From IMG/VR virus record IMGVR_UViG_3300034418_006039, positions 1 through 32,365 of that record: a stretch of DNA of 32,365 nt; one strand, written 5' to 3'. The notes under the pieces were generated by a model. The model saw only the letters and a program-made list of their open reading frames with translations, searched no databases and had not been told where the DNA came from. Origin of the DNA: a virus. Within the stretch, counting starts at the first letter, position 1, and each line of letters opens with the position of its first letter. Below are positions 1 through 32,365 of this stretch, piece after piece. Made by a program: the position numbers and the translations under genes.

Positions 1-1
1 T

Positions 2-352
2 GACAACATTCCTGTCGAAATTTTGATGGCAATGATGGAAGGATCAAAGCTGTTCATCAGTGACGCAGGTGGTCCCTCACTGTTGCCATTCTTTAACGAT
101 GGCTGCAAAGGTGCCAACATCTTTTGGCAAATTGACGAGGACCGTAAGATCGACATTGCCAAGGAAGCAGGACTGACGGGCTTGGAGACAACATGCCGAC
201 TGTTGGCAATTGAAGACAAAGGCCAGCCCCCGCAGCATGCCGTCAACCCAAACCTTGAATACATCTGGCAGCAGGGGTTGACAAGTGACTTCATTTGTGA
301 GAAGGTTGTAGAAACACTGGAAAAGAAAGGGACGATGAAAAATGACAACTAA
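2..352 (+). CDS. C-terminal part of an unidentified protein, cut by the window edge
   Basis: The reading frame is open from the first bases of the window to a stop at 352, so the 116 visible residues are the C-terminal end of a longer protein. A TTG at 23 is the first possible internal start, but nothing there looks like a real start. The visible part contains SKLFISDAGGPSLLPFFNDG, faintly like the late part of some nucleotide-sugar or glycan enzymes in which a glycine-rich turn follows a short strand. That likeness is too weak for an assignment. The end overlaps the next gene by 11 bp, so it belongs to a plus-strand operon. Function unknown. Confidence 0.7.
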   Translation, partial: DNIPVEILMAMMEGSKLFISDAGGPSLLPFFNDGCKGANIFWQIDEDRKIDIAKEAGLTGLETTCRLLAIEDKGQPPQHAVNPNLEYIWQQGLTSDFICEKVVETLEKKGTMKNDN

Positions 353-644
353 ACGTGAAAAGCTGTTTGAACAGTTGCTTAATGCAGTTGAGGCCAAGGA
401 TATTGACTTGGTACAACGCCTATCTGACATAATTAAGAAGGGAGACATGCAAGATAGGAACAAAGTAATGTTTGTTCAGAGTGTCGAAAACCTTGGGGCA
501 CCAAAAGGATCAGATGGGCTTATGTTTGATAACCATCAACAAATAGAAGCTGTGTACGCCTTTTTAGATATCCTGACGGAACATAGTTACAGTATTTACG
601 ATCCTGACGGGAATGAAATTCTGTGGGAAGGGGAGTGGTGTTGA
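342..644 (+). CDS. Hypothetical protein, 100 aa
   Basis: The ATG at 342 lies inside the end of the upstream gene (11 bp overlap), with GGGACGATGAAA upstream as a weak ribosome binding site. The protein starts with a helical, charged segment (about residues 1-35) and ends in a mixed region with YDPDGNEILWEGEW, a strand-turn-strand pattern. It contains one cysteine, the last residue, and no membrane segment. I do not recognise the family. Its place in a plus-strand string of short genes, convergent with the late operon, fits an early or middle phage accessory gene, which is an inference from position only. Confidence 0.65.
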   Translation: MTTKREKLFEQLLNAVEAKDIDLVQRLSDIIKKGDMQDRNKVMFVQSVENLGAPKGSDGLMFDNHQQIEAVYAFLDILTEHSYSIYDPDGNEILWEGEWC

Positions 645-674
645 TGGATGTGAGCAGAGAAGTGTGACAAAGAC

Positions 675-869
675 ATGACTAAAGTTTATAAGCGCGTATC
701 CTTTCATGGATACACTTTGGATGACGCGTACAAAAATGGGAGGGAAGGTGTGCAGAAGTATCTAGATGATGGGTACAAAGTCGATGCCCAATGGTTTTAT
801 GCCCATGATATCGACTTTGTTGATGATCACCAATCAGTGTACATTTTATACAGAGAAGAAGGGATGTAG
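675..869 (+). CDS. Hypothetical protein, 64 aa
   Basis: A short acidic and aromatic-rich protein without cysteines or membrane segments. Sequence such as YKRVSFHGYTLDDAYKNG followed by VDAQWFYAHDIDFVDDH suggests a small alpha/beta fold. The start follows AGAGAAGTGTGACAAAGAC, a modest purine-rich binding site. It is separated by 30 bp from the previous gene and 3 bp from the next, so it is probably co-transcribed. The overlapping minus-strand frame (679-873) is judged a shadow because it breaks the colinear plus-strand order. Function not recognised. Confidence 0.6.
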   Translation: MTKVYKRVSFHGYTLDDAYKNGREGVQKYLDDGYKVDAQWFYAHDIDFVDDHQSVYILYREEGM

Positions 870-872
870 ACA

Positions 873-1106
873 ATGAAAACCCTAGTACTCATCCTACTTC
901 TCGGAACCCACAATGGTGACGTTTGGGTAAACCCTGATCACATTGTTCGTATGTTCACGCACGATGGGCGATGTACCCTGACGATGACAGATGGTACTCC
1001 CCTGTGGTTTCCCGGTAAGTCCTGTAAACAGGTGGTGGAACTGATTAGAACTGGTACACAAGTGAAATTTATAGAAAACACTAGAAAGGAACTCAACGTT
1101 GATTGA
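873..1106 (+). CDS. Hypothetical small beta-rich protein, 77 aa
   Basis: The start ATG follows GAAGAAGGGATGTAGACA, a good purine-rich binding site, 3 bp after the previous stop. The N-terminus (residues 1-10) is hydrophobic, but the next residues, GTHNGDVWVNPDHIVRM, read as a beta strand with the pattern n-G-d-v-w-v-N-P-d-h-I. This recalls the short FlbD-like fold in which a strand, an NPD turn and a terminal helix occur. It is therefore more likely a compact soluble protein than a secreted one. The last codons overlap the HNH gene by 8 bp, so translation is probably coupled. The fold likeness is from memory only. Confidence 0.6.
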   Translation: MKTLVLILLLGTHNGDVWVNPDHIVRMFTHDGRCTLTMTDGTPLWFPGKSCKQVVELIRTGTQVKFIENTRKELNVD

Positions 1107-1533
1107 AGATAATATCAGGTTAAAGTACTACGCTACTATACATGATGGAGGCTGTATAACAATATCACGAACATCACACTACCTCCATAAGGATAAAATT
1201 ATGGGTAGAGGTAGTTGCCACCTAGCATATGGGAAAGAGTACCCTACGAATTTCGTAGCATGGACAATCAGAAATGTAGGGGATAGTAAGACTAATGTCT
1301 ACAGTATAAGACAAAAAAAGTGGGTGTATGCTCCTAAAAAAGGATACAGAAAGTTTGCTATGGACAACAAACCAAACGTATGTGAGAGATGTGGGGAAGA
1401 TGATAGCATGTGTCTTGAAGTGCATCACAAAGATAGAAACCGAGACAACAATACGCTATCTAACTTAGCAATCCTATGCGCTAACTGTCACCGCAAAGAA
1501 CACAGAGGGACTTTACTCCATAAAGAACTTTAG
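1099..1533 (+). CDS. HNH endonuclease, probably a homing-type mobile gene
   Basis: The C-terminal half carries a clear HNH/zinc module: paired cysteines C95-x2-C98, the EVHHKD strand with H109-H110, the asparagine of SNLAIL near residue 122, and C127-x2-C130-H. Enzymes of this type cut double-stranded DNA with a single metal ion. The first about 90 residues, with strands such as KYYATIHDGGCITI, probably recognise DNA. The start chosen is TTG at 1099, overlapping the upstream gene by 8 bp and preceded by AAAGGA at 8 bases. No ATG is available until residue 35. The gene runs into the 3' end of the convergent lysozyme gene (21 bp overlap). No intron core is seen around it, so it appears free-standing. 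Confidence 0.85.
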   Translation: MIEDNIRLKYYATIHDGGCITISRTSHYLHKDKIMGRGSCHLAYGKEYPTNFVAWTIRNVGDSKTNVYSIRQKKWVYAPKKGYRKFAMDNKPNVCERCGEDDSMCLEVHHKDRNRDNNTLSNLAILCANCHRKEHRGTLLHKEL

Positions 1534-2001
1534 TTCACCCGTCAAGAACAAATGACGCTCAGATTTACGCCTACGTACAAGGCCGTTTGACACTTTCCCA
1601 CCAGCCATGCGCCATTTGGGGAATTCGTCAGCGGCTCCTTTTTTATCCCATGAATTCAACTTGTCCAGCATTGTGCTTGACATAAAGTTACCACCGCCAA
1701 GGTTGTAGATGAATGAGGCAAGAGCATCAAACTCCCGCTGAAGCAAGTTTGGCATAACACTGCTTTTGATGTAGTGTTCAACCTCTAAGTTCATGTGATG
1801 CAGCAGCATACCCCGTGCTTCGTGCTTGTTGACAGGGGCGTCATCCATAGTCACCCACTCACCGTTTGGATACACAGTGCTGCCGTAGCCGATTGTAGGG
1901 ACGCCAGCAGAGCAGAGGTACGGGGTCTCGCTGAAGCCCTCAAAGTGAATGATCAGGTCTAGGCCTTTTGGGGAAGTGTGCATGTTGGAATTTGTTGACA
2001 T
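1513..2001 (-). CDS. Endolysin, GH24 phage lysozyme (T4/P1/lambdoid R type)
   Basis: This is a muramidase that cuts the N-acetylmuramic acid to N-acetylglucosamine bond of peptidoglycan to release progeny. The 162 residues carry the family triad E-8x-C/D-5x-T as E21 (HFEGF), C30 (PYLCSAG) and T36 (PTIGYG). Also typical are the DALASFIYNLG helix and the C-terminal GLVRRRKSE motif. The second triad residue is Cys rather than Asp, as known for P1 lysozyme. There is no N-terminal signal or SAR membrane segment and no other cysteine, so release would need the holin. The ATG follows AAGGACCCACAA. It is the last gene of the minus-strand late operon, after holin and one other gene. Confidence 0.95.
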   Translation of the reverse strand: MSTNSNMHTSPKGLDLIIHFEGFSETPYLCSAGVPTIGYGSTVYPNGEWVTMDDAPVNKHEARGMLLHHMNLEVEHYIKSSVMPNLLQREFDALASFIYNLGGGNFMSSTMLDKLNSWDKKGAADEFPKWRMAGGKVSNGLVRRRKSERHLFLTGELKFFME

Positions 2002-2023
2002 TTGTGGGTCCTTGTGTTACATA
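1995..2023 (+). promoter_or_regulatory. Sigma70-like promoter pointing rightward for the 2053 gene
   Basis: A perfect TTGACA (1995-2000) is followed after exactly 17 bases by TACATA (2018-2023), a weaker -10 box. Transcription would begin near 2030, just before the ribosome binding site of the plus-strand gene at 2053. The -35 box overlaps the start codon of the minus-strand lysozyme. This is a prediction from sequence, and the -10 box is poor. Confidence 0.5.
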
Positions 2024-2040
2024 AAGCTAACAACTAGCCG

Positions 2041-2049
2041 TAAGGAGGT
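2041..2049 (+). promoter_or_regulatory. Strong Shine-Dalgarno site of the 2053 gene
   Basis: TAAGGAGGT lies four to five bases upstream of the ATG at 2053 and is nearly fully complementary to the 3' end of 16S rRNA. It is one of the strongest ribosome binding sites in the window and decides the start of this gene against the longer overlapping frame from 1949. Confidence 0.85.
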
Positions 2050-2052
2050 ATC

Positions 2053-2247
2053 ATGGCTGCTAGCAGTGGTATTCAATGGATTGACTTCACTTTTGATCTT
2101 GCTGTTCACATGTTGTACTGGACAGCAGACTTGTTTGGGGTGACTTATGAGGAGATCAATGTTTACATTTTTGTGATCCTCATGCCGTCAGTCACGCTTT
2201 TTAGTCTTCTTTTTGCTTTTTGGTCGTGGCGAAGGTGTCGGAATTGA
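2053..2247 (+). CDS. Small membrane protein on the opposite strand to the late operon, 64 aa
   Basis: The protein has an amphipathic or partly buried N-terminal helix (IQWIDFTFDLAVHMLYWTADLF, about residues 8-29) and one clear membrane span (about 39-58, YIFVILMPSVTLFSLLFAFW). It ends in the positive tail SWRRCRN, giving an inside-positive C-terminus. It has its own predicted promoter (1995-2023) and a very strong ribosome binding site, and it overlaps the 3' end of the minus-strand gene at 2188 by 60 bp. Position between lysozyme and holin modules is compatible with a lysis regulator or antiholin. An independent promoter fits a moron gene that changes the host envelope. Neither role is proven, and no family is recognised with certainty. 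Confidence 0.7.
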   Translation: MAASSGIQWIDFTFDLAVHMLYWTADLFGVTYEEINVYIFVILMPSVTLFSLLFAFWSWRRCRN

Positions 2248-3000
2248 GGGGTACAAGGGGCCAACATCACCATGAATCTTGATGGGTTGGGAATCAGGAT
2301 CACCCTCCAATTCAAAAAGTCCCGCATGTTGGAGCAAGTCTCTTGCAGCGGCATAGGGGGCGGCTTTACTGCCTGAACCACTGGCAAACTTCTCAGCATC
2401 GTAGTAGTCACCGGGGATGCTGACGTTTCCGTCCTTGTCCACTTTGGCAAGAAATCCCCCAAGGGTGAGCGCAGTGTTGACTGTTGGGTCTGAAAAAATA
2501 TCCCACCCCAAAACAGGGGCCATTACTGCTGCATTAGCGTACTTGTTAATGCCGGGAAAGCCACCATAACGATCAACGACAGCAGCTTCATCCTCTGCCG
2601 TCACACCATCGCGCCCCTTTAATGTCCCAAGCAGAGCCGCAAGACTGATGCCAGCCTCACTATCCCCATAGTCAGGATAATCAATGCTGACCATTTCACT
2701 GCCATCATCATAATACTTGGGTTTGTAGTCTGGGGATAGTCTCTTATTTCGTACTAGGTCAACCACCAGTTTCTTCTGGTCATCGTCCAGAAGTTCTGCA
2801 ATGGTGTACTTTCTTTTGGGGTCCTTATCCAAATCCAACTTGTTTTGGATGTTTTGAGACAACAGGGTAATAGCACTTGGGCCAAAAGTTTTCTCCAGCC
2901 AAGAAATTTCTTCTTCTGTCTTTGCTGGGGAAGATTCTTTTGGGGCTGGTTCTGCCTCTATTTTGGGGGCGGCTCTGTAATAGGTAACTTTTTCGGACAT
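2188..3000 (-). CDS. Hypothetical, probably virion-associated protein, 270 aa
   Basis: A soluble acidic protein with a proline, lysine and glutamate-rich N-terminal arm (residues 1-35), a mixed alpha/beta middle and a very basic C-terminal tail (SPRPKSKKKTKKRD). The middle contains GGFPGINKYANAAVMAPVLG and strands like AKVDKDGNVSIPGDYYDAEKF. Basic tails of this kind can bind DNA or membranes, but this is inference. It sits between holin and lysozyme in the late operon with a 2 bp gap to holin, so it is made late. The 3' end overlaps the opposite-strand gene at 2053-2247. I do not recognise the family. Confidence 0.75.
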   Translation of the reverse strand: MSEKVTYYRAAPKIEAEPAPKESSPAKTEEEISWLEKTFGPSAITLLSQNIQNKLDLDKDPKRKYTIAELLDDDQKKLVVDLVRNKRLSPDYKPKYYDDGSEMVSIDYPDYGDSEAGISLAALLGTLKGRDGVTAEDEAAVVDRYGGFPGINKYANAAVMAPVLGWDIFSDPTVNTALTLGGFLAKVDKDGNVSIPGDYYDAEKFASGSGSKAAPYAAARDLLQHAGLFELEGDPDSQPIKIHGDVGPLYPSIPTPSPRPKSKKKTKKRD

Positions 3001-3002
3001 TG

Positions 3003-3419
3003 TTATTCACCCTTCCACGTTTTAACCATTTTCTCCCCGCTGCGACCAGCGATGTACCCGCCAAGACCAAGCATAATGATGTTCCAAACCTGTTCTGGTA
3101 CGGCATTCATCGCCTCAAGTGTCGGCAACGGGATTCCAAATGCCCACAGCACGGGCACAATGACAGCATTCCAGAACACAATGAATAGAAAGAATACCAT
3201 GGTTAGGGGACGCCAATTGCGTTGCAACCACGATTCACCCTTGGCCTCTGCAATGATGATGTCTGCGGCTTTTTGTTCAATCTGTGCTGCATTGTTAGCA
3301 AGTAGTGTTTGAAGTTTACCTTCAATCTCGTTCTTTTTGTCGGGGTCCTCAATGAACTCTGAAACAAGATTAGTAATTGGTGCAGCCAGCCCTGTCACCA
3401 GTGTGCTTACGATGCTCAT
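3003..3419 (-). CDS. Holin, 3TM gene-transfer-agent type
   Basis: Holins make holes in the inner membrane and let endolysin reach the peptidoglycan. This 138-residue protein has the hallmark AEAKGESWLQRNWRPLTM (residues 57-74) of the GTA_holin_3TM family, followed by a span at about 71-95 and another at about 110-125. A helical, charged N-terminal region with a weaker hydrophobic start precedes them. The C-terminus is short and basic (EKMVKTWKGE). The ATG overlaps the stop of the 1275-residue gene upstream in an ATGA arrangement, which suggests translational coupling. It is placed two genes before the lysozyme, a normal lysis-cassette order. Confidence 0.9.
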   Translation of the reverse strand: MSIVSTLVTGLAAPITNLVSEFIEDPDKKNEIEGKLQTLLANNAAQIEQKAADIIIAEAKGESWLQRNWRPLTMVFFLFIVFWNAVIVPVLWAFGIPLPTLEAMNAVPEQVWNIIMLGLGGYIAGRSGEKMVKTWKGE

Positions 3420-6400
3420 TGTTGTCCTTCCTTAAACTCCGTTGGGTCACTGAAACCAACACCTTTTCTGCGAGGGGAATAGTACTCATATTTGCCTTCA
3501 CCATTATTATCCTTGTAAACGCCTACCAATTCATTGAAGCGCTTCCTATTATTCTCCCTTAAATACCCCATGACTGCTTGTTCCGCAACCTCACGGGCCA
3601 GACTTTGGGCTTTCCTGATTGCTTTTTGCATCTGGGCGGCATACACAGGCGGGATTCTCTCAACACCATGTCGGTCCATGATAGCTCTCTGTGCTTCATG
3701 AGACCTATACAAAGCTTCCATTGGGTAGACAAGAGCAGCCCCCATAGCTTTCTCGTAGACAGCCCGTTCATGAGGTAACATGTCATAATTATTATAAATC
3801 TTCTTTGGGGTGGGCGGATAAGGTACGCCATAGGTATCATTCATTGCCAGCAAATGGGCACTCTTGGGTCTCTCTCTGCCACGCCCCATGGGGAACCAAT
3901 CATGCGGATACGCTCTCCATTTGACTTCTTCCCCGTACACTGTTCTGGGAGGAGCCGTTTCGTCTGTATTAAATCCCCAGCCCTTGGCAACATTATCCGA
4001 AATGGCGTCCCAAATGTCGTCACCTTGCATGAATCGTACTTTTTTATCTTCTGCTTGCAGAATGCGGCGGACAAACGGGGGTGAAGCCATTTGACCAATT
4101 GTGCCAGCAACACGTTTAGTCATCCAATCCCCAAGAGATACTTCCCCTGTCATAACCTTTGTGAGATCAGATACTCCTTGCAGCATGGTGCGCTCCGTAA
4201 GGAAGTTGCGTACAAAGATGTGAGAAGCTGCCTGTACAAACTCCATAGCCCCTGCGATCTCTGCTTTGTCGGCATCAGACGCACCCTCCCACTGCTCCAT
4301 GAGAGAGGCGTGTAGGCCTCCCATCTGAATCATAGCAGCAATAGGGTCAATACGGGAAATGTTCATCGCTTCTCCAACCGCTATTCTAATACTAAGGGGA
4401 GCTTCCCCCATAGCCTCAACAGTTTGTGCTTCGCGCCAATCATTTGCGTGCCCCGTCATTAAGCCACTGTTGTACAAATACGCTCCCATAGCAAACAAAG
4501 AACCACCAACAATTTGACGCCCTACAATCTCTCCTGCCTCAACTTTTCCAGCAGACAAAACGGCACCCAGCAATGGAGTGCGTTCAAATGTCCACATGGC
4601 GAGGTTAATTGGAGTGCTGGGGAAAGGGATGCTAGTTCTTGTCATGATGTTAATCAATGTTGCAATCGGACCTGTACCCTGACCTGTCTTTTGTATGAGT
4701 GAACGAATAACATCAGACGCTAGGTTGTCTTGGTTGAAAGCTGCTTCTTCAGCTTCACGCAAAGCCTGTGCCATTTCATCATTGGTGGGGATGTAGTCCC
4801 TAATGAAGGCTTCTCGTGCTGGTCCCTGTAGGCCCTTTGCTCGTGCTGCGCGGCTAGCTGCTTCTCGGCGTGACTGAGCATGGGCAATGGTCCTGTACCC
4901 AATGTCAGTTGCCCCCATAAGACGAGTAGGGGTACGAATGAGATACCCGATACCTCCCTCTGAAACATTCAGGAACTTCTTACCCAGCTTACTTTCTCTA
5001 ATCCATTTTGGTACGCCAGAACCAATTGTACCGCCTTCACGAATACCTGCTTCTCTGACATCACTGCGCCCAGCTTGTGAGATCATTTCCAACAACCGTT
5101 GTGCGTCTTTTATCTCTTTTTCGATGTTTTCACGAGCTTGACGGCTGAGATTTGGAGTAAGTAGACTTTGCCTCAGTTCACCAATCTTAGTGCTGACCCT
5201 CATGACAGGATCATTCTCCTTGCCAAACAAAAGACTTACGTTTACAGCGTCTTTCATGGCTTCCGGGGTAACTTGCCAGCGGGCCATTGCGTCTGAGAGA
5301 GATACCCTACCTTGAGCCATACCCATTGCTTGAAATGGTGCGTTAAGGGTAGCAGCAACAGTCTTCTCAAAGTTCTTAGCAATGATGCTCATAATCGGAC
5401 CAACAGCGTTGATACCAAGGGTGTCAGCATTAGCCAACATGCCCACATTGTAGAACCATTCTGTGCCCGAATCCAGAGCGAGTTTGTGCAAATTTTTGGT
5501 AGCCTTTGCATTTGGGTCAGTAAGGTCGAGGCGATTGTTAACAAAATCGTCCAGCAGTGCATCAAAGTTTGACCCATAGCGATCATTCAAGGCTCTCATG
5601 GCAACATTGGAAGCACGAGTACCCAGAGATTTAGTGGCCTGAAACACCTTACCAATCATACCCCACTCAGAGCGGATATTTTTCAGGACAGCAGTAGCTT
5701 CTTGCGCCCTTGCGAACACCAGCATCGTTTGCATTTTTTTGCGGATGTATTCTTGATCTGTTTCGCGGATACCTTTGCTCTTCAGTTCTCGAAGCTGTTC
5801 CGATCCTTTAACAAACATCCGAGACAAAGAGTATTGCTCAATTTGAAGCCTCATGATTGTTTCAGGGCTTTTGTATGTTTTGCCCAAAACCTCATCCGCC
5901 TCAATCAAATCCTGACTGCTTTTGCGCCGAATGTTGTTGTAAATTTGTCGGATGCTTTTCTTCTCTTCTGGACCCAAGGCAACAGCCATATCTTCCATAA
6001 CGTCTTTGACATCCTTGTGCCAGTTGTTGGCGAGGTACAAAGAGTTTACAGTGCGGCCCTTTTTTGGGTCAGAGGATTTTGGAGTTTTGCCTTCTTTGAT
6101 CTGTTGTTTGTAGTTTTCACGAATGACAGGCATCTCAAAGCCCTCTGGAGCCAACTCATCAATGTCCGACATGAGGTTCTCAGTGAGTTCAATCTCCTTG
6201 GCATCAAGCATGTCAGTGAGACCTTTACCTGCCTCATCCGTACCAGCAAGTTTCCAATGTTCAGCAAGTTGGCGAGCACCCACAGAAGCTCCAGATATTG
6301 CAATTGGGAGTCCTGCTCCGATAGCTGCTGCTACCCCAATGCTGGCATAGTCATACTCACCCTCCTTCTGCAACCCAACTTTCATTTTGCTTTGTTGCAC

Positions 6401-7243
6401 ACCAGCCTCAAAAGCTGCGTTAACAGGGGCATCAGTAGCCGCTGCTACAACGCCCGCGATCATGTATCGCTTGGCAGCAGTTTTGGCTAACTGTGTGGCT
6501 ACCTTACCCCCAATGAAACCAGAAGCCCAATTAAGAGGGTCCGTCAGGGCGGGTACAATGTAGCCAGTGATGCTGCTGATTCCATCAGAGAAGTTCTCTG
6601 AGCGCTCCCAGTATTGGAACATTTCGGCAAAGTTCTTTTTGTCTTCGTCTGTTCCATAAGTGAGTTTCAGCAAAGATGTCCCCAAAGCAGCGCTGTTGGT
6701 GTTGAAGTACCTCATGGTGGACTTCAGGCCCTCTGCTGCTTCTGCATCTGTTGCACCAACTTCACCCGTCCAGTTGCGCCATGCATTCAGGTATTTATCG
6801 TGTTCACGGTATTTGCCCAAAGTGTCCAGACGCCAGTAATCTTCTGCGTACCCTTGTGTAACAGCTTTTTGCTCTGGTAGGTTGTCATTTTTGAACAGGT
6901 GTTGATTCAGATGCTCCTGTGCGTTGAATGCCCCTTCGTCAACAGGAGCTTGTTGTTCTGTGTTGAACAGATGTTGATTCAGATGCTCCTCTGCGTTGAA
7001 AGGCTCTTCTTCTTCTTGCTCAACAAGGTCATCAGGCTGTTCTGTGTTGAACAGATGTTGATTCAGATGCTCCTCTGCGTTGAAGGGCTCTTCTTCTTGC
7101 TCAACAGGTGCTTGAGTCACTTGTTGCGAGGGCTGTTCTGTTGACTGCAAATTGGCAACAGGAAGCTGTGCCACAGGATCAGGTTCTGTAGCACTGCGAA
7201 CAAGTTCATTCTGCATGAGTTGTTGTTTGGTTTGGGGTTCCAA
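3416..7243 (-). CDS. Giant internal/ejection-type virion protein, 1275 aa
   Basis: This is the largest gene of the window. The start is TTG at 7243, with TAAGGA overlapping the previous stop. Residues 1-125 are Gln/Glu-rich and contain the motif FNAEEHLNQHLF three times (about 54-65, 82-93, 106-117). The rest is mostly helical, with Ala/Gly-rich apolar stretches near residues 235-265 and 300-325 and around 910-950 (SIPFPSTPINLAMWTFERTP followed by GGSLFAMGAYLYNSGLM). The length, the position before holin and the long helical, membrane-seeking nature fit T7 gp16-like or other ejection proteins that enter the host envelope with the DNA. The IPF-x-TP motif also occurs in large phage polyvalent or virion proteins. 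No transglycosylase motif was found. Assignment is by context. Confidence 0.8.
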   Translation of the reverse strand: MEPQTKQQLMQNELVRSATEPDPVAQLPVANLQSTEQPSQQVTQAPVEQEEEPFNAEEHLNQHLFNTEQPDDLVEQEEEEPFNAEEHLNQHLFNTEQQAPVDEGAFNAQEHLNQHLFKNDNLPEQKAVTQGYAEDYWRLDTLGKYREHDKYLNAWRNWTGEVGATDAEAAEGLKSTMRYFNTNSAALGTSLLKLTYGTDEDKKNFAEMFQYWERSENFSDGISSITGYIVPALTDPLNWASGFIGGKVATQLAKTAAKRYMIAGVVAAATDAPVNAAFEAGVQQSKMKVGLQKEGEYDYASIGVAAAIGAGLPIAISGASVGARQLAEHWKLAGTDEAGKGLTDMLDAKEIELTENLMSDIDELAPEGFEMPVIRENYKQQIKEGKTPKSSDPKKGRTVNSLYLANNWHKDVKDVMEDMAVALGPEEKKSIRQIYNNIRRKSSQDLIEADEVLGKTYKSPETIMRLQIEQYSLSRMFVKGSEQLRELKSKGIRETDQEYIRKKMQTMLVFARAQEATAVLKNIRSEWGMIGKVFQATKSLGTRASNVAMRALNDRYGSNFDALLDDFVNNRLDLTDPNAKATKNLHKLALDSGTEWFYNVGMLANADTLGINAVGPIMSIIAKNFEKTVAATLNAPFQAMGMAQGRVSLSDAMARWQVTPEAMKDAVNVSLLFGKENDPVMRVSTKIGELRQSLLTPNLSRQARENIEKEIKDAQRLLEMISQAGRSDVREAGIREGGTIGSGVPKWIRESKLGKKFLNVSEGGIGYLIRTPTRLMGATDIGYRTIAHAQSRREAASRAARAKGLQGPAREAFIRDYIPTNDEMAQALREAEEAAFNQDNLASDVIRSLIQKTGQGTGPIATLINIMTRTSIPFPSTPINLAMWTFERTPLLGAVLSAGKVEAGEIVGRQIVGGSLFAMGAYLYNSGLMTGHANDWREAQTVEAMGEAPLSIRIAVGEAMNISRIDPIAAMIQMGGLHASLMEQWEGASDADKAEIAGAMEFVQAASHIFVRNFLTERTMLQGVSDLTKVMTGEVSLGDWMTKRVAGTIGQMASPPFVRRILQAEDKKVRFMQGDDIWDAISDNVAKGWGFNTDETAPPRTVYGEEVKWRAYPHDWFPMGRGRERPKSAHLLAMNDTYGVPYPPTPKKIYNNYDMLPHERAVYEKAMGAALVYPMEALYRSHEAQRAIMDRHGVERIPPVYAAQMQKAIRKAQSLAREVAEQAVMGYLRENNRKRFNELVGVYKDNNGEGKYEYYSPRRKGVGFSDPTEFKEGQQ
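6893..7106 (-). repeat. Three in-frame repeats in the giant virion protein gene
   Basis: Three near-identical blocks encode FNAEEHLNQHLF plus flanking acidic residues. Two copies (about 6956-7024 and 7040-7106) are almost identical over about 67 bases. The third (from about 6893) is shorter and encodes FNAQEHLNQHLF. Units are 24 to 28 residues apart, separated by Glu-rich linkers. This is recent internal duplication, and the motif is conserved at protein level. Confidence 0.85.
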
Positions 7244-7255
7244 AGGGAGTTATCC

Positions 7256-7930
7256 TTATTGGGGCTGGGGACCAAGACGCCTAACTAAATCAGCCATGGC
7301 TGCTTGCTGCTTATCTGGAGACAAATTATTAAATACGTCGCTGTTCAGATACTGTTGTACTCTTGGATCATCCCAAGATTCTATCGGGGGAGAATCACCA
7401 TTTGAGTCATCTGTAGTACCGGGGGGCTTATTGGAATCTCCAGTACGAGCGGCGAGTTCCGAATGCACACTTGTAAATTTAGCAACATCATCTGGCGATT
7501 TGTAAATAAAGACTTGATTTGCAGGAATATTGTACTTCTTCATAAGCTCTTGTCGTTTAGCTGATGCCTGACTCCAAGGAACATAATGAGGGTACTCAAC
7601 CCCATTTACCAAAGCAGTGACAACAGTGTGTGCTTCTTTCGCCGTTTTGTCCTTCAGGGTAGCAGCCGTCAGTGCCTCATTTTCAGCTATTTTTCTAGCC
7701 AACACAGGGTCCATTTCAGGATCAACATGGAGGATTGCTTCATAATTCTTATCCCACTGTTCTTGCTTTTTGCGGTTGGCTTCTTTGAGCTTGTTAGCCT
7801 CTATCAACTCTATTTCAGCAAGCCTGTTGGCGTGGTTTTTGACAATTTCTTCGTTTCGTTGTTTGCGCTCACCAGCAGCACCAAACTCTTTCTGAAACCC
7901 TGCACCAAACATTTCTGACGCTGTAGGCAT
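7256..7930 (-). CDS. Hypothetical helical virion-module protein, 224 aa
   Basis: The first about 65 residues are a charged, heptad-compatible helix (KQRNEEIVKNHANRLAEIEL and onward), likely a coiled coil. A compact middle follows (about residues 70-145), with VNGVEYPHYVPWSQASAKRQ and YNIPANQVFIYKSPDDVAKF. The C-terminus has a disordered Pro/Gly/Asp linker and a final helix. No membrane segment, no cysteine. It lies between the 187-residue protein and the giant virion protein with gaps of 2 and 12 bp, so it belongs to the same transcription unit and is probably part of the virion or its assembly. Family not recognised. Confidence 0.75.
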   Translation of the reverse strand: MPTASEMFGAGFQKEFGAAGERKQRNEEIVKNHANRLAEIELIEANKLKEANRKKQEQWDKNYEAILHVDPEMDPVLARKIAENEALTAATLKDKTAKEAHTVVTALVNGVEYPHYVPWSQASAKRQELMKKYNIPANQVFIYKSPDDVAKFTSVHSELAARTGDSNKPPGTTDDSNGDSPPIESWDDPRVQQYLNSDVFNNLSPDKQQAAMADLVRRLGPQPQ

Positions 7931-7932
7931 AA

Positions 7933-8496
7933 TTACATCCCTCCCATAATAGCATTGTCTGCACCACCGCCTGTAGGCATCATGATACCCATGTCACCAT
8001 CTGTATCTTCCTCTGGGAGCATCATGTCTTCCTCAACAGGCTCTTCTTCCGCTTCTTCGCCAGTGCGCGGAGGTTGTTCACTTGTGTCAGCAGCCAGCTT
8101 CTCGGCAATGTCATCTTGGTACTCGTCTGTATCTTCCAGACGCACAGGCTTACCACCTGCCAGTTCTGTGCTTTTTGCCAACATTTCGACAGTGGGCACA
8201 GCAATCAAAACAGCCAAGTCAGGCGTCCACATACCCTGTGCAAACCCGCCAATCAAAATAGTGTCAGCAACTGCCTCAATGTTCATACCACGCTCTGCCA
8301 AATTAGCAAGCCGCACACCAACCTCTGCATTCAGGATTTTTGGCATGAGGTAATCTAGGGCCTCCTCCTCTGTCGTGAATTGAGGTGGTTGCTCATAAGG
8401 ACGCGATCCCGGCTCCACAGTTAGTGATTGACCGGGAATAGGCGCGCCAACAAGATTCTTCTTGGGTTTCATGTTTGCCATTTTACTTAAATCCAT
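7933..8496 (-). CDS. Hypothetical acidic virion-module protein, 187 aa
   Basis: After a basic start (KMANMKPKKN) there is a Pro-rich linker and a helical domain (about residues 40-115, FTTEEEALDYLMPKILNAEV). A strongly acidic, Glu-rich tail (EEAEEEPVEEDMMLPEEDTD) and a Gly/Met-rich end (GIMMPTGGGADNAIMGGM) follow. Such acidic tails are common in phage assembly and internal head proteins, but the family is not recognised. It is 5 bp after the 96-residue gene and 2 bp before the next one. The ATG at 8496 is preceded by AAGGTTTAATCGAC. Confidence 0.7.
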   Translation of the reverse strand: MDLSKMANMKPKKNLVGAPIPGQSLTVEPGSRPYEQPPQFTTEEEALDYLMPKILNAEVGVRLANLAERGMNIEAVADTILIGGFAQGMWTPDLAVLIAVPTVEMLAKSTELAGGKPVRLEDTDEYQDDIAEKLAADTSEQPPRTGEEAEEEPVEEDMMLPEEDTDGDMGIMMPTGGGADNAIMGGM

Positions 8497-8501
8497 GTCG
8501 A

Positions 8502-8792
8502 TTAAACCTTTTCTCTCAAACTGTCAACGTCGATGCTGTCCATGGCCTTCATGTAGACACTGTTCAGGATTCTGTCTGCGACTTTGAAATCTTCAGGCAA
8601 ATCATCGTAATTGTATTTTGCGGAAATTTTACGACCCTCGGCAACACTGTCTGTTTTCTTAGGTTCCATCAGTCCCTCCTCCGCATCAGGATTGAGTTTC
8701 CCGTCATCGTACAGGAAAGAGTAGTAGTCGGAAATATTCTTGAGTTGAGCAGCTTGCTCCACAACCGAAATTGGGCTTCTACGTTTAGCCAT
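8502..8792 (-). CDS. Hypothetical small protein, 96 aa
   Basis: A hydrophilic, mostly helical protein starting MAKRRSPISVVEQAAQL and ending in SIDVDSLREKV. It has no cysteine and no membrane span. The gene lies in the gap-free run of virion genes between the 690-residue and 187-residue proteins. It could be a minor structural or chaperone-like partner of its neighbours, but nothing in the sequence decides this. Confidence 0.65.
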   Translation of the reverse strand: MAKRRSPISVVEQAAQLKNISDYYSFLYDDGKLNPDAEEGLMEPKKTDSVAEGRKISAKYNYDDLPEDFKVADRILNSVYMKAMDSIDVDSLREKV

Positions 8793-8803
8793 AATTATTC
8801 TCC

Positions 8804-10876
8804 CTATCCAAAGACTGCTTTTCCAGCAACAGCACCCAACACACTGCCAGCGACACCAGCAACTGCCCCTAAGATGCCGGGATCATTTGCCTCAATGGCG
8901 TCAAGCTGACCTTGGTTTTGCAGAACCTGTAGGGCAACTCTGAGATCACGGTCCATCTGATTCTGTTGGGCTTGAAAGCTGAAATCAGCGATGTCACGCC
9001 ACTCCTGCCACAAATTGTTCATTGCCGTTTGGCTCATTTGCATAACATTGCTTGCATTGAACTGATTGGCGGCATTGATTGCAGCAGTGTTGGCAGTGTT
9101 GATTTGACGACGCCATTGTACATTGCTTTGATCAATTTGCAACCGCATGCTGCTGTTGAATTGTTCGCGCTGGTTACGTAATCCCGCATTGAACTCAGCA
9201 AGAGCATTTGCTTCACCAGCATTGAACCGCTCAATGGTGTTCTGCTGTTCAGCGTTGAATGTTGACACCTGTGTTTCAAGATTGGCAAAGAATTGATCGT
9301 TCTGTTGTTGGCTTTGTGCGTTGAACTGTTTGGCGGCATTCTGAGCAGCGTACTGGGTGAACAATGCCTGTGCATTGACAGCAGCGTCAGCCTGTGCAAT
9401 CGGAAGTGCTGCTTCCATTGCGGCCTGTGTGATTGCCTGTCCTGCAATGCTGCTGGCTCCCATACCACGAGCCGCCATAATCTGATTAGCAGAGCGAATA
9501 GCCCCTGCCGCCCATGCTGGCACTTGTCCACCCTCAAAGTCCTCATACAAATCTGCAAGCTGACCCTGAACCGTTGCTTCATCCGTGAGTTGCAAATTGT
9601 CAGCAGTGTATTGCCCTGCTGCTGTTTTGTCAGATGCCGTTGCTGCATTGTATTGAGCGGAGGTCATCTGTGCCTGAATTGCATTCGGGTCAAGCAGCTT
9701 GCCCTCTGTAGTCAGGAAATCTTGTTCACGTTCCTGAATTAGGGTGGGGTCCAGACGCGCACCTTCAGGGAGTGTTGGATTGAACGCTTGGTCCTCCATT
9801 CTGCCCTTGATGGTTTGGTTGCCGTATTGGTCAACCGCACCGCGATATGCGCCTTCTTTAAATGCACCTGCTTGGCCTGTACCCCATTCGCCTTGATAGC
9901 CTTGGGCACGAAGCTCTTGCCGTTCCTTGAGTACGTCCAGTGGAATTGTTTGAGGGTCAGTAAATTGACCGCCAAGCAGGTCAGCACGAATGGAACCCGT
10001 GTTGGGGTCCATATATTGTTCTGTTGCAGGGCCGCGCTGTTGGAATGCGCCCTGCTCATAATTGGATACATGGGTTCCTAGAGAAACAGATGGGTTGTCG
10101 GGAAACCTGCCAACATAGTGAGCATAAAGTGCGTCAAACTGTGTTGGGGTAGGGTTTTCACCGTCCGCATCGTATTGGCCCTGTCCAGTGAAGCCGGGGT
10201 TTTGTAGTACTTCTGGATTCGCCTGTGCATATGACTGAAAGTCAAACTGATCAAATGGGACAACATTATTGGGCAAGTCTGATGTAATCTGCGACCAATC
10301 ATAGTTGGACTCAGCGGGAGCACCGTAGCTATCAATGATGGATTGAGTGGTTACAGTTTGGGACTCAGGGCGAGGTACTCTCGTGTCATCTCTCGTTTGA
10401 GAAGTGTCGAGAGACGGCCCTGTAGTGGATGTCCCATCGACTGTGGTAGGTACTTCATACCGCCCGCCCGGTAGGGCATCATAATCTACAGACAAACCTT
10501 GAAAGTCGGGGCCGAGGTACTGCTGCCTAATATTATCAGAGATAACATGCTGTCTACCTTGTGCATCAGTGTAGTAGCCTTGTTGCGCCAAACCCTGATT
10601 GAAGATACGTCCTTCCCCACTCATCTGATAGAACGGGTCTTGCATGTACGTCGCATAGTCATCCGCCAATTGCAATGTTTGCGGATCAACTGTCGTCATG
10701 CCGGGGCCGGGAGCGTTATACACTGAACCCCCCGTGTAATCGAACGGGTTGTCATATGCATTAACGAACTTACTTTTGTTCTCTGGCCCGACAGCAGGAT
10801 ATGCCGTGGTGTAAGCAACATCTGTGCCGCCAGTGTAACTTTGAATCCAATCAGGAGCCTGATACGTATCTGCCAT
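8804..10876 (-). CDS. Large virion protein with an 11-residue repeat coiled-coil domain, 690 aa
   Basis: Residues 1 to about 420 are Gly/Tyr/Asp/Gln-rich with little regular helix. From about 430 on the protein is helical, starting with a GAIRSANQIMAARGMGASSI segment of the kind seen in phage internal virion proteins. Residues 518-616 contain nine consecutive 11-residue units, most starting FNA or FN (for example FNAEQQNTIER, FNAGEANALAE, FNAGLRNQREQ), a hendecad coiled coil. The last about 24 residues are a Gly/Ala/Val helix (GILGAVAGVAGSVLGAVAG) that could insert into a membrane. Together this fits a DNA-ejection protein, as an inference. The next gene upstream is 3 bp away. Confidence 0.8.
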   Translation of the reverse strand: MADTYQAPDWIQSYTGGTDVAYTTAYPAVGPENKSKFVNAYDNPFDYTGGSVYNAPGPGMTTVDPQTLQLADDYATYMQDPFYQMSGEGRIFNQGLAQQGYYTDAQGRQHVISDNIRQQYLGPDFQGLSVDYDALPGGRYEVPTTVDGTSTTGPSLDTSQTRDDTRVPRPESQTVTTQSIIDSYGAPAESNYDWSQITSDLPNNVVPFDQFDFQSYAQANPEVLQNPGFTGQGQYDADGENPTPTQFDALYAHYVGRFPDNPSVSLGTHVSNYEQGAFQQRGPATEQYMDPNTGSIRADLLGGQFTDPQTIPLDVLKERQELRAQGYQGEWGTGQAGAFKEGAYRGAVDQYGNQTIKGRMEDQAFNPTLPEGARLDPTLIQEREQDFLTTEGKLLDPNAIQAQMTSAQYNAATASDKTAAGQYTADNLQLTDEATVQGQLADLYEDFEGGQVPAWAAGAIRSANQIMAARGMGASSIAGQAITQAAMEAALPIAQADAAVNAQALFTQYAAQNAAKQFNAQSQQQNDQFFANLETQVSTFNAEQQNTIERFNAGEANALAEFNAGLRNQREQFNSSMRLQIDQSNVQWRRQINTANTAAINAANQFNASNVMQMSQTAMNNLWQEWRDIADFSFQAQQNQMDRDLRVALQVLQNQGQLDAIEANDPGILGAVAGVAGSVLGAVAGKAVFG
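9029..9325 (-). repeat. Nine tandem 11-residue (hendecad) units inside the 690 aa protein
   Basis: Units of exactly 33 bases encode FNAQSQQQNDQ, FFANLETQVST, FNAEQQNTIER, FNAGEANALAE, FNAGLRNQREQ, FNSSMRLQIDQ, SNVQWRRQINT, ANTAAINAANQ and FNASNVMQMSQ. Phe-Asn at positions 1-2 is kept in six of the nine units, and the period of 11 never slips. Such repeats give a nearly straight or right-handed helical bundle. Confidence 0.85.
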
Positions 10877-10879
10877 TGT

Positions 10880-11719
10880 TTACACCATGTCGCGAGGGTC
10901 CAACATTACAGGCCCCATTGGACCCATGTTGGTAGTAGAAGCCACGTCAGTCAAGCCCTGAGTAGTTGTTTGAGTGGCCTGTGGGGTTGTGGCTTGTTGC
11001 AGGGAAGGCTGCATAGGGCTTTGCATCATTGGAGAGCCAAGCATTTGCTGAACACCTTGTTGGGTTTGGTATGCAAGAGGTTGAATGTCCTGAAGCTGGC
11101 GGCTGATATCCCCTCGTTCAGACAATCCCTGCTCCCGTACATCATTCAGATTGCCAAGAGTTTGTTGGCTGCGTTGGTTGTACAACCCTTGAAACTCACC
11201 AAGCTGATTACCAAATTGGTCAAACTGTCCCCCAAGTGCAGACATTTGATCCCCATATCCTTGCAAGGCACCAAACACTGTCTGTCCTTCTTGGGTAGGA
11301 GTTCCCAGAGTGTTCTGAACATTGGCGACACCAGTGCCAACAGTACCAATGTCGCCCTGTAGGGTTGCTTGGTTTTGCATGATGGCTTCTTGTCCACCGC
11401 CAAGAGCCTGTTGTCCTTGGTACAAAGTTTCCTGCCCCTGCCCCAAGTACTGCTGCCCTTGCTCCAAACCAGAGAAGCGGGGGTCCATGACACCATACGT
11501 CGTCTGTGCTACCTCAGAAGCAGACGGACCCTGATATGCGGGAGGAGTCTGTTGTTGTTGAGGTACTGGCTGATTGCTGTACATTTGTTCCAAGGTGCCA
11601 ACATCAAGGCCTTGATTTTGTGCCCAATCCCCAAACCCACCAGAGCCAAAATCGCCCGTGTAGCCAGTTTGTGACGCAAGCCACCGATTCTTGTCTGTAT
11701 TGTAGCCGTAGTTAGCCAT
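10880..11719 (-). CDS. Gln/Gly-rich virion-module protein with heptad repeats, 279 aa
   Basis: The N-terminal 80 residues are Gly/Tyr/Gln/Pro-rich and probably disordered. Residues about 90-138 are a run of seven-residue units (QYLGQGQ, ETLYQGQ, QALGGGQ, EAIMQNQ, ATLQGDI, GTVGTGV, ANVQNTL), and further helical Gln-rich segments follow to about residue 225. The C-terminus is Gln/Thr/Met/Pro-rich. There are no cysteines and no membrane span. Placed directly before the 690-residue protein (3 bp), it is likely its structural partner in the virion. Family not recognised. Confidence 0.75.
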   Translation of the reverse strand: MANYGYNTDKNRWLASQTGYTGDFGSGGFGDWAQNQGLDVGTLEQMYSNQPVPQQQQTPPAYQGPSASEVAQTTYGVMDPRFSGLEQGQQYLGQGQETLYQGQQALGGGQEAIMQNQATLQGDIGTVGTGVANVQNTLGTPTQEGQTVFGALQGYGDQMSALGGQFDQFGNQLGEFQGLYNQRSQQTLGNLNDVREQGLSERGDISRQLQDIQPLAYQTQQGVQQMLGSPMMQSPMQPSLQQATTPQATQTTTQGLTDVASTTNMGPMGPVMLDPRDMV

Positions 11720-11720
11720 A

Positions 11721-12302
11721 TCAAATCACCATTATCAAAATTGCAGTAACAACTGCTAGTCCAATTCCAACACAGTACTCAGTGAACGCATACGTTGGAA
11801 ATTTATTACGCATCCAATACACATAATGCTCAACAACCTGAAAACAGGGGGGAACAATGAACATGTAAACACCAATTAGAGACAACCAAGGACTTATGAA
11901 GTACAGTGGTACAGCAACAGGAAGGAACCACGCATAACGCATAAACATGCCCATGAGGTCTCGCCCAAAGCTGCTTTTACTTTTGAAGAACAGGTCTCGG
12001 ATTTGCCAGCCCCATTCATCATCAGGACGGCTGTTGCGCCCAAGGTCCATTTGTCTGCCGTGACCGGGGGTTTGAGCAGCAGCAAAGATGACTCCCGCCA
12101 GCACAATCAAACCCAGTGTAGTCAGATTGAGTGGAAAGGTGAGGGTAGCAAAACAAAGGGTGAGGACAAGGAACAGAGGAGTCACTGCCAGACTGATTGC
12201 CCTTCCCGGCTTCCAAGGCTTGAAGCTTCCTCCGCGCAAGCTCCAACTTACCGTCAGGGGCAAACATGCTGTAAATGCTAATATTGTCCATAGAATCTCC
12301 AT
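11721..12302 (-). CDS. Multi-pass membrane protein, 193 aa
   Basis: At least four apolar spans are visible: about residues 3-20 (ILWTILAFTACLPLTVSW), 38-75, 122-150 (YAWFLPVAVPLYFISPWLSL) and 175-193 (YCVGIGLAVVTAILIMVI). Between spans 2 and 3 is a polar loop with GHGRQMDLGRNSRPDDEWGW. I chose the ATG at 12302, one base after the upstream TAA. A TTG at 12320 would add six residues and overlap the previous gene. A membrane protein of this size among tail genes is unusual. It may be an envelope-modifying accessory protein, which is an inference. Confidence 0.7.
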   Translation of the reverse strand: MEILWTILAFTACLPLTVSWSLRGGSFKPWKPGRAISLAVTPLFLVLTLCFATLTFPLNLTTLGLIVLAGVIFAAAQTPGHGRQMDLGRNSRPDDEWGWQIRDLFFKSKSSFGRDLMGMFMRYAWFLPVAVPLYFISPWLSLIGVYMFIVPPCFQVVEHYVYWMRNKFPTYAFTEYCVGIGLAVVTAILIMVI

Positions 12303-12303
12303 T

Positions 12304-12903
12304 TTACGAAGGCCACCCAACCGTTACGTCAATGTTTTTCAGAGCGGTCATTGTTTTTGCTCCGTCAATTTCTTTTTGTAGTTTTGCCTCGTGGGCGTAT
12401 GTGGCGAGCACGTAGTCTTCCACCGCGTCACGGACTGCAAGGGCTGTGTTATAATCTGCGTTAACAACGTGTCCAGACCGTGTTACAAACTCCTGTGTAC
12501 CGCCTTTGCGCCCAAGAATGTCAGCAAGTTGTGATAGGTCTTGTTGACCCTCACGGTCTGTTTGGAATGTTACACCATTGATAACAAACCCTGCATTACG
12601 AACTCTACGTGCCTCTGTCCGTAGATTGCGAGTCTTGACTGCTTTGCGTTCTGCAAGAGTTGTGTTGCGAACTTGATTTTCATAAACAACCCCATCTTGT
12701 AGGTAAGGTTCTGTCTTAACGTCTACCTGATTTTCCCCTACATCCTTCTTCTCGACAGGAAAACATCCAAAAGTTTTAGCCTGTTCTTCGCTGATGTAGG
12801 CCGTAAAGGATGTTCGTGGAAACAAGGATTGCATCGTTCCTACAACAACAATCTCATCGTTGACAACATGCGCCACAGGGGTTATATTGGTTTTGATTTT
12901 CAT
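12304..12903 (-). CDS. DUF4376-type fibre-associated protein, 199 aa
   Basis: The C-terminal half matches what I know of the DUF4376 domain: GFVINGVTFQTDREGQQDLS (about residues 105-124), then VVNADYNTALAVRDAVEDYV and the closing helix EAKLQKEIDGAKTMTALKNI. The domain is usually found in proteins coded next to phage tail fibres and may aid fibre assembly or cap the fibre. The N-terminal 70 residues form strands (VVNDEIVVVGTMQSLFP). It follows the LamG-like fibre gene by 20 bp, which supports the role. The start ATG follows AAAGGATTTAACC. Confidence 0.8.
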   Translation of the reverse strand: MKIKTNITPVAHVVNDEIVVVGTMQSLFPRTSFTAYISEEQAKTFGCFPVEKKDVGENQVDVKTEPYLQDGVVYENQVRNTTLAERKAVKTRNLRTEARRVRNAGFVINGVTFQTDREGQQDLSQLADILGRKGGTQEFVTRSGHVVNADYNTALAVRDAVEDYVLATYAHEAKLQKEIDGAKTMTALKNIDVTVGWPS

Positions 12904-12923
12904 TGGTTAAATCCTTTATTTCC

Positions 12924-13631
12924 TTATGAGTAGAACGGAGAAGGCACAGTGAAACCACTAGTGGCGTATCTGGCTGTATCTGATACCCGCCACGAAGACA
13001 CGCGGTATCCGTCACCGGCTCCGGTGCTATGCCGCTGCCCTATTGAGACGTAATCCGAGCCAGTAAACGCCGTTCCGGTCTCTGTCCAATCCAGAAATTG
13101 AGAACCATTAAAAAACGCATACCAGACTCCACTTACTCGCATGAAGCATAGATGATACCAAGTCGACACTGAAGCGGAGATATAGCCAGATGTTACATTC
13201 CCGCCGTTTGCAATAATATACCAGCCTCCGAGCGCAGAACCGTAAAATCGCGGGGGTTGAGTACCATCAGTATTACCTTCAAGCGGTCCGATCCCAAACC
13301 AGTCTGCGCTGGGAAGCTGCTGGTAAAAAATCTCATGGGTCCAATCGCCAGAGTTATGCGCCATTGTACCGGGGCTTTTAAAAGTACGCCAACCAACCTC
13401 TTGTGCAGCTTGCACACAGCGATCAACTCCAGTAGGGCCATCTGTCACGCTGGATACTGTGCTAGTTCCTGTTAGGGTCACATTTGATGATGATACTAGG
13501 TCTACAAAGTCTGTTGTGCTGTCTTCGTTGAATGGGACCATCAGCTTTGTGTTGCCGTCTATGGCCCCACTCCAATCTGGACCGCCATTCCCAGCCGCAC
13601 CCATTAACGCTGCTTTATTAGTAAATGGCAT
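12924..13631 (-). CDS. LamG/concanavalin A-like lectin-fold fibre protein, 235 aa
   Basis: The protein shows the jelly-roll pattern of LamG-type domains: DGNTKLMVPFNEDS near the start, a Trp-His-Glu strand (GDWTHEIFYQQL), SVSTWYHLCFMRVSGVWYAF with the typical WYH-x5-R-x5-Y turn, and YVSIGQRH before the last strands. Such domains bind glycans and are common in phage adhesins. It is separated by only 2 bp from the main fibre gene, so it may decorate or extend the fibre tip and contribute to host recognition. Receptor unknown. Confidence 0.8.
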   Translation of the reverse strand: MPFTNKAALMGAAGNGGPDWSGAIDGNTKLMVPFNEDSTTDFVDLVSSSNVTLTGTSTVSSVTDGPTGVDRCVQAAQEVGWRTFKSPGTMAHNSGDWTHEIFYQQLPSADWFGIGPLEGNTDGTQPPRFYGSALGGWYIIANGGNVTSGYISASVSTWYHLCFMRVSGVWYAFFNGSQFLDWTETGTAFTGSDYVSIGQRHSTGAGDGYRVSSWRVSDTARYATSGFTVPSPFYS

Positions 13632-13633
13632 AT

Positions 13634-15163
13634 TTACGCAAACGCCTGTCCTGCCGTGAATCCACGGACTTTTGTACCATCAGGGCTAAAGAATGTGAAT
13701 ACATCAATACCAGCCGCACTTGAAGTCAGGGTTGGAGCGGTGTTGTCAGTAGGCCACGACACTGCTGTTGCCCATGTGATTGTCGTTGTATTTGGGTGTA
13801 CTTGAAGGGTCCAAGCATCGCCAGCAGAGATGGGGCTGAAGTCAATGGTGGTTGCTACGCCCGTCGTCAAGAATAGGTCATACACTCCCGATGCTGCAAC
13901 AGTGTAAGCAGTGCTGACGGTAGCAGTGGTGACAGCTTCGCGAATACCTGCATTAAAGGTTGCAAGGCCGTTGTGGGTGTTTGCGCCTGATGTTACAAGA
14001 GCGCCAGAGATGTTAACATCAGCGAAAGCGGCTGTAGAGTTAACCGTCAGATTAGTGAACGTCCCCGCCGCAGCAGCAGATGCACCAATAACTGTGCTGT
14101 TGATTGTAGCACTGGTAAACACCACCCCTGCAATTGTGCCGCCAGTGATGGCAACATTGCTCTGATCAAGCGGAACACCCTGCACACCTGCAACGTTAAC
14201 AGTCCAACCAGCATATGTACCAGAACCCTCTGTACGCTCAATGTCAAGGCTTACTGTCTGTGTTGCAGTCGTATAAGACGCAACCTCACCAAACACCCAG
14301 TTGTCCGCTGTTGCAGTGATAACCAATCGTGCTCCGGCAGCAATACCAAGGTTATCTGCAAGAACAAATGAAACTCCATCTGCGGTTGCAATCGTAGCTG
14401 TAGTTGTTGTGGTAGTTGAAAGAGCAAGATTATTAGCAATCTGCGTCGTCACATAGGACTCAGTGGCAATGGCATTGCCAGCAATAGTTCCTGTACTACC
14501 TACAACAAGATTGGTTACAGTCGCTGTCGTTGTGGTAACATTTGCAAAAGTTGCAGGAGCACCAGAAGCACTGACGGCAGATGTTACATTCAGATTTCCT
14601 GCTGTCAATGTAGTAAAGGTGGCAGCGGCTATAGTAATCGCAGACATATCTACAGTGGAGCCAGTGCTAAATGTCACGGTTCCTTGAAATGTGGCGGAAC
14701 TCGTGTTGATGAGATTACCAAAAGTAGCTGCCGTAACAGTGATTGCAGACAAGTCAACAATTGAACCTGTTGCAAGAGTCAGTGTGCCGCGAATAGTTGC
14801 GGCGGTGGTGTCAACATTGCTCGCGTAGACAGCATTGAAGCGTGCCCCTGCGAGACCAAGATCAAAGGATGTTCCAGTAGGAGTGTAGAGGTTTGTTGTG
14901 TTGGCTACTAGGATTTCGGTCCCAGCAGCATCAAAGCGGAGAGTGTCTTCGTCAGCCGTGGACTCCACACGAATGCGCGTGTCCCCATCAGCGTCAGAAA
15001 TCAGAGGAATCAGAGCGCCTTCGCCCGTGGTCCCGTCATGTCTGTGGCCTGTAGTTTCACTGAAGGCGGATTGAAGTTGATTGTACTCAGCATTGAGCGG
15101 AGAAGCTTGCACAACTGCTCCCGCCGTGATGTTGGCTGCTGATTGTCTTGTGTACCCTGCCAT
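13634..15163 (-). CDS. Tail fibre protein, 509 aa
   Basis: The N-terminus (YTRQSAANITAGAVVQASPL, then NAEYNQLQSAFSETTGHRHDG) is the virion-attachment type seen in many aquatic phage fibres. The centre is an array of Thr/Ala/Val-rich strands with repeated elements (ATIRGTLTLATGSIVDLS, ATFQGTVTFSTGSTVDMS; each ends with SAIT and ATF), typical of a trimeric beta-rich fibre shaft. The C-terminus, with FSPISAGDAWTLQVHPNTTT, forms a compact beta end. The SD (AGGAAATATA) lies in the end of the upstream HNH gene. It should recognise or position the receptor-binding parts. Confidence 0.85.
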   Translation of the reverse strand: MAGYTRQSAANITAGAVVQASPLNAEYNQLQSAFSETTGHRHDGTTGEGALIPLISDADGDTRIRVESTADEDTLRFDAAGTEILVANTTNLYTPTGTSFDLGLAGARFNAVYASNVDTTAATIRGTLTLATGSIVDLSAITVTAATFGNLINTSSATFQGTVTFSTGSTVDMSAITIAAATFTTLTAGNLNVTSAVSASGAPATFANVTTTTATVTNLVVGSTGTIAGNAIATESYVTTQIANNLALSTTTTTTATIATADGVSFVLADNLGIAAGARLVITATADNWVFGEVASYTTATQTVSLDIERTEGSGTYAGWTVNVAGVQGVPLDQSNVAITGGTIAGVVFTSATINSTVIGASAAAAGTFTNLTVNSTAAFADVNISGALVTSGANTHNGLATFNAGIREAVTTATVSTAYTVAASGVYDLFLTTGVATTIDFSPISAGDAWTLQVHPNTTTITWATAVSWPTDNTAPTLTSSAAGIDVFTFFSPDGTKVRGFTAGQAFA

Positions 15164-15165
15164 GA

Positions 15166-15801
15166 TTAAATATATTTCCTATCTTGCCAGATATTCACCC
15201 CTTTTGGAGCGTGATGAGCCTTCGTGATGATTTGAAGGTTGTCCGCAGTGTGTGAGCCACCTTTTGAAAGTGGTATTATGTGGTCTACTTCAAAGTTGGG
15301 ACCGAGTATTGCAGCCTCTGCGTAGATGATGTCCACTTCCAGTTTTTGGGTAGGTGTCCAATTAGCCTCCCAGCCCCTTTTTATTGCACGGCGTTTTGCT
15401 TCTTTCTTAGCTTCTAACCCTCTATTGTGAGTTAAATTCCTCTGACGCCACTCTTTCATGTACTCAGGGTTATCTGCCCTCCACTTACGAAGGTATTCTG
15501 TTGCGTATCCCTTGTGGCGTTGAAGCCAATCTCTTTTCTTTTCTCTGTACTTTTCAGGGTTTTTAGAGTAACGTTCTCTGCTCTGAGCGTTTATCTTATC
15601 CCTATTCACCTGTTGCCAAGTTCTATTGTATTTCTTCTGGTACTCGACATACTCCTTTGACCTGACTCTATTATTATCACATTCTATACATACGCCGCCA
15701 GAAACGTACCTTTCAGAAACATGCCCACGCTTACAGGGCTTGCCTGTAAAATACCGTTTTAACCCTTGCTCTTGTGCTTGCTTCTTACTGATAACTTCCA
15801 T
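15166..15801 (-). CDS. HNH endonuclease, free-standing homing-type gene, 211 aa
   Basis: Residues C23, H27, C38 and C41 make an N-terminal zinc-binding knuckle (PCKRGHVSERYVSGGVCIEC). A long basic Arg/Lys/Tyr/Trp helix region follows (about 45-145) that should bind DNA. The HNH core is EVDHIIPLSKGGSHTADNLQ (171-190), with D173-H174 and N188, followed by HH at 196-197. It sits between the nozzle and fibre genes, with gaps of 3 and 2 bp. No group I or II intron elements are visible outside the frame. It is best read as a free-standing homing endonuclease that has invaded the tail operon. Confidence 0.9.
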   Translation of the reverse strand: MEVISKKQAQEQGLKRYFTGKPCKRGHVSERYVSGGVCIECDNNRVRSKEYVEYQKKYNRTWQQVNRDKINAQSRERYSKNPEKYREKKRDWLQRHKGYATEYLRKWRADNPEYMKEWRQRNLTHNRGLEAKKEAKRRAIKRGWEANWTPTQKLEVDIIYAEAAILGPNFEVDHIIPLSKGGSHTADNLQIITKAHHAPKGVNIWQDRKYI

Positions 15802-15804
15802 TTC

Positions 15805-17415
15805 TTAAGTTACCTCTCTTTGACTGTCCCTAAAGCTAACTACCATTCCCTGTATACTGTGGGCTGCATTAGTTAATCCCGTAGTAACAAAACTGAACTT
15901 AATGCTGGGGGAAGAGCCGACAAGGTTTGTGCGACGACTGTTGCGCCCCTCTCCATCGTACAGTATCCCTGTGTCATCATACAAAGTGGTAAAATCATCA
16001 TACAAAGCTGACAATGCCGTTATGCTCTCTGTGTAGTTACTGGGTGACTCATAATCTGAGTCGTCAAATGCATAATTCAAACCAAGGAAATAGCTAAATT
16101 GCCCCTCTGCCCTGATGAATAGATGAAGTCTGCGCCAATCCTTTAGGGTCTCCGTGTTATCAAAGAACAAATAAGGAGTGTCATAAACTGTGATGCGCTC
16201 AGACCCATTAAAGGTGTTTACCCCTTGCTTTGTCTCATAGACGAACCCGTCGTTACCTCCATGAATAACGCGCTCAACACCCCTAACAAAACCAGAGTCA
16301 GCGCAGTTCGCCTGAATACCCAGCAGATCACCGAATTCCCACGAACTTTGACCACTTGGCATGTATCGTTTACCCCCAATTATTCCAACACCCTCGGCTT
16401 GTGATTGGCTGCTGTCATAAATGTAGAAGCGAAACTGGGTCTTGTTGCGTATAACCTGCCCGACGACATTAGTGAGATCATACAAGTTAGGGTAGTTAAT
16501 CAAAGTTGCTTTAACATTCTCTGAAATAGTCTCAAGCTCAACATCACCAATGCGGTCAGTACCACTAATAGTCCGTACCCCATCAGCAGACAGGTAAATA
16601 AGATCACCCCCAACAGTAACAAGAGCATCCCTGCTAACAATACCAATATTCTTAGTGACATCAACGAGTTGAAAGTCAGTGCTATTGTTTCCTGTAATCT
16701 TTTTAATTTGGTCATCACCAAAGATATAAAGATCATCACGAAACACACCGCCCGTCTTCACCTCAAAACCAACATTGACACTAATAGCACCAGCCCCAGT
16801 TGTGAACCCATCAGGATCGTTAGGGGCACTCAGGACAACTAGATTTGCTTTAGTACCCGACATACCCATGTACGCAAGGTGATTTTTGAAGTCTACCGTT
16901 ACAGATGCACCTTCGATATCCGTGGTGTCAGCAGATGTTAGCACTGTCCACCCATCAGCAGAATTGTACGCAGCGGGGAAGTTGACACCATCTGTAACTG
17001 TGTAGGCTTCTTTGCCCTCAAAGTTATACTTGCTAACTCTCAGACGGCTAACGCCTACAGAGCTTCTAACGTCCGCAGTCCCAGTAGTGAGGACATTGAT
17101 GGCAGCGGTAGCCCAGCCAGCGCCAGTAACCCACCTGTAAACATGATACTGGGAGCCAGTTGTACCTCGGGCCGCATGTACGGTATCCTGATAAATCCAG
17201 CACCCTAATGTGGCATCAGTTCCCGGCAAAGCAGTGGATGTTGTATCATACGGTTGGAAACCATCAACAGTACGGTAGCCGCCACGCTGAGATACTTCGT
17301 AGTTCAACAGTCGCGTTGCTGCACCGGGGAAATCATTACTCAGTGTCAACGTGTCTTCGTTGGTGAACAACCCTCCGCGACAGGCTATGGCCTCGCTTCT
17401 AATCAAATCTGGCAT
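15805..17415 (-). CDS. Tail nozzle / tail tubular protein B-like, 536 aa
   Basis: The protein begins RSEAIACRGGLFTNEDTLTL and soon has a NYEVSQRGGYRTVDGF segment. This pattern (a GG, then a trivial repeat of R-x-GY-x-x-xDGF) is common to podoviral nozzle or stabilisation proteins (T7 gp12-like, P22 gp10-like). The centre is beta-propeller-like, with many YLSADGVRTISGTDRIGDVE-type strands. Its place straight after the adaptor, at 1 bp, is the usual order. It should form the hexameric tube that closes the head after packaging and channels DNA. Sequence identity to T7 is not claimed; call rests on pattern, size and order. Confidence 0.8.
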   Translation of the reverse strand: MPDLIRSEAIACRGGLFTNEDTLTLSNDFPGAATRLLNYEVSQRGGYRTVDGFQPYDTTSTALPGTDATLGCWIYQDTVHAARGTTGSQYHVYRWVTGAGWATAAINVLTTGTADVRSSVGVSRLRVSKYNFEGKEAYTVTDGVNFPAAYNSADGWTVLTSADTTDIEGASVTVDFKNHLAYMGMSGTKANLVVLSAPNDPDGFTTGAGAISVNVGFEVKTGGVFRDDLYIFGDDQIKKITGNNSTDFQLVDVTKNIGIVSRDALVTVGGDLIYLSADGVRTISGTDRIGDVELETISENVKATLINYPNLYDLTNVVGQVIRNKTQFRFYIYDSSQSQAEGVGIIGGKRYMPSGQSSWEFGDLLGIQANCADSGFVRGVERVIHGGNDGFVYETKQGVNTFNGSERITVYDTPYLFFDNTETLKDWRRLHLFIRAEGQFSYFLGLNYAFDDSDYESPSNYTESITALSALYDDFTTLYDDTGILYDGEGRNSRRTNLVGSSPSIKFSFVTTGLTNAAHSIQGMVVSFRDSQREVT

Positions 17416-17416
17416 G

Positions 17417-18142
17417 CTATGTCACCCTGACGAAGCCAATGCTGCCACTGTTAGCACTTAGTCGTGTGTCCTTGACACGAGGATAACTGTTTGTTAGAAT
17501 GGACCGCATACGGGAAACCCCAATTTTAAACTTTTGCTCAAACATTGCTGCTTGGTTCTCGTTGCCACGCTTGCTATTCAAATACCAGCAAGCACCATTA
17601 ATGATGACCTGCCCGAAAGCATCTGGGATCAAGGTTGTGTCCGTAGCTGCTGTTAACTCAACGGGGTACAGATATTTGGTGTAGCGAACAGTATAAGCTT
17701 GATTGGGGCGAGGAGTGAAACCAAGATTGCCATTAGGATAAGTAAACACTCTCTCAGGAACAGCGTAATCACTGGAAGTAGCATCTCCGTCTCGTTGAGC
17801 GAAAGTCTTCGTGTATTCATCGAAGTCAATAGGCTTCAGCCAGCGCTCTCCAACAGACAATGCATCGTTCTTCTTCAACATAACAGTGTCAAGATCAACG
17901 TACTTTGTATCCGCAGAAGTTGCGTACTCCTGTGTACCAGCTACCATCGTGATTTCAGCAGTGGTAACATTAAAAGGCCAACTCCACTCATACATGTTGA
18001 TGTCTTGAATGGCATCGTTGACAGAATCCTTTGCCAACTTAATTTCAGGGTCTGTAGTGGTCTCAAAAGTTGCGCTCACAGCTTCCTTAGAACCAAAGCG
18101 GCGCAAAGTTCTGTTCGTCAAATCTAGAAAGTTCAAGGCCAC
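17417..18142 (-). CDS. Head-to-tail adaptor / tail tubular protein A-like, 241 aa
   Basis: It starts with FLDLTNRTLRRFGSKEAVSA and has the typical AKDSVNDAIQDINMYEWSWP helix (about residues 36-55) and the P-x-R-x-F-YPNGNLGF region. These resemble T7 gp11-type adaptors, which bind the portal dodecamer and the nozzle. The C-terminal helix (FEQKFKIGVSRMRSIL) also fits. The gene precedes the nozzle by 1 bp and follows the DUF115 gene by 15 bp. In related phages the adaptor often follows the MCP directly. Here two extra genes and an intron intervene. Confidence 0.85.
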   Translation of the reverse strand: MALNFLDLTNRTLRRFGSKEAVSATFETTTDPEIKLAKDSVNDAIQDINMYEWSWPFNVTTAEITMVAGTQEYATSADTKYVDLDTVMLKKNDALSVGERWLKPIDFDEYTKTFAQRDGDATSSDYAVPERVFTYPNGNLGFTPRPNQAYTVRYTKYLYPVELTAATDTTLIPDAFGQVIINGACWYLNSKRGNENQAAMFEQKFKIGVSRMRSILTNSYPRVKDTRLSANSGSIGFVRVT

Positions 18143-18157
18143 TTGTTAATCCTTTAA

Positions 18158-19075
18158 CTAAATGTACGAAGGAGCTAGATGCTGTTCAGCAGGAAGCAGA
18201 TTTGAGGGGAAGAGACGGAAGATTTCGGGGAATTTAGACACCATATTGTCCCACACCTCCTTGTTAGCTGTGTTACACATTACATTGTGTACCTGTTCAT
18301 CAGCCGGGATGTATTTATTATTGAGGACATCCATCAGATAATCCTGTAAATAATATTCTCCAATTACATGCACGGATACATCTGGCCCCAATAAACGGAG
18401 TGCTTGTGATGCTTCCTGTGCTGCTCCCATCATGACAAAATTGGTGAGTACTTTGTTACCATTGTTTAGGTGGACAGGAATTGGGGCTGTTTTAGTAACT
18501 GCTTCTCTATCCCCGTTGACATGCGTTGTCTCGTCAGAAACCCAACTTAGGTCAAACCCATACACAACAATCTTCTTAAACCCCATGTAGGCTGCTAGGC
18601 AAATAGTTTGCAGTGTGGTGTTCGAACCTTGTGCGATACACTTAGAGGAGGGCACATACGAGGATGCTGTGCGGCTCAGAAAACGGTATGTTTTATTCTT
18701 TGGGTACTTCTCAAACATTTCTGGTAGACACTGAGTGCTGATGAAATGGACCGTACCGGGGGTGTCGTGAATGTACTTCAGTTCAGTAGGCTTAGTGTCA
18801 AGGTGTACGTTGTAATCAACTTTTACACCATTTTCGTGCAGAAAATTGCCCGTCTTAACTGAAAACACACGGACATTCTTGTCTCTGCTGTGGCGGGCAA
18901 TGTCGGCAATGTTGTCTTTCAGACTTGGACCCGCACCGCATATAATGGCTGTCTTACCTTTTGCCACATTTTTGTGAGAACGTAGATATGCTTGGATTGA
19001 CTTTGCACGATTTTTGTTCGCTTCATGATTCGCTCTTAGGTTGTCTACATTGTCTTCACATTGCAATTTAATCAA
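18158..19075 (-). CDS. DUF115 / MptE-like Rossmann-fold protein, probable glycan-related accessory gene
   Basis: Key motifs are GKTAIICGAGPSLKDNI (about residues 40-56), a Rossmann-type nucleotide loop, and GSNTTLQTICLAAYMGFKKI followed by VVYGFDLSW (about 148-177), both typical of DUF115 family proteins. Known relatives include motility-associated factors and 6-hydroxymethylpterin pyrophosphokinase MptE-like folds, and phage copies often sit with sugar-modification genes. The substrate is not predictable. The start is TTG at 19075 with TAGGAG seven bases upstream. It lies in the head-to-tail module between capsid and adaptor genes, just after a hairpin, so it looks like an inserted accessory (moron) gene. 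Confidence 0.8.
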   Translation of the reverse strand: MIKLQCEDNVDNLRANHEANKNRAKSIQAYLRSHKNVAKGKTAIICGAGPSLKDNIADIARHSRDKNVRVFSVKTGNFLHENGVKVDYNVHLDTKPTELKYIHDTPGTVHFISTQCLPEMFEKYPKNKTYRFLSRTASSYVPSSKCIAQGSNTTLQTICLAAYMGFKKIVVYGFDLSWVSDETTHVNGDREAVTKTAPIPVHLNNGNKVLTNFVMMGAAQEASQALRLLGPDVSVHVIGEYYLQDYLMDVLNNKYIPADEQVHNVMCNTANKEVWDNMVSKFPEIFRLFPSNLLPAEQHLAPSYI

Positions 19076-19097
19076 AGGTTGACTCCTACGTCACTTA

Positions 19098-19138
19098 GAG
19101 AAAGGAGATGAGGGCACCACCTAAGTAGCAGTGCCCCC
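19098..19138 (-). terminator. Possible terminator or processing hairpin after the capsid-associated gene
   Basis: In the minus-strand transcript GGGGGCAC (19131-19138) pairs with GTGCCCTC (19110-19117), eight pairs with one G-U, around a 13-base loop. A pyrimidine stretch (ATCTCCTTTCT) follows rather than a clean U tract, so termination would be partial. It lies just after the stop at 19146 and could lower transcription of downstream tail genes relative to capsid genes. Confidence 0.45.
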
Positions 19139-19145
19139 ACATTAG

Positions 19146-19649
19146 TTAAGCGAGTTGGTCGCGGTCAACGTCTGCTGCTTCCTGAACCTGACGGACATCC
19201 GTCATGAATACAGTGAAGCGAACCTTGCCGTCAGACGGTACAACAGAACCCGGTACAATCAGGGTCATGTCGATTGCGTCCTCTGCCGAGGTTGCATTAA
19301 CAGAGTTTGCACCAAACGGAAGCAGACCATTCGAACCCGGTGCAACGAAGCCCAGAGTGTTAAGGTCGCCACCATCGACAAAATCGTCACCACCTGCAAC
19401 ATCAAGGTCAAACGTAGCACCCGTCGAAGAGTCTACAGTAAGAACCTCTGCAATTGCACCGTGAAGCAGAGTGTATGCCGGGACGGGCATAACCTGAATC
19501 ACATCAGCAGTAGCGAGAGCCGAACCTTTAGTGGTGGTTGCTTCTGCGAGGTCGATGACACGCACGACTTTGTACGGTCCCGGCCCAGAGAGGCGGGAAA
19601 CGTGGTTGGCGTTTGCGCCTGAACCTTGGCGAAGATCAATAGTAGCCAT
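19146..19649 (-). CDS. Capsid-associated (decoration-type) beta-rich protein, 167 aa
   Basis: A small, acidic, Ala/Gly/Thr/Val-rich protein with no cysteine. Strands such as YKVVRVIDLAEATTTKGSAL and DGKVRFTVFMTDVRQV suggest a beta-sandwich. Its place directly behind the MCP (apart from the intron), its size and its strong ribosome binding site (TAAGGAGG overlapping the second MCP stop) are typical of abundant head decoration or accessory capsid proteins. The function is inferred from position. In the spliced message the MCP stop codon and this GGAGG would be joined directly, as in an intronless genome. Confidence 0.7.
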   Translation of the reverse strand: MATIDLRQGSGANANHVSRLSGPGPYKVVRVIDLAEATTTKGSALATADVIQVMPVPAYTLLHGAIAEVLTVDSSTGATFDLDVAGGDDFVDGGDLNTLGFVAPGSNGLLPFGANSVNATSAEDAIDMTLIVPGSVVPSDGKVRFTVFMTDVRQVQEAADVDRDQLA

Positions 19650-19667
19650 TGGTATCTATCCTCCTTA

Positions 19668-19715
19668 CGCGATGTTTACACGCGCTGTCACGATTGCTTC
19701 AGGACGAAGAATCTT
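19668..19715 (-). repeat. Second, recoded copy of the last 16 MCP codons
   Basis: This stretch encodes KILRPEAIVTARVNIA in a frame that ends at a TAA (19665-19667). It matches the MCP C-terminus at 20421-20468 (KILRAEAIVTARVNIA) in 15 of 16 residues, but in only 32 of 48 bases. Fourteen of the 16 codons differ at the third base. The Pro, which the intact MCP lacks, is the residue I expect in the KxLRPEA motif of related capsid proteins. It overlaps the end of the nuclease gene in another frame. An ATG precedes the first K codon at 19716-19718. Confidence 0.9.
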
Positions 19716-20172
19716 CATTTATATTCAATGAGGGGCGGTAATCCTCACCCGCTTGAAGGTATTTAATTGCCGATTTTAAGATTGTCGCGCTATCTTTGAA
19801 AAGACCCAGCCCATGATTGCATGAACTACACAACAAACCTCTTACCTTACCCGTATCATGGCAATGATCAACAAAGAGGCGAGAAGTCCTATTACTAGAA
19901 ATCTTGCTTTTGCAGATGGCACATTTTCCATCTTGATCATCAAATATCTGTTCATATGTTTCCCATGTGATGTCGTAAGTACGTTTAATGAAGGCTTTGT
20001 ACTTCCTGTGCTCATTACATGGTTTACATTTTGACCTCATTGCAATACCTCCAAAAGACCGTTTATCTCGCTCTAAAGAGTATTGTGATGGGTCTTTGAA
20101 CTTTCCGCAGGATGTGCATACTCTGCCTTTTTCATGCGGGTGTCCATTGGGTAACCTAAGTTTCTTCGACAA
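19699..20172 (-). CDS. Intron-encoded endonuclease VII-like homing endonuclease, 157 aa
   Basis: The C-terminal domain is of the recombination endonuclease VII type: CAIC (84-87), VDHCHDTGKVRGLLCSSCNH (101-120) with D102, H103, H105, C115, C118 and N119, then the helix GLGLFKDSATILKSAIKYL. An N-terminal zinc knuckle has C19, C22, C49 and C52. These proteins cut DNA at branched or specific sites and commonly drive intron homing. The start is TTG at 20172 behind GAGGT, just after intron stem P9. The last about 15 residues run past the usual family end into the second copy of MCP codons, read in another frame, so the gene tail was formed at that junction. Confidence 0.9.
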   Translation of the reverse strand: MSKKLRLPNGHPHEKGRVCTSCGKFKDPSQYSLERDKRSFGGIAMRSKCKPCNEHRKYKAFIKRTYDITWETYEQIFDDQDGKCAICKSKISSNRTSRLFVDHCHDTGKVRGLLCSSCNHGLGLFKDSATILKSAIKYLQAGEDYRPSLNINEDSSS

Positions 20173-20417
20173 TTTTTTACCTCATAGCTGCTGTATGTTT
20201 CCATACAGATTAGACTATATCAAACACTGGTGTTTTCCAGTGTCCCCCTATTTCCCACTCCCTTGAGTGGTACGGGATGTCTCCCTAGTCGTTACACGTT
20301 CCCTTGTAAGGGCTTCGCTCGGTATTGTCTTAGCCTCGTCCATGAGCCTTAGAGTTTCACCGAATTAAGGGGGTTTCGAATGTAGATCACTCTACATAAG
20401 CGCAGTACCTAAGAATA

Positions 20418-21503
20418 TTAAGCAATATTAACGCGAGCGGTAACGATTGCCTCTGCTCTCAGGATTTTACGACCATACATGTGCATACCACGGACAATAT
20501 CCGCGAAGCTGTCTGGATCACGGTAGCTCTCAACTTTGTTGATCTGCTCCGCGCATGCGACAGCCGACTTGTGACCAGCAACAACAACACCGTAGTTGGT
20601 GCCCTGTGCAGCGGTACCAGAAGTTCCAGCGCCCGTACCAATAACTGGCAGGTTGTTAGAAGTGTAGATTTTGAAGCCACGAATCATGCCTTCACCTACG
20701 CGACCATTGCGAAGAAGATTCTCGCTAGAGGAAACGTAGTCATGGTTGACAAGCTTAGACTGCTCATCACCCAACACTTCAAGGAACACCGGATCAACAA
20801 TGACCCAACGATCTTCCTGTGGAACAAACTGCTGATCCAGAAGACGCTTCATGCGGTTCAGAACCTGCAACGGCGAAGCAAAGTTCGACGTGTTAGCAGT
20901 CGGGTTAGCACCAAGCGGGATGGAGTCCCCAGCGCTTGCAGCAGTCGTACCGAAATTGTTGGAGAAATCGGTGCGGTCAAGCTGCATGGTAGCCAACAGA
21001 CCCTGACCATTCGTGGTGCTGATTGGCGAGGTGCCGGATGCATCAGCAGAAGTAGCCGTGGTGTTAGCGTTGCTGTGCAGAGCCGACTGAGTGTAGCCAG
21101 TAAGGTAACCAAGAACGTCTTGGTCATACTGGTCTTTCAGGCGGTAGCCAGCGCGAGAAGTCGCGAGGTCTTCCCAGTTGTGATGAGCATGCTTCTCTTC
21201 GATGTCGTCAATCTTGAAGGCAAAGTAGTTTGCCTGATCCACAACCATCGTGAAGTCTTCATCATCGAGGTCTTGAGCGGTGATTTGAGTACCGCGAGAG
21301 TAAGCTGAAACCGAAATTTCAGGCTCTTTGATGATACGGACGGAATCACCCATGTTGGAGATTTCACCGTAGTAGTCGTTGTTGCAAATGTCCTGACAAA
21401 CAGAAGATTTGCGAAACGCGAGTTGGGCCTTTCTAGAATAGATAACAGGACTGAAATTCCCGTTAGGAAGGTTGCCCCAACCTGCTGCTGCGCGGAAAGC
21501 CAT
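20418..21503 (-). CDS. Major capsid protein, 361 aa
   Basis: The protein should form the icosahedral shell. It has the N-arm NGNFSPVIYSRKAQLAFRKS, the GDSVRIIKEPEISVSAYSRG strand pair, the long helix region with LKDQYDQDVLGYL, the VPQEDRWVIVDPVFLEVLGD strand and the C-terminal end RGMHMYGRKILRAEAIV, features I know from HK97-fold coat proteins of short-tailed phages. Its position after the scaffold gene agrees. It is preceded by AGAGGA at nine bases. The upstream 280-base leader has a promoter and hairpin. A group I intron begins exactly at its stop codon, so translation yields the full protein with or without splicing. The final Pro-to-Ala change in KILRAEA is unusual. Confidence 0.92.
   Translation of the reverse strand: MAFRAAAGWGNLPNGNFSPVIYSRKAQLAFRKSSVCQDICNNDYYGEISNMGDSVRIIKEPEISVSAYSRGTQITAQDLDDEDFTMVVDQANYFAFKIDDIEEKHAHHNWEDLATSRAGYRLKDQYDQDVLGYLTGYTQSALHSNANTTATSADASGTSPISTTNGQGLLATMQLDRTDFSNNFGTTAASAGDSIPLGANPTANTSNFASPLQVLNRMKRLLDQQFVPQEDRWVIVDPVFLEVLGDEQSKLVNHDYVSSSENLLRNGRVGEGMIRGFKIYTSNNLPVIGTGAGTSGTAAQGTNYGVVVAGHKSAVACAEQINKVESYRDPDSFADIVRGMHMYGRKILRAEAIVTARVNIA
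20421..20468 (-). repeat. First copy of the MCP C-terminal 16 codons (5' exon end)
   Basis: This is the MCP end as translated from the unspliced message, KILRAEAIVTARVNIA, then UAA. It is the partner of the copy at 19668-19715; see that entry for the comparison. Confidence 0.9.
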
Positions 21504-21690
21504 GATTTAAGTTCCTCTGAATAGCCTTTCCAAGGCGGCAGAGCTAACTCTATTCGAGGCCACAAATTACTTAATGCGGTGTCCTTTCGGGGCGCTGTTG
21601 AATCGGTGGGTATTCGTTGTTAGCAATAATATTAATGGTTCCACATGTCTACATTGGGTATCCAGAATATGGGGCCAATTTGTGAAATGT

Positions 21691-21722
21691 GGTAATGACA
21701 GAGTACTATCCCCGTCATTACC
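21691..21722 (-). promoter_or_regulatory. Leader stem-loop at the 5' end of the MCP transcript
   Basis: GGTAATGAC (21714-21722) pairs perfectly with GTCATTACC (21691-21699) around a 14-base loop, nine base pairs without mismatch. It begins at or within two bases of the predicted transcription start and would protect the capsid mRNA 5' end or act as an operator in DNA. A second, overlapping pair of inverted arms (GTGAAATGTGGTA at 21682-21694 against TACCACATTTTTCAC at 21731-21745) reaches across the promoter. Confidence 0.8.
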
Positions 21723-21755
21723 TATAGTTGTACCACATTTTTCACCATTTGTCAA
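21722..21755 (-). promoter_or_regulatory. Promoter of the major capsid gene
   Basis: TTGACA (21750-21755), a 17-base spacer ending TGG (extended -10) and TACAAC (21727-21732) form a strong sigma70-type promoter. The overlapping AATGTGGTACAACTATAGG also ends in CTATAG (21722-21727), as in T7/SP6-type phage promoters, with +1 falling on the first base of the leader hairpin. The two readings cannot be separated from this window alone. The spacing to the MCP ATG is about 220 bases, a long leader. Confidence 0.65.
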
Positions 21756-21784
21756 GTAAAAAACGCATTACAAGTGAATTTTTT

Positions 21785-22783
21785 TTATTCTGTCGGTCGA
21801 TGCCCGCTAATATCATACAGGAATTGACCGTCCCTAATAGCCTGAGTAATGTCAGCTTGGTTCTCTTCGTACCATTCAGCAGAATTGCGCTCAATCATGC
21901 TTTCAGAGTACTTGAACTTGCGCTTCGGCTTAGGTTCGCCTTTGTCGGTGCGTTTCATTGGTGCATCTGCAACTTCCTCGGCAGGTGACTTTTCTTTTTT
22001 CGCCTTGGGTTTGCTAGACGAGACACCTGTCTCCAATTTGTACATGTTGATGACATCAATGATTGCATCAGCATCAGGGTTCTTACCCTCTTTAATAATG
22101 CTTTGTACAAATTGAGATTTACCACTCAGCCATGAAGCCCATTTAGGGTCTTCTTTGATCTCGCCCATGTCGGGGTGAGCTTTCATGATTCGAGATACAA
22201 CACTTTGACGCCTGATGTTTTCATCAATTTCGTCAACTTTCTTCAACTTTTTCTCAATGGTTGGTTCAATAGTAGACAACTCATTGCGAACATAAGTCTT
22301 CAGAATTTTGGCAAAGTCTGGATAGGTCTCAGCGAATTGGGCAATGTCTTCAGGGGAGGACATGCCTTTCATCATTTCTGCTTGTTGCGCTGCGCCCTCC
22401 AAGCTTTCAAGGCGCTCTGCTAGTTCTGCAAGGCGCTTGTCCCGCTCGTTGATTTGCTCTTGGGACCATCGGCGTAAGTCACCGTGGCGTTTTTTCCAAT
22501 CATGTCCATCACTTTCTTCTCGTGATTTCTTCGTGCTTTCTCCTGATTCTTCCTCCACATCTGATTCTGTCTCCTCAACCATGATTTGGTCTTCATCTGT
22601 GGCCTCCTCATCGCTATCGTCATCAAGGTCAGGTGCAAATGCTTCATCTGCCATTTTAGCATCATCCGCACGAGCGCTCTTGTGCGCCGCTTCAAGCTCT
22701 GCAATTTCTTTCTCAAGGTCTTCTGTATTCTGTCGTGTTGACACAAAGTCTCCACTCTTCATTACCGCAACTTTCTCAGCCAT
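21785..22783 (-). CDS. Capsid scaffold protein, 332 aa
   Basis: The protein guides coat assembly and is then lost. It is highly charged and helical, with an acidic stretch (residues about 45-80, SDEEATDEDQIMVEETES), coiled-coil helices (INERDKRLAELAERLESLEG) and a basic C-terminal part (KPKAKKEKSPAEEV, KPKRKFKYSESMIE), all typical of scaffold proteins. It stands directly upstream of the MCP. I start it at ATG 22783, behind CAGGAG. An in-frame extension to 22852 would add 23 atypical residues (Cys/Trp-containing) lying in the intergenic gap, so it is rejected. No protease motif is visible. Confidence 0.85.
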   Translation of the reverse strand: MAEKVAVMKSGDFVSTRQNTEDLEKEIAELEAAHKSARADDAKMADEAFAPDLDDDSDEEATDEDQIMVEETESDVEEESGESTKKSREESDGHDWKKRHGDLRRWSQEQINERDKRLAELAERLESLEGAAQQAEMMKGMSSPEDIAQFAETYPDFAKILKTYVRNELSTIEPTIEKKLKKVDEIDENIRRQSVVSRIMKAHPDMGEIKEDPKWASWLSGKSQFVQSIIKEGKNPDADAIIDVINMYKLETGVSSSKPKAKKEKSPAEEVADAPMKRTDKGEPKPKRKFKYSESMIERNSAEWYEENQADITQAIRDGQFLYDISGHRPTE

Positions 22784-22864
22784 GTTAACTCCTGTGGTCT
22801 GGGGGCCGTTTCGGGTAGCCCAGCAAAGCCCATGCCTACACTTGGCAGACATGGGTATTCAATG

Positions 22865-24217
22865 TTATTTCTTGTAGTTGGCTACTGCTGGTGGGACGAC
22901 TAGACCGCCCTGTTTGTACCCCATACCTTCTGCACCAGCAACTCCTTCAGCAGAACCAGCCCCAGCAGAACCAGCGGCTCCCATACCACCCTGACTACTT
23001 TCTGCTTGGGATGTATCACTATCTTTTCCAATATTCTCGGCAGCGCTAGCAAAACCAGAACCGTCATTTGGGTCTGTATCATCATCGTCAGAAAGTTCTC
23101 CGGGTTTTGACTCATCAGCAGGACCCCCCCAGCCTACATCAGTTTGCTCAAATCCAGCATCTTCCATAGACAAGTCAGGCAACCCTAGAGGAACCCCCAT
23201 AGACCTTGCTATTCTGCTAATTAATGCCTTAGAAGTAGGTATACTACTGAGAGCCGTTTTTGCCCCTGCTACTTGACCATGCTTACCAACTAATCCTTTG
23301 TCGTTAGCTTGATTTGATACATGTTCTTTTTGAGCATCAGTCAAATCATGTTTATCTAAATTACCTAGATTAAATCCGTTAACTGCCATGTCTACCGCAG
23401 TTGCCGCAGGGATGTCACCATAATCCATCGTGTCAGGATTGTCATGGTCCCCCATACCTCCCTGATTCTTCATGTTAGCAATGGCAACATCATAGTCCGT
23501 ATTCGTCCCTACCATTTTACCGTCCTCAGTCTCACCGGGACGCAAATCTGCTGCCTTCTTACCCTCAACCTCATCTTCCTTCTCGGGTTGCGTGTTGCGG
23601 CGAACTGTGTAATCATAAAAGTTAGGGTTGATATGTGGGCCGGGATAGCCACCCCAAGCCTGTGGACCAAGCTGATACGGGTAGAACTGATATGGGCCGG
23701 GATTCTGGTAAGGATTGTATCCTTGCGGGTAGGTCACCTGACCCCCATTGGCATAATTGCCCACTTGCGGCCCTGCATGATATGCCTGATTACCTGCTCG
23801 TTGGGCATGTGCCATTTGAGGACCAGCAACAAAACCGCCATTTGCCATAGGTAGTCTTTGGGGTTGACCCTGCTGCGCCATGGGAGCAGGGCGCTGTTGC
23901 ATTTGTGCCATTGGTCCCCGCTGTTGCATTTGCTGCATTTGCGGTGGTTTCGGTTGGCCCTGTTGCATGGGTTTCATCTGTGGAGCAGGGCGTTGCTGTT
24001 GTTGAGGCATCTGAGGAGTTCCCCCAATGCGACCTTGTTGAGCGGCTGTGTTCAAATCCTTTTTACCAGAATCAACAAGCTTGTCAAAAAATTCAGTACC
24101 TTTCCGACGAACTACCTCCGCTGGAATTACATATTCACCGGGAGACAACTTCGCAGGAATGTTGTCTGCTTTATCTTGCGGCATAACGCCGGGGGGTAGT
24201 TTCATGTTGTTCATCAT
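22865..24217 (-). CDS. Gln/Met/Pro-rich virion-associated protein, 450 aa
   Basis: Near the N-terminus is DNIPAKLSPGEYVIPAEVVR with RKGTEFFDKLVDSGKK, a small motif I know from diverse phage proteins that carry a vDxVPAxLSPGEyVi signature. Then come a long low-complexity Gln/Met/Pro-rich stretch (about residues 65-190), an acidic mid part (KEDEVEGKKAADLRPGETED) and a Gly/Ser-rich end with PPAVANYKK. There are no cysteines. Placed between portal side and scaffold, it is probably a minor head or internal protein, but the role is not known. ATG at 24217 forms an ATGA overlap with the previous gene. Confidence 0.7.
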   Translation of the reverse strand: MMNNMKLPPGVMPQDKADNIPAKLSPGEYVIPAEVVRRKGTEFFDKLVDSGKKDLNTAAQQGRIGGTPQMPQQQQRPAPQMKPMQQGQPKPPQMQQMQQRGPMAQMQQRPAPMAQQGQPQRLPMANGGFVAGPQMAHAQRAGNQAYHAGPQVGNYANGGQVTYPQGYNPYQNPGPYQFYPYQLGPQAWGGYPGPHINPNFYDYTVRRNTQPEKEDEVEGKKAADLRPGETEDGKMVGTNTDYDVAIANMKNQGGMGDHDNPDTMDYGDIPAATAVDMAVNGFNLGNLDKHDLTDAQKEHVSNQANDKGLVGKHGQVAGAKTALSSIPTSKALISRIARSMGVPLGLPDLSMEDAGFEQTDVGWGGPADESKPGELSDDDDTDPNDGSGFASAAENIGKDSDTSQAESSQGGMGAAGSAGAGSAEGVAGAEGMGYKQGGLVVPPAVANYKK

Positions 24218-24450
24218 TCGCCTCGTTTGTATTCGGCTTCCCAAACACTGGGGTCACGCGAGATTTCGCGACGGAGCCGTTCCAGTGCTGTAATTCCTCC
24301 GTTAATCATGTGTAGTCTGTCAACAGTACAAGACTCAGCTAATTCTTTTGTGTAACTACGAATGCAGTTGTTGACAATGGTCTCAATGTGTGCTACTGTG
24401 CGCCTGTCTTTTGATACTTCGTGGTAAGCTTGTGCTACGTCTTTTATCAT
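24214..24450 (-). CDS. Small helical protein after the portal, 78 aa
   Basis: A hydrophilic all-helical protein (AYHEVSKDRRTVAHIETIVN, then DRLHMINGGITALERLRREI). Both ends are ATGA-type overlaps, with the portal gene before and the next gene after, so it should be translated by coupling. There are two cysteines (near residues 29 and 41), no membrane segment and no family I recognise. A minor head-assembly role is possible from its place. Confidence 0.7.
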   Translation of the reverse strand: MIKDVAQAYHEVSKDRRTVAHIETIVNNCIRSYTKELAESCTVDRLHMINGGITALERLRREISRDPSVWEAEYKRGE

Positions 24451-26564
24451 TGTGGTGTGGCTCCTTGCGGCGGTTGCGGTCCTTGCTGTTGTGGGTTACC
24501 AGTGAATCCCGGCATTCCCGGCTGTTGTGGCATGCCTACTCCCGGTACACCACCTCCACCACCTTGTGTGTCAGTAGGGCTAGTTCCCGGCGCTTGGGGT
24601 CCTCCAGCACCTTGCTGGCCTTGGCCTGACATTTGCATGATGTAGGCTTGCAGCATGGTTTCTTCTGCGTCGTTCAACATTTTGTCAGGGTCAAGGTCCA
24701 TGCTTTTGGCAATTTCTCGAAGCAAGTAAGGCCAGCGTACATGCGGAGCCATAACAGGATTAGCTGCCTGTTGCATAAACATTGCCAGACGCTGGCTGCG
24801 GATTTCATTGGTCAGCAGGGCATCCGTGCCTCGTGCAGCAACAACGACATCACCAACAGCCTCTTCGTCATATTCAAACATCATGTTGTATTCAAACAAA
24901 GCACTGGCAAGGTTTTCCAGAGTGTTGTCGTAGCTCTTAATAATTGTCTTGATGTTTGTGGATGCGGCTCCCATCAACATGCTGATACCAGAGGCAGTAC
25001 GCCCGACACCTGTTACCCCTGTCTGTCCATGAGCAAAGCTGGGGAAGCCTGTGCTTTCGTCTGCAAGCTGACGCATCTTATCAAACATCAACATGTTCTC
25101 TTGCGTGGTGTTGTTCCACTTGATGGCAGTGATGGCTTGTCCAACAGCCCCTGACTGACGGCGGAATACTTTTCCCGGCTCCAGAGTCAAATCCTGCCCC
25201 GGTACAAGCGCGTCCTCATCAATTTCCACAACAATGTCGCCAGATTTGTTGGCATTGTCTACTGCCATGCGAGCAAAGCCGTTCATGAGGAGTTGAGTAT
25301 CTGCCATGTTTTCAGCAAGACCAACACCGTAGAAGTTGTTAGGATTGTACTCATAGCGGAATACATGGAACGGTACTCGTTGTGGGCGATACGGGTTGAA
25401 TGCGAACTTCAATACCTCACCGTTACAAATCCAAATGCTGACAGCAAACTCATCGTCATCCTCATACTCTTCTGGAATGTTAACATCTGCGAAAACATCC
25501 ATATCATCCTCAAGAGTGTCTCGACCAATCAGTCCCCAATACTCGTACACAGCGTACCGTTCATTACTGGCCTCTACATCATCATCCTGAATGGAGTTAT
25601 CCCACCACTCTTCGCTGTAATCTGGTCCTGCGGAGATGGCATCATCAATTGCATTCGAGCGAAATGATACGCGCTTTTTCAAAGAACGAAGGTTACTTGC
25701 CGACATTCTGCGACGAATGACACAATATTCCATGTCAAAATCACCATATGCCTCTGGATCAGCATAAAAGTCCCAAATGCGAACATGTTCAAAGGAAGGA
25801 ACCATTTTCTTTTTAGGAGCATACACTGCCTTGCCGCCTTCCTCTTCTGGGGCGTCCCAGTAAGGATATTCTTTCTCGACAGCATATGGCCCCTTCATGA
25901 CCCCCGTACCATACAACACAGAATCAAACAAAGCCCTCTTCAAAGATTCATGGGCTTTACCTTCTGTGAACTGATCCTGCATTTTCTTGTCCATGCGGCG
26001 GGCTGCTTCTTCAGCAGGGAAGAAGTTCAATGCGGAGGGAGTGTTACCTGTTCCCTCTTTCACTTGCCCCATGATACCCTTGAACATATCCTTAATGGCC
26101 CCCAGATTTATGGTCGCACCGGGGGCAGGGTCTTTACCATCACCGGGGAATCCATATGGGCTTTGTGGCGCGTCTGTGTCTTGTTTAGGGGCCTTTGGGT
26201 CTACATGTACAGACTCCTCTACACCCTCTGGAACAGGTGTCGGTTTCACCATGATAGGGAACTTGTTACCATTGTTAGGGAACATGATCTCATGAATAAT
26301 GCCATAAGCAGCAAGAGTTTTGGTTTTGGTGATCTTCAAAAAGAAGTCACTCTCCTCAACAGCCCTATACTGGGTGTTTGGGGTGTTCTCACCACGATAA
26401 TTTACATAGGCCTCAAGCCAGCGCTCTTCCATTTCACGGCGGGTCTCTTTGGCACGATTAAATCGCCCCATGACAAAAGACTCAACACCAGCAAGGTCTG
26501 TTTCAAACTCCCCACTGTCCTTGTCGTCTAAGGCTTCAGTTTCAAATCCTGTCTCTTCGTTCAT
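24447..26564 (-). CDS. Portal protein (head-to-tail connector), 705 aa
   Basis: The portal forms the dodecameric ring at one capsid vertex through which DNA enters and leaves. The helical N-terminal part (MGRFNRAKETRREMEERWLE), the wing region with DSVLYGTGVMKGPYAVEK and RIWDFYADPEAYGDF, then YEYWGLIGRDTLEDD, the PYRPQRVPFHVFRYEYNPNN stretch and LMNGFARMAVDNANKS agree with podovirus-type portals. The C-terminal about 75 residues are Gln/Gly/Pro-rich and likely disordered. Size and place right after terL fit. It overlaps the following gene by 4 bases (ATGA). Confidence 0.9.
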   Translation of the reverse strand: MNEETGFETEALDDKDSGEFETDLAGVESFVMGRFNRAKETRREMEERWLEAYVNYRGENTPNTQYRAVEESDFFLKITKTKTLAAYGIIHEIMFPNNGNKFPIMVKPTPVPEGVEESVHVDPKAPKQDTDAPQSPYGFPGDGKDPAPGATINLGAIKDMFKGIMGQVKEGTGNTPSALNFFPAEEAARRMDKKMQDQFTEGKAHESLKRALFDSVLYGTGVMKGPYAVEKEYPYWDAPEEEGGKAVYAPKKKMVPSFEHVRIWDFYADPEAYGDFDMEYCVIRRRMSASNLRSLKKRVSFRSNAIDDAISAGPDYSEEWWDNSIQDDDVEASNERYAVYEYWGLIGRDTLEDDMDVFADVNIPEEYEDDDEFAVSIWICNGEVLKFAFNPYRPQRVPFHVFRYEYNPNNFYGVGLAENMADTQLLMNGFARMAVDNANKSGDIVVEIDEDALVPGQDLTLEPGKVFRRQSGAVGQAITAIKWNNTTQENMLMFDKMRQLADESTGFPSFAHGQTGVTGVGRTASGISMLMGAASTNIKTIIKSYDNTLENLASALFEYNMMFEYDEEAVGDVVVAARGTDALLTNEIRSQRLAMFMQQAANPVMAPHVRWPYLLREIAKSMDLDPDKMLNDAEETMLQAYIMQMSGQGQQGAGGPQAPGTSPTDTQGGGGGVPGVGMPQQPGMPGFTGNPQQQGPQPPQGATPQ

Positions 26565-26573
26565 GGTATTCCC

Positions 26574-28190
26574 TTAATAAAAGTAGCGACCAGCGCCAGA
26601 GCGTCTTTCATTACGCATTTGAGTGATGTTATCACCAAAGTCGAAAACTGATTTACTGCGTGGGCGAGACATAATCCCGTATCTAACAGCATCATAAACG
26701 TGATCGTGTTCGTACTTTGTGTCAACATCCTCGTTATTATTCTTATCCAACGGGATGACAGGCAGGTATGAAATTGTATTCACACATGTGTCAAATATCA
26801 ACAGCTTTGGCTCATCAAGAATAGGATCATCTGCTAACATTTGGTGTATCATGTTCTTCCCGGCTACTCGACTGCCTTTACTGCGGTCAGAGGGCTTCCA
26901 ACGACAACCAAGCTTAATCATGGTTTCGGCAATACTTTGCCCCACATCCCCTCGTTTTGCCCAACAAGAACTATCCAGAACCCCATATGACGGTTGCCAT
27001 TTCTTGTCGCGCTCATTCACCATATGGGCAAGTTCTACAGCGTTGACTTCCTTGACATATAGTTCGTCAACAATTATGATTTGACCACTAGGCATAACTG
27101 CCAACCAAACCACAGCAGAGTAACTACTGTAACCATAATCACAAGCTCTAAAGGTTTTGACACCTGACGGCAATTCAAAAGGCTCAATGACATGCTTCAC
27201 CCTGCTGAACTCTTTGAAAGCAGCCCCTTCAGCAACATCCCAACTTCCGTACAACAAAGCCTTACGTTTGTCTTCTGGAAGGGCCAACAGACTTTCAAGA
27301 TACCCACTGGTTGCCAGATAGGGGTTGTCAGAAAGCTTGCTAGGGATGAAGCGGCGCTTAAACAGTGGCTGTCCTGTTTCAGGATTAAGCAATGTTTCAC
27401 CTGTCTGAATATCCGTAGCATCAAAGGCTTTACCCCATGGGGCAGGATCAATAAACATCTTCTTGACCCAAGAATGTCCCGGCCCACCGGGGTTGGTTGT
27501 TGCTCTCATGTATGGAGTAATGTTTGGGTTGGTTGTCCGTAAACGAGAGCGCAGGAAATCCCATGCATAAGGAGTAGGCCAATACGTCAACTCATCAAAA
27601 GCAATGTAACTAAATGCCTGACCATGGTATCGACCAACATCATCATCGCGGTCCAGATAGGTCATCCATATTCTTGCACCAGAACTAAATGTCCATTCAC
27701 TATTCTTTTCAGACCATCTAGCACCGGGGTCAATCTTGGGGTACATCTCCTTGGATTTCTGCTTCAGTTCGCGCAATTCGTCGTTTGTGCGGCGCAGGAT
27801 CAAAGCAACATAATCCGAATAAATAACCCCCCGCATACAGTCTGCCAACAGTGCATAGCTCTTTCCGCCCCCTGCTGCACCACCAAAGAGTACTTCCTTC
27901 TCAGGAGCAGCCAGAAACAAGGTTTGGGGACCGGGGTTAGGGCGGAAGACAACATTGTCCTCATCATCCCTAGCAATGTTGTTCTTGTGATCCTCAAGAA
28001 GCTGTTCCTTGATATCCTGTTCTTCCTGTTTGGCTTTCTCCTCCTGAATAGCCTGTTTCAGCAACTCTTTCTTACTGGGCTTCAACATCAGTTTGCCACG
28101 AGGACTGCGTGTTCCTCTTTTTGAGGAAACTCCCCTACTCCACGATTTGGCACTGCTTCTACGATTTTTATCTGTAGGGTATTCAGCCAC
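26574..28190 (-). CDS. terL: Terminase large subunit (packaging ATPase and nuclease), 538 aa
   Basis: This is the motor that drives DNA into the capsid and cuts it. Walker A is GGAAGGGKS (about 103-111, K110), Walker B SYIAFDE (194-200, D199/E200), and the coupling motif is ATTNPGG (230-236). The RuvC/RNase H-like nuclease has acidic residues at D351 (RACDYG), D406 (GVLDSS) and D496/D500 (DHVYDAV). The basic N-terminal region (residues 1-45) is longer than the ATPase needs. The start is GTG at 28190, two bases after the terS stop. Such enzymes occur in headful and defined-end packagers. The packaging type is not decided by this sequence. Confidence 0.95.
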   Translation of the reverse strand: MAEYPTDKNRRSSAKSWSRGVSSKRGTRSPRGKLMLKPSKKELLKQAIQEEKAKQEEQDIKEQLLEDHKNNIARDDEDNVVFRPNPGPQTLFLAAPEKEVLFGGAAGGGKSYALLADCMRGVIYSDYVALILRRTNDELRELKQKSKEMYPKIDPGARWSEKNSEWTFSSGARIWMTYLDRDDDVGRYHGQAFSYIAFDELTYWPTPYAWDFLRSRLRTTNPNITPYMRATTNPGGPGHSWVKKMFIDPAPWGKAFDATDIQTGETLLNPETGQPLFKRRFIPSKLSDNPYLATSGYLESLLALPEDKRKALLYGSWDVAEGAAFKEFSRVKHVIEPFELPSGVKTFRACDYGYSSYSAVVWLAVMPSGQIIIVDELYVKEVNAVELAHMVNERDKKWQPSYGVLDSSCWAKRGDVGQSIAETMIKLGCRWKPSDRSKGSRVAGKNMIHQMLADDPILDEPKLLIFDTCVNTISYLPVIPLDKNNNEDVDTKYEHDHVYDAVRYGIMSRPRSKSVFDFGDNITQMRNERRSGAGRYFY

Positions 28191-28192
28191 TA

Positions 28193-28606
28193 TTACTCTT
28201 CTTCTGTTTGGGGTGCGTCTTTAGGAGGTAAAAACATCAAACCGGGACTTACCTCAACTGCCATCTTCTCTACTTTTGTGACACCAACGCCACGGTCCAA
28301 AATATTGCCAGCAGCAGCCATTCTGTCACGAGCGGAGCCATCACTACCGGGGACACCGCGCATGATGTCTATCATCGTCTGAGCGGCCTCTGGACCTCCT
28401 TCTACCAACAGGTCTTTGGTCATCTCCGTGATTTCATCTTTCAGGCTGCGAGCAATCTTCATTACATGATTGCTTTTTTCGTTGATGGAATAGCCCGCGC
28501 GAATAGCTGCTTCGCGGTACTTATTGGAAACAGACGGTTCATTCTGAAGGATGTCGTACAAATGCTCCAAGAAAGATTGCTGTCTTTCAGTCAATTGTCT
28601 AGGCAC
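28193..28606 (-). CDS. terS: Terminase small subunit, 137 aa
   Basis: The small subunit recognises phage DNA and loads the motor. The protein has an N-terminal helix-turn-helix-like stretch (LTERQQSFLEHLYDIL and REAAIRAGYSINEKSNHVMK), a helical centre for oligomerisation and a C-terminal tail (EVSPGLMFLPPKDAPQTEEE) that likely contacts TerL. A longer frame starts at 28705, but it would overlap the upstream basic protein by 107 bases. GTG at 28606 has a strong GGGAGG seven bases before it and was chosen. The stop is two bases before terL. Confidence 0.85.
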   Translation of the reverse strand: MPRQLTERQQSFLEHLYDILQNEPSVSNKYREAAIRAGYSINEKSNHVMKIARSLKDEITEMTKDLLVEGGPEAAQTMIDIMRGVPGSDGSARDRMAAAGNILDRGVGVTKVEKMAVEVSPGLMFLPPKDAPQTEEE

Positions 28607-28910
28607 GTTTTGTCCTCCCTTTGTTTGCAGGTTGTTTCTTTCGATTAGCAGTTTTGCTAACAAGGCGAACTCCTTTTGAGTTCTTGCCGTTGAATTTTTT
28701 ATCACCCTTAGTTGTGTGATCCACTTCCATCCCTTCAGGAACCCTTTTCAGGCCTTTTGCCTTCAACAAGGCGCGTTTGTCGCGGGTACGCTGGGTGTTG
28801 GCCTTTTGGTTGCGTTTGCGATAAGCGTTTTCCTTGTCGTAATCCCGTAGTTGACCTTTTGAGTCGCGCTTTTTGCCTACGGTGGTTTTAGGTGCTTTTG
28901 GAACAGCCAT
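28599..28910 (-). CDS. Small basic HNH-like protein, 103 aa
   Basis: A Lys/Arg-rich protein whose C-terminal half has VPEGMEVDHTTKGDKKFNGK and VRLVSKTANRKKQP. This is the pattern D-H...N...N-R seen in HNH-type nuclease cores, although zinc-binding cysteines are absent. It could be a degenerate or minimal HNH nuclease helping DNA packaging. HNH proteins beside terminases are known to work with the terminase in some phages. Its start overlaps the previous stop (TAATG) and it overlaps the small terminase gene by 8 bases, so expression is coupled with the packaging genes. Confidence 0.65.
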   Translation of the reverse strand: MAVPKAPKTTVGKKRDSKGQLRDYDKENAYRKRNQKANTQRTRDKRALLKAKGLKRVPEGMEVDHTTKGDKKFNGKNSKGVRLVSKTANRKKQPANKGRTKRA

Positions 28911-29245
28911 TAGGTGCCATTCCTTTCAATCAAACTATCCAACTTAGATGAAATTTTTTCTGTTTGGCGAATAATGAAATCTTGTCCAGCCTCTAATCTG
29001 GCAATGCTGTTACCCATAGCAGTAACCTTACCTTCGAGTTCACCGACTCTATCCCAAACGCGAACACGTTGTTCAATCTGAAATGTCCTGTTTTCAGCAA
29101 CTACATTTCTAAGGGCTTCAAGCGCCTTCGTGTTGCTTTCCACACCTTCCTGTAATTGGGTGTAACTAACAACTACCCCAACAACAACAAGCACAGCAGT
29201 AAGAATGTTACCTAAACTAACTCTAGGCTCAATTTGTACAGGCAT
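28910..29245 (-). CDS. Single-span membrane protein with coiled coil, 111 aa
   Basis: One N-terminal membrane span (NILTAVLVVVGVVVSYTQL, about residues 13-31) is followed by a long helix with heptad character (VAENRTFQIEQRVRVWDRVG, then ELEGKVTAMGNSIARLEAGQ) ending at RNGT. ATG at 29245 was chosen (after the upstream TAA with two bases between and GGGGTGGAAG before). The longer frame overlaps the upstream gene. Architecture resembles the neighbouring gene at 29248, so they may be a related pair. It could be an envelope-associated or spanin-like protein, which is inference. Confidence 0.75.
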   Translation of the reverse strand: MPVQIEPRVSLGNILTAVLVVVGVVVSYTQLQEGVESNTKALEALRNVVAENRTFQIEQRVRVWDRVGELEGKVTAMGNSIARLEAGQDFIIRQTEKISSKLDSLIERNGT

Positions 29246-29247
29246 TT

Positions 29248-29502
29248 TTATCTTCCACCCCAAAGTTTATTTTCGAGTTGTTGTACTCGACGCTCCAGAG
29301 ACCTTACAGTCTGTTTTAACTCTCCGTACTCTTGAAATGCCTTGGGATCAAGGCGTTTTTCAATAGCTACAATGCGATCATGGTTCTGCTGTAGGCGATA
29401 CTGCCCAACGGAGAAATCCCCAGCAAGAACAACGATTGCCGTGATAATGAACCAATACTGCTTCAGGAATGTTGCAGCACCGCTTTTAACTTCATCAACC
29501 AT
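29248..29502 (-). CDS. Single-span membrane protein with coiled coil, 84 aa
   Basis: A short polar start, one membrane span (about residues 16-34, YWFIITAIVVLAGDFSVGQY) and a C-terminal coiled coil (RIVAIEKRLDPKAFQEYGEL and KQTVRSLERRVQQLENKLWG). ATG at 29502 begins one base after the preceding gene stop. The in-frame extension to 29592 would run inside the other gene and was rejected. The arrangement (span, then helix) mirrors the 28910 gene, 2 bp downstream. Function unknown; possibly part of a two-protein envelope complex. Confidence 0.75.
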   Translation of the reverse strand: MVDEVKSGAATFLKQYWFIITAIVVLAGDFSVGQYRLQQNHDRIVAIEKRLDPKAFQEYGELKQTVRSLERRVQQLENKLWGGR

Positions 29503-29503
29503 G

Positions 29504-29758
29504 CTAGCATTTCCAACGTTTACGGGCGGCTTTTCCTCGTTCACCTGTCCAGCCGCTACTTCGTGCACAGAAACTCTTCTTACGAGCCGCATCTTTCTTT
29601 GTTTTTGGGTTAGGCGCAGGAGCCTTTAATTTGCTCCCCGTCTTTGCGTTGTATTTTGCCCGCCCCTTTGCAGTCAAACCTGCTCCCTTGCTGACGGGAA
29701 GTTTTTCACCTCTGCCGACAGAGAGGTTTGGTCCCTTTTTACGTTTAGTTGTTGCCAC
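29504..29758 (-). CDS. DUF6321-like small basic phage protein, 84 aa
   Basis: The protein has the pattern I know from a widespread small phage family: GPNLSVGRGEKLPVSKGAGL, TAKGRAKYNAKTGSKLKAPA, then ARKKSFCARSSGWTGERGKA and a terminal RKRWKC. It is strongly basic and probably binds nucleic acid. Its function is not known. The start is not fixed: GTG at 29758 has GGGGAG seven bases upstream and fits the short family N-terminus, while ATG at 29773 would add five residues and overlap the previous gene by 29 bases instead of 14. Confidence 0.8.
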   Translation of the reverse strand: MATTKRKKGPNLSVGRGEKLPVSKGAGLTAKGRAKYNAKTGSKLKAPAPNPKTKKDAARKKSFCARSSGWTGERGKAARKRWKC

Positions 29759-29906
29759 AGACACACTCCCCATTTACACATTTGCATACGGGCTTATTGC
29801 GGTTTGGGTCCATAGCCTCAAGACGATTCAACTTGCGCTGCATTTCTTGCAATTCACGACGCATACGGTTGATTTCCTCTTGAATGATATCTTTATTTTG
29901 CGTCAT
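29745..29906 (-). CDS. Small coiled-coil protein with Cys-rich tail, 53 aa
   Basis: A helix of about 30 residues (DIIQEEINRMRRELQEMQRK, then LNRLEA) with regular heptads is followed by NKPVCKCVNGECVCGNN. That is four cysteines in a CxC...CxC arrangement, suitable for binding a metal. The start is ATG at 29906 behind AAGGAAG, inside the end of the zinc-ribbon gene (14-base overlap). A longer frame from a GTG at 29933 is less likely because no binding site precedes it. Function unknown. Confidence 0.65.
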   Translation of the reverse strand: MTQNKDIIQEEINRMRRELQEMQRKLNRLEAMDPNRNKPVCKCVNGECVCGNN

Positions 29907-30054
29907 GGGGAGCTTCCTTCCATTGGTAACCACAATTGTTGCACTTACGCAACATGGACTCAGAAGTAAGAATCTTCTTGTATTCTACACTCACTGTAGA
30001 AGAAGAACACTTTGGACATTTACCTTGGGCATTGTACTTTTCTAATTTCGCCAT
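29893..30054 (-). CDS. Zinc-ribbon protein, 53 aa
   Basis: A short gene starting MAKLEKYNAQGKCPKC and ending CNNCGYQWKEAPHDAK. Cysteines C13-x2-C16 and C38-x2-C41 form a classic zinc ribbon, and the aromatic CGYQW follows the second pair as in transcription-factor and replication-type ribbons. It begins nine bases after the preceding gene with TAAGG as a weak site, and its 3' end overlaps the coiled-coil gene. It may bind nucleic acid or a protein partner. It is short enough to be missed by size-limited gene calling. Confidence 0.75.
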   Translation of the reverse strand: MAKLEKYNAQGKCPKCSSSTVSVEYKKILTSESMLRKCNNCGYQWKEAPHDAK

Positions 30055-30063
30055 AATAAAACC

Positions 30064-30543
30064 TTACTGTCCTAGAACAAAGGACTCATAACTAGCGCCT
30101 GTAGGTAACTTTACATAACCTAGAGTGGCAGAACAATCCGTAGCACCAGTAACGACCATATCCAAACGAGCGTTAACCCATCCCCGAAACTTACCAACAA
30201 CAGGGAGAACAATGTTGGCAGGTGCATCGTTACAAAACACCTTAAAAACTGTAATAGAATTTGTACCGTCAGTAAATTGAATTTCTACTGAACCTCCTGT
30301 TCGTTTTTCAGTGTTTAACACAAGGTCGGTAATCTGTATGCACCCACCTGATATAGGGGTAGTAACTGTTGTTGTCCCTGCGCTACTACGTTGCACGTTT
30401 GTGTAGGTTCCGTGGGTTTGCATAGCATTTGTGCTAACAAGAAATACCTCATTTCCGCTGATAGTTTCTGTCTCTCTCCACAATTCTTCAAAATGGAGAG
30501 CCTGATGATTCTTTGAATCAACTAAAACAGCATTTACTGTCAT
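30064..30543 (-). CDS. Beta-sandwich virion-type protein, 159 aa
   Basis: The C-terminal half has the jelly-roll type strands GGCIQITDLVLNTEKRTGGS, VEIQFTDGTNSITVFKVFCN and VVGKFRGWVNARLDMVVTG. This is a pattern I associate with small phage head-decoration or fibre-tip proteins. The N-terminal half has VDSKNHQALHFEELWRETET. The protein is the third in a row of beta-rich genes (30064, 30546, 31185), each with few or no cysteines. It likely attaches to the virion, although its place upstream of terminase makes that an inference. Confidence 0.6.
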   Translation of the reverse strand: MTVNAVLVDSKNHQALHFEELWRETETISGNEVFLVSTNAMQTHGTYTNVQRSSAGTTTVTTPISGGCIQITDLVLNTEKRTGGSVEIQFTDGTNSITVFKVFCNDAPANIVLPVVGKFRGWVNARLDMVVTGATDCSATLGYVKLPTGASYESFVLGQ

Positions 30544-30545
30544 GT

Positions 30546-31169
30546 CTAACCTTCACCAAATTCCGCTAGATTCAACACAACAGCATTCACACTAACCCCA
30601 ATCGTTTCCCCGTTTGTAGCGTTACCTCCACCAACACCTACGGTAGACCACCCGAGCAACCATGTGGTATCAGGGGTGATGATATTTGTTGCGCGCATAT
30701 TGCGTTGCTGGCTGGCGTTGCTGCCAAGATAGAACGCGTGGGATTGTTGTCCACCTGTGTAGGTCATATCAGAGGAACCATCACTGACAACAAACGTAGC
30801 AGACAAAGCGTCAGGTTTACCAAAGTTTTTCTGAATAATACCATCAGATGTGGAAGAAGTTTTGTCTGTGCCGTTGCTGACAGATGCAGGTTGCTTTACT
30901 TGTAAGATTTTGACGGGGGTTGTGAGGGTGTGTGCGTCAAAGTAAATTATGGTAATAAGGATGCTGTCTGTGTTGGAAGTGTTCTTGATGTACAACAAAC
31001 CGCCAGAAGAGGCTGCTGCTAGGTGGCATTCTGCATGAAAGATGTAACTGTTTCCTCGGATGGATTCAATTGCCTCTTCTGCAAAAGACTCAGAGCGTAC
31101 AGAAAGTTGGTTGTAATTTGTTACTCGTGCTAGAGTACCATCCGTGTTGTTCTTGATGTTAAATTCCAT
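30546..31169 (-). CDS. Beta-rich virion-type protein, paralogue of the 31185 gene, 207 aa
   Basis: Strand-rich with RVTNYNQLSVRSES near the N-terminus (residues 15-28) and the end ETIGVSVNAVVLNLAEFGEG. The N-terminal segment aligns with KVLGDNQLSVISES in the next gene, and both proteins have further equivalent regions (NTSNTDSILITIIYF against IPASNTKLFITNYIF). The two genes are therefore diverged duplicates. They are arranged head to tail, and 15 bp separate them. Candidates are capsid fibres or decoration proteins. Function is inferred only. Confidence 0.7.
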   Translation of the reverse strand: MEFNIKNNTDGTLARVTNYNQLSVRSESFAEEAIESIRGNSYIFHAECHLAAASSGGLLYIKNTSNTDSILITIIYFDAHTLTTPVKILQVKQPASVSNGTDKTSSTSDGIIQKNFGKPDALSATFVVSDGSSDMTYTGGQQSHAFYLGSNASQQRNMRATNIITPDTTWLLGWSTVGVGGGNATNGETIGVSVNAVVLNLAEFGEG

Positions 31170-31184
31170 GATAACAGTACCCCC

Positions 31185-31790
31185 CTATTCTTCTATCTGT
31201 GCTTGATATGCGAACACAATTGCCCGAACAGTCATGTTTGTGTTACCAGAAGGAGGGATACACCCGATTGCAAAAGTGTTATTGCGCTCCAACACAAATG
31301 GCCTTGCCGCTTGTTCAATCTCTTGGCGGCGTGTAGTGCTAGATAGAGTCACAATGCCCACGTTAGTGCCGTCAGTGAGTGTGCGGCCTTCTTGACCAAC
31401 ATAAGCTAGTCCCGGCATGACATCTGGACCGGAGAAATTACGATTACGCACTGTAGCATTTGTTGCGCCGCTGACAATAGTTCCTGATGTACCATTTTTA
31501 TACAGTGTAAATCGAGTGTCGTTTGTGCCGCCCCCCGTAGAATCACCATTGGTGAAAATGTAGTTTGTGATAAACAGTTTTGTGTTACTTGCGGGTATAT
31601 ACTTAATCCACAACAGTATGGATTCAGAGTCAGACGTAAGTGTTACATCTCCAGTAAGAATAGTGACGTGGCGCTGAAAATAAGCGGTGTATGCCCCCGG
31701 CGTAATAGACTCAGAGATAACACTCAACTGATTATCACCAAGCACCTTAACAAGTTTTCCGCTAGGTCCTTCAAGCATTGTATTAGACAT
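31185..31790 (-). CDS. Beta-rich virion-type protein, paralogue of the 30546 gene, 201 aa
   Basis: Starts MSNTMLEGPSGKLVKVLG, then the shared NQLSVISES motif. Further strands are VTILTGDVTLTSDSESILLW, LFITNYIFTNGD and the closing NTNMTVRAIVFAYQAQ. It resembles phage head-fibre type proteins of about 200 residues. A small third protein at 31816 may belong with them. Like its neighbours it has few cysteines and no membrane segment. Ribosome binding site: AAAGGTGA. Confidence 0.7.
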   Translation of the reverse strand: MSNTMLEGPSGKLVKVLGDNQLSVISESITPGAYTAYFQRHVTILTGDVTLTSDSESILLWIKYIPASNTKLFITNYIFTNGDSTGGGTNDTRFTLYKNGTSGTIVSGATNATVRNRNFSGPDVMPGLAYVGQEGRTLTDGTNVGIVTLSSTTRRQEIEQAARPFVLERNNTFAIGCIPPSGNTNMTVRAIVFAYQAQIEE

Positions 31791-31815
31791 TAGTTATCAC
31801 CTTTATTAGATGGCA

Positions 31816-32049
31816 TTACTGACCAATGCCTTTCAGGAGCAGATTAGTGATCTGTTGTTCATGTATCAACGTATGTAGCAGATTGTTAGTTTCCCGCAAT
31901 TCTAAAACCAATGAGGAATCAATGCGTGCGTCTACCTCAAGTGCCCCATCATTTGTTAGTTGAATAGGGACACGTTTTTCCCCATTTTGGATAGTTCCAA
32001 GGGCGAGTTGTCCCCGCGTTGTATCCACTCGTGGATGACGACCAGACAT
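31816..32049 (-). CDS. Small protein with strand then helix, 77 aa
   Basis: The gene starts at ATG 32049 (MSGRHPRVDTTRGQLALG), two bases after the upstream stop. The first 45 residues form strands (KRVPIQLTNDGALEVDARID), similar in style to the N-terminus of the two beta-rich paralogues downstream. The last 30 are a helix (SSLVLELRETNNLLHTLIHE) followed by QQITNLLLKGIGQ. A longer frame to 32115 gives an absurd Cys/Trp-rich start read from a CA-rich repeat and was rejected. It could be a minor partner of the neighbouring proteins. Confidence 0.65.
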   Translation of the reverse strand: MSGRHPRVDTTRGQLALGTIQNGEKRVPIQLTNDGALEVDARIDSSLVLELRETNNLLHTLIHEQQITNLLLKGIGQ

Positions 32050-32051
32050 TG

Positions 32052-32327
32052 TTAAACAAAAACCCCAACAACAACCCCAACAACAATTGCAACAACACCA
32101 ACAATTGCAACCCATTTGAAGTTGCTACCATCGTCCATCTTTGCAGACACTTTTTGGTACTCAGAGTGGACTTTTGCTTGCACCTCTGACGGCACTTCGT
32201 CAATCTTTGCCTCAACACTGTCGCCAAACTGTTTTGCGCGCTGGTAAGCCGCATCTGCCGATTCAGTTGCACTCTTGCGGAAAGCTTCCGCCTTTGCTTC
32301 AAGATCAGGATGGTATCTAATGGTCAT
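32052..32327 (-). CDS. Tail-anchored membrane protein, 91 aa
   Basis: Residues 1-68 are a charged helix (DLEAKAEAFRKSATESADAA, then AKIDEVPSEVQAKVHSEYQK), and the last about 20 are one span (WVAIVGVVAIVVGVVVGVFV). The protein would sit in the membrane by its C-terminus with the bulk in the cytoplasm. The ATG overlaps the stop of the upstream gene (ATGA). Function unknown; small tail-anchored proteins in phages may be lysis or exclusion factors, but nothing decides this. Confidence 0.7.
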   Translation of the reverse strand: MTIRYHPDLEAKAEAFRKSATESADAAYQRAKQFGDSVEAKIDEVPSEVQAKVHSEYQKVSAKMDDGSNFKWVAIVGVVAIVVGVVVGVFV

Positions 32328-32365
32328 CGGTTCTCGTCCTCTATTTTCTGGTTGGCGATTCTGTC
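32324..32365 (-). CDS. C-terminal end of a gene cut by the window edge
   Basis: The last 13 codons of an open frame (DRIANQKIEDENR) end with TGA overlapping the ATG of the next gene. It indicates that the minus-strand operon extends beyond the window. Nothing can be said about the product. Confidence 0.5.
   Translation of the reverse strand, partial: DRIANQKIEDENR

Follow-up and report, generated by a model that had tools for sequence, protein, structure and literature searches.

The gene for the major capsid protein (MCP) in the window, i.e., the whole 32,365-nt stretch of viral DNA analysed here, is probably interrupted by a mobile group I intron for which splicing is optional and whose P1 loop holds a recoded version of the downstream 16 codons together with a stop codon. 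The intron would sit between Arg345 and Lys346 of the MCP. As it carries a spare ending, spliced and unspliced RNA alike should yield the complete capsid protein: the unspliced mRNA would give a full-length protein ending in KILRAEA..., and the mRNA spliced at CGU/AAG would give the native KILRPEA... end (a slash marks a proposed splice point or intron boundary throughout). The features of the locus are listed below.

20469..21503, minus strand: MCP exon 1, 345 codons, ending in ...MHMYGR (PHROG 267, major head protein)
Minus strand: last bases of MCP exon 1, GGUCGU, the 5' strand of the proposed P1
19716..20468, minus strand: proposed group I intron, 753 nt, from CGU/AAA to AUG/AAG, with the RF00028 match inside
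20418..20468, minus strand: copy 1, recoded C-terminal coding copy, KILRAEAIVTARVNIA and stop, in the proposed P1 loop
20420..20452, minus strand: hairpin inside copy 1, 20452-20447 with 20425-20420
20398..20404, minus strand: proposed internal guide UGCGCUU, the 3' strand of P1, pairing with GGNCGU/A
20380..20397, minus strand: P2 hairpin AUGUAGA-GUGA-UCUACAU
20191..20430, minus strand: Rfam group I intron match, catalytic core (RF00028, 72 bits, E 9.8e-17)
19699..20172, minus strand: intron-borne EndoVII-type homing endonuclease gene, TTG start (PF02945, E 3.8e-26; PHROG 2633)
19716..19745, minus strand: 3' terminal element of the intron, a stem followed by UUGAAUAUAAAUG
19665..19715, minus strand: copy 2, MCP exon 2, native C-terminus KILRPEAIVTARVNIA and stop
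19146..19649, minus strand: next gene downstream of copy 2 (flank), with no Pfam or PHROG match

The MCP gene, whose cultured relatives are HMO-2011-type phages with an identity of about 61% or less, starts at 21503 on the minus strand and is open to a stop at 20418. Its product ends twice in the window, once in copy 1 (20468-20418) and once in copy 2 (19715-19665), and the roughly 0.7 kb between the two contains a group I core followed by the Endonuclease_7-type gene. The copies agree in 15 of 16 residues and in 32 of 48 bases; the 16 differing bases change 14 of the 16 codons, each at the third base, and in the Arg and Ala/Pro codons the first base has changed as well. With as many changes placed randomly, about 9.3 residues would be expected to differ, against the one observed. 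The duplicated ending, its coordinates and the counts of shared residues, shared bases and changed codons had been noted in a preliminary description of the locus, which read them as divergence under coding selection, and are reproduced here. Chance and assembly error are excluded, since four contigs from other, different metagenomes carry the window arrangement at 99.9-100% identity and seven diverged lineages have the same layout.

Searches with the endonuclease and with patterns taken from the intron added these seven distinct lineages, in which the parts follow one another in identical order (L085, L087, L088, L089, L091, L093, and L249; L093 is near-identical to L092 and the two were counted as one), so that the layout is common to at least eight diverged phage lineages, which exchange the intron and are not fully independent. 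An exon ending in GGNCGT is followed by the recoded ending with its stop, a group I core, an EndoVII-type homing endonuclease gene, an AATG terminus, and the native ending; the exon end GGNCGT, the copy 1 start AARAT, the intron end AATG, and the copy 2 start AARAT are present in 8/8. The stop codon of copy 1 lies directly before UGCGCUU or up to 13 nt before it, four of the eight having no linker between stop and guide. RF00028 scores above the gathering threshold in the window and in all seven other lineages. Intronless relatives have a single MCP ending only; the intronless L004, with 91% MCP identity, ends in KILRPESIVTARVNIA, and the next gene follows at once. Further interruptions occur in the MCP genes of two of the lineages: a second group I intron near residue 96 in L088 (1167-1930; RF00028, 51.4 bits), and a break of about 0.9 kb near residue 44 in L089 (902-1826), which has no Rfam match above threshold and is probably another intron.

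On sequence comparison, copy 2 is the native MCP ending, as the preliminary description had expected from its Pro. Arg-Pro-Glu is found in 115/115 MCP endings without an intron and without a recognised downstream endonuclease; in the eight lineages every copy 2 has Pro, and every copy 1 has Ser except that of the window (Ala). In the last five codons of L004, the closest intronless relative, copy 2 matches 5/5 and copy 1 0/5. A break in similarity, for which the preliminary description had suggested looking, lies near the Arg/Lys boundary: L085 and the intronless L251 share about 92% nucleotide identity along the gene and 63% in the last 18 codons. Judged by such alignments, copy 1, not copy 2, behaves as a part of the intron and travels with it (L087 and L089 are 96% identical in copy 1, 83% in the upstream exon, and 67% in copy 2); the mobile unit therefore appears to begin at or near CGT/AAR. 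An origin of copy 1 from a sampled relative was considered and rejected, as in a sampling that favours relatives of the two queries no intronless gene has a KILRPEA codon log-likelihood below -24.5 or lacks the Pro. The tail of the window copy 1, ARVNIA, is that of its own lineage, all other intron carriers having AKYNLA, and given this own-lineage tail a distant donor is a poor explanation for this copy. When copy 1 is compared pairwise among the genomes, 2-25 bases and 0-5 residues differ; residue changes are fewer than randomly expected, except in the two closest pairs, which have too few differences to judge. The pattern of mainly synonymous differences is the same in copy 2, some of which may predate the arrival of the intron in each lineage. 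In L085, the last 22 nt of both copies (GCAAAATACAACCTCGCCTGAT) are identical and the first part is strongly different; the identical stretch may result from conversion between the copies outside the putative cleavage site. The idea that copy 2 is translated on its own from the AATG was dismissed, no ribosome-binding site being seen there by inspection.

The proposed boundaries are marked by bases conserved in 8/8 lineages, namely the U before the intron and the terminal G at the 3' splice site (AATG), and the codon before the splice point is CGT in all eight distinct intron carriers versus 32/115 intronless genes. The guide UGCGCUU is invariant, and all six P1 pairs, including the splice-site U:G, are formed in 8/8 alignment rows; P1 is without covariation because it does not vary. 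When the exon end, copy 1, the linker, and the guide were folded without constraint, the pairing of GGNCGUA with UGCGCUU was predicted in 8/8, with one bulged base of P1 placed one position away in L087. In P2, 6/7 pairs have changes on both sides across the eight lineages (compensatory). Within the copy 1 hairpin, the Glu-Ala codons pair with the Ile/Leu-Ala-stop codons, and two wobble-position pairs change on both sides (columns 30/54: G-C, A-U, and U-A); overall, 92.8% of the pairing cells in the alignment are filled, versus 30-52% in slid controls. Only 1-2 pairs of a P10 between the guide and the 3' exon are possible by inspection. The P1 placed by Rfam itself starts within copy 1 and was rejected, being unconserved in the other lineages. 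A 3' ending of the same type (a stem, then TGAAYA...G) is found in 38/57 distinct related introns with a loose pattern. In an exact search of viral contigs, neither the spliced nor the empty-site junction of the window was matched. When introns of the family were scored for copies of their downstream exons, those in MCP genes alone exceeded the background. Related introns in L171, L181, L187, L221, and L240 follow a ...ETAL-coding exon; their P1 loops are very variable in length and are also in frame to a stop, and no downstream-exon copy was found in them.

In the folding computations, the formation of P1 depends on the codons used in copy 1. With 15 nt of exon, the predicted probability of the P1 U.G pair is 0.62-0.99 in 8/8, versus means of 0.007-0.29 when the copy 1 codons are swapped for random synonymous codons (the null model) and at most 0.005 when the codons of the genome's own copy 2 are used. 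With 30 nt of exon it falls to 0.03-0.93 and is weak in L089 (0.08) and L091 (0.03); the contrast with synonymous recodings is kept in 7/8 and is marginal in L249, where they equal the real P1 in 9% of draws. These predictions are two-dimensional and consider neither the core nor ribosomes. P1 formation is the only consistent folding signal of the copy 1 codons, as the overall folding energy relative to synonymous recodings shows none (z -1.95 to +1.60). Copy 1 best fits a position inside the P1 loop of the intron.

The intron-borne enzyme contains the EndoVII motif (CxxC, DHxH, R, CxxC, N) as CAIC, VDHCH, and VRGLLCSSCN, and relatives of its gene sit at the same place in other lineages. In the window, its reading frame continues beyond the 3' splice site through the first 17 nt of exon 2 (19699-19715), in a frame other than that of the MCP; in most other lineages it ends earlier, inside the 3' terminal stem. 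Close free-standing relatives adjoin the MCP gene in L094-L103, with no intron at that place. The codon log-likelihood of KILRPEA, with a median of -7.4 and a 1% quantile of -22.9 in intronless genes, is -26 to -47 in copy 1, -6 to -18 in copy 2, and -17 to -38 in the MCP ends beside these free-standing enzymes, with 7/8 of these last ends below the 5% quantile of the intronless genes and 6/8 at or below their 1% quantile. Since these ends are recoded too, avoidance of cleavage is a probable cause of the recoding apart from RNA folding, and the recoding probably also blocks self-cleavage by the endonuclease; close comparators are often absent (upstream identity 0.63-0.92), so that lineage codon preference contributes in part to the free-standing cases. 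If copy 1 were not recoded, the sequence where it meets exon 1 would equal the intronless gene, presumably the target of the enzyme, which would lie within the KILRPEA codons. More distant EndoVII-type genes (about 40% identity) directly after the MCP stop in L251, L257, and L263 are preceded by ordinary endings, and as these are not recoded, the enzymes there may target another site. A tree of intron-borne and free-standing enzymes did not separate their order of origin. In L100, a group I intron (1134-2019) lies upstream of a free-standing EndoVII-type gene behind a recoded MCP end.

The recoding of copy 1 would accordingly have two jobs in the proposed intron: the left junction of the intron allele would no longer restore the uninterrupted target of the endonuclease, and codons would be supplied that permit P1, which the native ones would not. 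Ribosomes on unspliced RNA would complete the capsid protein within copy 1 and halt just before the guide, so that the core is not entered; if the RNA folds first, splicing would follow and yield the native capsid end. The two copies, the conserved boundaries, the joint travel of copy 1 and intron, the mostly synonymous change in both copies, and the recoding beside free-standing endonucleases are present in the sequences, and P1 with its dependence on the copy 1 codons is computed; splicing itself, the translation of both capsid forms, and the endonuclease target in the KILRPEA codons are inferred. A more tentative version, conceivable but rather doubtful, makes translation the switch between two outputs: a ribosome at the copy 1 stop would cover the guide and leave the RNA unspliced, giving the Ala- or Ser-ended protein, and ribosome-free RNA would splice to give the Pro-ended one. 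Two capsid isoforms in a set or conditional ratio would then be produced.

Splicing at the Arg/Lys boundary had been put forward in the preliminary description as one of two readings and is the better supported, with CGT and P1 in 8/8. It is unlikely that splicing goes unused and that, as in the fungal mobile ORFs discussed below, copy 1 replaces the C-terminus, with the endonuclease next to it and copy 2 left as an untranslated relic of the recipient. Copy 1 alone does complete the MCP, close endonuclease relatives follow intronless MCP genes whose only end is recoded, and the native end is unexpressed in the fungal atp6 and cox2 elements (PMC3630166); against this, the catalytic core, P1, P2, the guide, and the boundary bases are all conserved, the copy 1 codons are fitted to P1, and in 8/8 copy 2 begins right where the intron ends, is open, and has retained Pro.

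The second reading in the preliminary description, a one-off event in which homing imported an intron together with the upstream MCP end of a diverged phage, an illegitimate 3' join left the recipient's own end inside the intron, and the working 5' site would lie after copy 1, does not hold up and is very improbable. In its favour, intronless relatives match copy 2, not copy 1, and illegitimate one-sided joins are known for T4 td homing (PMC2988022). Against it, both boundaries are common to eight lineages, copy 1 moves along with the intron, in 5/8 copy 1 ends the stop is preceded by C rather than U, and the tail of copy 1 in the window is that of its own lineage. Similarly far-fetched is a 5' splice site after copy 1 (GCU/UAA, in the window only), from which splicing would either place two C-termini in tandem or change no more than the 3' UTR. 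The window alone can pair UGCUUAA with UUAGGUA, and UUCUUA with UAAGGA downstream, but that U pairs at no more than 0.02 in the ensemble, so that the pairing is not predicted; the site is unconserved, the required U is absent in 5/8 lineages, and in the four without a linker the stop directly adjoins the guide.

The closest precedent for the proposed splicing-optional intron is provided by mobile ORFs with a carboxy-terminal duplication in fungal mitochondria, known for atp6 of Allomyces and for atp6, atp9, cox2, and nad3 of Glomus (PMC3630166). There, too, an endonuclease gene lies between a divergent and a native C-terminal copy, the copies are near in protein and far in DNA (63.5% of nucleotides and 91% of amino acids for atp6), and the foreign-looking copy adjoins the gene body. 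Unlike the window, these mitochondrial elements encode LAGLIDADG or GIY-YIG enzymes, and their unit is not reported inside a group I intron that would restore the native end by splicing, whereas copy 1 and the endonuclease gene of the window lie within the proposed intron.

Phage capsid genes that contain group I introns have been described before (PMC3706429). Those of T4 td and of the mycobacteriophage LittleE capsid gene likewise reside in a structural or essential phage gene, have U before the intron and G at its end, contain an endonuclease gene, and often have an in-frame stop after the 5' site; however, they are not described with a downstream-exon copy, and the full-length protein needs splicing. 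Bacterial group I introns commonly contain in-frame stops close to the 5' site, which are thought to aid folding (PMC3984707); in the window, the stop follows a complete protein. EndoVII-type (DHHRN, F-CphI) homing endonucleases are an established family, and the collaborative homing of F-CphI in cyanophage psbA also combines an EndoVII-like enzyme with a phage intron at a conserved gene and an intron-bearing allele shielded from self-cleavage (PMC6083498). In that system, the site is disrupted by the intron, and the enzyme is encoded elsewhere than in the intron, whereas in the window the gene lies inside it, and the left junction would have to be protected through recoding. Literature searches within an open-access library turned up no intron described with a coding copy of its downstream exon, and the novelty of the design is provisional. 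The intron design unites two known strategies, self-splicing and the replacement of a C-terminus by a mobile ORF, and a single stretch of sequence is apparently under simultaneous selection for the protein it encodes, for ribozyme structure, and for escape of the DNA from an endonuclease.
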